DNA from: Acidimicrobiia bacterium
Lineage (GTDB): Bacteria; Actinomycetota; Acidimicrobiia; Acidimicrobiales; Poriferisodalaceae
NCBI GenBank assembly: GCA_022820505.1
Contig: JAJEFK010000012.1
Span: 1-64,000, forward strand
Length of the DNA stretch: 64,000 bases
Direction of reading: 5' to 3'
The notes below the pieces were generated by a model. That model did not search any database and was not told where the DNA came from. It saw only the letters and a program-made list of their open reading frames with translations. Below, in pieces: positions 1 through 64,000 of the stretch. Made by a program: the position numbers and the translations under genes. Numbering within the stretch: the stretch's first letter is position 1; each line of letters begins with the position of its first letter.

Positions 1-3000
1 CACAGCGCTGTCGCCCACCGTCGACGACGCCGAGCCGTCCTCCCAGCCGCCCGACGGCACAGCACCGTTGTGATCACCGGGCGCCGCCAGGCCGTTGTGC
101 ACCCGCGCCGACGTGCCCGAATTGCCCGACGCGCTGCGCGTGGACGCGAACGCCTTGAAGAACCCGACATAGGGCAGTACGTCGGCATGGCCGTTCGTGG
201 CCGCCGCCGTGCGCACGAACTCGTCATAGTCGCCGATGTCCGACGAGGTGGCATCACGCAGCGTCGAGGTGCGGAACAACAACCGGAACTCGTCGCCGTC
301 GCCCAAGCCGGCCGGCGCCAGCGGCCACGACGACGGCACCGTGACCTCGCCGGACTCATCGTCCACCAGCACCACCCCGAAAGGCCCGCCCACCGGATCG
401 GCGAGCGTCGAGTTCGACGCGCTCGGGGCGCGGGCGCCGGTGCCGTAGCCCACCACCGCATAAGGCTGCGAGCGCACGTCGTTGTCCACCGGGGTCAGCC
501 GCAGCGTGGCCGTCTGCGCGCCCGCCCCGAACTGCACCGCGGGGTTCTGGGCGCTGTGCAGGCCAGAGGTGAGCAGCGACACCCCGGCCTGGGAGGAGGG
601 GCTGAGCCCGAACGTGAAATCGTCGCCCACCGTCGCGCCGGCCACCGTCAGCGGCACCGTCACCGTCTCAGAGCCCGTCATCTCGCGGTCGAGCGTCAGG
701 GTGAACGTGCGGTAGCCCGTGGCATCGCTTTCGCCCTCCACCGCATTGCCGTTCGCGTCGCCGTCGGAGGCCGTCATCTCGACGCCCACGTCGTTGTCGG
801 TGATCGTGACCGTGGCGGTCGCCTGCGCGCCGAGGTTGTAGCCGTCGCCCTCGAGCAGCGTCAGGGTGATCGTCTCGCCGGGATCGATGATCTGGTCCTC
901 GATGACCGTGACCGTGATGACGGCCGTGCCCGACGGACCCACCACCACCGGGCCGGAGACCGCCTCATAGTCGTCGCCGCTGACGGCCGACCCGCCGACC
1001 GCGAACGCCACGCTGGTATCGGCTTTGGGCGCCGGCGACAGGCTCACCACCACGTTGAGCTGCTGGCCGCCTCTCGACGCCTCCGTCGCGGTGTAGGCGG
1101 CCGACGCGAACTCCGCCACCGGCGCCTCCACCGAGAACACCGGCGACAGGCCGAACAGCGGACGCTCGAGGTTCCGCAGGACAATATTGGCGTTGCCCGA
1201 GTCGAGCCCCGCATGATTCCCGGTCTGCACATGGCCACCGCTGCCCAGCACATAGGCCGCCCGCGGCGTGCCGTCGCTGCGGCTGCCGGTGAACACCTCC
1301 GCGGTGTCAGTGCGGTCCGCGCCGCTCTCGGTGCGGTCGGCGGTGCTGTCCCAGCTCCCGTCGTAGAAGTCGGCGTAGCTGTCGGCCGCCTTGACCCCGC
1401 CCAGCCAATACACCGGGATGCCCGCGCTGTCCTTGGTGGCCGCGGCCGAGCCGTCGGCGTAGCCGCCCGAACCCGAGTTCGCCGCCGGATCCCACATGGC
1501 GGTGTTCTCCCGCGCGTCGGCCGACGCAGTCGAGCCCACCACCCTCACCAGCCCCGCATAGGGCACGATCGCGGCATGGCCCCCATGGGCCGCCCGCTGC
1601 ACGAACGCGTCGTAGTCGCCGATGTCGGCCGACTGGGCCTTCCTCTTGCCGGACGTGATGAACATCAGCCGGAACTCGTCGCCTGTTTCGAGGCCGTCAG
1701 GGATCAGCTCCCAGCCGATCGGCACCACGACGTTGCCGGTGTCGTCGTCGACGATGAAGAACTCGACCGGCCCGCCCGACACCGCCGCGCCGCCTGTGGG
1801 GCTCTTCGACGGCGCCCGGTCGCCGGCGCCCACCGCGATCTGCACATACGGCGAGAAGCGCCTGTCGTTGTCGACCGGGACGAAACGCAGCGTGGCAGCC
1901 GTGGCGCCCGCCGCGAACCGCACCGCCGGGTTCTGCGCGCTGTGAGGGGCAGAGGTGACCAGCGTCACCCCGGCCTGCGCCGACGGCTCGAGCCCGAACG
2001 CGAAATCGTCGCCTGCCGTCGCGCCGGTCACCGTCAGCGGCACCGTCACCGTCTCCGCGCCGGTCAGCGCCCGGCCCAGCGTCAGCGTGACCGTGCGGTA
2101 GCCCGTCGAGTCGCCGGCGCCCTCCACCGCGTTGCCGGCGGCATCGCCGTCGGAGGCCGTCATCTCGACGCCCACGTGGTCGTCGGTGATCGTGACCGTG
2201 GCAGTCGCCTGCGCGCCGAGGTTGTAGCCGTCGCCCTCCAGCAGCGTGAAGGTGATCGTCTCGCCGGGATCGATGATCTGGTCCTCGATGACCGAGACCG
2301 TGATGACGGCCGTGCCCGACGTGCCCACCACCACCGGGCCGGAGACCGCCTCATAGTCGTCGCCGCTGGTGGCCGACCCGCCGACCGCGAACGCCACGCT
2401 GGTATCGGCTTGCGGCGGGGGCGACAGTCTCACCACCACATCGACGCTGCGACCCGCGCCCGACGCCTCCGTCGCGGTGTAGGCGGCCGACGCGAACTCC
2501 GCCGACGGCGCCTCCACCGAGAACACCGGCGACACCGCGAGCAGCGCCGAATCTCTCTGCGGCTTACGGCCGGTGTTGGTGGCGAGGCGTTCTGAGTTCC
2601 AGAGCGCCACGCTCGTGCTGCCTAGCTCATGGCCCGGCCGTTTGGCGCCTGTGTTCCAGCTGCCGGAGAAGAAAGCCCCGGAGTCGGTGCGGTCCGCGCC
2701 GCTCTCGGTGGTGTCGTCGGCGGCAGTGCTGTCCCAGGAACCGTCGTAGAAGTCGGCGTAGCTGTCGGCCGCCTTGACCCCGCCCAGCCAATACACCGGG
2801 ATGCCCGCGCTGTCCTTGTCGGCCGCGGTCGAGCCGTCGGCGTAGCCGCCCGAACCCGAGTTCGCAGCCGGATCCCACATGGCAGTGTTCACCCGGGCGT
2901 CCACCGACGCAGTCGAGCCCACCACCCTCACCAGCCCCGCATAGGGCACGATCGCGGCATGGCCCCTATGGGCTGCCCGCTGCACGAAAGCGTTGTACTC

Positions 3001-3480
3001 GTCGATATCGGTCGAATGGGCCTTCCTCTTGCCGGACGTGATGAACATCAGCCGGAACTCGCCGCCCGCGCCGATGCCCGACGGCTTCAACGCCCAGTCT
3101 TCAGGCACCACCACGGCGCCGGCTTCGTCGTCGTCGATGAAGAACCCCAACGGCACGCCCGACACCGCGCCCAGGCTCGCACCGCCGCCGGCCGACGGGG
3201 CCCGGCTGCCGGCGCCCTTGCTGATGGCGATCCAGGGCCGGGTGCGCTTGCCGTCGTCCACCGGGACGAAGCGCAGCGTGGCGGCGGCCGCGCCGGCCGT
3301 GAACTGCACCGCCGGGTTCTGGGGGCTGTGCGGGTCGGACGTGAGCAGCGCCACGCCGGACTGGGAGGAGGGGCTGAGCCCGAACGTGAAATCGTCGCCC
3401 ACCGTGGCTCCGGCCACCGTCAGCGGGATGGTGATCACTTCATTCCCCACGAGCGCGCGGCTCAGATTGAGGCTGAGGGC
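1..3480 (-). repeat. Long imperfect direct repeats, period about 1.38 kb, inside the giant gene
   Basis: Stretches of the giant gene recur almost unchanged at a spacing of about 1383-1386 bp (461-462 codons). 741-1035 matches 2127-2415 with only scattered differences, 1361-1500 matches 2744-2885, and 590-660 matches about 3360-3430 two periods away. Each unit encodes a Calx-beta segment plus one copy of the unnamed module. The nucleotide-level conservation implies recent duplication or ongoing gene conversion. Such repeats are also prone to mis-assembly. Confidence 0.85.
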
Positions 3481-6400
3481 TCGGTAGCCGGTGCTGTCGT
3501 CGGCGCCCTCCACCGCATTGCCGTCGCCGTCGCCGCCGGATGCGGACGCCGTCACGTCGATGATCGGCGATCGGCGCACCCGCACATCGACCGAGGGCGG
3601 GGACAGCCCTCCGACGGGGTAGGCGGCGGTGCCGGCGGTGATGGCGTGGGTGATGGCGGCGGCGCCCGGGGCCGCGCCGGTGACGGTGACCTTCTTGGGG
3701 GTGTGCCAGTCGTCGGAGTCGAACGACACCGACGACGACACGGTGGCCTTGCCGGTGTCGCTCGAGGCGGGCGTGACAGTGACCGTCCCGCCCGGGTCGC
3801 TGGCGAGTCGCACGTCGTATTCCACGGTGCTGCCCGAGATCAGCTCCAGCTCGTCGGGGGAGACCGCCACGGCATGCCCCGCGTCGGCCACGCTGAAATA
3901 GACGGTCTCGTCGGTGGTGTCGGTGTCGTAGCGGTAGGGACCCCCCGCCGAGCGCGTCTGGAACCTGATGAGGTACTGGCCGGGCATGGCGTCGGTGTCG
4001 GCGTCGTCGTCGAAGGGAACGCGCAGAGCCAGCGTGTGCGGGGTGTTCCAGTTGCCCGCCGCGCCCGGCGTGACATCGACCCTTGCCTCCACGAGCGTCG
4101 TGTCGGGGTCGTGGTCGATGACCACCTGGTTCCGGTCGGTTCGCGGCAGGTCGTACAACTCGGTGAACGTAGGGTCCGCTCCCGCGGGTCTCTCGAGCAC
4201 GGTGGCGATAAGCCGAGTCGGCACACCCGGGTCGACTTCCAGCTTCACCGTCAACGTGCCGCTGTCGCCCTCGGTCAGCGCGATGCTCGTCCCGTCGCCG
4301 CCCAGCCCCGACGCGTCGACCACCACCGATTGCGTGCCGTCGAAGACGACGACCTCGACTCGGCCGGCCGCTCCCACCGCAGCATCGAGCGGATCGGAGA
4401 GACGCACCTCGAAGGTCTCGGGAGGCTCGCGCACAGTGTCGGAGGCGATGTCCACGGTGACGGTCTTGGCGGTGTCGCCGGGGGCGAACACCAGATAGCC
4501 CGGATCAGCGGTGTAGTCGCCCGTCGGCGATGCCGGATAGACCCAAGCGTTGCGGAACAGAGCAGGGTCGACGATGGGGGTTCCGGTGGTCCAGTAGACC
4601 GATGCCGGCACGAGGGTGTCGCCCGTCTTGGTGACGGTGAGCGTCACAGAGCCCTCCGACTCATACCCGTGATACTCCGGGGAGCTGAACGCGAGGGTGG
4701 GGGCGTCGGCGTCGTCTTCGATGATGCCCAATGCGGTGCCGCCGAAGGGATGCACGCCGGGGGCGTTCGTGCCGCTGGGGGTGCCGAGCTTCACGGTGAA
4801 GTAATGGTCGCTCTCGTAGACGCCGTCGTCGGTGGTGGCGACAGCGAAGTCGGCCGAGGTGGCGCCCTCGGCAATGGTGACGCTGCCGGCGTCGCTGTCG
4901 TAGTCGGCGCCGGCGCCGCCCGACGCGCCGGTGGCTGTGATGTAGCCGGGGTCGGCTGCTCTCGCCCGCCCGTCGGCGAGGGTGTAGGGCACCGTGATGC
5001 CGCCTTGGGGCGCGGCGGCGGGAATGGTGACGGTGAAGGTGACGGCGCTGCCCTCCGCTGCGGCGGCGTCGGCGACGCGGGCGCCGGTGCTCCCCACCGA
5101 GAAGGCGTCCGACAGGGCGTACATGGGCCTCTGCTCGGCGGCGGGCTCGCCGTGGTCGCAGGTGTCGGTGGTGGGGCCCAGCGGAGTGAGCGCGCTGTTG
5201 CCGGAGTTGAGATAGCCCACATTCACACTGGGCTTGCCCGCGTTCAGATGGTCGCCGCCGCCGGGACAGTTGGCGCCGGTGCGCCGGTGCCCGTGCGACT
5301 TGGAGCCGGTCCAGTAGCCGCCGGCGGCGATGGCGGCCGCCGTGCCGTCGGCGTAGGCGGGATTGGCCTCGTCGTCCCAGCTGCCGTCGGTGAAGTCGGC
5401 CTTGTCGTCGGCCGCCTTGCTGCCGCCCACCCAGTAGATGGGGTCGTCAGGGTGGCTGCTGTCGTTCGGGTCGAACCTGGCGTTGATGTACGCCGCCCCT
5501 CCGCTGTCGATGGTGATGACCGGATGGAACCGCTTCGCATACGGCTTGAGGTCGGCCACGCCGCCCTGCTTGAGGCCGGCGCCGGTGATCTCGGCGCGCA
5601 CGAAATCGGTGTACGCCGTGCGCCCGCTCGACCCGCCGGTGCTCGCGGCGGTGGTGGCGTTGGTCACATACAGCAGCCGGAACCTGTCGCCGGGCTCCAG
5701 GCCAGAGGGCAGCAGCGGCCAGTCGGGGGGCACCTCGACGACGTCGGCCTGATCGGGCGACTCGTCGTCGGTGATGGCGAACCATGCCTGCGCGCCGGGG
5801 ACCCACGCCTCGATGCCGCCGTCGAGGTTGGTCACCGGCGGCAGCCAGCGGCCGGTGTACTCGGGGTGGTTCGGGTTGAGCGCCCGGAAGTCGCTGGGAA
5901 AGGCGATGCGGAACTCCTCGTGGTGGGCATCGCCGTCGTCGAAGCCGTCGGTGGCGTGCATCTCGATGACAGCGCTCTGCGCGCCGGCGCCGCGGAACTC
6001 CAGATAGCGGTAGCCGACATGGCTGGGGGTCAGCCGGTCGACGGCCTCCACCGACACGCCGACGCCTGCGGCGGTCATCTGGAAGTCGTTGAGGCGCGGC
6101 GGCCACGCCACGTTGGCCGAGACCCGCGGGCCGCGGGCGCTCTGGACCACGTCGCAGGAAGTGCCGTCCGATGCTTCGACCGTGTTGCCGTTGCCGTCGT
6201 CGTCGAGAACGCACTCCTGCGCGGCGCCGGGCTTGGTGTGGCCCTTGGCCTCGAGGTACAGCGGCACCCGCACGAACTCGCCGTCGACGAGGGGGCGGCT
6301 CAGGCTCACGGTGAGCGAGTTGTCCACCAGCCCCGGTTCGCCCTCCACCATGACCCGCGAGATGTAGTCGGCATCGCCGACGGTGCGCACGCCGTTGCCC

Positions 6401-8352
6401 GCCATGGTGACGGTGGTGGCGTCGTCGTCGACCAAGGTCAAGGTGTGAGTCACGGGCGCCACGCCGGCATATGCGCCAGGGCCGCTGAGGGTGTGGGTGA
6501 TGCCCACCTGCGCATCAGCGGCGTCGTCGGCATTCTGCACGCCGCTGACGATGACGGTCTGTTCGTTGTTCCATCTGGGGTAGAACTGCGGGCCGAAGGT
6601 CAACGACGCGCCCGCGGTGACGATCGCCTTGCTCGGGTCGGCGCTGGCGACAGTCACCGTGACATCGCCGGTGGGCTGGGTGGTCAGCCGCACCGGATAG
6701 GCGTACAGTCCGCCCTCGAGGAGGCGTCCGTCGCCGACGTCCAGCACCGCCAGGCCTGCGGCAGCGGTCTGGTCGATGAGCGTCATCCGGTACGAGCGCT
6801 GCTCGCCCTCGGCGCTGTCGTAGCCGACGCTGCTGTGGCCGGCGCAGCCCGACCCCGCGCACAGGCCGCCCGCCAAGCTCGACGTGAAGTACGGGGCCGG
6901 GCCGGTGTCGGAGCGCCGCGGGATGCTCGCCTCGAGCGTCTCGCTCACCGTGTCGGAGTCGGTCAGCGCCGTCACCGCCAGCGTGGCCCGCTGCGCTCCC
7001 GCCCCCGAGAGGGTCAGCCGTCCCTGCGTGCCGTCGTCGGAGTCTGCGTAGGCGGCGCCGGCGGGCGAGCCGTCGAGGGCGACGCTGAAGTGCGTGCCCA
7101 GCGCCGCCCCGGAGAACGCCAGCGGCACCGTGACCGACTCGCCGGCCGTGAGGGCCCGGTCGATGACCACCCGGAACTTCGCGGTGTCGGTCGCGCTGCC
7201 TTCGGCGGCTGTGGAGTCTTCGCCGTCCGCGGGCAGCAGGCGTATCCGGGTCGGCTCGTCGTCGTCTGTCACGGTGAGCGCCACGTCGGGCAGCGTGATG
7301 CCCGAGTACACCGTGGGGGCGGTGGCGGTGTCGGGTCCTTTCACGGTGCGCTGCCGTCCGCCGACGGTGACGGTGCGGTCGGCCTCGTCGAAGTACTTGC
7401 TGTCGTAGTCGTACACCGTGAGCTCCAGCGTTCCCGACAGGACGCCGCCGGGGGTGTCGACGGCGTTGTCGAACGCCAGCAGGCGCACCTCGAAGCTGTG
7501 CGGATCGGGACGCCAGGCGCCCTCGGCGGCGTCCCACTCGGCTTGGGACACGCCGGGGGTGCCGTCGGTGTCGAGCAGGTCGAGCCATTGCTGGGTGATC
7601 GTGAGGACCTCTCGGGCAGCGGTGGGCGACGGGAGCTCGTGCTTCGCGAAGCTGCCGGTGGCGCTGGCGATCGAGGTGGGCGTGCCGCCGGCGCTGGGCA
7701 CGGTGTCGGCCACCCGCGCCACGATCACGATCGGCCCCGTGGGCGGGCTGTCGAGGCTCACGGTGATCGTGCCTCGGTGGTCGCGGGGGTCGCTGTTGGC
7801 GGTGCGCTCCATCATCGAGGCGCCGCCGCCGCTGACGGTGACGCCGCCGCCGCCGGTGCCGGTCAGCGTGGCGTCGGACGCGTCGGCGATGGCGATGTCC
7901 CACTCAGCGAGCAGCCCGGTGCCGGTGCATGCTGCGCTGGAGCAGAGCTGCAGCCCGAACGTCTCGTCGTCGGTGTCGTTGTCGGCCCGGGCCTCCAGCT
8001 CGAAGCGGATGCGCTGGGAGGCGGGCCTGATCCGGGTCTGGGCGCCGTTGCCGCCCGGCGTGATGGACCGCTGTTCGGTGGTGGCCGACAGGTCGCCCGA
8101 CTCAGCGGTGTAGGGCGCGCTCAGCGGCTTGATGCGCAGGTAGTGCGCCGAGGCATCGGGCACGTTGGAGATCTCGAAGAATCGCTGCTGGCCCTCGACG
8201 ATGGAGGTGCGGTGCAGGTACGGGGTGCCCGTGGAGGCTGTCTGCGCGGCTGCCTCGGGCGGCACCACCGCCAGCGGCACCACCGCCAGCAGCGACCCCG
8301 CCAACGCCACCGCCAGACCAGCTGCTGCCCCGCGTGCCAGCGGGCGTCTCAC
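1..8352 (-). CDS. Giant secreted Calx-beta repeat protein (3' end outside window)
   Basis: Open on the minus strand from a GTG at 8352 to the window edge (2784 codons, no stop). An in-frame TAG lies directly before the GTG, and a GAGGTGG ribosome site lies 7 nt upstream, so the start is firm. The first ~36 residues form a signal peptide (RR, then an Ala/Leu/Val-rich core ending PPEAAAQ). The rest is beta-rich extracellular sequence: Calx-beta-like units (for example EDQIIDPGETITFTL, and repeated DNDVGVEMTASDGDA...GNAVEG segments) alternate with an unnamed ~200-residue module. That module opens with W-x-L-x-P-x-G-L...G-D-E-F-R-L-x-F and contains PIYW-L/V-GG-x-K-A-A-D and D-F-Y-D-G-S-W-D; copies lie near 5105-5750, 2515-3120, 1130-1745 and 1-350. 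Calx-beta repeats are typical of calcium-binding surface adhesins. An adhesin or surface role is inference; no cell-wall anchor is visible because the C-terminus is missing. Confidence 0.88.
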   Translation of the reverse strand, partial: MRRPLARGAAAGLAVALAGSLLAVVPLAVVPPEAAAQTASTGTPYLHRTSIVEGQQRFFEISNVPDASAHYLRIKPLSAPYTAESGDLSATTEQRSITPGGNGAQTRIRPASQRIRFELEARADNDTDDETFGLQLCSSAACTGTGLLAEWDIAIADASDATLTGTGGGGVTVSGGGASMMERTANSDPRDHRGTITVSLDSPPTGPIVIVARVADTVPSAGGTPTSIASATGSFAKHELPSPTAAREVLTITQQWLDLLDTDGTPGVSQAEWDAAEGAWRPDPHSFEVRLLAFDNAVDTPGGVLSGTLELTVYDYDSKYFDEADRTVTVGGRQRTVKGPDTATAPTVYSGITLPDVALTVTDDDEPTRIRLLPADGEDSTAAEGSATDTAKFRVVIDRALTAGESVTVPLAFSGAALGTHFSVALDGSPAGAAYADSDDGTQGRLTLSGAGAQRATLAVTALTDSDTVSETLEASIPRRSDTGPAPYFTSSLAGGLCAGSGCAGHSSVGYDSAEGEQRSYRMTLIDQTAAAGLAVLDVGDGRLLEGGLYAYPVRLTTQPTGDVTVTVASADPSKAIVTAGASLTFGPQFYPRWNNEQTVIVSGVQNADDAADAQVGITHTLSGPGAYAGVAPVTHTLTLVDDDATTVTMAGNGVRTVGDADYISRVMVEGEPGLVDNSLTVSLSRPLVDGEFVRVPLYLEAKGHTKPGAAQECVLDDDGNGNTVEASDGTSCDVVQSARGPRVSANVAWPPRLNDFQMTAAGVGVSVEAVDRLTPSHVGYRYLEFRGAGAQSAVIEMHATDGFDDGDAHHEEFRIAFPSDFRALNPNHPEYTGRWLPPVTNLDGGIEAWVPGAQAWFAITDDESPDQADVVEVPPDWPLLPSGLEPGDRFRLLYVTNATTAASTGGSSGRTAYTDFVRAEITGAGLKQGGVADLKPYAKRFHPVITIDSGGAAYINARFDPNDSSHPDDPIYWVGGSKAADDKADFTDGSWDDEANPAYADGTAAAIAAGGYWTGSKSHGHRRTGANCPGGGDHLNAGKPSVNVGYLNSGNSALTPLGPTTDTCDHGEPAAEQRPMYALSDAFSVGSTGARVADAAAAEGSAVTFTVTIPAAAPQGGITVPYTLADGRARAADPGYITATGASGGAGADYDSDAGSVTIAEGATSADFAVATTDDGVYESDHYFTVKLGTPSGTNAPGVHPFGGTALGIIEDDADAPTLAFSSPEYHGYESEGSVTLTVTKTGDTLVPASVYWTTGTPIVDPALFRNAWVYPASPTGDYTADPGYLVFAPGDTAKTVTVDIASDTVREPPETFEVRLSDPLDAAVGAAGRVEVVVFDGTQSVVVDASGLGGDGTSIALTEGDSGTLTVKLEVDPGVPTRLIATVLERPAGADPTFTELYDLPRTDRNQVVIDHDPDTTLVEARVDVTPGAAGNWNTPHTLALRVPFDDDADTDAMPGQYLIRFQTRSAGGPYRYDTDTTDETVYFSVADAGHAVAVSPDELELISGSTVEYDVRLASDPGGTVTVTPASSDTGKATVSSSVSFDSDDWHTPKKVTVTGAAPGAAAITHAITAGTAAYPVGGLSPPSVDVRVRRSPIIDVTASASGGDGDGNAVEGADDSTGYRALSLNLSRALVGNEVITIPLTVAGATVGDDFTFGLSPSSQSGVALLTSDPHSPQNPAVQFTAGAAAATLRFVPVDDGKRTRPWIAISKGAGSRAPSAGGGASLGAVSGVPLGFFIDDDEAGAVVVPEDWALKPSGIGAGGEFRLMFITSGKRKAHSTDIDEYNAFVQRAAHRGHAAIVPYAGLVRVVGSTASVDARVNTAMWDPAANSGSGGYADGSTAADKDSAGIPVYWLGGVKAADSYADFYDGSWDSTAADDTTESGADRTDSGAFFSGSWNTGAKRPGHELGSTSVALWNSERLATNTGRKPQRDSALLAVSPVFSVEAPSAEFASAAYTATEASGAGRSVDVVVRLSPPPQADTSVAFAVGGSATSGDDYEAVSGPVVVGTSGTAVITVSVIEDQIIDPGETITFTLLEGDGYNLGAQATATVTITDDHVGVEMTASDGDAAGNAVEGAGDSTGYRTVTLTLGRALTGAETVTVPLTVTGATAGDDFAFGLEPSAQAGVTLVTSAPHSAQNPAVRFAAGATAATLRFVPVDNDRRFSPYVQIAVGAGDRAPSKSPTGGAAVSGGPVEFFIVDDDTGNVVVPIGWELIPDGLETGDEFRLMFITSGKRKAQSADIGDYDAFVQRAAHGGHAAIVPYAGLVRVVGSTASADARENTAMWDPAANSGSGGYADGSAAATKDSAGIPVYWLGGVKAADSYADFYDGSWDSTADRTESGADRTDTAEVFTGSRSDGTPRAAYVLGSGGHVQTGNHAGLDSGNANIVLRNLERPLFGLSPVFSVEAPVAEFASAAYTATEASRGGQQLNVVVSLSPAPKADTSVAFAVGGSAVSGDDYEAVSGPVVVGPSGTAVITVTVIEDQIIDPGETITLTLLEGDGYNLGAQATATVTITDNDVGVEMTASDGDANGNAVEGESDATGYRTFTLTLDREMTGSETVTVPLTVAGATVGDDFTFGLSPSSQAGVSLLTSGLHSAQNPAVQFGAGAQTATLRLTPVDNDVRSQPYAVVGYGTGARAPSASNSTLADPVGGPFGVVLVDDESGEVTVPSSWPLAPAGLGDGDEFRLLFRTSTLRDATSSDIGDYDEFVRTAAATNGHADVLPYVGFFKAFASTRSASGNSGTSARVHNGLAAPGDHNGAVPSGGWEDGSASSTVGDSAV

Positions 8353-8637
8353 CTATCCGCCACCTCGGCACCGAGGCCTACCCGGGCGTGCACCCCCCCC
8401 CCTGGGTTGGCATAGGAGCGTGGGCGGACAGGCATGAGCCCGTCGCGTCGCAGCGGTGTCTTTCCCGCTCTACCCCACGAAAAGGCATACTGAGGTGCAT
8501 CGACATTTCCGCATCTCCACATCGAATCCTATGTCAACGGCAGCGCTGGCGGACTCCTGCATGAGCTGCACGAGAGATCGTTGAAGAAAAGCTACGACTC
8601 CTGGCAACACGGCTGGCCGATCAGACCAGTGAGATTT
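8353..8637. other. Divergent intergenic region with a C10/G10 homopolymer
   Basis: This is the spacer between the minus-strand giant gene and the plus-strand ATPase. It holds no credible gene. Its main feature is a run of ten C residues (8393-8402), read as G10 on the coding strand of the giant gene, ending 40 nt before its GTG. TAGGCC (8374-8379) or TATGCC (8412-8417) on the minus strand could be -10 boxes, which would place the tract in the -35/spacer region or at the start of the leader respectively. Neither box is a strong match. Confidence 0.6.
8393..8402 (-). repeat. G10 tract upstream of giant surface-protein gene
   Basis: Ten consecutive C on the plus strand are G10 in the direction of transcription of the giant repeat protein, 41-50 nt before its start codon. 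Poly-G tracts in promoters or leaders of surface-protein genes are classic slipped-strand phase-variation sites in other bacteria. Its use here is inference. Confidence 0.6.
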
Positions 8638-8690
8638 GGTAGATCAATTGATTCGATTTCGGTAGATCGATATTGTCGAAAATGGTAGAT
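8638..8690 (+). promoter_or_regulatory. Three GGTAGAT repeats at 23-bp spacing, last one overlapping a -10 box
   Basis: GGTAGAT occurs at 8638-8644, 8661-8667 and 8684-8690, exactly 23 bp apart, in an AT-rich stretch unlike its surroundings. The third copy runs into TAGATT (8686-8691), which lies 7 nt before the ATG at 8699, the leaderless promoter geometry seen elsewhere in this window. A protein binding the repeats would occlude the -10 box, so this is a plausible operator for the downstream ATPase gene. Confidence 0.55.
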
Positions 8691-8698
8691 TTCGCTCT

Positions 8699-10000
8699 AT
8701 GGCTGCCAGCGGGACGGTCGAGCCGGCATCGACTCTGACGCCTGAGGGCTACAGCGCCCGCATCGCCGAGGCGAATGCGGAGCGGATGCTGCGAACAGCC
8801 CGCGCGCTGCTCATCGAAGGCCCGAAGGGCTGCGGCAAGACATGGCTGGCGAAGCACTTCGCTCGCAGCGAGGCATTGCTGGAACAGGATCCTGCTGTGT
8901 TCGCGCTGGCCCAAGCCGAACCCCACCGGGCGCTGGACGGCGCCACGCCGAGATTGATCGACGAGTGGCAACGCGTTCCGGCGCTGTGGGGGGCCGTCCG
9001 AGGCGCATGCGACGCCCGAGCCGTGGCAGGTCAGTTCATTCTGACTGGCTCGGCCACTCCGTCCGATGACCTCACCCGGCACTCTGGAGCGCTGCGCGTT
9101 CAGCGCCTTGCGCTGCGGACCATGTCGCTCGCCGAACGAGGACTGTCCGCACAGCAGGTGTCGCTTGCCGGACTCTTGCGGGGAGAGGCGCCAGAAGCCG
9201 GCCCGACCGGACGAGGTGTGCCTGAAGCAGTCGAAGCGCTGTGCCGCGGCGGCTGGCCCGGTCTCGACGACAGCGTGCCAGTGCGAGACGTGACCGCCGC
9301 GTTGCGGAGCTATCTCGACGACGTAGCGCGTACCGACATCCGCCAAGTCGATGGTGTCGCGCGAGACCCGGTGCGAGTGCAAGCGCTGCTGCGCTCGCTG
9401 GCACGCAACGTCGGCACAGCAGCAAGCCTGAACAAGCTGGCTGCCGAAACCAGTGCCGCTGCCCCGCTCAGCCGTCACTCGGTCCGTGCCTATCTCGACG
9501 CACTCGAACGGCTGAATGTGCTGGAACCGTTGACGGCGTGGCCCACCCACTTGCGCTCCCGATCGCCGCTGCTGTCGAGCCCGCGGCATCACTTCACAGA
9601 TCCGTCACTGGCCGTCGCTGCCCTGCGAACCGGGCCCGAGCGCCTGCTGGCCGACCCCGAGGCGCTCGGCCTGCTGTTCGAATCGCTCGTCATCCGGGAC
9701 CTGCGCATCTACGCCCAGGCCGCCGATGCAGAGGTATTCGCATTCCGCGACGCCGCCGGCAGCGAGGCCGACGCCATAGTCGATGCCGGAGACGGCCGCT
9801 GGATCGCAGTCGAGGTCAAACTGGGCGGCAGCGAGCAGATCGAGCAAGCCGCCCGTACGCTGCTGACCGTCCACGACAAGGTCGACGAGACCAAAATGGG
9901 CCAAGCGGCAAAACTCGCAGTGATAACCGCAGCCGACAGCTACTCATACCAGCGCCCCGATGGAGTCTGCGTCGTGCCTCTGTTTGCTCTCGGTCCTTGA
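8699..10000 (+). CDS. AAA-family ATPase with C-terminal DUF4143 domain
   Basis: 433 residues. The Walker A motif GPKGCGKT is at about residues 41-48, and a Walker B-like strand PRLIDEWQ follows at about 84. The C-terminal part is a DUF4143 domain with nuclease-fold-like residues (E...EADAIVD...WIAVEVKLG) near residues 345-380. Members of this ATPase family are widespread, often strain-variable, and mostly of unknown function; many have been linked to mobile or defence/toxin contexts. The gene stands alone behind the GGTAGAT repeats. The next gene begins 73 bp downstream. Confidence 0.85.
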   Translation: MAASGTVEPASTLTPEGYSARIAEANAERMLRTARALLIEGPKGCGKTWLAKHFARSEALLEQDPAVFALAQAEPHRALDGATPRLIDEWQRVPALWGAVRGACDARAVAGQFILTGSATPSDDLTRHSGALRVQRLALRTMSLAERGLSAQQVSLAGLLRGEAPEAGPTGRGVPEAVEALCRGGWPGLDDSVPVRDVTAALRSYLDDVARTDIRQVDGVARDPVRVQALLRSLARNVGTAASLNKLAAETSAAAPLSRHSVRAYLDALERLNVLEPLTAWPTHLRSRSPLLSSPRHHFTDPSLAVAALRTGPERLLADPEALGLLFESLVIRDLRIYAQAADAEVFAFRDAAGSEADAIVDAGDGRWIAVEVKLGGSEQIEQAARTLLTVHDKVDETKMGQAAKLAVITAADSYSYQRPDGVCVVPLFALGP

Positions 10001-10073
10001 CGGCGATCTGCAGCACCGCTATGCCGGTGTGGTCCACGGTCACGGCGCGCCGTCCGGCCTGCCCGTCGGCGAG

Positions 10074-11096
10074 ATGCCACGCTGCGCCGACGACACTGAA
10101 GCCAGACTGACGCCAGTGCTCCACGGCGTATCGGTCACCATTGCGGCAGTGCTGCTGTCGGCGGCCTGCAGCGGTTCGGGGCCGACGCCCGGCGCTGGTG
10201 ATTCGAGCGGCGGCGACGGTCTCACTGCATGCGAGCGCGAGCGTCTGGCCGCGGCGCTCGGCCTGGCCGATGCAGCGGAGCTGTCACTGCCGCTCGAATC
10301 CGCTGACGAGCCGCTCGCCGACATCGCCCGCGACATCTGCGCGCTCGACACCGGCACTCGACGATCCACGACACCGTCGGACACCGGGATGCGCTCCCCT
10401 GCGCAGGAGCGTGACGCCGCCTTGCCCGCATCGCTGGTGGGTGCGCCTGCGCGCTTCGATCCGGACGACAGCCCGCCCGGAGACGATCCAGCACTCGACG
10501 AGCTCTGGGTGATGTGCGGGCAGGGCTCGGCCAGCGCCTGCAATGCCTTGCTGTACGAGTCGCCAGCGGGCAGCGACTATGAGGCATTCGCGTTCAGCTG
10601 CGGGGGGCGCGAGAACCTGCACTGCAGCGTGCTGCTCGGCGATCCGGGCGCCGACGCCGGCCTGCTGGGCATCGAATTCGATCCCGAGTCTCCGGCGCCG
10701 GGGAGCATTCCCGAATTGGACGGCTGGTGGACGGCGTGCGCCGAAGGCAGCAGCCGTGCCTGCTCGCAGCTGGTGCTGTCGGCGCCAGGCGGGTCGGCCT
10801 ATGCCAGTTTCGGCTGGACCTGCGGCGGTCGCACCGCACGGGACTGCGTCTTGCTGGTGGGCGACGACGGCGCTCCGCCGGCACTGGCCGGCCGGTCGCC
10901 CCAGGATCCGCCGCCCGGCGACGACGAGTACCTGGATCAGTTGTGGCAGCGCTGCGGCGCCGCCGACGCGTCGGCATGCCGCGACCTGGCCGCCTTCGGA
11001 CCCCCCGGAAGCGATTACGAGCGGTACGCGCTGTCGTGCGGCTGGAGGGCCGTCAGGGCCTGCGCCCGACTGTTCGCAGAGCTGTCCGGAGGCTGA
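10074..11096 (+). CDS. Putative lipoprotein with three Cys-rich repeats
   Basis: A lipobox (LLSAAC) follows a short hydrophobic stretch, so the protein is probably exported and lipid-anchored. After a polar linker come three ~62-residue repeats, each carrying the pattern LD-x-x-W-x-x-C-x7-C ... S-x-x-GS-x-Y-x-x-[FY]-x-x-[ST]-C-G ... C. The four Cys per repeat could form two disulfides. Similar C-terminal repeats occur in other actinobacterial exported proteins, but I know of no assigned function. The start is uncertain: ATG 10074 is used here; GTG 10116, closer to the signal sequence, is an alternative, and the open frame extends to 9960, overlapping the previous gene. Confidence 0.72.
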   Translation: MPRCADDTEARLTPVLHGVSVTIAAVLLSAACSGSGPTPGAGDSSGGDGLTACERERLAAALGLADAAELSLPLESADEPLADIARDICALDTGTRRSTTPSDTGMRSPAQERDAALPASLVGAPARFDPDDSPPGDDPALDELWVMCGQGSASACNALLYESPAGSDYEAFAFSCGGRENLHCSVLLGDPGADAGLLGIEFDPESPAPGSIPELDGWWTACAEGSSRACSQLVLSAPGGSAYASFGWTCGGRTARDCVLLVGDDGAPPALAGRSPQDPPPGDDEYLDQLWQRCGAADASACRDLAAFGPPGSDYERYALSCGWRAVRACARLFAELSGG

Positions 11097-11200
11097 GCCC
11101 CGAGCCCGAGCGGCCCGCGAGCGAAGCGAGCCAGAGCGGCAGGCTCCGTGCGACGCCGTGGCCCGAGCCGCCCGTGCGCGTATCTGGCGCCCGTTGGGGC

Positions 11201-11206
11201 TAGACA
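11201..11206 (+). promoter_or_regulatory. Possible leaderless -10 box (TAGACA)
   Basis: TAGACA lies 7 nt before the GTG at 11214, the spacing of leaderless promoters in this window, although the last base departs from TAnnnT. It supports GTG 11214 over the upstream ATG at 11148. Confidence 0.35.
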
Positions 11207-11213
11207 ACACGGC

Positions 11214-13610
11214 GTGATCGCCGACGCATTGGCCGCAAAGCGCATTGCCATCACCGGTGCAACCGGTTTCCTGGGCACGGCGCTCGTCGAGCGGCTGCTG
11301 CGCTCGGTGCCCGATTGCGAGCTGGTGCTGCTGGTGCGGCCGGGGCGACGCACCGATGTGAACCGGCGCGTGCAGCGAGAGATCCTGCGCAACGACGCAT
11401 TCGAGCGTCTCCGCGCTGCGTGGGGCAGCGACTTCGACGAGATCTGCGGCCGGCGCATCACGGCGGTGTCCGGCGATGTGAGCGTCGACGGCCTCAGCCT
11501 CTCCCCCGGCGACCTCGAGCTGCTCTGCGGCTGCGACGTCATCATCCACGCGGCCGCCACCGTCAGCTTCGACAGCCCGCTGGATGCATCGATCGAGACC
11601 AATCTGCTCGGTCCCAACCGATTGCTCGAGGCCTGCCAGTCCCAAGGCGCTGCGCCGCATTTCATCGCGGTGTCGACGTGCTATGTCGCCGGGAATCGGC
11701 GGGGTTCAGCAGCCGAGGTATTCCTGGCCGACACGCCGTTCTCGATGGACGTCGACTGGCGCGCAGAGGTGTCGGCCGCGCGCCGCACCCGTGCCGATCT
11801 CGACGCCGCCAGCCGCACCCCCGAGCGCCTGCGCCGCTTCCATCGTGACGCGCGTTCCGAACTCGGCCCCGCCGGCCTGCCGCTGCTGGCGGCCAAGACC
11901 GAGCAGCTGCGCCGGGAATGGGTGGACGCCGAGATGGTCACCGCCGGCCGCAGCCGCGCGACCTCGCTGGGATGGCCCGACGTCTACACGTATTCGAAGG
12001 CGCTGGGCGAGCAGGCGCTGGTGGAGCTGCAGGGCGACGTGCCCATCTCCATCGTTCGCCCGTCCATCATCGAATCGGCCTTCGCCGAGCCGTCGCCGGG
12101 CTGGATCCGCGGCTTCCGCATGGCCGAGCCGCTGTTCGTGTCGTTCGCCAAGGGCGAGCTCGACACCTTCCCGGGCTACCCCGAAGGCATCATCGACGTC
12201 ATCCCGGTGGACATGGTTGCCGCGGCGATCATCGCCGTGGCGGCGCGAGGGCCGGTGCCCGAGCCGGAGATCTTCCAGGTGGCCTCGGGTGCGGTGAACC
12301 CGCTGCGCTTCAAGGTGCTGACCGAGACGACCATGCAGTGGTTCCAGGACCACCCCGTCTATGACGCCAAAGGTCATCCCACGGCCAGCACCCAGTGGAA
12401 CTACGCCGGAGCGAGCGGCCTGGAAGAGCAGCTCGACCGGGCCATGTCGCTGTTCAACACAGCAGAGAAAGTGGTGCACCGCCTGCCGATGCGGGGCCGC
12501 AACGACTTCACCATCCGGCTTGCGCAGCGGCGAGCCGGACTCGAGCAGATCCGCGACTACGTCCTGCTGTACGGCGCCTACGGCAAGTGCGAAGCGCTGT
12601 ACGAGATCGACCGCACGACCGAGCTGTGGGAATCACTGCCTGCTGCCGACCGCGAGCGATTCGGTTTCGATCCGCGTGTCATCGACTGGGCCGCCTACAT
12701 CGCCGAAGTGCACCTGCCGACCGTCATCGCCCAGGCGCGCGTCAAGACCACGCCCCAACCCCGCACCGGACCCAGTCGCAACGAGCGCCTGCGTACCGCG
12801 GTGCTGGACCCGGCACGCCACTTCGCCGCATTCGACCTCGAGAACACGCTGATCGCGAGCAACGTGGTCGAGACCTATGCATGGCTCGCAACCCGGCGGC
12901 TCGATACGCCCCAGCGAGTGCGCTTCGCCCTGCGCACCCTCGCCGAGACGCCTGGCCTGTGGCGACGGGATCGCCGCGACCGCACCGATTTCCTGCGCTA
13001 CTTCTACCGGCGTTACAAGGGTGCGCCGGTGGGCCAGCTCGACGCCGATGCGGCGGAGATGCTCAGCCACCTGTTCCTGACCAAGGCGTTCCCGGCGGGA
13101 CTGCGACGGGTGCGTGAGCATCGAGCCGCCGGGCATCGCACGGTGCTCATCACCGGTGCGCTCGAGCTGGCCGTGCAGCCGCTGGCGCCGCTGTTCGACC
13201 ACATCATCGCTGCGCGCATCGACAGCCGCGAGGGGCGCTATACCGGCGAGATGATCGACGTGCCGCCAACCGGCGAGGTGCGCGCCCAGATGATGGTGGA
13301 CTGGGCGGCAACCGAAGGGCTCGACTTGGCACAGGGCGTGGCGTATGCCGATGCGGCATCGGACATGCCGATGCTGGAGGCCGTGGGCTACCCGGTAGCG
13401 GTGAATCCCGAGACCCGGCTCGTGACCATTGCCGACAAGCGGGGATGGCTGTGCGAGAACTGGGAACGCTCCCCCGGCGGCCCCAGGCCCCTGCTGCCGA
13501 TCGCGCCGACGTTCCGGGTGCGCGCCAACACCGACCGCCTCGACCGCACGCATCGGTCCCGCCGAGCCCGCTCCACGGTCGGGAATCACGCTGAAGGATC
13601 TCGACGGTGA
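11214..13610 (+). CDS. Fatty acyl-CoA reductase (extended SDR) fused to a HAD-IB phosphatase-like domain
   Basis: 798 residues. The N-terminal part is an extended short-chain dehydrogenase of the fatty acyl-CoA reductase/male-sterility (NAD_binding_4) type: nucleotide-binding GATGFLGT near residue 15, HAAATVSF, STCYVAG, and the catalytic YTYSK (Tyr258/Lys262). A linker resembling the FAR C-terminal domain follows. From about residue 538 there is a HAD superfamily domain: motif I FDLENTL at about 540, a TGA motif II, and the DxxSD motif (YADAASDMP) at about 711. The predicted reaction is reduction of acyl-CoA to aldehyde or alcohol; the HAD domain may act on a phosphorylated lipid intermediate (inference). 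Motif I has Glu where HAD phosphatases have the second Asp. The stop overlaps the next start by 4 bp (GTGA), implying translational coupling. Confidence 0.85.
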   Translation: MIADALAAKRIAITGATGFLGTALVERLLRSVPDCELVLLVRPGRRTDVNRRVQREILRNDAFERLRAAWGSDFDEICGRRITAVSGDVSVDGLSLSPGDLELLCGCDVIIHAAATVSFDSPLDASIETNLLGPNRLLEACQSQGAAPHFIAVSTCYVAGNRRGSAAEVFLADTPFSMDVDWRAEVSAARRTRADLDAASRTPERLRRFHRDARSELGPAGLPLLAAKTEQLRREWVDAEMVTAGRSRATSLGWPDVYTYSKALGEQALVELQGDVPISIVRPSIIESAFAEPSPGWIRGFRMAEPLFVSFAKGELDTFPGYPEGIIDVIPVDMVAAAIIAVAARGPVPEPEIFQVASGAVNPLRFKVLTETTMQWFQDHPVYDAKGHPTASTQWNYAGASGLEEQLDRAMSLFNTAEKVVHRLPMRGRNDFTIRLAQRRAGLEQIRDYVLLYGAYGKCEALYEIDRTTELWESLPAADRERFGFDPRVIDWAAYIAEVHLPTVIAQARVKTTPQPRTGPSRNERLRTAVLDPARHFAAFDLENTLIASNVVETYAWLATRRLDTPQRVRFALRTLAETPGLWRRDRRDRTDFLRYFYRRYKGAPVGQLDADAAEMLSHLFLTKAFPAGLRRVREHRAAGHRTVLITGALELAVQPLAPLFDHIIAARIDSREGRYTGEMIDVPPTGEVRAQMMVDWAATEGLDLAQGVAYADAASDMPMLEAVGYPVAVNPETRLVTIADKRGWLCENWERSPGGPRPLLPIAPTFRVRANTDRLDRTHRSRRARSTVGNHAEGSRR

Positions 13611-15196
13611 CCGCGCGCAAGGGCCTCGTCCTCGAGGTGGATCGCACGACCCCGCCGATCCTGTTCCACCACGGCGAGGGGCTCCGCCTGGAGAAGCTGC
13701 CCGTCGGCAGCCGTGTCGTCTACCCCAACGAACCGCTGGATCCGGTGCGCGATCCCGAACGTGCCATCGCCGAAGCTCTGGCCAATCCGCTGGGCGATCG
13801 TGATCCCCTGGCCGCATACATGCAGCCAGGCATGAAGCTGACCATTGCCTTCGACGACCTCTCCCTGCCGCTGCCCCCGATGGCCGCCCCCGACATCCGC
13901 GGCCGGATCATCGAGCAGGTCCTGGACATGGCCGCCGCCGCCGGTGTCGACGATGTCGAACTCATCGCGGCCCTGGCGCTGCATCGCCGCATGACCGAAG
14001 CAGAGCTGCGCCACGCCGTCGGCGACCGCGTGTACGACGCCTTCGCCCCCCACGGCCAGCTCTACAACTTCGACGCCGAGGATCCCGACGCGCTCACCCA
14101 CCTGGGCACCACCGACGCCGGCGAGGAAGTGGTGATCTCCAAGCGCGCCGCCGAGTCGGACCTGCTGGTGTACGTCAACATCAACCTGGTGTCGATGGAC
14201 GGCGGCCACAAGAGCGTCGCCACCGGCCTGTCGCCCTACACGGCCCTGCGCCACCACCACAACGTGCACACGATGCTGCACTCGACATCGTTCATGGACC
14301 CCGAGAGCTCGGAGCTGCACACTCGCAACTGGCGCCAGGGACGCCTGCTGGCAGAAGCCGGTGTGAAGGTGTTCCAGATCGAGACGACGCTCAACAACAA
14401 CGAATTCCCGTCGCCGTACGACTTCCTGAAGCGGCGCGAGTGGGAGATGACGCCGCGAGACCGCATGATGCTGATGGGCACCAAGACGGCGCTCGACCTG
14501 ATGTCCCGCCGACAGGCCCGGCGCATCTTCCAAGGCATCCGGGCGCCGTACGGGCTGACATCCGTGCAGGCCGGCGAGGTCGAGGCCGTGCACCGCCAGA
14601 CGCTGGAGAACGTCTACCGCCAGCACTTGGTGCGGGTGGAAGGCCAGACCGACGTGCTGACGATGGGGCTGCCCTACATCTGCCCTTACAACGTCAACTC
14701 CATCATGAACCCGATCCTGGTGGCGTGCCTGGGTCTCGGCTACTTCTTCAACCTGTACCGGGGCAAGCCGCTCGTCCGCCACGGCGGCGTGGTGATCATG
14801 ACGCACCCCACGCCGTGGGAGTTCCACCCGGTGCACCATCCCAGCTACATCGACTTCTTCGAAGAGGTGCTCGCCGACACCACCGATCCGGCGGTCATCG
14901 AGCACCGGTACGAGAAGCGCTACGCGGAGGACGAGTGGTACCGGCACCTGTACCGCACCTCGTACGCCTACCACGGTGTTCACCCGTTCTACATGTGGTA
15001 CTGGTGCGCGCATGCGCTCGAGCATCTGGGCGGGGTGATCATCGTGGGCGGCGACAAGGCCGCCACCCAGCGCATGGGCTTCCGTTCGGCTTCGACGATG
15101 AATGATGCGCTCGAGATGGCAACCGACGTGGTCGGGCGCGACCCGTCGATCACTCACTTTCACAATCCGCCCATGCTGATGGCCGATGTCGTCTGA
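13607..15196 (+). CDS. LarA-like (DUF2088, nickel-dependent racemase fold) protein
   Basis: 529 residues. The GTG start overlaps the preceding stop, and AAGGA lies 8 nt before it. The sequence has the LarA/DUF2088 layout: a substrate-region equivalent (AALALHRRMTEAEL, about residue 123) and a Lys/His motif (GGHKSVATG..TALRHHHN, about residues 198-216), comparable to the Lys and His ligands that hold the nickel-pincer cofactor in LarA. It is about 100 residues longer than LarA. The usual cofactor makers (larB, larC, larE) are not nearby. It sits between a fatty acyl-CoA reductase and an acyltransferase, so a role in processing a lipid hydroxy-acid or headgroup is possible. The substrate is unknown. 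Confidence 0.75.
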   Translation: MTARKGLVLEVDRTTPPILFHHGEGLRLEKLPVGSRVVYPNEPLDPVRDPERAIAEALANPLGDRDPLAAYMQPGMKLTIAFDDLSLPLPPMAAPDIRGRIIEQVLDMAAAAGVDDVELIAALALHRRMTEAELRHAVGDRVYDAFAPHGQLYNFDAEDPDALTHLGTTDAGEEVVISKRAAESDLLVYVNINLVSMDGGHKSVATGLSPYTALRHHHNVHTMLHSTSFMDPESSELHTRNWRQGRLLAEAGVKVFQIETTLNNNEFPSPYDFLKRREWEMTPRDRMMLMGTKTALDLMSRRQARRIFQGIRAPYGLTSVQAGEVEAVHRQTLENVYRQHLVRVEGQTDVLTMGLPYICPYNVNSIMNPILVACLGLGYFFNLYRGKPLVRHGGVVIMTHPTPWEFHPVHHPSYIDFFEEVLADTTDPAVIEHRYEKRYAEDEWYRHLYRTSYAYHGVHPFYMWYWCAHALEHLGGVIIVGGDKAATQRMGFRSASTMNDALEMATDVVGRDPSITHFHNPPMLMADVV

Positions 15197-16166
15197 GAAG
15201 CCGGGGATCTCCCACCTCGGGGCCAAGCGCGCCCAGCGCACGAGGGCGTCGGTGACGCGCATCATGCGCGGCGCCGACTTCCCGCTGCGGGCGGCCGCCA
15301 CCCCTCGGGGCCAGACGCCCCTGCCGGTCAACGCCGGCGCGAACTACGACACCGACTGGGCTCGACGCTTCCCGGCTCGGGTTGCCCGACGGGTGGCACG
15401 CGACACCATCGTCCGCGCCCTCGTGCGCTATTACGCCCAGCCGACGATCAAGGGCGTGGACCGGCTCAGCGAGCTGGACGGTCCGGCGGTGTTCGCTGCC
15501 AACCACCAGAGCCATGTCGATACGGCGGTCATCGCCACCTCCGTTCCCGAGCCGTGGTGCAACCGGCTCGTGGTCGGCGCTGCGGCCGACTATTTCTTCG
15601 GGAACCGGGCGACCTCGGCGATCTCTGCGCTGTTCGTCGGCGCCATCCCCATCGAGCGAACCGCACTCAACCGCCGGACCATCGACAAGGCGGTGACGCT
15701 GCTGCGCGGCGGCTGGAGTCTCGTGATCTATCCGGAGGGAGGTCGTTCCCGCGACGGCTGGGGTCAGCAATTCCGGCCCGGTGCGGCCTTCCTGGCCAAG
15801 CAGGCAGGTGTACCGGTGGTGCCCGTGCACATCCGGGGCACCTTCGACATCCTGCGCAAGGGCCGTGCGTGGCCCAGGCGGGCCCGCTCGGTGATCAATT
15901 TCGGCCGCCCGCTGAGCTTCGACGAGGGCGAGAACAACCGCCGCTTCACGCGGCGGCTGCAAGCCGCGGTGGAGGGGCTCGCCGACGAGACCGCCACGGG
16001 CAACTGGTTCGCAGCCCGCCGGCGCCTGCACAGCGCCGACAGCCCGGGCCTCGAGGGCCCCACGGCTTCAGCGTGGCGGCGCCGCTGGGCGCTCACCGAG
16101 CCCGCGCCACCCGATGGTTCCTCTGCCACCGCAACGGCCTCAAAGCGCCGCTGGCCCTACGTCTGA
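15186..16166 (+). CDS. 1-acyl-sn-glycerol-3-phosphate acyltransferase-like protein (PlsC family)
   Basis: 326 residues, starting 11 bp inside the previous gene. It has the acyltransferase block I NHQSHVD (HX4D) at about residue 103 and block III YPEGGRSRDG at about 182, then V-P-V-V-P-V-H. There is no clear transmembrane anchor. A ~90-residue N-terminal extension is rich in Arg. It is the third gene of the operon with the FAR-HAD and LarA-like proteins and probably esterifies a glycerol-phosphate or alcohol acceptor with acyl-CoA. The acceptor cannot be told from sequence. Confidence 0.85.
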   Translation: MSSEKPGISHLGAKRAQRTRASVTRIMRGADFPLRAAATPRGQTPLPVNAGANYDTDWARRFPARVARRVARDTIVRALVRYYAQPTIKGVDRLSELDGPAVFAANHQSHVDTAVIATSVPEPWCNRLVVGAAADYFFGNRATSAISALFVGAIPIERTALNRRTIDKAVTLLRGGWSLVIYPEGGRSRDGWGQQFRPGAAFLAKQAGVPVVPVHIRGTFDILRKGRAWPRRARSVINFGRPLSFDEGENNRRFTRRLQAAVEGLADETATGNWFAARRRLHSADSPGLEGPTASAWRRRWALTEPAPPDGSSATATASKRRWPYV

Positions 16167-16210
16167 GCATTCACTCCAACAGGTTCAGGTGTCTGAGCCA
16201 CTTCGGCTCG

Positions 16211-16216
16211 TATCGT
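16211..16216 (+). promoter_or_regulatory. Leaderless -10 box TATCGT
   Basis: TATCGT ends 7 nt before the ATG at 16224, implying transcription starting at or next to the start codon of the ABC exporter gene. Confidence 0.5.
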
Positions 16217-16223
16217 TCGATTC

Positions 16224-18143
16224 ATGCAGTCGATGGCATCCGCACACGGCGCGATGGGGCACGACCCAGCCGGTGTGGAAGGACGTCACATAGCGCCAGG
16301 CACCGTCCGTCGGGCAGCGGCCCTGGCACGGCCGTACCGGATGATGCTGTCGGGATTCCTCGCAGCGCAACTGCTCGGAGCGCTGGCGTTCCTGGTGCCG
16401 CCGATCCTGTTCGGGCGCATCATCGACGAGGCCATTCCGGCGGGAGACCGGTGGCAGCTCAACGTGCTGGCAGCGATCATCGTGGCGGCGGCGTTCTGCG
16501 AGGCCGGCCTGTCGTTCATCGAGCGCTGGTGGTCGGCGCGCATCGGGGAAGGGCTGATCTTCGATCTGCGAGTCAGCCTGTATGACCATGTGCAGCGGAT
16601 GCCGATCGCGTTCTTCACCCATGTGCAGACTGGCTCGCTGATCAGCCGGATGAACAACGACGTCATCGGCGCCCAGCGGGCGTTCACCGGCACGCTCAGC
16701 TCGGTGGTGTCGAACACGATCGTGCTCGCCACGACGCTCGTGGCCATGCTGGCGCTCGAGTGGCGCCTGACGCTGCTCGCGCTGGCGCTGCTGCCGGTGT
16801 TCATCGCACCGACGAAGCGAGTGGGCCGGCGCCTGCAAGCGTTGACGCGCCAGAGCATGGAGCACAACGCAGCGATGAACACCGTGATGACCGAGCGCTT
16901 GAACGTGGCCGGCGCGCTGCTGGTCAAGCTGTTCGGACGGCATGACATCGAGCGGGCTGGATTCAGCCGCTCAGCGCGGACCGTGCGCGACATCGGTGTG
17001 CGCAGCGCGCTCTACGGGCGAGCGTTCTTCATCGGTCTCAGCCTGGTGGGGGCCGTCGGGGCCGCGATGCTGTACTGGGTCGGCGCGCATCTGGTGATTT
17101 CCGGCGCGCTCACGGTGGGGACGCTGGTGGCCATGGGGCTGATGGTCGTGCGGATCTACATGCCGCTGACCAGCCTCACGAACGCCCGGGTCGACGTGAT
17201 GACAGCGCTGGTCTCGTTCGAGCGCGTGTTCGCGGTGCTCGACCTGCCGAACCCGATTGCCGATCGCTCAAACGCCGTCGATCTCGACTCCGTGGACGGG
17301 CGGATCGAGCTGCGGGAGGTGACCTTCACCTACCCCGCTGCCGACAGCGAGATGCTGCTTGAACTGGGCGGAGCACCTGCGACGCCCCAGCAGCACAGCG
17401 GAGCACCCGCGACGCCCCAGCAGCACAGCGACACTGCGGGGGGACCGGTGCTCGACAGGGTGTCCGCCGTCATCGAGCCGGGTCAGACGGTTGCCCTCGT
17501 CGGGCCGTCGGGCGCCGGCAAGACGACCCTTGCCGCCCTCATTGCCCGGCTGTACGACGTCGACGGCGGTGCTGTGTCCATCGACGGGCACGACGTGCGC
17601 GACGTCACGTCAGCATCGCTGCGATCTCACATCGGCGTCGTCTCCCAGGATCCGCACCTGTTCCACGACACCATCGCCGCCAACCTGCGCTATGCGCGAC
17701 CGAGCGCGACCGACGAGGAGCTCGCAGCGGCTTGCCGGGCGGCGCACATCGACGAGCTGATCGAGAGCCTGCCCGAGGGCGCCGACACTGTCGTGGGCGA
17801 GCGCGGCTACCGACTCTCCGGCGGCGAGAAGCAGCGTCTCGCGATTGCGCGCGTGCTGCTGAAGCGTCCGGCGATCGTGGTGCTCGACGAGGCCACGAGT
17901 CACCTCGACAGCGAGAACGAGGCGCTGGTGCAGAGCGCGCTCGCGACGGCGCTTGCCGGTCGCACCGCGCTGGTCATCGCGCACCGTCTGTCAACCATCA
18001 CCGACGCCGACCAGATACTGGTACTCGATCACGGCCGGCTCGTTGAGCAGGGTCGCCATCTCGATCTGCTCGCTGCAGACGGTCTCTACGCCGACCTGTA
18101 CCGCACCCTGGTAGGCGCTGATGAGCCTGCTGGTGTCAGCTGA
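16224..18143 (+). CDS. ABC exporter, fused membrane and ATPase domains
   Basis: 639 residues. The N-terminal six-helix type I exporter domain (about 30-330) contains the usual F-F-x-x-x-x-T-G-x-[IL]-x-[SN]-R coupling segment (AFFTHVQTGSLISRMNNDV). The nucleotide-binding domain has Walker A GPSGAGKTT (about 431), Q-loop VVSQDPHLF, signature LSGGEKQR (about 531), Walker B VVLDEATSHLD and the H-loop His (IAHRLST). The substrate is unknown; the family exports lipids, peptides or drugs. It presumably works as a homodimer or with a partner elsewhere. Oddity: a tandem 10-residue insertion (GAPATPQQHS twice) just before Walker A. VanY-like peptidase starts inside its last codons. Confidence 0.9.
   Translation: MQSMASAHGAMGHDPAGVEGRHIAPGTVRRAAALARPYRMMLSGFLAAQLLGALAFLVPPILFGRIIDEAIPAGDRWQLNVLAAIIVAAAFCEAGLSFIERWWSARIGEGLIFDLRVSLYDHVQRMPIAFFTHVQTGSLISRMNNDVIGAQRAFTGTLSSVVSNTIVLATTLVAMLALEWRLTLLALALLPVFIAPTKRVGRRLQALTRQSMEHNAAMNTVMTERLNVAGALLVKLFGRHDIERAGFSRSARTVRDIGVRSALYGRAFFIGLSLVGAVGAAMLYWVGAHLVISGALTVGTLVAMGLMVVRIYMPLTSLTNARVDVMTALVSFERVFAVLDLPNPIADRSNAVDLDSVDGRIELREVTFTYPAADSEMLLELGGAPATPQQHSGAPATPQQHSDTAGGPVLDRVSAVIEPGQTVALVGPSGAGKTTLAALIARLYDVDGGAVSIDGHDVRDVTSASLRSHIGVVSQDPHLFHDTIAANLRYARPSATDEELAAACRAAHIDELIESLPEGADTVVGERGYRLSGGEKQRLAIARVLLKRPAIVVLDEATSHLDSENEALVQSALATALAGRTALVIAHRLSTITDADQILVLDHGRLVEQGRHLDLLAADGLYADLYRTLVGADEPAGVS
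17370..17429 (+). repeat. Tandem 30-bp duplication within the ABC exporter gene
   Basis: Two adjacent 30-bp units (17370-17399 and 17400-17429) differ at one base (acctgc versus acccgc). They encode GGAPATPQQHS-GAPATPQQHS in a loop between the A-loop strand and Walker A. The repeat keeps the frame. Confidence 0.9.
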
Positions 18144-19020
18144 GATTCCCTCCTCACGCCGGCGGCGCTGCCGCTGGGCGATTGCCGCTCTGGCACTCGG
18201 TCTGACGACCCTTGTCTTCCCCCGCCCGCTCGGGGCAGCAGTCGCCGAGTCGAACGCCTGGATCAGCGAGCCGATCATCGGGCCATGGGCGCCTCCGCCT
18301 GCTCTCGACGAGCCCGTGTCGCGCTGGCAGGAGCCAGCGCCCGCCGGTGTCGACTCGCTGTCGTTCCCGCACTTCACCGGGCCGGAGTTCAATGAGCTGT
18401 TCACCACGACAGCGCTGCCGAACCTGTCGCCGCTCTCGGCCTCGCCGACGATCACCGATTCGGCCGAGACGGACCAGCAGATCCGTACCGAGGCCATCGA
18501 ACGCGGTTACCAGCGCCGGCCCCTGCCGGCCGACTACGCGCTGCTGCGCCTCATCGACGATGGCCTGGCGCTGCAGCGTCCCGCCGCCGCGGCATGGCTG
18601 GCCCTGGAGCAGGAAGCTGCCGAGCACGGCTTCGAGCTGGAGCTCAAATCGGCGTACCGGGGGCACCGTTACCAGCGAGCGGTGTTCTTGCGCCCGCTCG
18701 AAACGCCGTATGAGCTCGAGGACTTGGCGGAGCGCTTGAAGATGTCGGCGCCGCCGGGTTACTCCAAGCACCACACGGGATACGCGATCGACATCGGACA
18801 AGCCGGGCACGCCCACTTCGGCTCTTCGCCCGCCTACGAGTGGATCTCGGCCGACAACTTCGCAATCGCCAAGAAGCACGGCTGGATCCCGAGCTACCCG
18901 CCTGATGGGGGTCGGCAGGGCCCGGTGCCCGAGCCATGGGAGTTCACCTATGTCGGCGTCGAGGCGATCCTGTGCTTCCACCAACCCCCCGCCAGCGACG
19001 ACCCTCTCTGCACCAGCTAA
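18121..19020 (+). CDS. VanY-family (M15B) D-Ala-D-Ala carboxypeptidase-like protein
   Basis: 299 residues; the start overlaps the exporter gene by 23 bp with GGTAGG upstream. A basic N-terminus and a hydrophobic segment (about 18-40) form a signal peptide or anchor. The peptidase domain (about 115-285) has the SAYR substrate motif, the zinc motif SKHHTGYAID (matching SxHxxGxAxD) and a final EPWEFTYVG. In the family the last motif is normally EPWH, where His is the third zinc ligand; here it is Glu. The expected role is trimming peptidoglycan stem peptides outside the cell, if the altered site is active. Confidence 0.82.
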   Translation: MSLLVSAEIPSSRRRRCRWAIAALALGLTTLVFPRPLGAAVAESNAWISEPIIGPWAPPPALDEPVSRWQEPAPAGVDSLSFPHFTGPEFNELFTTTALPNLSPLSASPTITDSAETDQQIRTEAIERGYQRRPLPADYALLRLIDDGLALQRPAAAAWLALEQEAAEHGFELELKSAYRGHRYQRAVFLRPLETPYELEDLAERLKMSAPPGYSKHHTGYAIDIGQAGHAHFGSSPAYEWISADNFAIAKKHGWIPSYPPDGGRQGPVPEPWEFTYVGVEAILCFHQPPASDDPLCTS

Positions 19021-19057
19021 GTACCCGACCGCCCGGGAGCAGCACCACGTTGGCGAG

Positions 19058-19063
19058 TAGCGT
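19058..19063 (+). promoter_or_regulatory. Leaderless -10 box TAGCGT
   Basis: TAGCGT ends 7 nt before ATG 19071 and supports that start over frames extending into the VanY gene. Confidence 0.5.
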
Positions 19064-19070
19064 TCTGCGG

Positions 19071-20156
19071 ATGGCTGAGACTGCAACCGAGCGCCGTGAG
19101 GTCGATCCCGATCTCCTGAAGAAGCTCGCCTTCCAAGTGTGGACGTACAAGAAGGGCGAGATGGTGTCGGCGATGCTGCACATCGGCGACCAGCTCGGGC
19201 TGTTCGCAGCCCTCTCGGAGACCCAGCCCGCGACCAGCCACGATGTGGCGGAGGCGACCGGCCTCGCCGAGCGGTTGGTGCGAGAGTGGCTGTACGGCGT
19301 GGCCGCTGCCGGCCTCGTCGCCCACGACGACGGTGCCTTCTCGTTGTCGCCCGAGGCCGAGGCGCTGCTCGTCGATGAGGAGGGCTCGCTCCACTTCGCC
19401 ATGGGCGCCTTTCGCGGCGGGCTGGGCGACCAGGTCCTGGATCTGATCCTCGACTCGTTCCGCACCGGCATCGGCATGACCTACGAGCAGCAGGGTCCCC
19501 GGGCGGCGGCCGGCCTGGCCCGCACCACCGGGCCGTTCAGCCGCCAGAACCTCACGTCGGTGATTCTGGGAGGCCTCGACGGCGTCGTGGCCAAGCTGGA
19601 ACGCGGTGCCAAGGTGCTGGACGTGGGCTGCGGAGCGGGCGTGTCAGCCTGCTTGATCGCGCAGAAGTGGCCCAACACCGAGGTCGTCGGCTTCGATCCG
19701 TCAGCCATCGCCGTCCAGCAAGCACAGGAACGTGCTGAGGACGAGGGCCTGGAGAACACGACCTTCGTCGAGGCCGGCGCCGCCGACGTTCCCGCCACGG
19801 GCGACTTCGATCTGGCGCTTACGTTCGACTGCCTGCACGACATGCCCAGGCCCGACGACGCGTTGGATGCCATCCGGGCTGCGCTCGACGCAGACGGCAC
19901 GCTGCTCATCAAGGACATCCGCTCCAAGGGCGACTTCAACCTCGACCAGCGCAACCCGATGCTGGCCATGTTCTACGGCTTCTCCATCACGAGCTGCCTG
20001 CAGTCGGCGCTGAGCGAGCCGGGCGGCATGGGATTGGGCACGCTCGGTCTCTATCCCGACAAGGCCCGCGAGATGACTGCAGCCGCAGGCTTCACGCGCT
20101 TCACCGAGCACGACTTCAACGACGCCGCGAACCTCTACTACGAAGTCCGCCCCTGA
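19071..20156 (+). CDS. SAM-dependent methyltransferase with winged-helix N-terminus (Rv2258c-like)
   Basis: 361 residues. The N-terminal ~100 residues form a winged-helix dimerisation-type region (LGLFAALSE...ATGLAERLVREWLYGVAAAGLV), as in O-methyltransferase-like and Rv2258c-like proteins. The class I methyltransferase fold follows, with the SAM-binding VLDVGCGAGVSACL at about residue 182, the acidic ribose ligand in VVGFDPSA, and a DCLHDM strand. The small-molecule substrate is unknown. The 3' end overlaps the convergent permease gene by 19 bp. Confidence 0.85.
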   Translation: MAETATERREVDPDLLKKLAFQVWTYKKGEMVSAMLHIGDQLGLFAALSETQPATSHDVAEATGLAERLVREWLYGVAAAGLVAHDDGAFSLSPEAEALLVDEEGSLHFAMGAFRGGLGDQVLDLILDSFRTGIGMTYEQQGPRAAAGLARTTGPFSRQNLTSVILGGLDGVVAKLERGAKVLDVGCGAGVSACLIAQKWPNTEVVGFDPSAIAVQQAQERAEDEGLENTTFVEAGAADVPATGDFDLALTFDCLHDMPRPDDALDAIRAALDADGTLLIKDIRSKGDFNLDQRNPMLAMFYGFSITSCLQSALSEPGGMGLGTLGLYPDKAREMTAAAGFTRFTEHDFNDAANLYYEVRP

Positions 20157-21931
20157 CATCTCGGCCGTCGCGATCGTCGGCGGGCACCGGCATCGGAGAC
20201 GACCGCTGTCAGGATCTCCGCTTCGAGGTACTGCCGATGGCTGACGTGGCTCGCGTAGTGCCGCAGCAGCCGCAGCGCGGCATCACGCTCGATCGTGGTC
20301 TCCATGGTCTCGGCCTCAGGCTCCGCGAGCAGTGCGATGCGCTCTTCCAGGTTCTGCCCGTCGCTCGGCGCGCTCACGAACTCCAGCTCGATTCCTGACC
20401 GGATCCTTCCCAGCGCCACCCGCACTCGCCGCGCGCCATTCAGCGATCTCGACGATGCATGCTCGCTGAGGACGGCGAGCGCCTCCTCGGCTGCAGCTTC
20501 CAACCGTTCGACGCTGTATCCGTCACAACCCCGCCGCTCGGCGAAGTCCGTCACGAAGCGCCTCAACTCCGCCGTGCTGCGGGCGCTGAGCTCGACCTCC
20601 AAGCTCGCCCGGCGCCCTATGAGGCTGTTGAGGACGGCCGCGACCACCAGCACCAGGCTCCCGGCGGTCAGCCCGTTCTGTGACACGGCGTGCCACACGG
20701 TGTCCGGCGGAAACGACAGCACGCCGAATTCGACACACAGCCCTACTGCCAGCGGCAGCAGGATGACCAGCGCATCGCGCGTGCTTCGCAGGCGCTGCAC
20801 GGAGCTGATCACGACGCGCAGTACCAGCGGGATCAGGGCGACGACGACGTAGGCGGCCAGTATCGGACGCGGGATCGCCACGGCGACCGCCCGCAGCTTC
20901 GGGACAAACGCCGCCAGCAGGAAGAAGCAGCCGGCAATGGTGCCCATGCGGCGCGACGCGCATCGGGTCTGGTTGATGAAGGCAGGGCCGACGCCGGCAA
21001 TCGTGACCGGCAGCGACCCGGCGGCGCCCGACAGCATCGTTCCGACACCCATGCGCCAGTTGGCGCGCTGCACCTCGCGGAAATCGAGAGCACGAGATGT
21101 GCGCCACGAGACCATCTGCGTGTTCGACGAGATGCCCTGCATGCGAACGAGGATGGCGAACGACACGATCAGGAAGGAGGGCAGCATCGAGGCAAACGTG
21201 CCGTAATCGATGCCCCACCCCGGGCTGCTGCCGACATCCGCGAAGCCGATCCATGCAGCGTCAACGACAAGTTCGAAGTCGTAGGCACCCAGGCCGGCCG
21301 CGACGCCCAGCCCCACGGCCAGTCCGAGTGCCGGTCCCCAGATCCGCCACGGCCGTGGGCCCCACACCGAGATGAGCACGATGGTGACTGCCGTCCCCAC
21401 GACGCTCACCGGCACAAACCAGTCGAGGTCCTGCTCCACAGCGCTGCCGGCGTCGGCGAGCACCGGCACCAATGCCGCAAAAGCCAAGATCAGGACCGTG
21501 CCGCGCACCTGCGGCGTCACCAACCGTCGCAGATACGACATCCGCAGACCGATCACCACCTGGAACAGCCCGGAGACGACCACCAGTGCCGCCAGTGTCG
21601 CCGGACCCCCGCTCGCCAGCGCCAGAATGCAGAACGGCAGGCTGACGAGATCGACAGTGGCGACATAGAGGCTGTCGCTGCGCAGCCGTCCCAAGCGCAC
21701 GGTCAGTGCCAGCGTCGTGAGACCGCACACCACCATCGATGCCACGACGGCTCGTGCGGCCACTGCGTCGGATTCTCCGGCGAGCTGCACCACGAGTGCC
21801 GGCAGGATCGCCAGCGGCACAACCATCAGCAGCGCAAGCTGCCCGCCGAGGCCCGCGGCGATCCTCCGAGTCGGAGCCTCGTCAGGCTCGTAGGTCGGTG
21901 CCAGCGGGGCACCACCCGCAGTCACGCCCAT
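20138..21931 (-). CDS. NCS2-type (xanthine/uracil) permease with C-terminal anti-sigma-like ATPase domain
   Basis: 597 residues from ATG 21931. The first ~430 residues contain 12-14 hydrophobic helices, with the pattern of solute-carrier family 23 nucleobase permeases (SGLFQVVIGL..., NTQMVS..., GAAGSLPVTIAGVGPAFI near the NCS2 central motif). Residues ~440-560 are soluble and resemble an RsbW/SpoIIAB-type HATPase domain (ELRRFVTDFAERRGC...RLEAAAEEALAVL), followed by an acidic tail. This permease-regulator fusion is unusual. GTG 21925 sits 7 nt behind a TAGGGT box and may be the true, leaderless start. The substrate is not determinable. Confidence 0.8.
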   Translation of the reverse strand: MGVTAGGAPLAPTYEPDEAPTRRIAAGLGGQLALLMVVPLAILPALVVQLAGESDAVAARAVVASMVVCGLTTLALTVRLGRLRSDSLYVATVDLVSLPFCILALASGGPATLAALVVVSGLFQVVIGLRMSYLRRLVTPQVRGTVLILAFAALVPVLADAGSAVEQDLDWFVPVSVVGTAVTIVLISVWGPRPWRIWGPALGLAVGLGVAAGLGAYDFELVVDAAWIGFADVGSSPGWGIDYGTFASMLPSFLIVSFAILVRMQGISSNTQMVSWRTSRALDFREVQRANWRMGVGTMLSGAAGSLPVTIAGVGPAFINQTRCASRRMGTIAGCFFLLAAFVPKLRAVAVAIPRPILAAYVVVALIPLVLRVVISSVQRLRSTRDALVILLPLAVGLCVEFGVLSFPPDTVWHAVSQNGLTAGSLVLVVAAVLNSLIGRRASLEVELSARSTAELRRFVTDFAERRGCDGYSVERLEAAAEEALAVLSEHASSRSLNGARRVRVALGRIRSGIELEFVSAPSDGQNLEERIALLAEPEAETMETTIERDAALRLLRHYASHVSHRQYLEAEILTAVVSDAGARRRSRRPRCQGRTS

Positions 21932-21932
21932 G

Positions 21933-21938
21933 ACCCTA
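21933..21938 (-). promoter_or_regulatory. -10 box TAGGGT for the permease gene
   Basis: TAGGGT on the minus strand lies 1 nt from ATG 21931 but 7 nt from GTG 21925. The second spacing fits the leaderless pattern in this window. Confidence 0.45.
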
Positions 21939-22024
21939 GTAACCACAACTATCCGCGGGCTTGGCTGAGAATCCGGCGGGACGGCGCGCGGCGCGGCTCC
22001 GGGAGTGAACCCGGGGTGAGCCTC

Positions 22025-22030
22025 TAGATT
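22025..22030 (+). promoter_or_regulatory. Probable -10 box TAGATT for aconitase
   Basis: TAGATT on the plus strand would give a leader of about 77 nt before ATG 22114, which has its own AGGGAG ribosome site. Confidence 0.35.
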
Positions 22031-22113
22031 GAAACCCCGGCTGGCGGATGCTGTACCGCCGCTGCAGTTGCGCACACCTGCCGGCCGTTTCGCCCACGAA
22101 CAGGGAGTTGTCC

Positions 22114-24393
22114 ATGGCCGTTCACGCGAGTACGCCGATCGAGTTGATCGAAGGGGTGTACGCCGGGCTGGCCGACGCAGTGGCGTTCGGGCGTGAGCGC
22201 TTGGGCCGCGCGCTCACGCTGTCGGAGAAGATCCTGATCGCGCACCTCTCCCACCGTGAACAGGAACTCGAACGGGCCGTCTCCTACGTCGACCTGGCGC
22301 CCGATCGCGTCGCCATGCAGGACGCCACGGCACAGATGGCGTGGCTGCAGTTCATGACTGCCGGGCTGGACGAGGTGGCGGTGCCCACCACGACCCACTG
22401 CGACCATCTCATCCAAGCTCGCGAGGACGGCAAGCGCGATCTGCTCGCCGCTTCAGAGAACAACGAAGAGGTCTACGACTTTCTCGAGAGTGTGTGCGCC
22501 CGCTACGGCGCAGGGTTCTGGAAGCCCGGCAGCGGCATCATCCACCAGGTCGTGCTCGAGCAGTACGCCTTTCCGGGCGGGATGATGATCGGCACTGACA
22601 GCCACACGCCCAATGCCGGCGGGCTGGGCATGGTGGCAGTCGGCGTGGGCGGCGCCGATGCCGTCGACGTCATGACCGGCTTCGCCTGGAATGTGCGGTG
22701 GCCCAAGGTCATCGGTGTGCACCTCACCGGCGAGCTGTCCGGCTGGAGTGCGCCGAAGGACGTCATCCTGAAGGTGGCGGAGATCCTCACGGTCTCCGGC
22801 GGCACTGGGGCGATCGTGGAGTACTTCGGCCCCGGCGCCGAATCGCTCAGCGCCACCGGCAAAGGCACGATCTGCAACATGGGCGCCGAGATCGGGGCCA
22901 CCACATCGCTGTTCGGCTACGACGCCGCGATGGCCCGTTACCTGTCGGCCACCGGGCGCGCTGCGGTGGCCGCGGCGGCCGACGGGGTCGCCGAGCACCT
23001 GCGGCCCGACGACGAGGCGATGGCCGACCCTGGCGCCCACTACGACCAGGTCATCGAGATCGACCTGTCGCGGCTGCGGCCCCACATCAATGGTCCCCAC
23101 ACGCCCGACCTCGCCCGTGAGGTGTCCGCCCTGGGCGCGGAGGCCCAGGCCGAGGGCTGGCCGCTGCAGATCAGCGCCGCGCTCATCGGCAGCTGCACGA
23201 ACTCCAGCTACGAGGACATCACCCGGGCTGCCTCGATTGCCCGCGACGCCGCCGCCAAGGGGCTGCGGGCCCGGACACAGCTGCTGGTGACCCCCGGCTC
23301 GGAGCAGGTGCGGGCCACCATCGAGCGTGACGGGCTGCTCGCCGACTTCGAGGCGCTGGGCGCCACCGTGCTCGCCAACGCCTGCGGGCCCTGCATCGGC
23401 CAGTGGGACCGCTCCGGCGACGCGAACTACGTGCCCGGCCAGGCGAACGTGATCGTCACCTCCTACAACCGCAATTTCCCCAAGCGCAACGACGGCGATG
23501 CCGCCACGCTGGCATTCGTCACTTCGCCCGAGACCGTCATGGCACTGGCGTTGGCGGGAACGCTGGACTTCGATCCCGTGGACGGCGTGCTGCACACCGA
23601 CGCCGGGGAGCCGGTCACGCTGCCGACGCCGGTGGGCGTCGAGCTGCCGCCGGCCGGTTTCGATCCGGGCGAGAGCGGATTCGTGCCCCCGCCGGCCGAC
23701 CGGGGCAGCGTCGAGGTGCGGGTCTCGCCGACCTCGGACCGCCTGCAGGTGCTCGAGCCGTTCGAGGCGTGGGACGGCAACGATTACGCAGATCTCCCGG
23801 TGCTGGTCAAGGCCAAGGGCAAGTTCACCACCGACCACATCTCCATGGCCGGGCCGTGGCTTCGTTACCGGGGCCACCTCGAGAACATCTCGGGAAACCT
23901 GTACCTCGGTGCGGTGAATGCCTTCGACGGCTACGACGTGGGGCACGGCAAGAACCAGTTGACCGGCGAATCGCAGCCATACCCGGAGATCGCGAAGGCG
24001 TACCACGCCGCCGGCGTGAACTGGGTGGTGATCGGCGACCAGAACATGGGCGAGGGCTCGAGCCGCGAACACGCCGCCATGGAGCCGCGCTTCCGGGGCG
24101 GTCTGGTCGCGCTGTGCCGAAGCTTCGCCCGCATCCACGAAACCAATCTGAAGAAGCAGGGCATGCTGCCGCTCACGTTTGCGGACCCCGCCGACTACGA
24201 CCGCATAGATGAGGACGACCGGATCTCGGTGGTGGGGCTCGCCGATCTGGCGCCGGGCAGCCCGGTCACCGTCGAGGTGCGCAAACCGTCGGGTGACACG
24301 TTCTCATTCCAAGCCAACCACACGTTCAGCGACGACCAGGTCGAATGGTTCAAGGCGGGCTCGGCGCTCAACATCATCCGAGCCTCGCTCTGA
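22114..24393 (+). CDS. acn: Aconitate hydratase (mitochondrial-type)
   Basis: 759 residues, the length of the mitochondrial-type aconitases rather than the ~900-residue AcnA/IRP type. It shows the substrate motif [11 protein letters not shown] (about 166), the first cluster Cys in [12 protein letters not shown] (about 364), the other two in ACGPCIGQW (about 428), and the swivel-domain motifs NYDxxG-like [15 protein letters not shown] (about 647) and R-x-F-A-R-I-H-E-T-N. It isomerises citrate to isocitrate in the TCA cycle with a [4Fe-4S] cluster. ATG 22114 is preceded by AGGGAG. Citrate synthase lies 2.6 kb downstream. Confidence 0.95.
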
Positions 24394-24398
24394 CGCGA

Positions 24399-24429
24399 GG
24401 AAGCCGGCCCGGGGGGAGGGCCGGCTTCT
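24399..24429 (+). terminator. Rho-independent-type terminator after aconitase
   Basis: An 11-bp GC-rich stem (GAAGCCGGCCC at 24400-24410 with GGGCCGGCTTC at 24418-24428) around a 7-nt loop, followed by TTC, starts 6 nt after the aconitase stop. The U-tract is short. Confidence 0.75.
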
Positions 24430-24626
24430 TCGCTGAGGTCGCTGGGCGTGGGGGACGCTTTCGACCTATTGCCGGTCGGAGCGGGGGCTTCCGATCCGGC
24501 ACTCGCCCGCCTGGGTGGGGGGACACCGTGCGGCGGTGCGATATGTGGAGCGGTGTGGGGTAACCGCTCACGAGCAAATTACCGCGGGTCTCACTATCGG
24601 GCCAGCAGTTAGCGCAGATAGTTTCA

Positions 24627-24641
24627 ATCTCTTTTGGAGAT
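24627..24641 (+). promoter_or_regulatory. Dyad ATCTC-N5-GAGAT upstream of LysR gene
   Basis: A perfect inverted repeat with a 5-nt spacer sits 18-32 nt upstream of the -10 box of the LysR gene, where an autoregulatory site would be expected. Binding is inference. Confidence 0.35.
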
Positions 24642-24658
24642 GGTCTGCCGGCGGGCGC

Positions 24659-24664
24659 TAGCGT
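24659..24664 (+). promoter_or_regulatory. Leaderless -10 box TAGCGT
   Basis: TAGCGT ends 6 nt before ATG 24671 of the LysR regulator gene. Confidence 0.5.
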
Positions 24665-24670
24665 GGCCCC

Positions 24671-25588
24671 ATGGACCTGAAATACCTCGACGCCTTGGCT
24701 GCGGTTGCTGCACACGGCCGGTTCTCAGCAGCGGCGCGAGCGCTGCACACCGTGCAGTCGAACGTGTCCAGCCACGTAGCAAAACTGGAAGATGAGCTCG
24801 GCGCCGTGCTCGTGGATCGCGCCGCGGGGTCGTTGACGCCCGAGGGTGAGGTCGTGCTGGCCCGCACCAAGCGCATCAACGGCGAGATCGCAGCCATGCG
24901 GGCCGATGTGGCGTCGATGACGTCGCATGTCACCGGCGACGTGCATCTGGGCATCATCGGCACTCCCGGACGCTGGCTGCTGCCGCCGTTCCTCGATGAA
25001 CTGCGCCGGCAACACCCAGATGTCGACGCCACGGTGGTCGACGCCACGACTCTGGCGCTCACGCGCTTGCTCGAGGGCGGCGAACTCGATCTGGCCGTGG
25101 TGAACGCCCCGCTCGATCACGAGGAGCTCGTGGCCACGCCGCTGTTCGCCGAGGAGTTCGTGGTCATCGCCCCCACCGGGCATGCGCTTGCGGCACTCGG
25201 CGATCGTGAGGTGAGCTTCGCCGAACTCGAGCAGCACGAGCTGCTGCTCGGACCGCCTGGCTCGGTGATGCGCATGCTCATCGATTCGGCTGCGGCACGG
25301 CGCGGCGTGGCATTGCGGACGATGGCACAGCTCGACGGCATCCGGCTCACCGCCACCCTCGCGTTCCAGGGTTACGGGCCGGCCATCGTGCCCATCACCT
25401 CCATCCCCGTCTGGACCGACCGGGGCGACTGGAGCGTGCTGACGGTTGCGGACCTGCCTCCTCGCCAGGTGGCGCTGGCCATCCGTCGCCGCGGGATGCT
25501 GTCGGCGCCGGCGGCAGCGGCCCGCGACATGCTGCGCTCGGTGATACGCAGCGTGTCCCGTCGTATCCCCGGCGTCACCGCGACGTAG
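24671..25588 (+). CDS. LysR-family transcriptional regulator
   Basis: 305 residues. The N-terminal winged helix-turn-helix (about 1-60: FSAAARALHTVQSNVSSHVAKLEDELGAVLVDRAAG) is typical of LysR proteins, and a periplasmic-binding-like effector domain (about 90-290) follows. It lies 10 nt ahead of the acyl-CoA carboxylase subunit gene on the same strand, so it may control that gene. The effector is unknown. Confidence 0.9.
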   Translation: MDLKYLDALAAVAAHGRFSAAARALHTVQSNVSSHVAKLEDELGAVLVDRAAGSLTPEGEVVLARTKRINGEIAAMRADVASMTSHVTGDVHLGIIGTPGRWLLPPFLDELRRQHPDVDATVVDATTLALTRLLEGGELDLAVVNAPLDHEELVATPLFAEEFVVIAPTGHALAALGDREVSFAELEQHELLLGPPGSVMRMLIDSAAARRGVALRTMAQLDGIRLTATLAFQGYGPAIVPITSIPVWTDRGDWSVLTVADLPPRQVALAIRRRGMLSAPAAAARDMLRSVIRSVSRRIPGVTAT

Positions 25589-25591
25589 CCT
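25586..25591 (+). promoter_or_regulatory. Leaderless -10 box TAGCCT overlapping the LysR stop codon
   Basis: TAGCCT includes the TAG stop of the LysR gene and ends 7 nt before GTG 25599 of the carboxyltransferase gene, so that gene may have its own promoter. Confidence 0.4.
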
Positions 25592-25598
25592 CACCACA

Positions 25599-26936
25599 GT
25601 GGATCTGCAGCTGCGCGCCGGCGCGAGCGGACATGTCACGGCCGGCATCGCCACCCTCGGCGAGCGGACGGCCATGCTCATCTCGGCCGACAGTCCCCAC
25701 CGGCGCGGCGCGCTGTCGCCCGCCGACAGCGAGACCATCGTCGCGGGCCTGCAGACTGCGCTCGCCAAGCGCCTGCCGGTGGTGCTCATGCTGTCGTCCA
25801 GCGGCGCGGACGCGCACTATGGCGTCGCCGCGCTGCACGGCTGGGGCGAAGCCGCGCGTGTGCTCGTGCGGTGTTCGGGAGTGGTCCCGGTCCTAGCCGG
25901 GGTGACCGGACAGGCCATCTCGGGCATCGCCCTGCTGATCGGGTTGTCCGACGTCGTCGTCATGTCCGACGACGCCTACGCCTTCGTGAGCGGCCCCGTG
26001 CCGGTGCGCGAGATGACCGGCGTGGCCATCGGGCCGAATGAGCTGGGCGGCGCCCCGATTCATGCCAGCGCCTCGGGGACTGCGTCAGCCGTGACGTCCA
26101 CCGAGGGCGTGCTCGACATGCTGACCGAGATCCTGAGCTACCTGCCGCCGCACTGCGACGAACTGCCGCCACGCATCGAGACCCGTGACCCGCGTGAGCG
26201 CCCGACCCCTGCTGCAGGCGAGATGCTGCCGTCGCAGCCGACGGGTGCCTATGACGTGCGCGACATCATCATGGAGCTCGTCGACGAGGGCTGTCTCACC
26301 GAGCTGCGGGCGGGGTGGGCGCCGAACCTCGTCACGGGCTTCGCCACGCTCGGCGGCTACTCGGTGGGTGTGCTGGCCAACCAGCCGATGAGCATCGCCG
26401 GCACGCTCGACATCGCCGCCAGCCAGAAGGGCGCCCGCTTCGTCAACTTCTGCGACGCCTTCGGCCTGCCGCTGGTCACCTTGGTGGACACGCCCGGCTT
26501 CTACCCCGGCAAGGACCTCGAATGGCGCGGCATGATCCGCCACGGTGCCCAGCTGGCCTTTGCCTATGCCCGCGCCACGGTGCCGCGGGTGGCCGTGGTG
26601 CTGCGCAAGTCGTACGGCGGCGCCTACATCGTCATGGACTCCAAGACGATGGGCAACGACGTGTACTTGGCGTGGCCGAGCGCTGAGCTGGCGGTGATGG
26701 GTGCATCGCAGGCGGCGCAGATACTCCGTCGCGGCGCGGGCGAGGACGAGATCGCCGACTACGTCACCGACTACGAGGACACATACCTGAATCCGTACGT
26801 CGCCGCCGAGCGCGGCTATGTCGACTGCGTCATCGACCCCGCCGACACGCGCCGGGAGCTCATCGACACGCTCGACATGCTGGCCACCAAGCGCGAGCGG
26901 CTGCGCCAGCGCCGCCACGACAACGCCCCCCTCTAG
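25599..26936 (+). CDS. Acyl-CoA carboxylase carboxyltransferase (beta) subunit
   Basis: 445 residues. It has both crotonase-like halves of biotin-dependent carboxyltransferases: the N-half with SSSGADAHYGVAALHGWGEAAR and GVTGQAISGIALLIGLSD, and the C-half with NLVTGFATLGGYSVGVLANQP and KSYGGAYIVMDSK. Family members such as AccD5/PccB are ~520-550 residues; here the first ~70 residues (the usual ARERI-x-x-L-x-D-x-G-S-F region) are absent and the protein begins inside the N-half. No biotin carboxylase/BCCP subunit lies nearby, so it must pair with one elsewhere. The acyl-CoA (acetyl, propionyl or longer) cannot be assigned. Confidence 0.85.
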   Translation: MDLQLRAGASGHVTAGIATLGERTAMLISADSPHRRGALSPADSETIVAGLQTALAKRLPVVLMLSSSGADAHYGVAALHGWGEAARVLVRCSGVVPVLAGVTGQAISGIALLIGLSDVVVMSDDAYAFVSGPVPVREMTGVAIGPNELGGAPIHASASGTASAVTSTEGVLDMLTEILSYLPPHCDELPPRIETRDPRERPTPAAGEMLPSQPTGAYDVRDIIMELVDEGCLTELRAGWAPNLVTGFATLGGYSVGVLANQPMSIAGTLDIAASQKGARFVNFCDAFGLPLVTLVDTPGFYPGKDLEWRGMIRHGAQLAFAYARATVPRVAVVLRKSYGGAYIVMDSKTMGNDVYLAWPSAELAVMGASQAAQILRRGAGEDEIADYVTDYEDTYLNPYVAAERGYVDCVIDPADTRRELIDTLDMLATKRERLRQRRHDNAPL

Positions 26937-26999
26937 GCCCTGGGATTCGCGGCGGAGCGACATATTGGGTACATTCGGCGGCGCGAACAAGGGGGACTG

Positions 27000-28271
27000 A
27001 TGGCGCAGGACAGCTTCACGATCACCGACAACCGCACAGGAGAGTCGGTGACCGTTCCCGTGGTCGACGGCACGATCTCCGCGGCCGCACTGCGCGAGCT
27101 GGACCGAGGCCTGTGGTTCTACGATCCCGCCTACCTCTCCACAGCCAACTGCGATTCGAAGATCACCGAGATCGACGGCGACGAGGGCGTCCTGCGGTAC
27201 CGCGGCTACCCCATCGAGCAGCTCGCCGAGCAGTCCAGCTTCCTCGAGGTGGCCTACCTGCTGATCCACGGCGAGCTGCCCACCGAGGCCAAGGCGGCTG
27301 AGTGGATCCACCACATCACGTTCCACACCTACGTGCACGAGGACATCACGCGCTTCATCAAGGGCTTCCGCTACGACGCCCACCCGATGGGCACGCTGGT
27401 CTCCACCATCGCCGCGCTGTCCACCTTCTACCCCGAAGCCAAGGACATCGACGATCCCTACACGCGGCTAGTCCAGATCATCCGGCTGATGGCCAAGATG
27501 CCCACGATGGCGGCGTTCACGTACCGCAACCGGATGGGCCTGCCGTACGAGTACCCGGTCAACCACCTCACCTACACCGGCAACTTCCTGCGGATGATGT
27601 GGAGCGTGGCCGACCCCGACTACGTGCCCGACCCCACGCTGACACGAGCCCTCGACGTGCTGTTCATTCTGCACGCCGACCACGAGCAGAACTGCTCCAC
27701 TACCACGATGCGCACGGTGGGGTCCAGCCGGGCCGATCCGTACTCGGCGGTGGCAGCGGCCACCTGCGGGCTGTACGGGCCGCTGCACGGGGGCGCCAAC
27801 GAGCAGGTCATCCGGATGCTGCACGAGATCGGCAGCTTCGACAACGTGGCTGCGTATGTCGAGCGGGCCAAGTCCGGCGATGTGCTGCTGCAGGGCTTCG
27901 GGCACCGGGTGTACAAGAACTACGACCCGCGGGCCAAGATCATCAAGGAGACCGCCGATGCGGTGTTCAAGGTGACCGGCCTGAACCCGCTGCTCGACAT
28001 CGCCATGAAGCTCGAAGAGGTGGCGCTCAGCGACTCCTACTTCAAGGACCGGCGCCTGTACCCGAATGTGGACTTCTACTCGGGCCTCATCTATGAGGCG
28101 ATGGGCTTTCCGCTCGACATGTTCACGGTGCTGTTCGCCATCGGCCGGACGCCGGGGTGGCTTGCGCACTGGGTGGAGATGCTCGGCGATCCCGAGCAGA
28201 AGATCTACCGGCCCCGCCAGAAGTACACCGGCCCCGGCCAGCGCGACTACGTCGCCATCGAGAACCGCTAG
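27000..28271 (+). CDS. gltA: Citrate synthase (type II)
   Basis: 423 residues with GGGGGA just before the ATG. Catalytic and binding residues are present: HADHEQNCSTT (oxaloacetate His region), GPLHGGANE (catalytic His), GFGHRVYKNYDPRA, and the catalytic Asp in PNVDFYSG. It condenses acetyl-CoA and oxaloacetate in the TCA cycle. The gene stands alone, with a possible -10 (TACATT) at about 26970 and a 24-nt leader. Confidence 0.96.
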   Translation: MAQDSFTITDNRTGESVTVPVVDGTISAAALRELDRGLWFYDPAYLSTANCDSKITEIDGDEGVLRYRGYPIEQLAEQSSFLEVAYLLIHGELPTEAKAAEWIHHITFHTYVHEDITRFIKGFRYDAHPMGTLVSTIAALSTFYPEAKDIDDPYTRLVQIIRLMAKMPTMAAFTYRNRMGLPYEYPVNHLTYTGNFLRMMWSVADPDYVPDPTLTRALDVLFILHADHEQNCSTTTMRTVGSSRADPYSAVAAATCGLYGPLHGGANEQVIRMLHEIGSFDNVAAYVERAKSGDVLLQGFGHRVYKNYDPRAKIIKETADAVFKVTGLNPLLDIAMKLEEVALSDSYFKDRRLYPNVDFYSGLIYEAMGFPLDMFTVLFAIGRTPGWLAHWVEMLGDPEQKIYRPRQKYTGPGQRDYVAIENR

Positions 28272-28318
28272 CCGTCTCTTCCCCGCCCGGCGCTGCTCGC
28301 GCGGCGCTTGCTAGGAAT

Positions 28319-29302
28319 TCAGCCGATCTCCAGCAGGATCTTGCCGACGTTGGCGTTGGTGGCCATGTACTCGTGCGCCTCGGCGATGTCGTCGAGTGCG
28401 AAGCGCGAGTCGATGACCGGCCGCAGGGAGCCGTCGTCGAAGCGCGGCAGCAGTTCGGCGCAGAAGCGCTGGTTAGCGTCGATCTTCTGCTCGATGGGCC
28501 GCGATCGCAGCACGGTGCCGATCAGCGCCGCTCGCTTCGGCAGCAATGCGCCGAGCGGGAACGTCGCCGTCGGCTCGCCCATGACGCCGACTTGGATGAT
28601 GCGCCCCTGGACGCGCACCGATGCGATGTTGCGGGCCAGGTAGTCGCCGCCGATCACGTCGAGCACCACGTCGACGCCTTGGCGGCCCGTCCATTCCTTG
28701 ATCGCATCAGCAAAGTCGGTCTCGGTGTAATCGATGACCAGGTCGGCGCTGAGATCTATACAGGCCGCCACTTTCGACGTCGAGCAGGTGACGGCGATGC
28801 GGGCGCCGATGGCCTTGGCGATCTGAATCGCGGCGGTGCCGACGCCCGAAGCGCCTGCATGCACCAGCGCCGTGCCGCCTGAGGCCAGACCCCCCTGGGT
28901 CACGAGCGCATCGTGGGCGGTCATGAACACCTCCGGGATGGCAGCGGCATCGCGCAGCTCCACCGAAGCGGGGATGCGCTGCAGCATGCGCTCGTGGGTG
29001 ACGACCTGCTCGGCCTTCGCCCCGCCCGACACGATGCCCATGACCTCGTCGCCGACCGCCCAGCCGGTGACTCGCTCGCCGAGCGCGGCGATGGTGCCTG
29101 CGAATTCGAGACCAGGGATCTCGAACTCGGGCTTGGGGCCCGGCGCGGGGTACAGGCCCATCCGCTGGAGCAGGTCGGCCCGATTCATCGCCGAGCACGC
29201 CACATTCACCAGCACTTCTTCGGGTCCTGGCGCCGGGTCGGGCACTTCCCGTACCTGGAGCACGTCGACGCCGCCGTATTCGGGTATCACCACTGCACGC
29301 AT
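28319..29302 (-). CDS. NAD(P)H quinone oxidoreductase, PIG3/zinc-free MDR family
   Basis: 327 residues. The GroES-like N-terminus has N-R-A-D-L-L-Q-R-M-G-x-Y-P typical of the PIG3/TP53I3 quinone reductase group, and no catalytic-zinc Cys/His set. The Rossmann segment has HAGASGVGTAAIQIAKAIGA (about 145). It likely reduces quinones or other electrophiles with NADPH. It is convergent with citrate synthase (47 bp gap, no clear terminator) and divergent from the phosphatase gene. Confidence 0.9.
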   Translation of the reverse strand: MRAVVIPEYGGVDVLQVREVPDPAPGPEEVLVNVACSAMNRADLLQRMGLYPAPGPKPEFEIPGLEFAGTIAALGERVTGWAVGDEVMGIVSGGAKAEQVVTHERMLQRIPASVELRDAAAIPEVFMTAHDALVTQGGLASGGTALVHAGASGVGTAAIQIAKAIGARIAVTCSTSKVAACIDLSADLVIDYTETDFADAIKEWTGRQGVDVVLDVIGGDYLARNIASVRVQGRIIQVGVMGEPTATFPLGALLPKRAALIGTVLRSRPIEQKIDANQRFCAELLPRFDDGSLRPVIDSRFALDDIAEAHEYMATNANVGKILLEIG

Positions 29303-29310
29303 GGGCGGCG

Positions 29311-29316
29311 ACGGTA
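29311..29316 (-). promoter_or_regulatory. Leaderless -10 box TACCGT (minus strand)
   Basis: TACCGT ends 8 nt before the quinone oxidoreductase ATG at 29302. It is only 13 bp from the oppositely directed box at 29330, so the two divergent promoters may compete. Confidence 0.4.
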
Positions 29317-29329
29317 CTTCGGAAGTGAT

Positions 29330-29335
29330 TACCCT
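29330..29335 (+). promoter_or_regulatory. Leaderless -10 box TACCCT
   Basis: TACCCT ends 8 nt before GTG 29344 of the tyrosine phosphatase gene. Confidence 0.4.
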
Positions 29336-29343
29336 GCGAGCCC

Positions 29344-30171
29344 GTGCGTCGGGATGCTGTCATCACCCTCGAGGGCGCGAACAACTGCCGTGACATCGGC
29401 GGCTATCCCGCAGGGGACGGACGCTATGTGCGGATGGGAGCGCTGTTTCGCTCCGATCGCCTGAGCGCACTGTCCCTCGACGATCTCGAGGAACTGGGCA
29501 GCCGCGGCATCCGCACCGTGGTGGATTTCCGTGCCGGACCCGAGATCGAGCGTGACCGCTCGCGGCTGTGGCCCGGCGTGACATCACACATCTCGCTGCC
29601 GGTGGGCGACACCGTGGACGGCGACATCAGCATGGTCGACCAGATCTTCGAAGGGCGGTTGCGGTCAGTCAGCGAAGACGACATGGCCGGGCTGTACCTG
29701 CAGATGATCGACAACTACGGCGAACGGTTTGCCCAGCTCCTGGCCGTTGCCGCCGACGTCGACCATCTGCCGATGCTGTTCCACTGCACCGCCGGCAAGG
29801 ATCGCAGCGGCATCGCGTCGGCGCTGCTGCTTGAAGCGCTCGGCGTGGCCCGCGAAACCGTGCTGGACGACTACTGCCTCACCAACGAGCTGCGGTCCCG
29901 CCAGCGCATGGCTGAGCTGGCACCGGAGTTCGCAAAGATCGGCATCAACATCGAGGACGTTGGAGCCATTCTGAGCGCTCCGCGCGGCGTCATGGCCGCG
30001 GTCTTGGCCGACCTCGACGTCCGATTCGGTGATGTCGGCGCGGCGGCCCGCGACAGCCTGAACGGCAGCACGACGGACGAAGGAACGCAATCCGGCGTAG
30101 TGGGATACCTGCTTGCACACGGACTCGACCCGGCGTCGCTGGAGATGCTGCGGGCGAACCTGCTGATCTGA
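29344..30171 (+). CDS. Tyrosine/dual-specificity protein phosphatase (PtpB/MptpB-like)
   Basis: 275 residues. The signature P-loop HCTAGKDRSG (about residues 147-156) carries the catalytic Cys and Arg and the Lys/Asp variant typical of the MptpB-like bacterial family with protein and lipid phosphatase activity. The N-terminus NCRDIGGYPAGDGRYVRMGALFRSDRL is also characteristic. There is no signal peptide. The target is unknown. It ends 22 bp from the convergent LRR-binding-protein gene. Confidence 0.9.
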   Translation: MRRDAVITLEGANNCRDIGGYPAGDGRYVRMGALFRSDRLSALSLDDLEELGSRGIRTVVDFRAGPEIERDRSRLWPGVTSHISLPVGDTVDGDISMVDQIFEGRLRSVSEDDMAGLYLQMIDNYGERFAQLLAVAADVDHLPMLFHCTAGKDRSGIASALLLEALGVARETVLDDYCLTNELRSRQRMAELAPEFAKIGINIEDVGAILSAPRGVMAAVLADLDVRFGDVGAAARDSLNGSTTDEGTQSGVVGYLLAHGLDPASLEMLRANLLI

Positions 30172-30193
30172 GAGTGCTGCCAGCAAGCGTCTC

Positions 30194-33100
30194 CTACCGG
30201 TCGCTGCGGTACAGGTAGCGGATGTCCCAGTAGCCGTACAGCGTGGGCGTGGTGTTGCCGAACACGTTGCGCACGGCGCCCAGTCGTTCGCCGAGCGTCG
30301 TGTAGATCAACGGCACGTTCGCTGCGGCGATGGCCTGCGCCTCGCGATAGAGCCCGACTCGCTTGTCGCGGTCGAGTACCTGGCTGGCCTCGATATAGAG
30401 CCGGTCTATCTCGGCTTCCCAGTCGGTCGCGGGTTCGTCTTGGAACGGATGCCACAGGTGCAACGACTGGGAGCTGTGCCACAAGCCGATGCCGCTATAG
30501 GGATCGGGGCCCCCGGTGAAGCCGATGACCATGGCTTCCCAGTCGTAGGTGGTGGTGAGCTGCGACACCAGGTCTCTGAATTCGATTGCCTCGTAGGTCA
30601 CGTCGAGCCCCACTTCGGCCATCCCGTTTCGGATGATCTCCGTGGCTGCCTGGCGCACGGCGTTGCCCGTGTTGGTCACCAGTGTGAACGAGATCGGATT
30701 GCCCACGTCGTCCTCGCGGATGCCGTCGCCGTCGGTGTCGATCCACCCCAAGTCGTCCAGGAGATCGTTCGCCCTGTCGATGTCGTACGGGTAGCGACGC
30801 ACATCGGGGTTGTGGAAATCGCCGGCGGCCGGGCTCACTGACGACCACTGCTCGTAGCCCAGCCCGTGCTGGATGCCGTCGATCATGGCCGCCTTGTCGA
30901 GCGTGTGGGCCACCGCCTGACGGAAGTTGACGTTGCTGAACCAGTGCAGCTTGATCGGGTCGACGAAGGGCTCGCCTGCGTCGTTCGAGCCCGGATTCTG
31001 GTTGAAGGTCAGGAATGTGGTGCCGAAACCGGGACCTCGGCGGTGCAGGGCGAAGTTCTCCTCTTCCTGCAGCGGTTCCAGCAGCGCATATTCCTCGCCC
31101 AGCACGCCGTGGAAGTCCGCGGTGCCGTCACGGAAGAGCGCCAGTTCGGACTCCAGGTCCGGCACCACGATGTGCACCACCTGGTCCAAGTACGGGAGCT
31201 GTTGGCCGTCGGCGTCGGTCTTCCAGTAGTGCGGGTTGCGCTTGAAGACGACGCGCTCGTCGGGCGTGTATTCGCCGATGGTGAACGGGCCCGTGCCGAT
31301 GATCTCGGACGGGTCGGTGTCGATGGTCCAGAACTCGGCGAACGTGCCTGCCTCGATGGGTGCTTCAAAGATGTGCTTGGGGTAGATGGACGTGCCCATC
31401 GAACGCAGGAACGGTGCGAACGGCTGCGGCAGCACGAACTCGACCGTGTGGTCGTCGAGCGCCGCCACCGTCATCTTCGAGGTTTCCCACTCTCCGTCAT
31501 CGTTGAGATAGCGGAATTCGAAGGTGCCACGGCTCGACGCGTTGAAGTCGTCGTTGTAGATGACCTGGTTGAAGGTGAAATCCACGTCGTGTGCTGTGAA
31601 GGGCGTGCCGTCGTTCCACCGCACATCGTCACGCAGGTGGAACACCCAGCGCAGCCCGTCATCAGAGCTCTCCCACGACTTGGCAAGCTCCGGTTCGATC
31701 GCGTCGTCCAGCCACGATGTCTCGGTGAGGCCCTCGAACAGGTAGCCCAAGACATTCGACGAGCCGGCGTCGTTGGACAGCGCCAAGTTGAATGTGAGCG
31801 GCTCTGAGATCGTCGCCAGCGTGAGCGCGCCGCCGTGGGTGCCGATCTCGTAGGAGAAGTCGGCGGCATTGCGGCGCAGCTCGTCCACGATCCCCTGGGT
31901 CGCCAGGTCTTGCTCGGATGGGCAGAAGGACAGCCCGAGGCTGTCGAGATCGTCGGCCAAGAACTCGGCGTAGCGCCAGTCGGCGGGAATGCAGCCGCTG
32001 AGCGTGTTGGTGCCGCCGAGCATGATCTGTTCGAGATCGGCGAGCGCCGCGAGACCTGCCGGGATGGGGCCGCTGAGCTGGTTGCCCTGGAGCCACAGTC
32101 GCCTGAGGCTGCTGAGATTGCCGAACTCGTCGGGGATGGCCCCGGTGAGCTGGTTGCCGTCGAGGTAGAGCCGTCGCAGCTTGGCGAGGTTGCCGAGTTC
32201 GGCCGGAATCTCGCCGGTCAGCTCGTTGCCGCGCAGCCACACCTCGGTCAGCTCCACGAGATTTCCGAGCCCGGCAGGCAGCTCACCGCTGAGCTGGTTG
32301 TCGTCGAGGTCGAGCCGGGCGAGGTTCACCAGGTTGCCGAGCTCGGCGGGGATCGGTCCGGTGAGCTCGTTGTGCCACAGGTTGAGCCGCGTCAGCGAGC
32401 TGAGGTTGCCGAGTTCGGGCGGGATGTCACCGCTCAGCTCGTTGTACCGGAGGAAGAGGATCCGCAGGTTCGCCAGGTCGCCGAGCTCGGCGGGAATGGG
32501 GCCGTCGAGCTCGTTGAAGCTGAGCGAGATGCGCTCGAGGCTGGCCAGGCCGCCGAGTTCGGGCGGGATGTGGCCGGTCAGGGCATTCCGGCTCAGGTCG
32601 AGGTTGACCAGCCGGTCCAAGTCTGCGAGCTCGGCGGGGATCTTCCCGGACAGCTGGTTGTCGTGCACGACGAGTTGCTCGAGCCTCGCCAGCCGGGCCA
32701 TGCCCGCAGGCAGCTTGCCGGTGAGCGAATTCCGGCTGAGATCGAGGCTTCTGAGCTGGCCCAGCTTGCCGATACTGCTGGGGATCGACCCGCTCAGCAG
32801 GTTGTTAGCCATGCGCAGGTCGCGCAGCTTGGCGAGGCGTGTGATGGTGACGGGGATGTCGCCGGACAGGCGGTTGTTGCTCAGGTCGATTTCGGTGAGC
32901 TGGGTGAGGTTGGCGACCGCTGTCTTCAGCGGGCCGGACAGCTCGTTGTCATTCAGCCGGAGTTCGCGAAGCTCGGTCAGGTCCCACAACGCATAGGGGA
33001 TCTGCCCGTAGAGGACGTTGTCGCTGAGGTCGAGTTGCTTCAGCTTCGTGAGCGCGCCCACCGCACTCGGGATCCGGCCGGTCAGCAGGTTGCGGTTGAG

Positions 33101-34366
33101 ACGCAGTTCGGCCAGGCGTGTTGCGTCCGCGAGCGCAGCGGGAATGGTGCCCGAGAGCTGGTTGTCGCCCAAGTTCAGAACCTGGAGCTGAACGAGCTCG
33201 CCGATCCGACTCGGAATATCGCCGGTGAGCCGGTTGCGCTCCAGCCGGAGCTCCTTGAGCCTGGTGAGCTTGCCCACTTCGGCGGGAAGCTCGCCAGTCA
33301 GCTGGTTGGCTTCCAGCCGCAGGTAGCGCAGTTCGTCCAGGTTGCCCAACTCGGGCGGCAGCGCTCCGCTGAGGCCGTTTTGACCGAGACGCAGATGCCT
33401 GAGTTCGGCGAGCTGTCCGATCTCGGCAGGAATCTCCCCGGACAGCCGGTTCTCGCTGACGACCAGATACTCGAGTTCGCCGAGGTCGCCCATCTCGGCG
33501 GGGATCGACCCGGTGAGCTGGTTGGCACGCAGGTCGAGCGTGACGAGCCGCGACAGAGTGCCCATCTCGGCGGGCAGCTCGCCGGCCAGCGAATTGTCGC
33601 TGGCGTCGAGCCAGGTCAAGCTGGCGAGGTCGCCTATCTCGGCGGGGATCTCACCCGAGAAGCTGTTGCGGCTGACATCGAGCCACTCCAAGTTGCCGAG
33701 CTGGCCGATTTCGGCGGGGATCTCGCCCCAGAACAAGTTGTCGCTGATCACCAGGTGCGAGAGTTGGGACATCTCCCCGAGTTCGGACGGCAGCGGGCCC
33801 GACATGCGGTTGCCTCGCATGTCGAGGACGCGCAGGTTGTCGAGCTCCCACAGCTCGGCGGGATTCCTGCCCCACAGGGCGTTGTGCTTGACGTCGAGCA
33901 GCGTCAGGTTGGTGAGTTCGCCGATCTCGGCAGGGATCTGGCGGTAGAGCCGGTTGTTCTGCAGGTCGAGCTCCCGGAGGCTGGTGAGCTTGCCGATGGC
34001 CCGGGGAATCTCGCCATGGATGCCGTTGTCTCCCAAGTCGAGGCGTTGCAGGTGCGTGAGCTGGCCGATCGCCTCGGGAAGCTCCCCTGACAGCCCGTTG
34101 GACGGCAGTTCGAGCCGCACCACCCGCCCGTCGCTGTCGGTGGTGACGCCGTGCCACCGGCTGAGCGGCGCCCCGGAGCCCCAAAGGTCGTTGCGGCTCC
34201 AACTGTCCCCTCCGGTCGCAGCGAACAGCTCCTCAAGTGCTGCACGGTCCGACCGCGCGTCGTTGTGCTCGCTAGCGGCAGCTGGGACCGCCAGCTGCAG
34301 CGCCAGCACAGCGACCAGCGAGATGGCGGCGGCCTTGGCTGACGTGGCGCGACGGGCTCGGGTCAT
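30194..34366 (-). CDS. Secreted fusion of plant-type leucine-rich repeats and family 5 (peptide) ABC substrate-binding protein
   Basis: 1390 residues in one uninterrupted frame; ATG 34366 has GAGGA 8 nt upstream. Residues 1-31 are a signal peptide (RRATSAK, hydrophobic core, AAAS) with no lipobox Cys. An N-terminal LRR cap (DRAALEELFAATGGDSWSRND) precedes 29 exact 24-residue repeats (80-775) of the plant-specific type, L-x-x-L-x-L-x-x-N-x-L-[ST]-G-x-[IL]-P-x-x-[LI]-G-x-L, then a Cys-containing cap (776-815). From about 845 to the end is a complete SBP_bac_5 domain (EPELAKSWESSDDGLRWVFHLRDDVRWNDGTPFTAHDVDFTFNQVI; GTGPFTIGEYTPDERVVFKRNPHYW). No permease or ATPase genes adjoin. It could be an exported sensor or scavenger that binds protein via the LRRs and peptide via the SBP (inference). 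Confidence 0.9.
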   Translation of the reverse strand: MTRARRATSAKAAAISLVAVLALQLAVPAAASEHNDARSDRAALEELFAATGGDSWSRNDLWGSGAPLSRWHGVTTDSDGRVVRLELPSNGLSGELPEAIGQLTHLQRLDLGDNGIHGEIPRAIGKLTSLRELDLQNNRLYRQIPAEIGELTNLTLLDVKHNALWGRNPAELWELDNLRVLDMRGNRMSGPLPSELGEMSQLSHLVISDNLFWGEIPAEIGQLGNLEWLDVSRNSFSGEIPAEIGDLASLTWLDASDNSLAGELPAEMGTLSRLVTLDLRANQLTGSIPAEMGDLGELEYLVVSENRLSGEIPAEIGQLAELRHLRLGQNGLSGALPPELGNLDELRYLRLEANQLTGELPAEVGKLTRLKELRLERNRLTGDIPSRIGELVQLQVLNLGDNQLSGTIPAALADATRLAELRLNRNLLTGRIPSAVGALTKLKQLDLSDNVLYGQIPYALWDLTELRELRLNDNELSGPLKTAVANLTQLTEIDLSNNRLSGDIPVTITRLAKLRDLRMANNLLSGSIPSSIGKLGQLRSLDLSRNSLTGKLPAGMARLARLEQLVVHDNQLSGKIPAELADLDRLVNLDLSRNALTGHIPPELGGLASLERISLSFNELDGPIPAELGDLANLRILFLRYNELSGDIPPELGNLSSLTRLNLWHNELTGPIPAELGNLVNLARLDLDDNQLSGELPAGLGNLVELTEVWLRGNELTGEIPAELGNLAKLRRLYLDGNQLTGAIPDEFGNLSSLRRLWLQGNQLSGPIPAGLAALADLEQIMLGGTNTLSGCIPADWRYAEFLADDLDSLGLSFCPSEQDLATQGIVDELRRNAADFSYEIGTHGGALTLATISEPLTFNLALSNDAGSSNVLGYLFEGLTETSWLDDAIEPELAKSWESSDDGLRWVFHLRDDVRWNDGTPFTAHDVDFTFNQVIYNDDFNASSRGTFEFRYLNDDGEWETSKMTVAALDDHTVEFVLPQPFAPFLRSMGTSIYPKHIFEAPIEAGTFAEFWTIDTDPSEIIGTGPFTIGEYTPDERVVFKRNPHYWKTDADGQQLPYLDQVVHIVVPDLESELALFRDGTADFHGVLGEEYALLEPLQEEENFALHRRGPGFGTTFLTFNQNPGSNDAGEPFVDPIKLHWFSNVNFRQAVAHTLDKAAMIDGIQHGLGYEQWSSVSPAAGDFHNPDVRRYPYDIDRANDLLDDLGWIDTDGDGIREDDVGNPISFTLVTNTGNAVRQAATEIIRNGMAEVGLDVTYEAIEFRDLVSQLTTTYDWEAMVIGFTGGPDPYSGIGLWHSSQSLHLWHPFQDEPATDWEAEIDRLYIEASQVLDRDKRVGLYREAQAIAAANVPLIYTTLGERLGAVRNVFGNTTPTLYGYWDIRYLYRSDR
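32042..34129 (-). repeat. 29 tandem 72-bp units encoding leucine-rich repeats
   Basis: Each unit is exactly 24 codons with no length variation. Units are diverged at the nucleotide level but keep the L, N and IP positions. A 30th, longer unit forms the C-terminal cap. Confidence 0.9.
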
Positions 34367-34485
34367 GGGTGTGTCCTCGCGTCAGGAAAATGTGGGCGGG
34401 TCGACAGTCGGGCAGAGTACAACTCGGCCTCACCGACCCTGCGGAGCCTCCCTGCTGCGGGGTTCAACCTCCTAGGGTCTCGGCG
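34367..34485. other. Divergent promoter region
   Basis: 119 bp between the LRR-binding-protein gene (minus) and an acyl-CoA dehydrogenase gene (plus). TAGGGT at 34473-34478 serves the plus-strand gene. I see no convincing -10 box for the minus-strand gene beyond its GAGGA ribosome site. Confidence 0.4.
34473..34478 (+). promoter_or_regulatory. Leaderless -10 box TAGGGT
   Basis: TAGGGT ends 7 nt before ATG 34486. Confidence 0.5.
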
Positions 34486-35598
34486 ATGGACTACCGCTGG
34501 CCCCAGGAGCTGACTGATCTGGCCGACGAAGCAGCCGGGTGGGTGCGCGAGGCGACCTCCGACTTGTTCACGATCGACGACAGCTGGCTGGTGGGTTACT
34601 CCGAGGAGTTCACGCTGCGTCTGGGCGAGCGCGGCTGGATCGGGATGTGCTGGCCCGTCGAGGCCGGAGGCGACGGGCGGCCCGAAGTCGAGCGGTTCGT
34701 GGTGACCGAGCAGCTGCTGCTCGGGGGTGCTCCGATGGCCAGCTCGTTCTTCCCGGATCGCCAGATCGGGCCGGTGCTGCTCACCTACGGCACGCCCGAG
34801 CAGCAGGCCCGGTTCCTGCCCGAGATGCGCGCCGGTCGATCCCGCTGGTGCATCGGCATGTCGGAGCCCGATGCGGGCTCGGACGTGGCTGCGATCGGCA
34901 CGACGGCGGTGCGAGACGGCGACCGCTTCATCGTGAACGGCCAGAAGATCTGGACGAGCGGGGCCGCTACGGCGAACTGGTGCTACCTGATCTGCCGCAC
35001 CGATCCCGAGGCCCCGCCGCACAAGGGCATGAGCGAGCTGGTCGTGTCGATGGACACCCCGGGCATCGAGGTGCGGCCGATACGCGACGCGTCGGGCGAC
35101 GCCCACTTCAACGAGGTGTACTTCGACGACGTGGCAGTGCCAGCCGAGCACCTGGTGGGCGAGCTCAACAACAGCTTCTCCCAGACCATGCGCCAGCTCG
35201 AGCACGAGCGGGGCGGCATCGACCGGCTGGCTTCGAACCAGCGCCTGTACCTCGACATGAAGGACCGAGCCGACACCTCAGACCCGCTCATTCGCCAGCG
35301 AATGGCCCGTATCGAGACCGGCTACCGGATCGGCCGCGACATGGTGCTGCGCAACGTGCTGCGCCAGACGCCGTTCCCCCAGTACTCGGCGGTGACCAAG
35401 ACGTGGTGCACCGAGTTCGAGCAGGAGGTCTCCCGTTTCGTGGGCGACGTGGCGGGCGCCGAGACGATGCTGGCCAACCGGGTGTCGCGCAACGTGGTTT
35501 ATGCGCCCGCCTACACGATCATGGGCGGCACCACGCAGATCCTGCGCAACATCATCGGCGAGCGGATCCTGCGGCTGCCCCGCGAACCTCGCGGCTGA
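34486..35598 (+). CDS. Acyl-CoA dehydrogenase
   Basis: 370 residues. The FAD/substrate motif MSEPDAGSDVAAIGT (about 125) and the C-terminal YTIMGGTTQILRNIIGERILRLPR are typical of the family. It has a mycobacterial FadE-like layout with a C-terminal helical domain. It oxidises an acyl-CoA at the alpha-beta position, passing electrons to ETF. Chain length or a steroid-type substrate cannot be assigned. It is monocistronic with its own leaderless promoter. Confidence 0.92.
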   Translation: MDYRWPQELTDLADEAAGWVREATSDLFTIDDSWLVGYSEEFTLRLGERGWIGMCWPVEAGGDGRPEVERFVVTEQLLLGGAPMASSFFPDRQIGPVLLTYGTPEQQARFLPEMRAGRSRWCIGMSEPDAGSDVAAIGTTAVRDGDRFIVNGQKIWTSGAATANWCYLICRTDPEAPPHKGMSELVVSMDTPGIEVRPIRDASGDAHFNEVYFDDVAVPAEHLVGELNNSFSQTMRQLEHERGGIDRLASNQRLYLDMKDRADTSDPLIRQRMARIETGYRIGRDMVLRNVLRQTPFPQYSAVTKTWCTEFEQEVSRFVGDVAGAETMLANRVSRNVVYAPAYTIMGGTTQILRNIIGERILRLPREPRG

Positions 35599-35600
35599 CG

Positions 35601-35623
35601 GCGCAGGCCCTGGGGGCCAGCGC
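35601..35623. terminator. GC-rich hairpin between convergent genes
   Basis: A symmetric stem (GCGC-A-GGCCC / GGGCC-A-GCGC with loop TGG) lies 3 nt past the acyl-CoA dehydrogenase stop and 6 nt past the stop of the convergent hydrolase gene. No U-tract; it could act in both directions. Confidence 0.45.
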
Positions 35624-35628
35624 TGCGG

Positions 35629-36504
35629 CTAGGGGGCGAAGATCCAGCTGTTGGGCTGGTCGGTTGTCTCGATGTGGCCTGCGGTGCGGCCGGCGAAGTG
35701 GGTGCCGATCACCAGCCGGCCGTCAGACCAGCGTGGGAACGCCTCGAGGCGCGTGGCGGTGGAGGCGCCGTCGGCGGCGTAGTCGGCGCTGGATGCCATG
35801 TCGGGGCGAGCGAACTGCAGCGGGTGGTGGATCATGTCGCCGGTGATCACGGCTCGCTCGCCCGCCGATTCGATGATCACGCTGACGTGGCCGGGGGTGT
35901 GGCCGGGGGTGGATTCGAACCAGACCTCGTCGTTGATGCGATGGTCAGGGCTGACGAGGTCGGCGAGTCCGGCGTCCATGATGGGCTGCACCGAATCCTC
36001 GAAGACCGGCCCGTAGTCCTGCGGCTCGGCACGCCAGTAGTCGTACTCGGCTTGCACGAACAGGTACCGAGCGTTGGGGAATGTGGGCTCCCAGTTGCCG
36101 TCGACGAGGCGGGTGTTCCAGCCCACATGATCGACGTGAAGGTGCGTGCACACCACGAAATCGATCGTCTCGGGCGCGAATCCTGCCGCTTCGAGGTCTG
36201 TCATGAACGGGGTGGAGAGCTGCTCGAACGGGGGCGCGCCCGGGCGTGACTTGTCATTGCCGACACAGGTGTCCACGATGATTCGCAATCCCGCCGACTC
36301 GATGACCACCGAATGCATGGACAGGCGCATACGGCCGTCGTCGGTGACGAAGTCGGGTCGCAGCCAGTCGTAGTCGTCGATGACGTCTTCGGCGCCCGGC
36401 AGCAAGATGCCGAACGGCCAGTGCACTTCGAGCTCTGCAATGCGCGTGAGCTGAGCATCGCCCACGGTCCACGCGATCGGGGTGGACTTGTCGACGGTCG
36501 GCAT
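35629..36504 (-). CDS. Metallo-beta-lactamase-fold hydrolase
   Basis: 291 residues from ATG 36504, which has GAGGAG about 8 nt upstream and is preferred over 36531. The metal motif HLHVDHVG is at about 121, with further ligands in STPGHTPGHVSV (about 194), the bridging Asp in AVITGDMIHHP, and a late His (GTHFAGRTAGHIE). It resembles lactonase/alkylsulfatase-like N-acyl homoserine lactonase relatives in this superfamily. The substrate is unknown. No signal peptide. Confidence 0.88.
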   Translation of the reverse strand: MPTVDKSTPIAWTVGDAQLTRIAELEVHWPFGILLPGAEDVIDDYDWLRPDFVTDDGRMRLSMHSVVIESAGLRIIVDTCVGNDKSRPGAPPFEQLSTPFMTDLEAAGFAPETIDFVVCTHLHVDHVGWNTRLVDGNWEPTFPNARYLFVQAEYDYWRAEPQDYGPVFEDSVQPIMDAGLADLVSPDHRINDEVWFESTPGHTPGHVSVIIESAGERAVITGDMIHHPLQFARPDMASSADYAADGASTATRLEAFPRWSDGRLVIGTHFAGRTAGHIETTDQPNSWIFAP

Positions 36505-36621
36505 CGTCGGCTCTCCTCGTTCCGGTTTCACCAGCGCGGCGCTGATCGCGGTTGCGACGTTGCGGAGCGCCTGCGACGCGCCACACTATTGCCGCCTTGC
36601 CGACCGCTGCTGTGCCGAGCC

Positions 36622-37065
36622 ATGAACCAACCCGACCGACATACGCCTGATCCCGGCGATCCGACCCGCGGCGAGCGGTTCCGCGAAGCCGCCATCGCGG
36701 CCGAGCTGGAGACAGGCGAGCGCGAGCCGACCCGTCAGAAGGCGTGGCGCAGTTCGATGCTCCGGATGGTCCGGATGGGCTTCGGGTTCAGCGTGGTGGT
36801 GCTCGGCGTCATCATGATGCCGCTGCCCGGCCCGGGGATGCTGGTGGTGGCCGTGGGCTTGGCGATCCTGGCTCGGGACGCAGCGTGGGCCGACCGGTTG
36901 CTGGGCAAGGTGCGGGAACGCCTGCCGTCTGATGCCGATGGCAAGTTGCCCCGCTCGACCATCGCCACCATGGTGCTGCTCGCCGCAGCGGGCATCGCCG
37001 CCTCGATCTGGTTCACCGTCGGCGATATCAACCCGCTCGACGTGATCCTGTTCTGGCGCAACTGA
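36622..37065 (+). CDS. PGPGW-family membrane protein
   Basis: 147 residues from ATG 36622. Two hydrophobic stretches (about 50-90 and 113-133) flank the conserved MMPLPGPGMLVVAVGLAILARDAAWADRLL core of the putative transmembrane PGPGW family (TIGR02611-like). Function unknown. It ends 19 bp from the convergent fumarase gene. Confidence 0.8.
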   Translation: MNQPDRHTPDPGDPTRGERFREAAIAAELETGEREPTRQKAWRSSMLRMVRMGFGFSVVVLGVIMMPLPGPGMLVVAVGLAILARDAAWADRLLGKVRERLPSDADGKLPRSTIATMVLLAAAGIAASIWFTVGDINPLDVILFWRN

Positions 37066-37084
37066 GGGCAAGGCCCTCAGTTCC

Positions 37085-38767
37085 TTATGTCGCGAGCGGG
37101 GGCGAAGCCCCTTCGCTCGCAGAAATCAGCACGGGGGTGGAGACTTCGCTGAAGAAGTCGTTGCCCTTGTCGTCCACCACGATGAAGGCCGGGAAGTCCT
37201 CCACCTCGATCTGCCAGACCGCTTCCATGCCGAGCTCGGGGTACTCGAGCACTTCGACCTTGCGGATCGAGTCCTTGGCCAGCCGCGCGGCCGGGCCGCC
37301 GATGGAGCCCAGGTAGAAGCCGCCGTAGCGAGCGCACGCCTCGATGACCTGGCGAGACCGGTTGCCCTTGGCCAGCATGACGAGGCTCCCGCCCGCGGCC
37401 TGGAACTCCTCCACGTAGGAATCCATGCGGCCCGCAGTCGTGGGGCCGAACGAGCCCGAGGCGTAACCCTCGGGCGTCTTGGCCGGGCCGGCGTAATAGA
37501 CCGGGCGCTCGAGCAGGTAGTCGGGCAGCCCGTCGCCGGCGTCGAGGCGTTCTTTGAGCTTGGCGTGAGCGATGTCGCGGGCCACCACCAGCGTGCCGGT
37601 GAGTGACAACCGTGTCTTGACGGGGTGCTGGGTGAGCTGGTTGCGGATGGCGTCCATCGGCTGGTCCAGATCGATCGGCACCACCCCGGATGACAGCTCC
37701 CGTTCCTCCGTCTCGGGAAGGAACCGGGCGGGGTCGGTTTCGAGCTGTTCGAGGAAGACGCCGTCGGCGGTGATGCGTCCGAGTGCCTGGCGGTCGGCCG
37801 AGCACGAGACAGCGATGCCAACGGGGCAGCTCGCCCCATGACGGGGCAGGCGCACTACCCGCACGTCGTGGCAGAAGTACTTGCCGCCGAACTGCGCGCC
37901 GATGCCGAACTCGCGGGTGAGCTCGAGGATGCGGCCTTCCCATTCGAGGTCGCGGAAGCCGTGGCCTGCCTCGCTGCCGGCAGTGGGCAGCGTGTCGAGA
38001 TACTTGGCCGACGCGTACTTGGCCACCTTCACCGCGAACTCGGCCGAGGTGCCGCCGATCACCACCGCCAGGTGGTACGGCGGGCAGGCGGACGTGCCCA
38101 GCGTGCGCAGCTTCTCGTCGAGGAACCGGGTGAGGCTGTCGGGGTTGAGCAGGGCCTTGGTCTCCTGGAACAGGAAGCTCTTGTTGGCCGAGCCGCCTCC
38201 TTTGGCCATGAAGACCAGCTCGTACTCGTCGCCCGGCGAGGCGTAGATCTCGATCTGGGCGGGCAGGTTGTTGCCGGTGTTGCGCTCGGTGAACATGTCG
38301 AGCGGGGCCATCTGCGAGTAGCGCAGGTTCGACGTGAGAAACGTGTCAGCTACTCCCTGGGAGATGGCTGCGGCGTCGTCGAAGTCGGGCTCCTCATCGG
38401 TGCCGGTGAGCACCCGCTCGCCCTTGTGGCCCCAGATGATCGCCGTGCCGGTGTCCTGGCAGCTCGGTAGCACTCCCCCGGCGGCGATGTTGGCGTTCTT
38501 GAGCAATTCGAGGGCGACGAACCGGTCGTTGGCCGAAGCTTCGGGATCGTCCAGGATCGCAGCGATCGAGGCCAGGTGACCGGTGCGGAACAGGTGCGAG
38601 ATATCTCGCATGGCCTCGGCCGCGAGCAGCCGCAGCGCCTCGGGCTCGACCTGCAGGAAGCGCCGTCCCGCGGCGGTGACGGTCGAGACATAGTCGGACG
38701 TGAGGTGCCGGTAGGTCACATCGGCGGGTCCGGTGGGAAGCAACTCCACGTGGGTGTAGGTGCTCAT
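37085..38767 (-). CDS. fumA: Fumarate hydratase, class I
   Basis: 560 residues, the size of FumA/B-type single-chain class I fumarases. The alpha-type part has the iron-sulfur Cys in [11 protein letters not shown] (about 104), [12 protein letters not shown] (about 238) and [14 protein letters not shown] (about 323). The beta-type part has [14 protein letters not shown] and [15 protein letters not shown] (about 440). It is an oxygen-sensitive [4Fe-4S] enzyme interconverting fumarate and malate. A TAGCAT -10 box lies 6 nt before the ATG. Confidence 0.95.
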
Positions 38768-38773
38768 TGCCTC

Positions 38774-38779
38774 ATGCTA
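38774..38779 (-). promoter_or_regulatory. Leaderless -10 box TAGCAT (minus strand)
   Basis: TAGCAT ends 6 nt before the fumarase ATG at 38767. Confidence 0.5.
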
Positions 38780-38886
38780 CGGACGCTTGCCCGTCGGCGA
38801 ACTGACCGGGCCGCCGCGCACGGCCGGATTGCGGCGCTTTTGGGCGGTGTCGGCGCGCCACCGGATCCCGCGGCGAGAATGACGCC

Positions 38887-39276
38887 GTGGCTGGTGTCGA
38901 GTCAATCAATGCGATCACGCTGCGGACCGCCGACATGGCGGCGTCGGTGCGGTTCTACGAGGCACTGGGCTTCCGGCTCAGCTACGGCGGCGATGATGCG
39001 CCGTTCAGCACGCTGCGCAGCGCCGACTGCTTCGTCAACCTGATCGCCGTGGACAACCCTGCGGGGGCCGAGACCGGCTGGGGCCGGGTGATCTTCCATG
39101 TCGACGACGTGGATGCGCTGTATCAGCAAGCGCTCGACGCGGGCCTGACGCCGCAAGCAGCTCCCCGGGACGCCCCCTGGGGCGAGCGCATGTTCCCCAT
39201 CTTCGACCCCGCGGGACACGACCTGAGCTTCGCCAAGCGCATCCGCGCCTACGAGGTGGATCACCCCGAGCTGTGA
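38887..39276 (+). CDS. VOC-family (glyoxalase/dioxygenase fold) protein
   Basis: 129 residues from a GTG. It is a single glyoxalase-like beta-alpha-beta module pair: INAITLRTADMAASVRFYEALGFRLSY, then VIFHVDDVDALYQQALDAGL and FPIFDPAGHDLSFAKRI. His/Glu metal positions are only partly kept (a His in IFHV, none obvious in the first strand), so a non-enzymatic or binding role (as in bleomycin-resistance-like proteins) is possible. Confidence 0.8.
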   Translation: MAGVESINAITLRTADMAASVRFYEALGFRLSYGGDDAPFSTLRSADCFVNLIAVDNPAGAETGWGRVIFHVDDVDALYQQALDAGLTPQAAPRDAPWGERMFPIFDPAGHDLSFAKRIRAYEVDHPEL

Positions 39277-39298
39277 TCCCGCCGACACGACGAGCGCG

Positions 39299-39304
39299 TA
39301 CCGT
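39299..39304 (+). promoter_or_regulatory. Leaderless -10 box TACCGT
   Basis: TACCGT ends 6 nt before GTG 39311 of rarA. Confidence 0.45.
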
Positions 39305-39310
39305 CGAGGC

Positions 39311-40687
39311 GTGAGCGAGGGGCTGTTCGAGGCTGCGGGCGCGGAGCGCTTGGCCCGCCAGGCGCCGCTGGCAGCACGGCTGCGGCCCCGGACGCTCGAC
39401 GAGATCGTCGGCCAAGACCATCTGCTCGCTTCTGGTCGGCCGCTGCGGGAGCTGATCGAGGCCGACCGGCTGTCGTCGGTGATCCTGTGGGGGCCTCCCG
39501 GCACCGGCAAGACGACGCTGGCACGTGTCGTCGCTGCGCTGACCGCCAAGGAGTTCTGCGAGCTGTCGGCGGTGAGCGCCACCGTCAAGGACGTGCGTGA
39601 GGTCATTGCCGACGCCCGGCTGCGGCTCGGCGAGCATGGCCGGGGCACGATCCTGTTTCTCGACGAGGTGCACCGCTTCAACAAGGCGCAGCAGGACGCG
39701 CTGCTGCCCGCTGTCGAGGACGGCCTGATCGTGCTGATCGGCGCCACCACCGAGAACCCGCACTTCGAGGTGAACCCGCCGCTGCTGTCGCGCTCGACGC
39801 TGTTCCGGCTGGTGCCGCTCGACGACGCTGCGCTGCGCGCTCTCATCAATCGGGCGTTGGAAGCCGAGGGCGCCCAGGCCGACGCTGACGCCATCGACCA
39901 CATAGCTGCCCGCAGCGGCGGCGACGGGCGCCACGCTCTCACCAGCACCGAGGTGGCGGTGGCGCTCGCCATGCGCCGCCAGGAGGCAGAGGCCCTCGAA
40001 GCCGTCGAGATCAGCGGAGCAGCCCACGCTGCCCCCGACACATCGACTGCAGGCACTCACGTCACGCTGGCCGATGCCGAGCATGCCGTGGATGCCAAGG
40101 CGGTCCGCTATGGCGCCGACGGCCACTACGACACGATCAGCGCGTTCATCAAGTCGCTGCGCGGCTCCGACGCCGACGCCGGGCTGTACTGGCTGGCCCG
40201 CATGCTCGACGCCGGCGAGGACCCTCGCTTCATCGCTCGCCGCATGGTCATCTTGGCCTCAGAGGACATCGGCATGGCCGACAGTTCGGCCCTGCTGGTG
40301 GCCGAAGCTGCCGCCCGGGCGGTCGAGTACGTAGGGCTGCCGGAGGCCCAGCTCAACCTGGCCCACGCTGTGGTACGCCTCGCCACCGCCCCCAAATCGA
40401 ACCGGGTCACGGTCGCGCTCAGCCGGGCCAAGGCCGACGCTCGTACCGCCGGCGCCGGTGAGGTGCCGATCCACCTGCGAGACGCCCACTACCAGGGCGC
40501 CGCGTCGCTTGGCCACGGCGAGGGATACGTGTACCCGCATGACGACCCGAGCGGCTGGGTTTCCCAGCAGCACCGGCCCGACGAGGTGGCCGGCAACGTC
40601 TACTGGGAACCGTCGGAGCACGGCCGCGAACGCGACCTGCGCCCCGCAGCGCCCGCCGAGCAATCCAGCGAACCAGCCGCCGACTGA
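39311..40687 (+). CDS. rarA: RarA/MgsA replication-associated AAA+ ATPase
   Basis: 458 residues. The N-terminal LAARLRPRTLDEIVGQDHLLASGRPLRELI is diagnostic of the RarA/WRNIP1 family. Walker A is GPPGTGKTT (about 61), Walker B ILFLDEVHRFNKAQQDALL (about 115), sensor 1 IGATTENPHFEVN. The C-terminal tetramerisation part includes DGHYDTISAFIKSLRGSDADAGLYWLARML and EDIGMAD. It acts at stalled replication forks. The phytanoyl-CoA dioxygenase-like gene follows 16 bp later. Confidence 0.95.
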   Translation: MSEGLFEAAGAERLARQAPLAARLRPRTLDEIVGQDHLLASGRPLRELIEADRLSSVILWGPPGTGKTTLARVVAALTAKEFCELSAVSATVKDVREVIADARLRLGEHGRGTILFLDEVHRFNKAQQDALLPAVEDGLIVLIGATTENPHFEVNPPLLSRSTLFRLVPLDDAALRALINRALEAEGAQADADAIDHIAARSGGDGRHALTSTEVAVALAMRRQEAEALEAVEISGAAHAAPDTSTAGTHVTLADAEHAVDAKAVRYGADGHYDTISAFIKSLRGSDADAGLYWLARMLDAGEDPRFIARRMVILASEDIGMADSSALLVAEAAARAVEYVGLPEAQLNLAHAVVRLATAPKSNRVTVALSRAKADARTAGAGEVPIHLRDAHYQGAASLGHGEGYVYPHDDPSGWVSQQHRPDEVAGNVYWEPSEHGRERDLRPAAPAEQSSEPAAD

Positions 40688-40703
40688 CAACAATGGGGGC
40701 ACT

Positions 40704-41882
40704 ATGAGCGCGAATGCAGCAACGCTGGGACTCGCCGAGGTGCCCATCGTCGAGTACGGCGATGTCGAAGACGACATGGTCGCCTACCGGGCAGCCGGCA
40801 CCGAGCGGGCGATGCAGCTCGCCAACCGTGGACCGATCCGCTTCACCGACAGCGGCGATCTGCATCCCGAGATCGCCGAGGCCTACTCGCGCTGCGGTTT
40901 CTACGTCTTCACGGGCGTGCTCGGCCCTGACGAGCTGGCCGACATCGAGGCTGACGTCATCGATCTGCTCGACCGCTGCCCCACCGGCCCCGACTCCGAC
41001 ATCGACCGGCATGGCCGCCCGGCGCTCGATGCCGGCCGCACGGGCAAGGCCATCTCGTTCGTTCGCCCGCTGTCGGATCCCTATGGCGGCACCGATGTCG
41101 CCCACGGGCGCCATCCGTTCAAGATGTTCGAGCCCGCAGCCCCCGACGGCGCGCCGGAATGGGTGGCACAGGTCATCAGCGGTTCGCTGCAGTACTCCGA
41201 CGCTTGCCTGCGGGTGTATGCGCACCCCGGCCTGCTGGGCGTCGCGCAAGCGCTCAATGGCCCCGATTTCACTCCATTCAACGAGGTGGTGTGGATCAAG
41301 CACCCAGGGCTCGGCGGCTCGGTGGCGTGGCACCAGGACGGCTGGACGCACTGGGACCATCCTGAGCTCGACGAGGGCACGCACGGTTTCAACTTCATGG
41401 CCCAGCTCTACGGCTGCGACGCCACCAACGGCCTGTGGGTGGTTCCCGGCTCGCACCGCATGGGCAAGGTGGACATCAAGGCGATGTGCCAGGAGGCGGG
41501 CTCAGACCGGCTGCCCGATGCGGTGCCGCTCATCTGCGAACCCGGCGATGTCGCGATCACCAGCCGCCAGGCCATCCATGGCTCGTTCGCGAACACATCC
41601 GAGCGTCCGCGGGTCACGATCAACTTCGGCTTCCACCGGCGTCGCTCGGTGCTGGGCGTGCGCAGCGGCGGCGTCCACAACCCGATCTCGCTGTACGACG
41701 AGGCCTACATCGCCGAGCGCTCCCGGGTGATCGGCTGGGCGATCGATGCCCGCGGCAAGCGCTTCGGTGACGAGACGCCGTTCGTGTACCAGCCCAACGT
41801 GGGCCGCGAGCACGAGTTCGTCTGGGACGACGACGCTCGCGAGGCCATCAAGGACTACAACCTCAAAGACCTCGGCATCTAG
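40704..41882 (+). CDS. Phytanoyl-CoA dioxygenase (PhyH)-family protein
   Basis: 392 residues from ATG 40704 with GGGGG upstream. It is a double-stranded beta-helix Fe(II)/2-oxoglutarate dioxygenase: the HxD ligands are in VAWHQDGWTHW (about 214) and the distal His in SRQAIHGSFANTS (about 292), followed by an Arg (ERPRVTINFGFHRR) for 2-oxoglutarate. The family hydroxylates lipids or small metabolites. The substrate is unknown. The stop codon overlaps that of the convergent ABC ATPase gene within CTAG (41879-41882). Confidence 0.88.
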   Translation: MSANAATLGLAEVPIVEYGDVEDDMVAYRAAGTERAMQLANRGPIRFTDSGDLHPEIAEAYSRCGFYVFTGVLGPDELADIEADVIDLLDRCPTGPDSDIDRHGRPALDAGRTGKAISFVRPLSDPYGGTDVAHGRHPFKMFEPAAPDGAPEWVAQVISGSLQYSDACLRVYAHPGLLGVAQALNGPDFTPFNEVVWIKHPGLGGSVAWHQDGWTHWDHPELDEGTHGFNFMAQLYGCDATNGLWVVPGSHRMGKVDIKAMCQEAGSDRLPDAVPLICEPGDVAITSRQAIHGSFANTSERPRVTINFGFHRRRSVLGVRSGGVHNPISLYDEAYIAERSRVIGWAIDARGKRFGDETPFVYQPNVGREHEFVWDDDAREAIKDYNLKDLGI

Positions 41883-42925
41883 GTCTCGAGAGCGAGCACG
41901 GCGCTTGGGCCGATGCGCAGCTCCACGCTGGCCCCCACTGCGGGGCCGTGGGGCGTGATGGCGTTGAGAGTGGTGGCGACCCCGCCGATGTCTGCTTCCA
42001 GCCGCAGCTCGTAACGGTCGCCGCGGAAGCGACGCCGGGCCACTGTGGCCGACAGCTGCGCCGTCACAGCGTCTGCGACGTCCGCGCTGGCGCCGTCGTC
42101 AACCACTACCTCGATGCGGTCGGCCCGCAGCACGAAGCTGTCCGAGCGACCGGCTGCTTGAGCCAGCTCCGGCGGCACTTCGGAGTCGAACACGTTCGTG
42201 TGACCCAGGAATCGGGCCACCTGGGCGGTTCGAGGATCGGTCCACACCTCCTCGGGTGTGCCGATCCGCAATATGCGGCCCGACGCCATCACCGCGATCC
42301 GGTCGGCCAGGGCAAAGGCCTCGTGATGGTCGTGGGTGACGTGCACGGCGGTGACGCCGACCTGGTCGAGCACGGGCCGCAGCTCGTCGATAAGACGTTC
42401 TCGCAACAACCGGTCGAGCGAGCCGAACGGCTCGTCGAGCAGCAGCACTCTGGGTTCGGGCGCAAGTGCCCGTGCCAGCGATACTCGCTGCGCCTCGCCA
42501 CCCGACAGCGTGGCCACGTCGCGGCCCTCGAAGCCCGCCAGGCCCACCAGCGCGAGTACTTCAGCCACTCGCCGGCGCCGTTCCGCAAAGGGCACCCTGG
42601 CCATGCGCAGCCCGAACGCCACGTTGCCCTCGACGTCGAAGTGCGGGAACAGCACCTCGTCCTGGAACATCAGGCCGATGCCGCGCTGGTCGGGGCGCTG
42701 ACCGGTCAGGTCCGTGCCGTCGAGCTCGATCCGGCCGGCGTCCAGCGGCTGCAGCCCCGAGGCGGCCCGCAGCAGCGTGGTCTTGCCGCAGCCCGACGGC
42801 CCCAAAAGCACCACCATCTCGCCGTCGCCGACGGCGAGGTCCACTCCATCCAGCGCCCTCGTGCTGTCGAAGTGAACGTGGGCACCCGTGATCCGCAGCG
42901 TGCCACCGCCTCGCCCATCTGCCAT
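41879..42925 (-). CDS. ABC transporter ATP-binding protein (importer type), orphan
   Basis: 348 residues. Walker A GPSGCGKTT (about 41), Q-loop MFQDEVLFPHFDV, signature LSGGEAQRVSLARALA (about 138), Walker B VLLLDEPFGSLD and H-loop HVTHDHHEA. A C-terminal ~110-residue TOBE-like region follows, as in iron(III), thiamine and polyamine-type importer ATPases. No permease or binding protein gene is adjacent, so the transported compound is unknown. A TAGCGT box lies 7 nt before ATG 42925. Confidence 0.88.
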   Translation of the reverse strand: MADGRGGGTLRITGAHVHFDSTRALDGVDLAVGDGEMVVLLGPSGCGKTTLLRAASGLQPLDAGRIELDGTDLTGQRPDQRGIGLMFQDEVLFPHFDVEGNVAFGLRMARVPFAERRRRVAEVLALVGLAGFEGRDVATLSGGEAQRVSLARALAPEPRVLLLDEPFGSLDRLLRERLIDELRPVLDQVGVTAVHVTHDHHEAFALADRIAVMASGRILRIGTPEEVWTDPRTAQVARFLGHTNVFDSEVPPELAQAAGRSDSFVLRADRIEVVVDDGASADVADAVTAQLSATVARRRFRGDRYELRLEADIGGVATTLNAITPHGPAVGASVELRIGPSAVLALET

Positions 42926-42932
42926 GTGCACG

Positions 42933-42938
42933 ACGCTA
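42933..42938 (-). promoter_or_regulatory. Leaderless -10 box TAGCGT (minus strand)
   Basis: TAGCGT ends 7 nt before the ABC ATPase ATG at 42925. Confidence 0.5.
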
Positions 42939-43009
42939 CGCACTCCCCGACGCCTGCCTAGACAGGTTTCTTGACGCAAACTGATGATTCGCGAAGGGAA
43001 GGTCTGGAA

Positions 43010-43774
43010 GTGACGGAGAGGTTGAGCGGACGGACGGCGTTGGTGACGGGGGCGAGCCGGGGCATCGGCGAGCACTGCGCCCGGGCCTTGGCCCGGGACG
43101 GTGCGCGGGTGGCACTGGCGGCAAGGACCACCGACGATCTGGACCGGATCGCGGCCGAGCTGCCGCACGACCCGGTGGTGATCCAAAGCGATCTTGCCGC
43201 AGCCGGCGCTGGTGCCGATCTGGCTGCCGCCGCTGTTGACACACTCGGCGGGGTCGACATCCTGGTGAACAACGCAGGACGGGGCGAGCTTCGCGAACCC
43301 GGCGGCGACCAGGCAGTGCTGCAGCTCAACTACCTGGCGCCGCTGGAGACCACCCGGGCGCTGGCGCGCCAGATGGGCGAGCGAGGTCACGGCTCGGTGA
43401 TCCACATGTCCTCGATTGCCGGCTCGGTCGGCGTGAGCGAGCTGCCCACCTACGGGGCCACTAAGGCTGCGCTGGATTCGCTCACCCGTTCGCAGGCAGC
43501 CACCTACGGCCGGTTCGGCATCCGGGTGAACGCCGTGGCCCCCGGCCTGATCATCACCGAGATGTGGGCAGCCGGCCGCGAGATCCCCGGTCTCGCCGAC
43601 GGTCTCGAGCGCCACATCGCTCTGGGCCGCTGGGGCGTGCCCGAGGAGATCGCCGACGTGGTCGCCTTCCTCGCCGGCGACGAAGCCCGCTACGTCACCG
43701 GCCAGACCATCACCGTCGACGGCGGCTACCAAGGCGTCACCGCCTGGGCCAACTACCCCGCCCCCAGCTCGTAG
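43010..43774 (+). CDS. Short-chain dehydrogenase/reductase
   Basis: 254 residues from GTG 43010, behind GAAGGGAAGG; the TTG at 42971 gives a poorer start. Classical SDR motifs: TGASRGIG (about 14), NNAG (about 88), and Ser-Tyr-Lys of the active site (MSSIAGS ... YGATK, about 139-160), followed by VAPGLIITEM and a C-terminal VTGQTITVDGGY. NAD(P)-dependent oxidation or reduction of an alcohol/ketone. The substrate is unknown. Confidence 0.88.
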   Translation: MTERLSGRTALVTGASRGIGEHCARALARDGARVALAARTTDDLDRIAAELPHDPVVIQSDLAAAGAGADLAAAAVDTLGGVDILVNNAGRGELREPGGDQAVLQLNYLAPLETTRALARQMGERGHGSVIHMSSIAGSVGVSELPTYGATKAALDSLTRSQAATYGRFGIRVNAVAPGLIITEMWAAGREIPGLADGLERHIALGRWGVPEEIADVVAFLAGDEARYVTGQTITVDGGYQGVTAWANYPAPSS

Positions 43775-43836
43775 CAATCAGCACCAGAATCTGCTGCGAG
43801 TCTGTGCGGCAGCTTCAGGGAAGCACTCGAGAAGCC

Positions 43837-44739
43837 CTACGACCTTCGCCCGGACAACGAAACCCAGTCGTCGAGGCGGACGGGATCGGCCAACTCGATG
43901 CCGTAGCGGCGGTAGGCAGCAGCAACCGACGAGGTTTGGGCTGCGGAGATGCCGCTGATGGCAAGGCAGCCTCCAGGAGCGACCCGCTCGCCGATATCGC
44001 CGGCTAGCGGCACCAACACGCCAGCGATGATGTTGGCGACAACCACGTCAAATGTGCCGAGTTCGGCCTCACCGACACGAGCGGTGCTGAAGGCGGTCAC
44101 ATCGTCGAGGCCGTTGCGTTGGGCATTGGCCTCGGCCGCGGAGACCGCTGCCGGCTCGATGTCGATGCCCACCGCTTCAACAGCGCCCAGCCGGGCCGCT
44201 ACCAGCGCCAGCACCCCGCTGCCGCACCCCACATCGAGCACCCGCTCGCCGCCACTGATGTGCTCCGCGAGCCACTCTGCGAGGAGCCGGGTAGATGGAT
44301 GAGTACCGGCTCCGAATGCCTCGCCAGGGTCGACCTCGACCACCGCCGCAGCGTCAGCGTCCGCCCACGGGAAGCAAACGGCCAGCTTCCCGCCGACCTG
44401 CACCGCACGGTTGCGGTTTCGCCACCCCACGGCGTGCGTCTCGTCAGGCGGCCCCAGCACAGCGGCGTGACCGTCGGCACGCAGCTGTGCCACCACTTCT
44501 CGGGCGGCGCGGCCGTCGGTCACCCGAACCCGACTCACCCACCGGCCCCGCCCGAGCCATTCGTACGTCACCGTCAGCGCCGCTGTATCCAGCCGTTCCG
44601 GCAGCAGGGGTCTGAGCAGCCCGCCATCTGGCGCGTCACCGCCACCCATCCCCAGCGGAGCATCGTCAGCGAGCACGACACACGCACCGCCGTGGCGCTC
44701 ATCACCCCACAGCGCAGCCTGCGGCAGCGGATCGCTCAC
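43837..44739 (-). CDS. prmA: Ribosomal protein L11 methyltransferase
   Basis: 300 residues. The PrmA-specific DPGEAFGAGTHPSTRL (about 138) and the SAM-binding VLDVGCGSGVLALVAARLGA (about 167), then VVANIIAGVL, identify it. It trimethylates ribosomal protein L11. The start is GTG 44739. The N-terminal substrate-recognition domain is shortened and diverged compared with E. coli PrmA. Confidence 0.88.
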   Translation of the reverse strand: MSDPLPQAALWGDERHGGACVVLADDAPLGMGGGDAPDGGLLRPLLPERLDTAALTVTYEWLGRGRWVSRVRVTDGRAAREVVAQLRADGHAAVLGPPDETHAVGWRNRNRAVQVGGKLAVCFPWADADAAAVVEVDPGEAFGAGTHPSTRLLAEWLAEHISGGERVLDVGCGSGVLALVAARLGAVEAVGIDIEPAAVSAAEANAQRNGLDDVTAFSTARVGEAELGTFDVVVANIIAGVLVPLAGDIGERVAPGGCLAISGISAAQTSSVAAAYRRYGIELADPVRLDDWVSLSGRRS

Positions 44740-44855
44740 CCCAGCATTCTCGCCATCAGACCGTCATGACGCCGCGTTCGGCCCGTCACAGCCCATCGCT
44801 AGGGTGGTAGCCCGCCGAACGGGACCCGCACAGCGTGGGTTCCGCCAACCACCTT

Positions 44856-45216
44856 GGGGGTGATCGGTTTCGACTTTGACGGTTGAAGTGAGAGAAGCGA
44901 GCCGTGGTCTCCGGATCCACGAAAAAGAGCCGGAAACAAATACAAACGCCAACGTCGATCAAGACGATCTGGTGCTCGCAGCCTGATCTCAGGTTGTGAG
45001 TTCGGCCCGATAGCCCCAGTCCTGCGGGCGTCGGTGCCATCATCTGCAGGGCTCGCCCGCCGCCCGTGCCGACGGGGCGCCGGGGACACGCACAGACGGC
45101 TACGGCGACTGCCAGGGTGTCGCTGCCCGCAATCGCCCGACAATCCCCCAGCGACTGCGCTCGGAGAAGACTCACCGAAACGTTGAAGGACGCGGGTTCG
45201 ATTCCCGCCACCTCCA
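44856..45216 (+). ncRNA. ssrA: Transfer-messenger RNA (tmRNA)
   Basis: The 5' end GGGGGTGATCGGTTTCGAC and the 3' T-arm/acceptor (GGGTTCGATTCCCGCC, then ACCTCCA) form the tRNA-like domain; the acceptor pairs GGGGGTG with CACCTCC. H2 helix pairing is visible: CTTTGACG (5' side) with CGTTGAAG (3' side), and GTGAG with CTCAC. CCA is not encoded. The tag reading frame ends ...DQDDLVLAA with TGA at 44984-44986 and is open back to about 44918, so the tag may be about 20 residues. It rescues stalled ribosomes with SmpB. The convergent SDR gene stops 8 nt from the 3' end. Confidence 0.95.
45150..45178 (+). repeat. 29-bp direct repeat, copy within tmRNA 3' domain
   Basis: This segment of ssrA (AGCGACTGCGCTCGG then AGAAGACTCACCGA) is identical to 46044-46072. 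Similarity continues for about 17 bp further with 4 mismatches, then stops before the T-arm. Confidence 0.9.
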
Positions 45217-45223
45217 CACCGGG

Positions 45224-46006
45224 TCAGCGTGACGTGGAATTGACGTGGGTGGGCCAGGCGTCGGGGTTGAGGGCGGCGTCGCTGCCGCCGTCCATGAACA
45301 CGACCGATCCGCAGAAGAAGCCTGCTTCGGGCGACAATAGGAATGCGAGCAGGTTCGCCACCTCTTCGGGGCGTCCCGCCCGTTCCTGCGGGATGGGATA
45401 CAGATCGCCGAGTGACAGGACGACGTCGATCATGTCGGCCGTCATGGGTGTGTCGATGAGCCCGGGGGCCACTGCGTTCAAACGAATTCGGGAACCGGCC
45501 CAATCCGGGCCGATCGCAGTGCGCCGTACCCATCGAGCTAGGGCGAGCTTGCTGGCGGCGTAGGCCACGATGGGGTCACCGCCTGCCAGCGCACGAGCTC
45601 CCGCTTCGTCGCCGCCCAAGCAGGCATCCACCAGATCCTCAGGCAGATCGGGCATGGCGGTACTGGAGTTGGAGCTGACGGCCACTGCTGAGGGATCAGC
45701 GCCGTTGACGAGCAGTGGTCTCAGGCCTGCGATGGTGGCCACTGCACCGAAGTAGTTGATCGACACGACCTCCGCCGGGTCGGGTCCGGTGATTCCCGCG
45801 CCTGCCACGAGGCCGTCGATCCGCCCGCCGCTGACATCGGCAACAGCATCGATCATCGCAGCGCGACCCTCGGCCGTGGACAGATCGGCGAGGACCTCGG
45901 CGTCCCGGAGATCCACCCCGATCACCTCGTGGCCGTCGCGCACAAGCCGCTCCCTGGTCGCCCGGCCGATCCCGCCGGCGGACCCGGTGATGACGATCTT
46001 TCCCAT
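45224..46006 (-). CDS. Short-chain dehydrogenase/reductase (3-alpha-HSD/carbonyl reductase-like)
   Basis: 260 residues. TGSAGGIG cofactor motif at about 7, a DLRDAEV acidic residue after strand 2 suggesting NAD preference, VAGAGITG, SSNSS and the catalytic YAASK (about 168), VAPGLIDTPM. The insert before YAASK and the overall layout resemble 3-alpha-hydroxysteroid dehydrogenase/carbonyl reductase types. The gene is bracketed by the 29-bp direct repeats and lies directly against tmRNA, so it could be the cargo or remnant of an insertion. Confidence 0.88.
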   Translation of the reverse strand: MGKIVITGSAGGIGRATRERLVRDGHEVIGVDLRDAEVLADLSTAEGRAAMIDAVADVSGGRIDGLVAGAGITGPDPAEVVSINYFGAVATIAGLRPLLVNGADPSAVAVSSNSSTAMPDLPEDLVDACLGGDEAGARALAGGDPIVAYAASKLALARWVRRTAIGPDWAGSRIRLNAVAPGLIDTPMTADMIDVVLSLGDLYPIPQERAGRPEEVANLLAFLLSPEAGFFCGSVVFMDGGSDAALNPDAWPTHVNSTSR

Positions 46007-46043
46007 CCGGGCTTTCTAGCCGGGATCGAGCGAGGCCCGAGGG

Positions 46044-46072
46044 AGCGACTGCGCTCGGAGAAGACTCACCGA
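46044..46072 (+). repeat. 29-bp direct repeat, detached copy of tmRNA 3' segment
   Basis: Identical to 45150-45178 inside ssrA, 894 bp away. Beyond the perfect core the copy carries changes (ACGTCC for ACGTTG) that would break the tmRNA H2 helix, and the T-arm is missing. It is a fragment, not a second tmRNA. Confidence 0.9.
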
Positions 46073-46125
46073 GACGTCCAAGGCCGCGGGGAGGCTGCTT
46101 GGGGCGATGCGATGAGCCCCTGACA

Positions 46126-47175
46126 TCAGTTGGTCTGCGCTGGAGGCCTGTCCGCTTGGCTTCTTGCGAGCTTGCGGCGCATGTTGTCGGCGAGCCGCGG
46201 GGCGGCGCCTGGTGTGGACCACGGGCACACGGCGATGCAGATGCCGCACCCGTAGCTGACGGCAAAATACGGCAGGCACCGGTCGAAGTCGACCGCCCAT
46301 TTCTCTGTTCCTCGCACCAGGCGCTTGTCGGGGGCGATGGCGTCGGGCGGGCAGGCATCGGTGCAGACGCGACAGCCGCTGCAGAATTCGTCGACACCGA
46401 AGGTGTCCGGAGGGGTCGCAACGAGCGGCGCGTCGGTCAGCACCAGCGCCAGCCGGAACGAGGAACCGAGTTCGCTGTTGATGATCGAGCCGTGCTTGCC
46501 GAGCTCTCCGAGGCCGGCGGCGATCGCAGCGGGGACCATCTGCATGGGTCCCGCGCCGGGGCCGCCGTGGCCGACCGCTTCGAATCCTCGGCTGCGGATC
46601 CAGTCGGCCAGCGCCCTCGCAGCAGCGGTTCCCCGGTTGTATTGACGGTGGACCTCCATGGCCGAGGTGTACTCGGGCGCGGTCGCCAACTCGCCGTGGT
46701 CCATTGCGACGGCCAGCAGGATCGCCCAGGGAAGGCCGGACTCGCGGCCCTCGAAGAACCACTCGCGTCGGGCGGCCACGACCGCTACCAGTTCGACGCT
46801 GTGGCCCTGCTCGCTCGTCGCAAACTCGGTGATGTCCGCTAGCCATTCCGCGGGCGTGCGATCGATCCTGTGCGGATCGACCGGTGCAGGCTCGTGGCGG
46901 TCATCGGTTCGCAGCACTGTGCGGAGTTGAGGATGTGCCAGGAATTCCTCGGTCATGCGCACCTGGACCGGGCCGTGGGCGATCGTGGCGGGATGAGCCC
47001 ACATGACCAGCGTCGGCTGCCGAGCCTCAGATGAGCCCCAGCCGTTCAGCTCGTTGCCCGACACCTCGCCCATCAACTCGACGATCTCGCCCGGGGCCTC
47101 CCAGACCGGCGTCCGGCGCTCCATACGCCGCAGCCGCTGCGGCCTCGCTGGCGGGCGTTCTTCTTGGCCGGTCAT
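46126..47175 (-). CDS. Reductive-dehalogenase-like iron-sulfur protein
   Basis: 349 residues from ATG 47175. The C-terminal part has two [4Fe-4S] sites (CSGCRVCTDACP at about 263 and CLPYFAVSYGCGICIAVCPW at about 300). Before them GLGELGKHGSIINSELGSSFRLALVLTDAPL matches the corrinoid-binding/catalytic part of reductive dehalogenases and their QueG relatives. There is no Tat signal and no membrane-anchor (RdhB) gene, as in the cytoplasmic, non-respiratory type. It would reductively remove halogens or act in a related B12-dependent reduction; substrate unknown. It follows a hydrolase gene by 43 bp, in the same operon. Confidence 0.75.
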   Translation of the reverse strand: MTGQEERPPARPQRLRRMERRTPVWEAPGEIVELMGEVSGNELNGWGSSEARQPTLVMWAHPATIAHGPVQVRMTEEFLAHPQLRTVLRTDDRHEPAPVDPHRIDRTPAEWLADITEFATSEQGHSVELVAVVAARREWFFEGRESGLPWAILLAVAMDHGELATAPEYTSAMEVHRQYNRGTAAARALADWIRSRGFEAVGHGGPGAGPMQMVPAAIAAGLGELGKHGSIINSELGSSFRLALVLTDAPLVATPPDTFGVDEFCSGCRVCTDACPPDAIAPDKRLVRGTEKWAVDFDRCLPYFAVSYGCGICIAVCPWSTPGAAPRLADNMRRKLARSQADRPPAQTN

Positions 47176-47218
47176 GGTGCTGCGTTCGGTTCCGATCGGT
47201 TCGGGCACGAGCGACGGC

Positions 47219-48112
47219 TCAGCTACCGGAGCGGGTGCCGCCGAGCGAGGAGTGGGCGGGGTCGGCGCGTGGGTCGCGGCGGGTCCACTGGCCGGCCTCG
47301 ACAGCGCTGAAGAAATCCGCCGCCATCTGGTTGAAGGCAGCCGGCTCCTCCAGGTTGATGCCGTGGCCGGTGCGGGGCGCAATCCACAGGCCGGCCCTCG
47401 GCAGCACCCGCTTGAGGAAGACGTTCGTCTCGATGACCGGATCGTCCTCGTCGCCGACGGCCAGCAGCACGGGTACGTCGAGCTGGCGCAGCTCGGCCTC
47501 AAAGTCGTACAGCGACGGGCGCCCGGCCTGGAAATTGCGCATGGTCAGCCCGGAGCCGACCGCCGAGTGCTCCGACAGGTACTGCTTGAACTCCTCCCAG
47601 CCCCTCGGGTCCTTGTTCTGAAGCTGGACACGAGTGGCGCCGACCGCCAGTCGCTCGGCAGCCACCTCCATCCCCTCGTTCATCATCGCCTCGGCAGCCG
47701 CACGGACTTCGGCCAGAAACGCCTCACGGGTGTCGCCGAACGCGCCCGACCCGCCGCTCGCGAATAGCAACGACGTGACCCGCTCCGGATACCGCAACGC
47801 GAACATCAGCCCCGTGTAGGCACCCATGCTGAGACCCACGATGTGAGCACGCTCGATGCCGAGACCGCCGAGGACGGCCCGCAAGTCCTCCCGTTCCCGC
47901 TCAAACGTGTAGTCGGCATCGCTGTCGGGCACATCCGACGGTGGATAACCGCGGGCGTTGTAGGCGATGCATCGATGGCTCCGGCTGAAACGCCGGATCT
48001 GGCCTTCCCACGTGCGGCAGTCGGCGGCGAACTCGTGCAGCCAGACGATGGGATGCCCGTCGCCGGCTTCCTCCGCGTACAGCTCGACCCCGTCTCCCTG
48101 GATCATCGGCAT
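47219..48112 (-). CDS. Alpha/beta-hydrolase
   Basis: 297 residues. The nucleophile elbow is GLSMGAY (Ser at about 94), with an oxyanion segment WLHEFAADCRTW, a late Asp in VGDEDDPV and a catalytic His in RTGHGINLEEP (about 258). It resembles 3-oxoadipate enol-lactonase-type and C-C bond hydrolases. It lies 13 bp after the unknown protein gene and before the dehalogenase-like gene, suggesting one catabolic operon. Confidence 0.9.
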   Translation of the reverse strand: MPMIQGDGVELYAEEAGDGHPIVWLHEFAADCRTWEGQIRRFSRSHRCIAYNARGYPPSDVPDSDADYTFEREREDLRAVLGGLGIERAHIVGLSMGAYTGLMFALRYPERVTSLLFASGGSGAFGDTREAFLAEVRAAAEAMMNEGMEVAAERLAVGATRVQLQNKDPRGWEEFKQYLSEHSAVGSGLTMRNFQAGRPSLYDFEAELRQLDVPVLLAVGDEDDPVIETNVFLKRVLPRAGLWIAPRTGHGINLEEPAAFNQMAADFFSAVEAGQWTRRDPRADPAHSSLGGTRSGS

Positions 48113-48125
48113 GACGTCGAGCCGC

Positions 48126-48950
48126 TCAGACGCGGGCTTCTGCGGCGTAGGCCTTGTTGTACCGCTCGCGGCAGATGTAGAACTCGTCGGCGCTCTGGAA
48201 CGCCTCGTGGGCGATCAGCAGATCCAGATTGCGCCGCACGAGACGATCAGGCGCCACTCGGGTCGCCAGCACCTGAATCGCCCCGTAGCCGACAGGCCCG
48301 GTGCCCCCTGCGGTGTCCCGCCCGTGCGTCACGCCGAGCAAGTACTCGATCTCGTCGAGCATGGCATCGAACAGCGTGTCCTCGGTGGTGCGGGGGATGA
48401 ACTCGTCGGTCATCGACCGCAGCGTCATCCACAGCCGCAGCGAGGCCTGGATCGGCGCTTCGTCCGGCTTCTTCAGACGGTCGCAGTTGACCAGGTAGGT
48501 GACCCGCCCGACCCTGCCGTCCTCCTCGGCTCGCACCGTGCCGATGATTCTCGCGAGCGGATCGAGCCGATCGGCTGCGGCGGCACCGAAGGCGACGGCG
48601 TAGATCGCCAGCAGCGTCACATGGTGCTGCAGATTGATGGCGGGCCCGCCGTCAGAGCTCGTGTACGGGATCCGGTTGGCCAGCAGGCGCACGGCGTGGG
48701 CCCAGGCCTTGTCGTGGTCGGCGCAGTTGGAGAAATACGCGCCGGTGACGAGCAGTCCGATCAGGTCGGCGGACGCATGCTCATACGCCCGCAGGCACTC
48801 GTCGTAGCCCTCGCAGTCGGCGCTGCGGAGGGCGTCGATGGTTCGCAGCGTCTCGTCGCTGACGAAGTCGTGGAGCTCGATGCGGCACGCCGGATCGGCC
48901 AGGAGTTCTTTGAGTTCGGCCACAGTGGCCGTTTCGGGCTGTGACGTCAC
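48126..48950 (-). CDS. Protein of unknown function, first gene of the dehalogenase-like operon
   Basis: 274 residues from GTG 48950, chosen because a TACTGT box ends 7 nt upstream; a GTG at 48959 would fall inside that box. Soluble, mostly helical, Asp/Glu/Ala/Leu rich; no signal peptide, no nucleotide-binding or metal motif I can recognise. Two segments look structured: CADHDKAWAHAVRLLANRIPYTSSDGGPAINLQHHVT and RVGRVTYLVNCDRLKKPDEAPIQASLRLWMTLRSM. Its place at the head of the operon suggests a role with the hydrolase and the iron-sulfur protein. Function unassigned. Confidence 0.75.
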   Translation of the reverse strand: MTSQPETATVAELKELLADPACRIELHDFVSDETLRTIDALRSADCEGYDECLRAYEHASADLIGLLVTGAYFSNCADHDKAWAHAVRLLANRIPYTSSDGGPAINLQHHVTLLAIYAVAFGAAAADRLDPLARIIGTVRAEEDGRVGRVTYLVNCDRLKKPDEAPIQASLRLWMTLRSMTDEFIPRTTEDTLFDAMLDEIEYLLGVTHGRDTAGGTGPVGYGAIQVLATRVAPDRLVRRNLDLLIAHEAFQSADEFYICRERYNKAYAAEARV

Positions 48951-48957
48951 GCGGCCC

Positions 48958-48963
48958 ACAGTA
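48958..48963 (-). promoter_or_regulatory. Leaderless -10 box TACTGT (minus strand)
   Basis: TACTGT ends 7 nt before GTG 48950 and would drive the three-gene operon down to 46126. Confidence 0.5.
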
Positions 48964-49022
48964 CTGCGCGCACTTCTGGGGGCATTGCGCGGCGAGAATG
49001 GCTACGTGGCAGTGAAGCGGCG

Positions 49023-49487
49023 GTGAATATGTGGACGAACGATCTCACCTTCAAGGCGGCCAATTGGCTGAACCGCACGGCGATCCGGTTGAGCGGTGGC
49101 CGGTTCGGCTGGATCCACAAGGGCACACCCATCATCGAGGTGACCATGACAGGCCGACGCAGCGGTCAGCCCCGCACGACGCTGCTGTCCGCGGTCGCCG
49201 AGCGGGACGGCGCCTTCGCGGTCATCGGCTCGCGTGGCGGTTCCGACCATCACCCCGCGTGGTTCCTGAACATGCGTGACGATCCTGCAGTCACGGTGCG
49301 CAACCGCAGCGGCACCCGCCGAATGACGGCTCGCCTCACCGAGGGTGACGAGCGTGCCGAGCTGTGGGATCACATCGCCAGCCAGGGTGATCACTACATC
49401 GACTTCCAGCGCAAGACCGACCGCGAGTTCCCCATCGTCATGCTCGAACCCGCTGAGGACACCACAGCCGAAGCCGGGGGCAGCTGA
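49023..49487 (+). CDS. F420-type nitroreductase-family protein (Ddn-like)
   Basis: 154 residues. The split-barrel fold of the Ddn/nitroreductase family is recognisable: GTPIIEVTMTGRRSGQPRTTLLSAV, GGSDHHPAWFLNMRDDPAVTV and DFQRKTDREFPIVMLEP. The family uses deazaflavin F420H2 to reduce quinones and other compounds in actinobacteria. ATG 49029 is an alternative start. Confidence 0.88.
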   Translation: MNMWTNDLTFKAANWLNRTAIRLSGGRFGWIHKGTPIIEVTMTGRRSGQPRTTLLSAVAERDGAFAVIGSRGGSDHHPAWFLNMRDDPAVTVRNRSGTRRMTARLTEGDERAELWDHIASQGDHYIDFQRKTDREFPIVMLEPAEDTTAEAGGS

Positions 49488-49515
49488 GCGCACCCGAGCC
49501 GAGGTCGGCGACGGC

Positions 49516-50385
49516 TCAGCCGACGGTCGGGATCCGTCGCAGGTGCACGAACCAGTTGGCCAGCGACACGGCGACGCCGCCCACCACATTGCCCAGCGAC
49601 ACGATTGCCAGGAAACCGGCGAACCACGGCCCGTTCAGGCCGTCCAATTGCGCTGCCGACAGCCCGGCAGCCGCAGCCACCTCGGACTGACCCGAGACCA
49701 GCATGCCGATCGGCACGAAGTACATGTCAGCCACGCTGTGCTCGAAACCGCCGGCCACGAACGCCGAGATGGGCAGTACCACGGCGACCAGCTTGTCGAT
49801 GAGCGAGCGGCCCGCAGTGGCCAGCCACAGCGCCAGGCACACGAACACATTCGCGAGAATCCCCCGCGCGAACACCGCGCCGAGCCCGAGATCGATCTTG
49901 GCGTGCGCGTTCGTGAGCGCTGCGGCACCGAACGAGAAGTCGGCGATCTCCCACCAGCGCGACCAGAACACCACCAGCACCACCGCCAAGGCGCCGATGA
50001 AATTGCCCAAGTACACCGAGATCCAGTTCCGGATGAGCTGGCGGACGGTGATCTGGTGGTCCAGCAGCCCGATCACCATGAGGTTGTTGCCGGTGAACAG
50101 CTCCGCGCCGGTGATCACCACCAGGAACAGCCCCGTCGACAGCCCGATGCCCATCAGGAGCCGGGTGGGGCCGAGGCCGAGGTTCGACGACGCCGAAATG
50201 GTGTTGGTCAGCATGGCGCCGAGCGCCACGAACACGCCCGCCATCGCGGCCAGCACCGACATCGACCCGAAGCTCAGCGCTGCCCGACGTATCGCCAGGT
50301 GAGACACCTGGGTGGCGATGTCCGACGGCGTCAAGGGCACGACCGGATTGCCGGTGGGCACACGAGGCCCGCTCGGACCAGACAT
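49516..50385 (-). CDS. Formate/nitrite transporter (FocA/NirC) family channel
   Basis: 289 residues with six hydrophobic helices. Family signatures: GAELFTGNNLMV (about 95), NWISVYLGNFIGAL (about 121) and CLALWLA...GFEHSVADMYF with the central-pore His (about 210). It likely moves formate, nitrite or hydrosulfide. ATG 50385 lies 8 nt behind TAGCGT; a TTG at 50388 is less likely. Confidence 0.9.
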   Translation of the reverse strand: MSGPSGPRVPTGNPVVPLTPSDIATQVSHLAIRRAALSFGSMSVLAAMAGVFVALGAMLTNTISASSNLGLGPTRLLMGIGLSTGLFLVVITGAELFTGNNLMVIGLLDHQITVRQLIRNWISVYLGNFIGALAVVLVVFWSRWWEIADFSFGAAALTNAHAKIDLGLGAVFARGILANVFVCLALWLATAGRSLIDKLVAVVLPISAFVAGGFEHSVADMYFVPIGMLVSGQSEVAAAAGLSAAQLDGLNGPWFAGFLAIVSLGNVVGGVAVSLANWFVHLRRIPTVG

Positions 50386-50393
50386 CAATGTGG

Positions 50394-50399
50394 ACGCTA
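50394..50399 (-). promoter_or_regulatory. Leaderless -10 box TAGCGT (minus strand)
   Basis: TAGCGT ends 8 nt before ATG 50385 of the formate/nitrite channel gene. Confidence 0.45.
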
Positions 50400-50460
50400 G
50401 TTCGTGCGGCGCCGGTGCCGTTGAGGACGCGCCGGTGGGGCGACGGCTCGAAGGAATGGC

Positions 50461-51645
50461 CTACGAGGCGGCTCGAGCGGCGTCGAGCCAGGCGTCGACC
50501 GTGGTGCGATTGTCCGCGATCCACGCCGTTGCCAGGTCGGCAGCTCCTGCGCCCTCGTCTTGTGCCACGTTGGCCAATGACACTTCGATCACCGACAGCG
50601 TCACCGCCTCGAAGAGTGCCCCGGCTGCCGGATTGGCCTCGAGGAACTCGGTGTTTGCCGTGACGAGAATGTCTGCCGCGACCCAGCCGATCGGGCACAG
50701 GCCCTCAGCGTGGTCCGCGGCGGCGGGGCACAGATCCGGCCCGATGGCCGCATAGCCGCCGGTCCCGTCGGCACCCCGCTGATCGTGTGCCTCGCCACCC
50801 TCGAAGCCGGTCGGATTCGAGTCGTCCAGAATCTGCTCGACTCCCAGCCAGTACACGTTGTCGCCGGGCCGAAGCAGGGTGATGTAGGCCGATGGCGTCC
50901 ACATGTAGATCACCATCGGAACACTCTCGTCCGCTGCATCCACGGCCTGGGCGAACATCGCGTCGTAGCCGGCGACCGTCTGCGCAATGTTGTTCCAGCC
51001 CGAGAATGCAATCTGCGACTCGATGATGTTGTCGCAGGTCCACGACTCAGCACACCCGAAGATGTCCGCAATGCCGTTGCCGGGCACCGGGTCGGTCGCA
51101 TCAAAGGCTGCGAGCGCGTCGGCGTTGCGGTTGAGCTCGTCCATCGTGTAGACGCCGAACTCGTCCGCGAATGACTTGGTGATCAGGAAGCCCTGGATGC
51201 CGCCGGCGATCATCTGCTCGCCGACGACGGTCAAGTGATCGCTGACGAGCGAGCCGTCGGGCAGCTCGCCGGCGAGCCACGAGAGGTGCAGCGGGTACCA
51301 GCTGTTCGCCCAGAAATCCATCTGGCCTTCTGCCATTGCGACATAGGCGGCGTTGGGGCCGAGCTCCAGTTCTGCGGGATCGGACACCTCGTAGCCGAGT
51401 TCTCCGAGCAGCTGGCGGAATATCTCGGCCTGAAAGTAACCGCTGTTCCAGTTGGCCCGGCCGAGGGTGACCGACACGCCCTCGCCCGGCGTCAGCGAGA
51501 CCTCATCGGGCACGGCGACCTCGGTCGGCGCGGGTTCTGCGGGAGCCGCGGGCGCATCGCTGTCGTCGGAATCACCGCACGACGCGGCGAAGAGTGCCGC
51601 TGCTGCGATGAGCACTGAAGCCTTGAAGATCCGCAAGTTCGTCAC
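50461..51645 (-). CDS. Glycine betaine/proline-type ABC substrate-binding lipoprotein (OpuAC-like), orphan
   Basis: 394 residues from GTG 51645, which has AGGAGG 8-9 nt upstream. The lipobox ALFAASC gives an N-terminal lipid anchor. The OpuAC-type domain starts VTLGRANWNSGYFQAEIFRQLLGELGYEV and includes WANSWYPLHLSWLAG and Trp-rich sites (FSGWNNI, MWTPSAYITLL) of the kind that bind quaternary ammonium compounds. No permease or ATPase gene adjoins; the next genes are a formate channel and an MFS permease. Several extra Cys (FGCAESWTC, LCPAAADHAEGLC) may form disulfides. Confidence 0.88.
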   Translation of the reverse strand: MTNLRIFKASVLIAAAALFAASCGDSDDSDAPAAPAEPAPTEVAVPDEVSLTPGEGVSVTLGRANWNSGYFQAEIFRQLLGELGYEVSDPAELELGPNAAYVAMAEGQMDFWANSWYPLHLSWLAGELPDGSLVSDHLTVVGEQMIAGGIQGFLITKSFADEFGVYTMDELNRNADALAAFDATDPVPGNGIADIFGCAESWTCDNIIESQIAFSGWNNIAQTVAGYDAMFAQAVDAADESVPMVIYMWTPSAYITLLRPGDNVYWLGVEQILDDSNPTGFEGGEAHDQRGADGTGGYAAIGPDLCPAAADHAEGLCPIGWVAADILVTANTEFLEANPAAGALFEAVTLSVIEVSLANVAQDEGAGAADLATAWIADNRTTVDAWLDAARAAS

Positions 51646-51724
51646 AGCGAAGCGCCTCCTCGAGCGTGAGGTTGCGACGCCTCGACTTGCGTACACGCCA
51701 CCGCGGCGTCAACCCGAGCCTAGA

Positions 51725-53113
51725 TCACGCCCTGACAGTGCCTGACTGCGATCCTTGGACCATCGCTTCGGCCGCTGCGGCGTCGGCGGCGTCGGCTGCG
51801 ATGACCTTGAAGGTCATGTTAATGAAGCGCCAGTCGGCTGCCGGCGCCGCAGCACGCTCGGACGCTGGCCCCGGCGCGGCGACGTGAGCCGGCACGGCCG
51901 GGAAGCCTGGCTGCGCACGGCGTGGCAGTCCGAGCGACGCAAACATGCCAACCACCGCGAGTGCCGCTGACAGCAGGAACACCGGCGTGAACGAGCCCGC
52001 CGCGTCGGCAATGAACCCGCCGAGCTGCGGCGAGATCATCTGGGCTACGCCGAAGCAGAAGGTGGTGGCCGCGAATGCAGGCCCGTAGTCGTCGGCGGCG
52101 GTGTTGCTGACGACATAGACGGTCAGCACCGTCGGCATGGCGGCGAAGAGCATCCCGACGGCCACCGACAAGAAGATTGTCGGCACGAACCAGCCCGGCA
52201 GGATGAGCGTGGTCGTGATGGCCCAACCAGCGAACGACATCGCCAGCGTCCACCGGGCCCCAATGCGGTCGGAGATCGAGATAAACAGCGGCCCGCCGAA
52301 GATCATTGCGGCGCCGACCAGCGTGAATGCCAGCGATGCTTGTGAGCTCGTCCAACCGCTGTCGTCTTCCAGCCGTGCGGTGAGGAACGAAATGACGAGC
52401 AGGTACAGCAGTCCGAAGATGACGAACCCGCTGACCATCGGCACCCATCCAGGCACCCGTCGCAGCGCGCTGAACCCGCCGATGCCGGTGCCCGACGCCA
52501 GCCGTTCTTGGCGGTGCCCGATGTAGAGCAGCACAACCGCGGCGACGACAGCGCCGATGATGAGCTGCACGAAGTACACGTTCCGCCACGACGCGTCTCC
52601 CATGGTCGAGCGAACGATGCTGGCCAGCTGACTCGCGAAAACGACACCGAGTCCCATGCCCGCCCCGAGAAACCCGACGGCGAGCCCGCGTCGCTCCGGC
52701 GCAATCGCGTCTGCGGTAACTACCGGAGCGGGGATCCACGTCAGCGCACCGCCGAGGCCCTGCGCAAACAGTCCGGCGCCCAGCACTGCCGGCCCCGGGG
52801 AGATGGTCGCGAGCGCTTGGCCAATGATTGCCAGTACTAGGCCGATCCGCATCACCGACAGCAAGCGGAACCGGCTGGATGCGGCGGCGACGATCAGGCT
52901 GCCCACCAGATATGCCGCCATATTCACGGTGGCAAGCGAGCTCGCGACGGTGTTCGACAGTCCCAGGTCATCGCGGACTGCCGGCAGCAGCACCCCGTAG
53001 GTGAACCGCCCGAATGACTGGGCAACGGCAGCAACCAGCGCCATCAGGATCACGGCGGCCGCTCCCAGCAGCCGGCGCTGATGGGTCGGAGCTTCACGGC
53101 CGAGGTCGGTCAC
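51725..53113 (-). CDS. MFS transporter (YbfB/YjiJ-like)
   Basis: 462 residues from GTG 53113. Twelve hydrophobic helices. The first carries AVAQSFGRFTYGVLLPAVRDDLGLSNTVASSLATVN, nearly the same as the MFS gene at 61482, so the two are paralogues. The C-terminal ~55 residues are a soluble Ala/Asp-rich tail. Organic acids or aromatic compounds are common substrates in this group; none can be assigned here. Confidence 0.88.
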   Translation of the reverse strand: MTDLGREAPTHQRRLLGAAAVILMALVAAVAQSFGRFTYGVLLPAVRDDLGLSNTVASSLATVNMAAYLVGSLIVAAASSRFRLLSVMRIGLVLAIIGQALATISPGPAVLGAGLFAQGLGGALTWIPAPVVTADAIAPERRGLAVGFLGAGMGLGVVFASQLASIVRSTMGDASWRNVYFVQLIIGAVVAAVVLLYIGHRQERLASGTGIGGFSALRRVPGWVPMVSGFVIFGLLYLLVISFLTARLEDDSGWTSSQASLAFTLVGAAMIFGGPLFISISDRIGARWTLAMSFAGWAITTTLILPGWFVPTIFLSVAVGMLFAAMPTVLTVYVVSNTAADDYGPAFAATTFCFGVAQMISPQLGGFIADAAGSFTPVFLLSAALAVVGMFASLGLPRRAQPGFPAVPAHVAAPGPASERAAAPAADWRFINMTFKVIAADAADAAAAEAMVQGSQSGTVRA

Positions 53114-53352
53114 GAGTGTCCATGCAACAGGCAATCGTTCGGTTCTGCACATGTCGCCCGCAGTCCGGGCGCCTGTGCCGGATGCGAGAGTCGCAAGATG
53201 GCGAAAGCGCACGCAGCCGACTGCGGGGGAATCGGCCAGGGGGCGGTCTTCGAAGTACTCGGGTGCGACACTCTCGGGATGGACGCGATGCGCCCAGGCT
53301 GTCGGCGGCAGCCCTCACGGCGAATCGTCGTGCGAGATCGGCAGCGCGCGCT

Positions 53353-53967
53353 GTGAGTAAGGACCAGTTGGCGATCCTGATCGCCGTCGTCGCCAACACG
53401 GTGACGTTCGTGCAAGTCGTGCCTCAGGTGGTGCGATTGGTGCGCCTGAAGCGAATCGAGGGCACCACGCCTGCGTGGGCAGCGATCGGCATGGTGGTCA
53501 ACATTGGCTGGACCGCGTACGTGATCGCCGAGGAATTCTGGATCGCAATTCCCGCTGTCTTGGCGGCAGTCATCAGCTTCGGTCTCGTGCTCTTCCTGCT
53601 GTGGCGCAATGGCGCAGACGTGCGCCTCGCCGTGATCGCCGGTATCGCCGTGGGCGCGGCGGCCGTGGTACTGCAGCTCGTCGCAGGCTGGACCTACCTG
53701 GGCACGGTGCTCGCCTTGTCAAATGGCCTGTACCTGGGGCCGTCGGTATGGGCTGCTTGGCGGTCATACGCGCCGGTCGGCGTGGCCCCGCTCACGTGGG
53801 TGCTCACGGCCTGGGAGGGAATCTTGTGGGGCTGTTACGGCGTGCTTGTGGAGGCGATTCCGATCATGGTTTACGGCAGCACGGCGCTCCTGCTCGCGGC
53901 GCTCATACTGCTGCGATTGTGGATCACTCGCCATCGGATCCGGGCCGAGCTCACTTCGCCCGACTGA
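53353..53967 (+). CDS. PQ-loop/SWEET-like membrane protein
   Basis: 204 residues from GTG 53353, with about seven hydrophobic helices. The first unit has NTVTFVQVVPQVVRLVRLKRIEGTTPAW (the PQ-loop), and the second a matching NGLYLGPSVWAAWRSYAPVGVAPLTW. Two triple-helix units joined by a linker helix give a full-length SWEET layout; bacterial members are usually single-unit SemiSWEETs that dimerise. Sugar transport is a family expectation, not shown. Confidence 0.72.
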   Translation: MSKDQLAILIAVVANTVTFVQVVPQVVRLVRLKRIEGTTPAWAAIGMVVNIGWTAYVIAEEFWIAIPAVLAAVISFGLVLFLLWRNGADVRLAVIAGIAVGAAAVVLQLVAGWTYLGTVLALSNGLYLGPSVWAAWRSYAPVGVAPLTWVLTAWEGILWGCYGVLVEAIPIMVYGSTALLLAALILLRLWITRHRIRAELTSPD

Positions 53968-54004
53968 CCGGCCGGCGTTCGCCTAGCCCGCTCTCGATGC
54001 TCGA

Positions 54005-54478
54005 TTACGACGCGGGAATCGGGCAGGCGACGGCCCGGTAGGTGCGCAGCCGCTTGCGCAGCGTCCACACCAGAAGCGTGAGTGCTGCCAGCCCCACGAA
54101 GGGCTGCACCGGCGCCCACCACGACAGCGCCCCCGAGATGCCCACGAGCGCCACGACCGCCTGGTTGCACACCGGACAGCCAACCGCGAGAAACGAGACC
54201 AACCCGCCCCACAAGGTGGTGGTGCCCTGGCGTTCTACGGCGGAGTCGGCGTCGGAGTCGGCCTCGCCAGACGGCGGCCGGATTGCCAGGATCAACCCGA
54301 TCAACGCCGAGGTCGTCGCCAGGATCACCCAGTCCAGCCACCGAGCGTCGATGGGTCGGCCGAAGATCGGCGTGTCGATCAGATCCGACGGAATCCCGAT
54401 GAGCACGGCGGCAATGACACCGTACGCCACGGCTCGCGGCCACACCGCCCTCGGCAGCTCCCGCAGTTCGCTCAGCAC
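54005..54478 (-). CDS. Four-helix membrane protein with a CPVC motif
   Basis: 157 residues from GTG 54478, 7 nt behind a TAGCGT box. Four hydrophobic segments (about 14-34, 47-67, 88-115, 125-140). The third contains AVGCPVCNQAVVAL, a Cys-x-x-Cys pair at or in the membrane, suggesting thiol redox or metal handling. I do not recognise the family. Another thiol-redox gene (the DsbE-like selenoprotein candidate) lies 1.3 kb away but is not in the same operon. Confidence 0.7.
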   Translation of the reverse strand: MLSELRELPRAVWPRAVAYGVIAAVLIGIPSDLIDTPIFGRPIDARWLDWVILATTSALIGLILAIRPPSGEADSDADSAVERQGTTTLWGGLVSFLAVGCPVCNQAVVALVGISGALSWWAPVQPFVGLAALTLLVWTLRKRLRTYRAVACPIPAS

Positions 54479-54485
54479 CGCGGCG

Positions 54486-54491
54486 ACGCTA
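54486..54491 (-). promoter_or_regulatory. Leaderless -10 box TAGCGT (minus strand)
   Basis: TAGCGT ends 7 nt before GTG 54478. Confidence 0.45.
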
Positions 54492-54547
54492 CCGCGCCCC
54501 CAGTCCCACCCATCCGCGCCCCAGCTAACCCTCAGACTCGGGCGTAG

Positions 54548-54802
54548 TCAGCGTTCGAGTTCGCGGAGGGTTTCGAGGAGGGTGGCGGTGTCGCGCATCC
54601 AGCTCACGACCCGGTCGATGCAATCCGGGCGGGTCACGTCGAGCAGCAGCGTGGCAACGGCGACCGTGGCACCCGTGTCGTCATCGGCGACCATCGTGGT
54701 CGTCGGCCGGAGGCGTGCATCGGCGGCAACCAATACTCCAGCCGCACGGAGCTGACGACGCTGCAGCTCGCCGCCGTCATCGTTCATGAGCTCATCTTCC
54801 AT
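54548..54802 (-). CDS. Small protein of unknown function
   Basis: 84 residues from ATG 54802. The start is supported by TAAATT ending 7 nt upstream in an AT-rich stretch that stands out from its surroundings. The protein begins MEDELMNDDGG, has a central strand-like part (GVLVAADARLRPTTTMVADDDTGATVAVATLLL) and an amphipathic C-terminal helix (VVSWMRDTATLLETLRELER). No recognised domain, signal peptide or partner gene. A second ATG at 54787 is possible. Confidence 0.6.
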   Translation of the reverse strand: MEDELMNDDGGELQRRQLRAAGVLVAADARLRPTTTMVADDDTGATVAVATLLLDVTRPDCIDRVVSWMRDTATLLETLRELER

Positions 54803-54809
54803 ATATTTC

Positions 54810-54815
54810 AATTTA
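54810..54815 (-). promoter_or_regulatory. Leaderless -10 box TAAATT (minus strand)
   Basis: TAAATT ends 7 nt before ATG 54802 of the small unknown gene. Confidence 0.4.
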
Positions 54816-54997
54816 TTTCATTGTTCTTCAAGCCACCAAGCGATTTTCCACGCGAGCGCTCAGGCGGACTGAAGCCACCATGTCCACGAATCGCCGTCAA
54901 CAGGCCGGTCGGCGAGGAAGGCAGCGAGCGCGAGAGCTCGGGCGCAACGGGCAATTGCGGCGGCCCAATCTGAGGGCCGACGTGAAGGGCGGCGGCG

Positions 54998-55003
54998 TAG
55001 AGT
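54998..55003 (+). promoter_or_regulatory. Possible -10 box TAGAGT for trpC
   Basis: TAGAGT would start transcription near 55010, giving a leader of about 34 nt containing GGAG before ATG 55044. The region 54816-54997 holds no convincing gene. Confidence 0.35.
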
Positions 55004-55043
55004 CGCTGATCGATCGGGCCAACTCGCGGAGAGAAATCGTCCC

Positions 55044-55799
55044 ATGGATGCAGACAATCCCGTTGACGACGCCGAGCCGGGCTCGGTCGCGGTCGGGCAC
55101 CGGTTTGCGGCCGCGCTGCGGGAAGCTGGACTGTCGGTCATCGCCGAGATCAAGCGGCGCTCGCCGTCTCGCGGGGCGCTCAACGCCGACGCTGACGCAG
55201 CCGATCTGGCATCGGAATACAAGGCGGGCGGGGCGGCCTGCCTGTCGGTGCTGACCGAGAGCGAACGATTCAGCGGCTCCCCCGAGGACTTGCAAGCTGC
55301 CAAGGCAGTGACCGGCCTGCCGGTGCTGCGCAAGGACTTCCTGCGCACGCTCGATGATGTGCGCGACAGCCACGCCATGGGCGCCGACGCAATGCTCGTC
55401 ATCCTCGCCGACATCGACCCGGCCGATTTGCCGCCCATGCAGGAACTGGCGCTGTCGCTCGGCGTCGACGTGCTCACCGAGGTCCGCGACGAAGCCGAGC
55501 TGGAGGTGGCAGTCGATCTCGGCGCCTACATGATCGCCATCAACCAGCGCGACAATCCCGAGTCGACCAAGTTCACCGTCGACTACGACAAGGCCGTCCG
55601 TGTCAGCCGCAGTTTCGAAGAGATCGACGACAGCATTCTGCTGATTGCGGCCTCGGGTATCGGCGTGCCCGGCGGCACATCCATGCGAGCGATTGCCGAA
55701 GCCGGCTACGACGCCGCCCTGATCGGCGAAGCACTCGTGGTGGCCGACGACCCGCCCGAGCTGCTGCGCGACCTTCTCGCTGACTCTCGCGGTGACTAG
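55044..55799 (+). CDS. trpC: Indole-3-glycerol phosphate synthase
   Basis: 251 residues. The (beta/alpha)8 barrel motifs are clear: VIAEIKRRSPSRG (catalytic Glu/Lys), VLRKDF (catalytic Lys, about 93), LTEVRDEAEL, IAINQRDN (where INNRNL is usual) and IAASGI, IGEAL. It makes indole-3-glycerol phosphate for tryptophan. The usual N-terminal helical extension (about 40-50 residues) is missing: no ATG, GTG or TTG lies in frame between the upstream stop near 54870 and 55044. No other trp genes are adjacent. Confidence 0.88.
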   Translation: MDADNPVDDAEPGSVAVGHRFAAALREAGLSVIAEIKRRSPSRGALNADADAADLASEYKAGGAACLSVLTESERFSGSPEDLQAAKAVTGLPVLRKDFLRTLDDVRDSHAMGADAMLVILADIDPADLPPMQELALSLGVDVLTEVRDEAELEVAVDLGAYMIAINQRDNPESTKFTVDYDKAVRVSRSFEEIDDSILLIAASGIGVPGGTSMRAIAEAGYDAALIGEALVVADDPPELLRDLLADSRGD

Positions 55800-55810
55800 C
55801 CGCTCCCCGA

Positions 55811-56890
55811 TCAGCCGGGGGTGAGCGCGTCGGTCACGACGGCGTCGGGGATCGCGCCGCCGCCCGCCTGCTCAGTGCCGTCAGCACGGATCAGCAGCCA
55901 GCGGGGGTGATAGCTGACGCCGAGCGCTCTGGCGAGCTGATTCTCGGTATCGGGCAAGTTCGGCATGTGGCCGAGTCCGTAGGAGCTCACGAAGCGTGAG
56001 ATGGCCGACGCGGTGTCGTGTCCCCCGACGCTGACAAGGGCCAAGTTGTCCCCGTGTTGTGTCTTCAGCGCTGCGACCGCAGGCGCTTCCCGCTGGCAGT
56101 TCGATCACCACGGCGCCCAGAACCACACCAGCACGTCGCGGCCAGCAAATGCACTGACGTCGAGCGTCGTGCCGTCGACTTGTGCGACGGCCAGTGCCAG
56201 CACCTTGGGTCGATCCTCGGTGGGCTCGGGATCGGTGACAGCCTCTTCGGCACCCTCTCCCTCAGGATCCTGCTCTACTTCGTCCGGATCCCCGTTGTCA
56301 TCGGCGCTCCCAGCATCGTCCGCCCCCGCTGCCTCGGTGTTCCCGAGATCGTCTTCCTCGCCAGATTCTGCGCCGCCGGCTGCCTCGTCATCACCTTCGG
56401 CGGTCCCGCCGTCACCCTGATCGTCTGCCGGTTCATCATCAGCGGACTGAGTCGCTCCGTCGTCGACTTCGCCGCCATCGTCGGTTTCGTCATCACCTGC
56501 ATCGTCAGCGGGCTGTTGTGCGGTTTGGCTGGATTCGCTGTCGGCCGGAGCTGCCTGGTCGGCGGCGTCACTTTCGTCGCTGGCGGTCTGCGCCTGATCG
56601 TCGCTTGCGTCGTCGGGCTGCGAGGCAGCGGCCTGATCCGCGGTATCAGTGCCCGCGTCGTCGGCGGTGCCGGCGTCCTCTGCCGTGCCTTCGGCATCTG
56701 CAGGCTCAGCAGACACGAGTGCCTCGGTACCGCTGGCAGACGGCTCTGTCTTCGCCGCCGCCGGTACGGCCGTGGTGGCTGCCACGGTCTGCTGTGTCTC
56801 GTCGCTGTCGCTGCTGCAGCCAGCAAGCAGGCCCGCACCTACTGCGCACGAGGCAGCGACCAGAGCCGCTCGGCGCAGTATCAGCATCAC
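55811..56890 (-). CDS. Candidate selenoprotein: DsbE/MPT53-like thioredoxin-fold lipoprotein with in-frame UGA at the active site
   Basis: One frame runs from GTG 56890 to TGA 55811, interrupted only by TGA at 56105-56107. Residues 1-25 are a lipoprotein signal (LLAGC, Cys25). Residues ~30-225 are an Asp/Glu/Ala/Thr-rich spacer. The thioredoxin-like domain follows: VDGTTLDVSAFAGRDVLVWFWAPW, then the UGA as residue 262, then SNC, giving U-x-x-C where DsbE/TlpA relatives have WAPWC-x-x-C. After it, LALVSVGGHDTASAISRFVSSYGL and a YHPRWLLIRADGT cis-Pro-type segment match M. tuberculosis MPT53/DsbE. A SECIS-like hairpin lies at 56067-56087. It is probably an extracytoplasmic thiol oxidoreductase. 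If UGA is a stop, the gene is broken. Confidence 0.75.
56067..56087 (-). promoter_or_regulatory. Bacterial SECIS-like hairpin downstream of the in-frame UGA
   Basis: On the mRNA, AGCGC-(C)-UGC pairs with GCA-GCGCU around a GGUC loop (56075-56078): eight base pairs with one bulged C. The loop begins 26 nt after the UGA. Bacterial SECIS elements need an apical loop with G in its first two positions about 16-37 nt after the UGA; the loop of E. coli fdhF also contains GGUC. Confidence 0.65.
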
Positions 56891-56897
56891 CCTTGCG

Positions 56898-56903
56898 AGC
56901 GTA
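56898..56903 (-). promoter_or_regulatory. Leaderless -10 box TACGCT (minus strand)
   Basis: TACGCT ends 7 nt before GTG 56890, fixing the start of the DsbE-like gene 1 codon ahead of an ATG. Confidence 0.45.
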
Positions 56904-56977
56904 ACCCGCCTCCGCGCGGGCTCAGAAGCGGCTTCGGACCCTGAGCGGGTGTCTCCGGCACGGCCGAGACGCGCCGC

Positions 56978-56983
56978 TAGGTT
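56978..56983 (+). promoter_or_regulatory. Leaderless -10 box TAGGTT
   Basis: TAGGTT ends 6 nt before GTG 56990. Confidence 0.5.
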
Positions 56984-56989
56984 CGCGCC

Positions 56990-57472
56990 GTGCCGCGCCT
57001 GTTCGTCGCCGTGTGGCCGCCCCCCTCCGTCGTCGACGAACTGGCTGGGCTGCCAAGACCGTCGGCACCGGGTGTCAGCTGGACCAAGCCACACCGCTTG
57101 CACATCACGCTCCGGTTCCTCGGCGAATGCGACATCGGCGAAGCGCTCAGCGCCCTCGGTGCACAGTCATTCGGCGAGACGTCGGTAACGCTCGGACCAG
57201 CGCCGGAGCGCCTCGGTCGGGGCGTGCTCATGCTCCCGGCCACCGGCGTCGACCAGCTCGCCGCGTCGGTCATCGACTGCACCCGCTACATCGGCGACCC
57301 GCCGCCGGATCACCCCTTCGTGGGGCACCTGACCATCGCCCGCTTCCGCAAACGGCGGCCGTCGGTCGACTGGCCACGCCTCGGCGAGACGTTCGAGGTC
57401 AGCGAGATCAGCTTGGTCGAGTCGGCTCCGTGGGGCGAATACCTGAATGTGGCGAGCTTCCGGCTCGACTAG
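56990..57472 (+). CDS. thpR: RNA 2',3'-cyclic phosphodiesterase (2H family)
   Basis: 160 residues. The two H-x-T motifs of the 2H phosphoesterases are HITLRFLG (about 43) and HLTIARFRK (about 112), and the N-terminal RLFVAVWPP is typical of ThpR. It hydrolyses 2',3'-cyclic phosphates on RNA ends in vitro and has 2'-5' ligase activity. The physiological role is poorly known. Confidence 0.9.
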   Translation: MPRLFVAVWPPPSVVDELAGLPRPSAPGVSWTKPHRLHITLRFLGECDIGEALSALGAQSFGETSVTLGPAPERLGRGVLMLPATGVDQLAASVIDCTRYIGDPPPDHPFVGHLTIARFRKRRPSVDWPRLGETFEVSEISLVESAPWGEYLNVASFRLD

Positions 57473-57552
57473 CACAACCCGCCCGGCTGCCCGGGCGAAT
57501 CGGCCTACCGGAATGTGAGAACCTTGCGGTGAAATCCGCAGCAGGGGGAGCG

Positions 57553-58053
57553 ATGGGACTTCACCACGTCGCCTACGCAACTAGGGACCTCGAGACGACG
57601 CACCACTTCTACGAGGACCTGATGGGGTTCCCACTGGTCCACGCCGAGCAGGCCGAGCGACCGCACCCCGACGGGGGGCCGACAGGCCACATCAAGCACG
57701 TCTTCTACGACATCGGCGACGGCGAGTGCATTGCTTTCTTCTACATCCAGAACATGGGCGAGCAGGCCGACTACAGCACCGACCTCAGCGAGACGGTGGG
57801 GCTGCCGGTGTGGGTCAATCACGTCGCTGTCCGGGCGACGCCCGAGCAGCAGGACACGGTCCGCGAGCGCATGGCAGCCGCCGACATCGAGCCGCTGATG
57901 GAAGTGGACCACGGCTGGTGCCATTCGCTCTACTTCGTGGACCCGAACGGGATCATGGTGGAGCTCTGCCGGGACACCACCGGCATCGAGCCCGACCCCG
58001 CCGAGGCCTTGGAAGTGATGCGCTCCCCCATCCCCGTCGACACCTCGGCCTGA
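57553..58053 (+). CDS. VOC-family protein (extradiol dioxygenase/glyoxalase fold)
   Basis: 166 residues from ATG 57553 behind AGGGGGAG; GTG 57529 is an alternative. It keeps metal-type residues: His in GLHHVAYATRD, His in VNHVAVRAT (about 79), and Glu in GIMVELCRDT (about 136). The hydrolase gene follows 19 bp later and an acyl-CoA dehydrogenase after that, suggesting a ring- or lipid-degrading operon. Confidence 0.85.
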   Translation: MGLHHVAYATRDLETTHHFYEDLMGFPLVHAEQAERPHPDGGPTGHIKHVFYDIGDGECIAFFYIQNMGEQADYSTDLSETVGLPVWVNHVAVRATPEQQDTVRERMAAADIEPLMEVDHGWCHSLYFVDPNGIMVELCRDTTGIEPDPAEALEVMRSPIPVDTSA

Positions 58054-58072
58054 GCTCGGGGCCAGCCGACAG

Positions 58073-59197
58073 ATGGGCATCACCCGCGAGTTCGTCGCGC
58101 TGCCGAGTGCCAGTGCCCCCCGATCCGGCGTGGGCGGGCATCCCTGCCAAGGCGTCTACCACCGGCCCGACGGGCACCAGCCCCGTACCGCGCTCATAGC
58201 GACGCACTACAACATCGACTTCAGCGAGCACTACCTGGCCAGCTACATCGCCGAACGGGGCCTGGGCTTTCTCGGCTGGAACACCCGCTTCCGGGGTGCC
58301 GAGCCCTACTTCCTGGCCGATCTGGCGCTCGCCGACATCGATGTCGGCGTGCGCTGGCTGCGCAGCCAGGGCGTCGACTGCGTGGTGCTGCTGGGCAACA
58401 GCGGCGGCGGCTCGCTCATGGCCACCTACCAGGCACAGGCCACGGCGCCCAATCTGGTTCCGGAGTACAGCCGGCGAGGCTTGCACCCGGCGATCGAGGA
58501 CCTGGTGGGAGGCGACCTGTACGTCTCGATCGTGGCCCACACCGGACGCGCCGAGGTGCTGACCAACTGGATGGATCCGTCGGTCACCGACGAGAACGAC
58601 CCGCTCAGCGTCGACCCGGCCCTCGATCCGTTCGGCGCCGACCGGCCGCCGCCGTTCGATGCTGAATTCGTCGCGGAGTACCGGCGTGCCCAGCGTGCTC
58701 GCAACGACCGCATCACCGCGTGGTGCAAGAACGAGCTGGACCGGCTCGCAGCAGCAGGGCACCGCGAGCGCCTATTCGTGGTGCCGCGACTCTGGGCCGA
58801 CCTGCGCATGCTCGACGGTTCGATCGACCCCAGCCAGCGCGACGTGCCCGGCTGCTACCTCGGCGATCCGCGCCGGGCCAACTACGGAATTTTCGGCGTC
58901 GGAACGGTGAGCTCCCTGCGCACCTGGCTGTCGATGTGGAGCCTCGCCGACTCGCAGTGCAGCACCGACCAGGCGCAGCACATCGATCTGCCGGCGATCG
59001 TCATCGACGCCGATGCCGACACCGGCATCTTCTCCTCCGATACCGCCAAGATCGTCAACGCGCTGCGCGGCCGGCCCGGTGCACCGGACGTCCCGGTGCA
59101 CTCCGTCTCGGGCGACCACTACCTGACGGAACCCGCCGGTGCACGAGCCGAAGCCGCCGACCTCATCACCGACTGGGTCCGCACCCACACCGGCTAG
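58073..59197 (+). CDS. Alpha/beta-hydrolase
   Basis: 374 residues. The nucleophile elbow is LLGNSGGGSL (Ser at about 110), with late Asp in IDADADTGIF and His in VSGDHYLTEP (about 347). A large cap insertion lies between about 150 and 270. The function is not assignable beyond hydrolase. The acyl-CoA dehydrogenase gene starts 12 bp later. Confidence 0.85.
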   Translation: MGITREFVALPSASAPRSGVGGHPCQGVYHRPDGHQPRTALIATHYNIDFSEHYLASYIAERGLGFLGWNTRFRGAEPYFLADLALADIDVGVRWLRSQGVDCVVLLGNSGGGSLMATYQAQATAPNLVPEYSRRGLHPAIEDLVGGDLYVSIVAHTGRAEVLTNWMDPSVTDENDPLSVDPALDPFGADRPPPFDAEFVAEYRRAQRARNDRITAWCKNELDRLAAAGHRERLFVVPRLWADLRMLDGSIDPSQRDVPGCYLGDPRRANYGIFGVGTVSSLRTWLSMWSLADSQCSTDQAQHIDLPAIVIDADADTGIFSSDTAKIVNALRGRPGAPDVPVHSVSGDHYLTEPAGARAEAADLITDWVRTHTG

Positions 59198-59209
59198 AAG
59201 GCGCGATCG

Positions 59210-60334
59210 ATGCCCGACTTCTTGGACACCGAGCACGCCGAGGTGCGGAGCGCTGCCGAGCGGCTGGCTGACGAGCTCGCGGCGCTGCCGGGCCGGGTCG
59301 CCGAGAGCGATATCGGGGCTGCGGTCCGGCAGGCATCGAAATCAGCCGGCGTGTTCGACATGACCCAGCCGATGTCGGTTGGCGGCACCGAGGCCGGCGC
59401 TCTGGCGCTGGTCGTCGTGCGTGACACGCTCGGCAGCCGCAACGTGGGTCATCTGCCGGGAGTCTTCGGACCGTCGCCGGGCGTGCTCGCCAACGTCGGC
59501 GAGCCGCTGCGCAGCCAGTTCCTGCTGCCGTATCTCGCCGGAGAGTTGCGCAGCGGTTTCGGGTTCACCGAACCAGCCGACGCTCCGCGCCACACCTGGG
59601 CACGGCTCGACGGCGTCGACCTAGTGGTCAACGGAGCGAAGTCATACGTGACCGGCGGCGCGGACGCCGACTTCATCAACGCCCTAGTCGAGGTGGAAGG
59701 GACCGGGTCGGCGATGGTGCTCATCGAGACCGACCGCGCAGGCGTAACGCTCAAGCAGCGATTCGGCACTCTCGACGGCAGCCACCATGCCGCGTTTGCG
59801 TTCACCGATGTGCGCGTTCCGGCGACCCACCTCATCGGCGAGGCCGGGGGCGGCCTGCGGCGAGCGATGAGCCAGATCAACGCGACGCGCATGGCGATTG
59901 CAGCCGACTGCATCGGCCAGTGCCGATTCGCAATCGACCTCGTCGAGCAAACGCTGGTGGAGCGGGCGGGGCGGCGCAGCTCGGCAGGCGAACCGGCGCG
60001 GGTCGGCACCGACCTGGAACGCGTGACGCTGGGAGACATGCGGATCGCCGCTTACGCGGCTCGCAGCGCGCTCTACCGCACTGCACGCCTGCTCGATGCC
60101 GGCGAGAACGCCGTCAACGAGGTGATGGCGGCCAAGTCGCTGGCCACCGAATCGCTCAGCCGGATCTGCGACGACGCCGTGCAGCTGGTCGGAGGAACCG
60201 CACTCGTAGACGGCCATCCGCTGGCCGACATCTTGCGACAGGTCCGGGCACTGAGGCTGGCTGAGGGACCGACAGAGGTACTGGCCTCAAACGTCGCCCG
60301 CGGGCGCCTCGACCTCGGCCTAGGTCGCGTCTGA
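59210..60334 (+). CDS. Acyl-CoA dehydrogenase (second)
   Basis: 374 residues, last of a three-gene run with the VOC and hydrolase genes. FAD-binding SGFGFTEPADAPRHTWARLDG replaces the common GxTEPxAGSD motif, and the C-terminal LVGGTALVDGHPLADILRQVRALRLAEGPTEVL resembles ACAD10/11- and mycobacterial FadE-like enzymes, with the E-G-P-T motif that often carries the catalytic Glu. It oxidises an unidentified acyl-CoA. Confidence 0.88.
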   Translation: MPDFLDTEHAEVRSAAERLADELAALPGRVAESDIGAAVRQASKSAGVFDMTQPMSVGGTEAGALALVVVRDTLGSRNVGHLPGVFGPSPGVLANVGEPLRSQFLLPYLAGELRSGFGFTEPADAPRHTWARLDGVDLVVNGAKSYVTGGADADFINALVEVEGTGSAMVLIETDRAGVTLKQRFGTLDGSHHAAFAFTDVRVPATHLIGEAGGGLRRAMSQINATRMAIAADCIGQCRFAIDLVEQTLVERAGRRSSAGEPARVGTDLERVTLGDMRIAAYAARSALYRTARLLDAGENAVNEVMAAKSLATESLSRICDDAVQLVGGTALVDGHPLADILRQVRALRLAEGPTEVLASNVARGRLDLGLGRV

Positions 60335-60366
60335 CTGCTCGGCCAGGTGTGGCCGCCTGGCCGGCG

Positions 60367-60702
60367 TCAGTCCCAACCGAGCTCGTGCAGCCGGTCGTCG
60401 TCGATGCCGAAGTGGTGCGCGATCTCGTGCACCACTGTCACCAGCACTTCTTCGACGACATCGTCGGCGGTCTCGCACATCTCCAGGATCGGCAGCCGGT
60501 AGATGACAATGCTGTCGGGCATCGCCAGGCCGCCGTAGTCATGGCGCTCGGTCAGCGGGATGCCCTCATAGACGCCGAGCAGATCCGGATCCTCCCCGCG
60601 GTCCTCCACGAAGATGGCCACGTTGTCCATCAGCGAGCGCAGTGCGTCGGGAATGTCTTCGAGCGCCTGCTCCACCAAGTCGGCAAACCGGCCTTCGTCC
60701 AT
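60367..60702 (-). CDS. Zincin-like metallopeptidase family protein
   Basis: 111 residues from ATG 60702. The HEIAHHFGIDDDRLHELGW motif (HExxH plus a third His/Glu region) defines the small zincin-like family (PF06262 type) common in actinobacteria. The rest (FADLVEQALEDIPDALRSLMDNVAIFVED, LLGVYEGIPLTERHDYG) also fits. Its substrate is unknown. Confidence 0.88.
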   Translation of the reverse strand: MDEGRFADLVEQALEDIPDALRSLMDNVAIFVEDRGEDPDLLGVYEGIPLTERHDYGGLAMPDSIVIYRLPILEMCETADDVVEEVLVTVVHEIAHHFGIDDDRLHELGWD

Positions 60703-60791
60703 CTCGAGCACGCCCCCATCCTGCCGGGCCAGCCGGCCCGCGTCAGCGGCAAGGCACTCTTCGGGGTCAGGCGCTGTGCTGGGGCCAGCAC

Positions 60792-60797
60792 TAGGTT
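60792..60797 (+). promoter_or_regulatory. Leaderless -10 box TAGGTT
   Basis: TAGGTT ends 6 nt before ATG 60804. Confidence 0.5.
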
Positions 60798-60803
60798 TCA
60801 GGC

Positions 60804-61415
60804 ATGCACGAGCTCGTCGTCACGGGAAATGATCCGGATGCCGCTGCGGACGTAGCGGCCAGCGTCGGGGGCGTGTGTTACGCGGCCGACCCCGACGATC
60901 GCCGCGAGTTCCCCTTCCGCACGCTCGTGCGCGCCATGACCGATTCCCCGGACCTGCTGACGCCCGCCGCGACGGTCGGCACCTACCTGGCGTTCTCACG
61001 CGTCATCCGCGAGCGCCCGCTGGGGGCCGACCCGGGCACGGCCTCGCCGGGCCTCACCGCCATCTTCCCCATGGTCCACCACCCTCGGCTCACCCATGCG
61101 CAGGGCGACAGCCACTGGCGTGACACCCACGTTCCGCTGGCGCTGCAGCATCACCCCGGCATGTGGGACTACACCCAGCTGAGCCTCGTGGCCACCCTCA
61201 ACGGCCCGTCCTACGACGGGTTCGCTCTGGTCGCGTTCGCCTCGCTTGAGGACATGCGTGAACGCTTCTTCGGCGACGACCACGACCGCGACGTCATCCG
61301 TGCCGACGTGGCGAAGTTCGCCGACACCGAGCGCTCGCCCCGGCGGGTGATAGCGACCGAGACGATCTACCGCGAGCGTCCTCCGCTGCCGGCAGTGACC
61401 TGGCCGCACGACTGA
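60804..61415 (+). CDS. EthD-like dimeric alpha-beta barrel protein
   Basis: 203 residues. The second half has the EthD-type LTHAQGDSHWRDTHVPLALQHHPGMWDYTQ and FALVAFASLEDMRERFFGDD...VIRADVAKFAD, as in proteins of the EthD/dimeric ferredoxin-like barrel group found in degradation clusters. The N-terminal ~100 residues look like a diverged second copy of the fold. The role is unclear; several family members accompany ether or aromatic degradation. Confidence 0.78.
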   Translation: MHELVVTGNDPDAAADVAASVGGVCYAADPDDRREFPFRTLVRAMTDSPDLLTPAATVGTYLAFSRVIRERPLGADPGTASPGLTAIFPMVHHPRLTHAQGDSHWRDTHVPLALQHHPGMWDYTQLSLVATLNGPSYDGFALVAFASLEDMRERFFGDDHDRDVIRADVAKFADTERSPRRVIATETIYRERPPLPAVTWPHD

Positions 61416-61481
61416 CCCGCGCACAGTTCCCCACGCCGGGCCTCGCCTTCCTCGCGCCATGAGCCGCCAAGCGAATTCGTC

Positions 61482-62756
61482 GTGACCGCCACGCCCCATA
61501 CCGAAGCGTTCAGCCCTGCACGCCGGATCGGCACTCTGCTGACGCTGGCGGGGGCAGCGGCGGTGTCGCAATCGTTCGGCCGCTTCACCTATTCGCTGCT
61601 CTATGCCGACATGCGCGACGGGTTCAGCCTGTCCAACACCGTGGCCAGCGCTCTCAGCTCGCTCAACCTGCTGCTGTACGTGGTGGGCTCGCTGGTGGTT
61701 GCGCTCACGGTGGGACGCACCGGCCTGAGCGGCGCCGTGCGGATCGGCCTTGCGGGCAACGTGGCCGGGCTGGCGCTGCTGTCGTGGAGCCCGAACGTGG
61801 GCGTTGCGGCCTTCGCGCTCGCGTTGACGGGCTTCTGCGCAGCCGGCGTGTGGGTGGGCACTCCTGGGCTCGCCGCGGAGCTGCTGGGACCCGAGCGCCG
61901 AGGCGCAGCAGCCGGCTGGATGACCGGCGGCGTCGGCAGTGGCATGGTCGCAGCGGCGGCCATCGACGCGCTGCTGAGCCGTCCCGACGGCACCGAGCCG
62001 GGCGAGGCGGTGCTGGTCGCGGCCGATCTCAGCCACCCGCGCAACGTGTACCGGGTCGAGCTCATCATCGGCGCGGCGATGTTGATCGCCCTCGCCGTCG
62101 CCGTGCGCAGATGGTCGCGCACACCCGGTCGCACGGGCTTCGGGGGTGCCCGCGCCGCCCTCGCCAAGGTGCCGCAAGCGGGACGGCTCATCACCGCCTA
62201 CACGCTGCACGCCTTCGTCGTCACCACGGCGCTCACGTTCATCGTGGCGCATCTCGAGGGCTACGCCGACCTCTTCAACCCTCGGGACGCCACGATCGCC
62301 TTTTCGTTGATCGGCGTCGGCAGCATCGCCGGCGGGCCGATCTTCGGACGCTCAGCCGACCGCCTTGGCAGGCGGCGCACCGTCACCATCGGGTTCTGCG
62401 TGTCCATGATCTCCATGGTCTTCATGACGGCCTACCCCTTGCTCGCCGTAGGCGGGCAGGCACTGGCCTGGGCGGCGGCGTTCATCTTCGGCACGGCGTT
62501 CACCGGCATCATCGCCTCGATCGCGGCCCGCGTCAGCGACAGCCTCGCCGGTGATGAGTTCGGCGCGGCCTACGGGGTCGCCACGATCGTGTTCGGCCTC
62601 GGCCTGGCGGCCGGACCGCAGCTCGGCGGTGCAACAGCCGACTGGTTCGACAGCTTCGGTCCCGCGTTCGGGCTCGCCGTTGCCGCCTGCGTCGCAGGCG
62701 TCCTGCTCACCGGATGGGGCGACGACCCTGTGCCTATAGAGCAGTCCGAGGCCTGA
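61482..62756 (+). CDS. MFS transporter (YbfB/YjiJ-like), paralogue of the gene at 51725
   Basis: 424 residues with twelve hydrophobic helices. The N-terminal AAVSQSFGRFTYSLLYADMRDGFSLSNTVASALSSLN parallels the other MFS protein in this window. An interhelix GRSADRLGRRRTV matches the MFS loop signature. The start is GTG 61482. The substrate is unknown. Confidence 0.88.
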   Translation: MTATPHTEAFSPARRIGTLLTLAGAAAVSQSFGRFTYSLLYADMRDGFSLSNTVASALSSLNLLLYVVGSLVVALTVGRTGLSGAVRIGLAGNVAGLALLSWSPNVGVAAFALALTGFCAAGVWVGTPGLAAELLGPERRGAAAGWMTGGVGSGMVAAAAIDALLSRPDGTEPGEAVLVAADLSHPRNVYRVELIIGAAMLIALAVAVRRWSRTPGRTGFGGARAALAKVPQAGRLITAYTLHAFVVTTALTFIVAHLEGYADLFNPRDATIAFSLIGVGSIAGGPIFGRSADRLGRRRTVTIGFCVSMISMVFMTAYPLLAVGGQALAWAAAFIFGTAFTGIIASIAARVSDSLAGDEFGAAYGVATIVFGLGLAAGPQLGGATADWFDSFGPAFGLAVAACVAGVLLTGWGDDPVPIEQSEA

Positions 62757-62786
62757 GCCAACCGGCCCGAACCAGCCGAGCTGGGG

Positions 62787-63686
62787 TTAGCTGAATTCGG
62801 GCTCGTCCCACCAGGGGAAATACTCGGGCAGGTCCTGGGTGGGGCGCAGCGAGAATTCCGGCGGCCGCTTCTCAAGGAACGACGCAACGCCCTCATGAGC
62901 GTCGGCGCCCCGTCCGAGGTGGAAGATCCCCCGCGAGTCGATCTTGTGGGCCTCCATCGGGTGGTCGGCGGCGAGCATCCGCCACAGCATGTGACGGATC
63001 ACCGTCACCGAGATGGCCGACGTGTTCTCGGCGATCTCGGCCGCGATGGCCCGGGCTGCCGGCAGCAGGTCGTCGGGCTCATGCAGGCTGCGCACCAGCC
63101 CGCCCTCGAGCGCCTCGTCTGCGTCGAACACGCGCCCGCTGAAGCACCACTCCAGCGCCCGTGACAACCCCACCACGCGCGGCAGGAAGTACGACGAGCA
63201 AGCCTCGGGCACCACGCCCCGGCGGGCGAACACGAACCCGATGCGGGCCTTGGTGGACGCCAGCCGGATGTCCATCGGCAGCGTCATCGTGACGCCCACG
63301 CCGACGGCGGGGCCGTTGATCGCCGCGATCAGCGGCTTGTTGCACTCGTACAGGCGCAGCGTGAGCAGCCCGCCGCCGTCGCGCATCCACGCCAGGTCGC
63401 CGCTCTCGCCCCGCTCAGAGGCTCGCTCGGCCTTGCGCTCATCGGATTGGCTGTCGAAGTCGAAGGTGTCGGCGCCCCCGCTCAGGTCGGCCCCGGCGCA
63501 GTAGCCACGGCCGGCGCCGGTGAAGATCACCGCCCGTACGTCGTCGTCGGCATCGACCAGGTCGACGGCGTCCATCACATCACGCAGCATCTGGCTGTTG
63601 AACGCATTCAGACGTTCGGGGCGATTGAGCGTGATGGTGGCGACGCGATCGTCAACCTCGTACAGGATCGTCTCGAATTCCGGCAC
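62787..63686 (-). CDS. Enoyl-CoA hydratase/isomerase family protein
   Basis: 299 residues from GTG 63686 with GAGGGGG upstream. Crotonase motifs: ITLNRPERLNAFNSQML, the oxyanion-hole strand GRGYCAGADLSG (about 63), and AAINGPAVGVGVTMTLPMDIRLAS (about 121). The catalytic region reads GFVFARRGVVPEACSSYFLPRVVG, with one Glu (in PEA) but not the first hydratase Glu, which fits isomerase- or mycobacterial EchA-type members. The long C-terminus (about 30 residues past the fold) is of a kind seen in actinobacterial homologues. Confidence 0.9.
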   Translation of the reverse strand: MPEFETILYEVDDRVATITLNRPERLNAFNSQMLRDVMDAVDLVDADDDVRAVIFTGAGRGYCAGADLSGGADTFDFDSQSDERKAERASERGESGDLAWMRDGGGLLTLRLYECNKPLIAAINGPAVGVGVTMTLPMDIRLASTKARIGFVFARRGVVPEACSSYFLPRVVGLSRALEWCFSGRVFDADEALEGGLVRSLHEPDDLLPAARAIAAEIAENTSAISVTVIRHMLWRMLAADHPMEAHKIDSRGIFHLGRGADAHEGVASFLEKRPPEFSLRPTQDLPEYFPWWDEPEFS

Positions 63687-63801
63687 AGCGCCCCCTCAGG
63701 CAATGGCCGCCCGGGTGGCGGACGGCGGTGTCGGCGGCTTTTCTACACGCCCGACCGCTCGCTACGTCGAGCGGCCGAGCCAGAGGCTGAGCCGGGCTGC
63801 G

Positions 63802-64000
63802 CTACACGTCGAGGAAGCGGCTGGCTGCGAACGCCGAGCCGATCATCCCCACGAGCACGCCGGCGATCACCGTCACGAACACCACGGTCGTGAACTGATT
63901 GGACGTGACCACGAACGACCGGAAGAACGCCAGGATGTCCGAGCGCGAGAACAGGCCTTCGACGTGGCCTCGCAGAGCTCCCGCGGCAATGGCACCGATA
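63802..64000 (-). CDS. ftsX: FtsX-like cell-division permease, C-terminal fragment
   Basis: The last 65 codons of a minus-strand gene whose start lies beyond the right edge; stop TAG at 63802-63804. The sequence GHVEGLFSRSDILAFFRSFVVTSNQ followed by a final membrane helix (VVFVTVIAGVLVGMIGSAFAASRFLDV) matches the end of FtsX, including the terminal GxxGSxxxxRxF pattern. FtsX works with FtsE at the divisome to control peptidoglycan hydrolases. Identification rests on a short fragment. The 115 bp between it and the enoyl-CoA hydratase start hold nothing else that I can see. Confidence 0.7.
   Translation of the reverse strand, partial: IGAIAAGALRGHVEGLFSRSDILAFFRSFVVTSNQFTTVVFVTVIAGVLVGMIGSAFAASRFLDV

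Follow-up and report, generated by a model that had tools for sequence, protein, structure and literature searches.

A stretch of genomic DNA from an Acidimicrobiia bacterium (the window: 64,000 nucleotides, positions 1 to 64,000 of contig JAJEFK010000012.1) contains a gene in which an array of plant-type leucine-rich repeats (LRRs) is joined in frame to a solute-binding protein (SBP) domain of the SBP_bac_5 (SBP_5) family (Table 1). The join is genuine and conserved within the genus. By its SBP half, the protein falls into an orphan clade of SBP_5 proteins, 60-88% identical, that spans Acidimicrobiia, Chloroflexota and Dadabacteria.

Domain architecture of the LRR-SBP protein

In Pfam searches, the 1390-residue frame matches LRR_1 with an E-value of 5e-95, which rules out a chance repeat array as the source of the LRRs, and SBP_bac_5 at residues 890-1299 with an E-value of 1e-78; the match of the SBP half to this family (PF00496) scores 265 bits against a curated cut-off of 32.4. 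A motif scan located 29 LRRs that start at residues 82-754, with all spacings equal to 24, and the 24-residue repeat, the LxGxIP motif and the solenoid fold match together place the array in the plant-specific (PS) class. The initial annotation, which had proposed a secreted in-frame fusion of 29 plant-type repeats of 24 residues to SBP_bac_5, is thus borne out by the Pfam matches, the motif scan and the orthologues. It was also correct in reporting no lipobox: the signal region is free of cysteine, so that the protein lacks the lipobox cysteine by which SBP lipoproteins of Gram-positive bacteria are recognized and which is present in the sister family and in the one species of the genus with split genes (G005, see below). 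A listing of SBP_5 frames from 60 genomes of this phylum contains no other frame longer than 1000 amino acids.

Table 1. Features of the LRR-SBP gene (positions in the window; residues of the encoded protein)
Feature	Position	Strand	Basis or remark
Ribosome-binding site GAGGA	34374..34378	-	7 nt before ATG; sequence
LRR-SBP fusion gene, 1390 aa + stop	30194..34366	-	open frame, ATG start
Sec-type signal peptide, residues 1-31 (about)	34274..34366	-	judged by eye from sequence
LRR N-cap (DRAALEELFAATGGDSWSRNDLW...WHGVTTDSDGRV), residues 32-81	34124..34273	-	other LRR proteins have similar N-caps
29 plant-type 24-residue LRRs, residues 82-777	32036..34123	-	Pfam, motif scan, fold match
Repeats 22-29, inner face nearly invariant, with aromatics, residues 586-777	32036..32611	-	conservation
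LRR C-cap, last residue Cys815, residues 778-815	31922..32035	-	alignment; similar caps elsewhere
Variable linker, ~10 aa, residues 816-825	31892..31921	-	18-100% identity between species
Complete cluster-C solute-binding domain, residues 826-1390	30197..31891	-	Pfam, AF2 model, fold match
Pfam SBP_bac_5 match	30470..31699	-	profile search

The closest fold matches of the LRR half are plant peptide receptors, in particular ERL1 (Z 34) and RGFR1 (Z 33). With the plant-specific class ectodomains (ERL1, RGFR1, MIK2, FLS2, BRI1) it has in common the 24-residue LxxLxLxxNxLxGxIP repeats and the solenoid; unlike these, it is bacterial and secreted and is fused to a solute-binding domain, the transmembrane helix and the kinase domain of the plant LRR receptor kinases being absent from the 1390-residue chain. 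The inner face of the solenoid is more conserved than the rest of the surface in 25 of the 29 repeats (Wilcoxon p 1e-4), most strongly in repeats 22-29 with their aromatic positions F/Y24, W/H25, W27, Y28 and W29. The same pattern holds in the split species, which suggests that the LRR half has a putative binding face of its own, independent of the fusion. In two further secreted LRR proteins from this genus (L023:1081-2889 and L029:422-2569), an FN3-like stretch stands in front of the same type of N-cap and C-cap.

For the SBP half, an AlphaFold2 (AF2) prediction on residues 560-1390 yielded a good LRR model and a poor SBP model owing to a shallow alignment; a second prediction, for the SBP alone with a deeper alignment, gave a good model (pLDDT 92.9, pTM 0.90) with the complete two-lobe cluster-C fold. 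Its best structural match is AppA of Bacillus subtilis with a bound nonapeptide (Z 38.2, 2.1 A over 495 residues, 27% identity), followed by NikZ and DppA. The claim that SBP5 domains bind peptides fits the AppA match but is too narrow: among the ligands of close structural matches there are also nickel chelates, melibiose, pectin, chitin oligosaccharides and sialic acid and, since sugar- and sialate-binding members score highly as well, the ligand class is not narrowed to peptides. The protein shares the two-lobe fold with AppA and the other Opp/Dpp cluster-C binding proteins and differs from them in that it is not a lipoprotein, has no permease or ATPase gene in its locus, carries 784 residues of LRRs and caps in front of the SBP domain and contains many clade-specific invariant residues, including a W/H-rich stretch (W471 H472 H478 W480 ... 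W491 in the domain numbering).

Conservation and history of the fusion

The fusion is present, with an identical number of repeats, in eight species of the genus, namely, the source and seven others, whose full-length or near full-length orthologues are 77-98% identical to the protein described here; the G007 copy is interrupted by a contig end, and in G008 no more than the C-terminal part is present, at the edge of a contig. Across all nine species compared, there are 29 repeats and not a single indel in the LRRs. The junction falls within a variable linker of about ten residues that separates two complete domains. An artefact at the junction had been a concern of the initial annotation; apart from the oddity of the architecture and the two genes of G005, nothing favors an assembly chimera of two genes, and this possibility, to which we assign a negligible probability, is refuted in practice by the identical junction in the seven other species, whose independent assemblies have contig names in MEGAHIT and SPAdes style.

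The other prospect that would have undermined the fusion, namely, that the two halves are separate genes in all relatives, did not materialize: one species is split and eight are fused. In the split species, G005, an LRR gene on the plus strand and a separate SBP gene on the minus strand are convergent and lie between the same flanking genes as the fusion. The SBP gene has its own ribosome-binding site and encodes a lipoprotein with the lipobox LILSAC. At the flanking genes, no species diverges more than G005 (dS of 0.54-0.69 from every other species), and an SBP tree built from DNA with lipoprotein relatives as the root places it outside the fusions with weak support (82/71), although the protein tree disagrees, with G010 outermost (95/65). 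The presence of separate genes for an LRR protein and a lipoprotein SBP in the most divergent species indicates that the LRR protein probably replaced the lipid anchor of the SBP upon fusion. We infer that the change was from split to fused, and the likeliest history would be that the two genes were neighbors, that the SBP gene was inverted and that it was then joined in frame to the LRR gene, losing the lipid anchor.

An orphan clade with exchangeable N-terminal modules

The initial annotation had pointed out that no permease or ATPase gene is adjacent to the fusion; this holds, and the feature is conserved. No BPD_transp_1 permease is encoded on the contig of the window, and the nearest ABC ATPase (41879-43777), 7.5 kb from the LRR-SBP gene, is of a generic type. 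The flanking genes encode an alcohol dehydrogenase, a tyrosine phosphatase, an acyl-CoA dehydrogenase, a metallo-beta-lactamase fold protein and a fumarase. The cognate permease and ATPase genes expected in the locus of an Opp/Dpp importer are thus missing, and a search for a hidden Opp/Dpp operon close by found none on this contig, at the G005 locus or at the clade loci. Elsewhere in the genome, there are three Opp/Dpp loci with permeases, and the other SBP_5 genes mostly are located beside permeases. At the far end of the window (1-8310, minus strand), a frame of at least 2769 amino acids with at least four Calx-beta stretches runs to the contig start and encodes a giant surface-type protein.

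Relatives from the clade were detected in 16 of 395 sampled genomes of the class (the source genome counted) and in 30 of the 400 genomes sampled around a Chloroflexota genome (G063). None of the 32 clade loci, inspected up to about 9 kb on each side, contains a DppB/DppC homologue; the same test found one within 1.5 kb in 34 of 36 ordinary SBP_5 loci. The lack of transporter genes and of a lipobox, although real, is therefore not special to the LRR fusion and reflects an orphan clade with swappable N-termini. The modules that precede the clade SBP are a lipobox with a linker, a LysM-like domain, the LRRs (the version found in the source genus), an FN3-like domain, a type-I periplasmic binding protein (PBP) domain (Peripla_BP_6), a 'CEFVLGF' domain and a CARDB/DUF11-like domain. 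Several of these assignments come from scores below the Pfam cut-offs: 18.8 bits against 20.9 for LysM, 23.9 bits against 30 for the FN3-like PF16656, and only weak DUF7507/DUF11 similarity for the 'CARDB-like' module; the Pfam search gave no match for the 'CEFVLGF' domain. The LysM-like versions form one clade and so do the CARDB/DUF11-like versions, each with 100/100 support. These proteins belong to a wider, seemingly undescribed family of transporter-less binding proteins with interchangeable front ends.

Several individual members deserve mention. In a single family of the class (L081:1024-3198, L082, L083, L086), the clade SBP follows the LysM-like domain, and there is no lipobox. In Chloroflexota (L047:7665-9707, L088-L095, L113), the SBP follows a secreted domain of ~90 amino acids (CEFVLGFATLK...GGLMVWRKADNWT.F.DG.RTWI.GP.GLQSR), the one that is without a Pfam match. 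An 1110-residue frame of an Actinomycetes metagenome-assembled genome (MAG) (L050:6375-9707) combines a type-I Peripla_BP_6 (ANF-receptor) domain with the clade SBP_5 and thus has two ligand-binding domains in one chain. In the Dadabacteria copy, the SBP domain is interrupted by an in-frame stop (L049:8328-8330), which could reflect a pseudogene, a sequencing error or recoding. The SBPs of the Actinomycetes MAG (L050:8004-9704, COS1) and of a Chloroflexi MAG (L052:8001-9701, COS3) are mutual nearest relatives (99/96), a pairing suggestive of transfer across phyla within a single habitat.

SBP genes without transporter neighbors have a parallel in marine Synechococcus, where urtA genes stand alone (PMC8786288). 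Those are single orphan genes, in contrast to the case described here, which involves a whole clade, three phyla and swapped N-terminal modules. The combination of LRRs with SBP_bac_5, which the initial annotation had believed to be undescribed, indeed yielded no description in the literature searched, which included few subscription journals, and the same is true of LRRs with any solute-binding protein and of such a combination in sponge symbionts.

Possible functions

A lipid anchor and LysM, a peptidoglycan-binding domain, are attachment devices. Chiefly because both occupy the same N-terminal position in the clade, we interpret the LRR as a tethering or targeting part. The reading that we tentatively prefer is that the protein is a secreted orphan SBP retained at the surface, with the lipid anchor replaced by an LRR arm. 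Under this scheme, the clade SBP would be attached to the cell by whichever N-terminal module is present, be it a lipid anchor, LysM, LRR or another, and in the source genus the LRR protein, once the product of a neighboring gene, would have taken the place of the lipid anchor. The conserved inner face of the LRRs would dock on a ligand in the cell wall, in the matrix or of the host and hold the SBP there. The SBP would close over a small ligand, most likely, judging from fold similarity only, an oligopeptide or a peptide-like compound, that would be passed to an Opp/Dpp-type permease encoded elsewhere in the genome; alternatively, the SBP could be a capture or sensing protein. The three Opp/Dpp permease loci of this genome make acceptance of the ligand in trans possible. 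Against this reading, permeases are absent from all orphan clade loci, so the clade may perform no transport at all, and on an arm of 29 repeats the SBP may have poor access to a permease in the membrane; the weak support for G005 as the basal species weighs on the same side.

For the clade as a whole, it is conceivable, if on the unlikely side, that these SBP_5 proteins are dedicated non-transport receptors of the surface or matrix, shared across the phyla of one habitat, with interchangeable modules (lipid, LysM, LRR, FN3-like, type-I PBP) setting the place of display; the LRR version would then be a two-site receptor that binds a macromolecule by the LRRs and a small ligand by the SBP. The role put forward in the initial annotation, a receptor or scavenger that would capture a protein or surface and present peptides, is hypothetical.

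A host-directed receptor or adhesin, in which binding of the LRRs to a host protein or to a matrix surface would be combined with capture or neutralization of host peptides by the SBP and no transport would be involved, appears fairly unlikely to us. The absence of a permease near any clade member is compatible with such a role, and so is the likeness of the LRRs to plant peptide receptors, although the plant-like sequence mirrors the LRR subclass and not the ligand. Eukaryotic-like repeats including LRRs are enriched in sponge-associated MAGs, but they are low or absent in sponge Actinobacteriota (PMC8163846). The LRR-SBP protein resembles the LRR proteins of sponge symbionts in that study in its plant-type repeats and may also resemble them in coming from sponge MAGs; it differs from them in being the sole LRR_8 protein found in its genome and in carrying a solute-binding domain. 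The relatives come from MAG sets with names pointing to sponges, and these names suggest a habitat in marine sponges for the genus (compare the sponge species of PMC8163846).

Still less probable, in our estimate, is a sensory role in which the closed SBP, or the LRR-SBP complex, touches a membrane receptor instead of a transporter. The orphan status throughout the clade, the fusion of an ANF-receptor/Peripla_BP_6 domain to the same clade SBP in one relative and the PDB title of the cluster-C, pectin-binding SPH1118, which calls it chemotaxis-dependent, all fit such a role; against it, a scan of adjacent genes in the window turned up no receptor, kinase or chemotaxis gene.

Finally, a neutral or near-neutral fusion, with each half working as it did when separate, strikes us as improbable. 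The location of the junction in a short variable linker between complete domains, and the fact that G005 does without the fusion, are what one would expect under this explanation. On the other side, the fusion was retained in eight species over substantial divergence with the 29 repeats ungapped, dN/dS is well below 1 for both halves (0.26-0.43 for the LRRs; 0.10-0.20, that is, strong purifying selection, for the SBP), and the fused form, having no lipid anchor, must be attached differently from the G005 protein.

The LRR-SBP protein shows, in a clean and testable form, a binding protein of the importer type that has been set free from a transporter and combined with a recognition domain of eukaryote-like character, and the swapped N-termini of the clade amount to a natural experiment on the needs of orphan solute-binding proteins. 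If the LRRs target host material, the protein would be a nutrient- or signal-capture device of an uncultured, probably animal-associated lineage.
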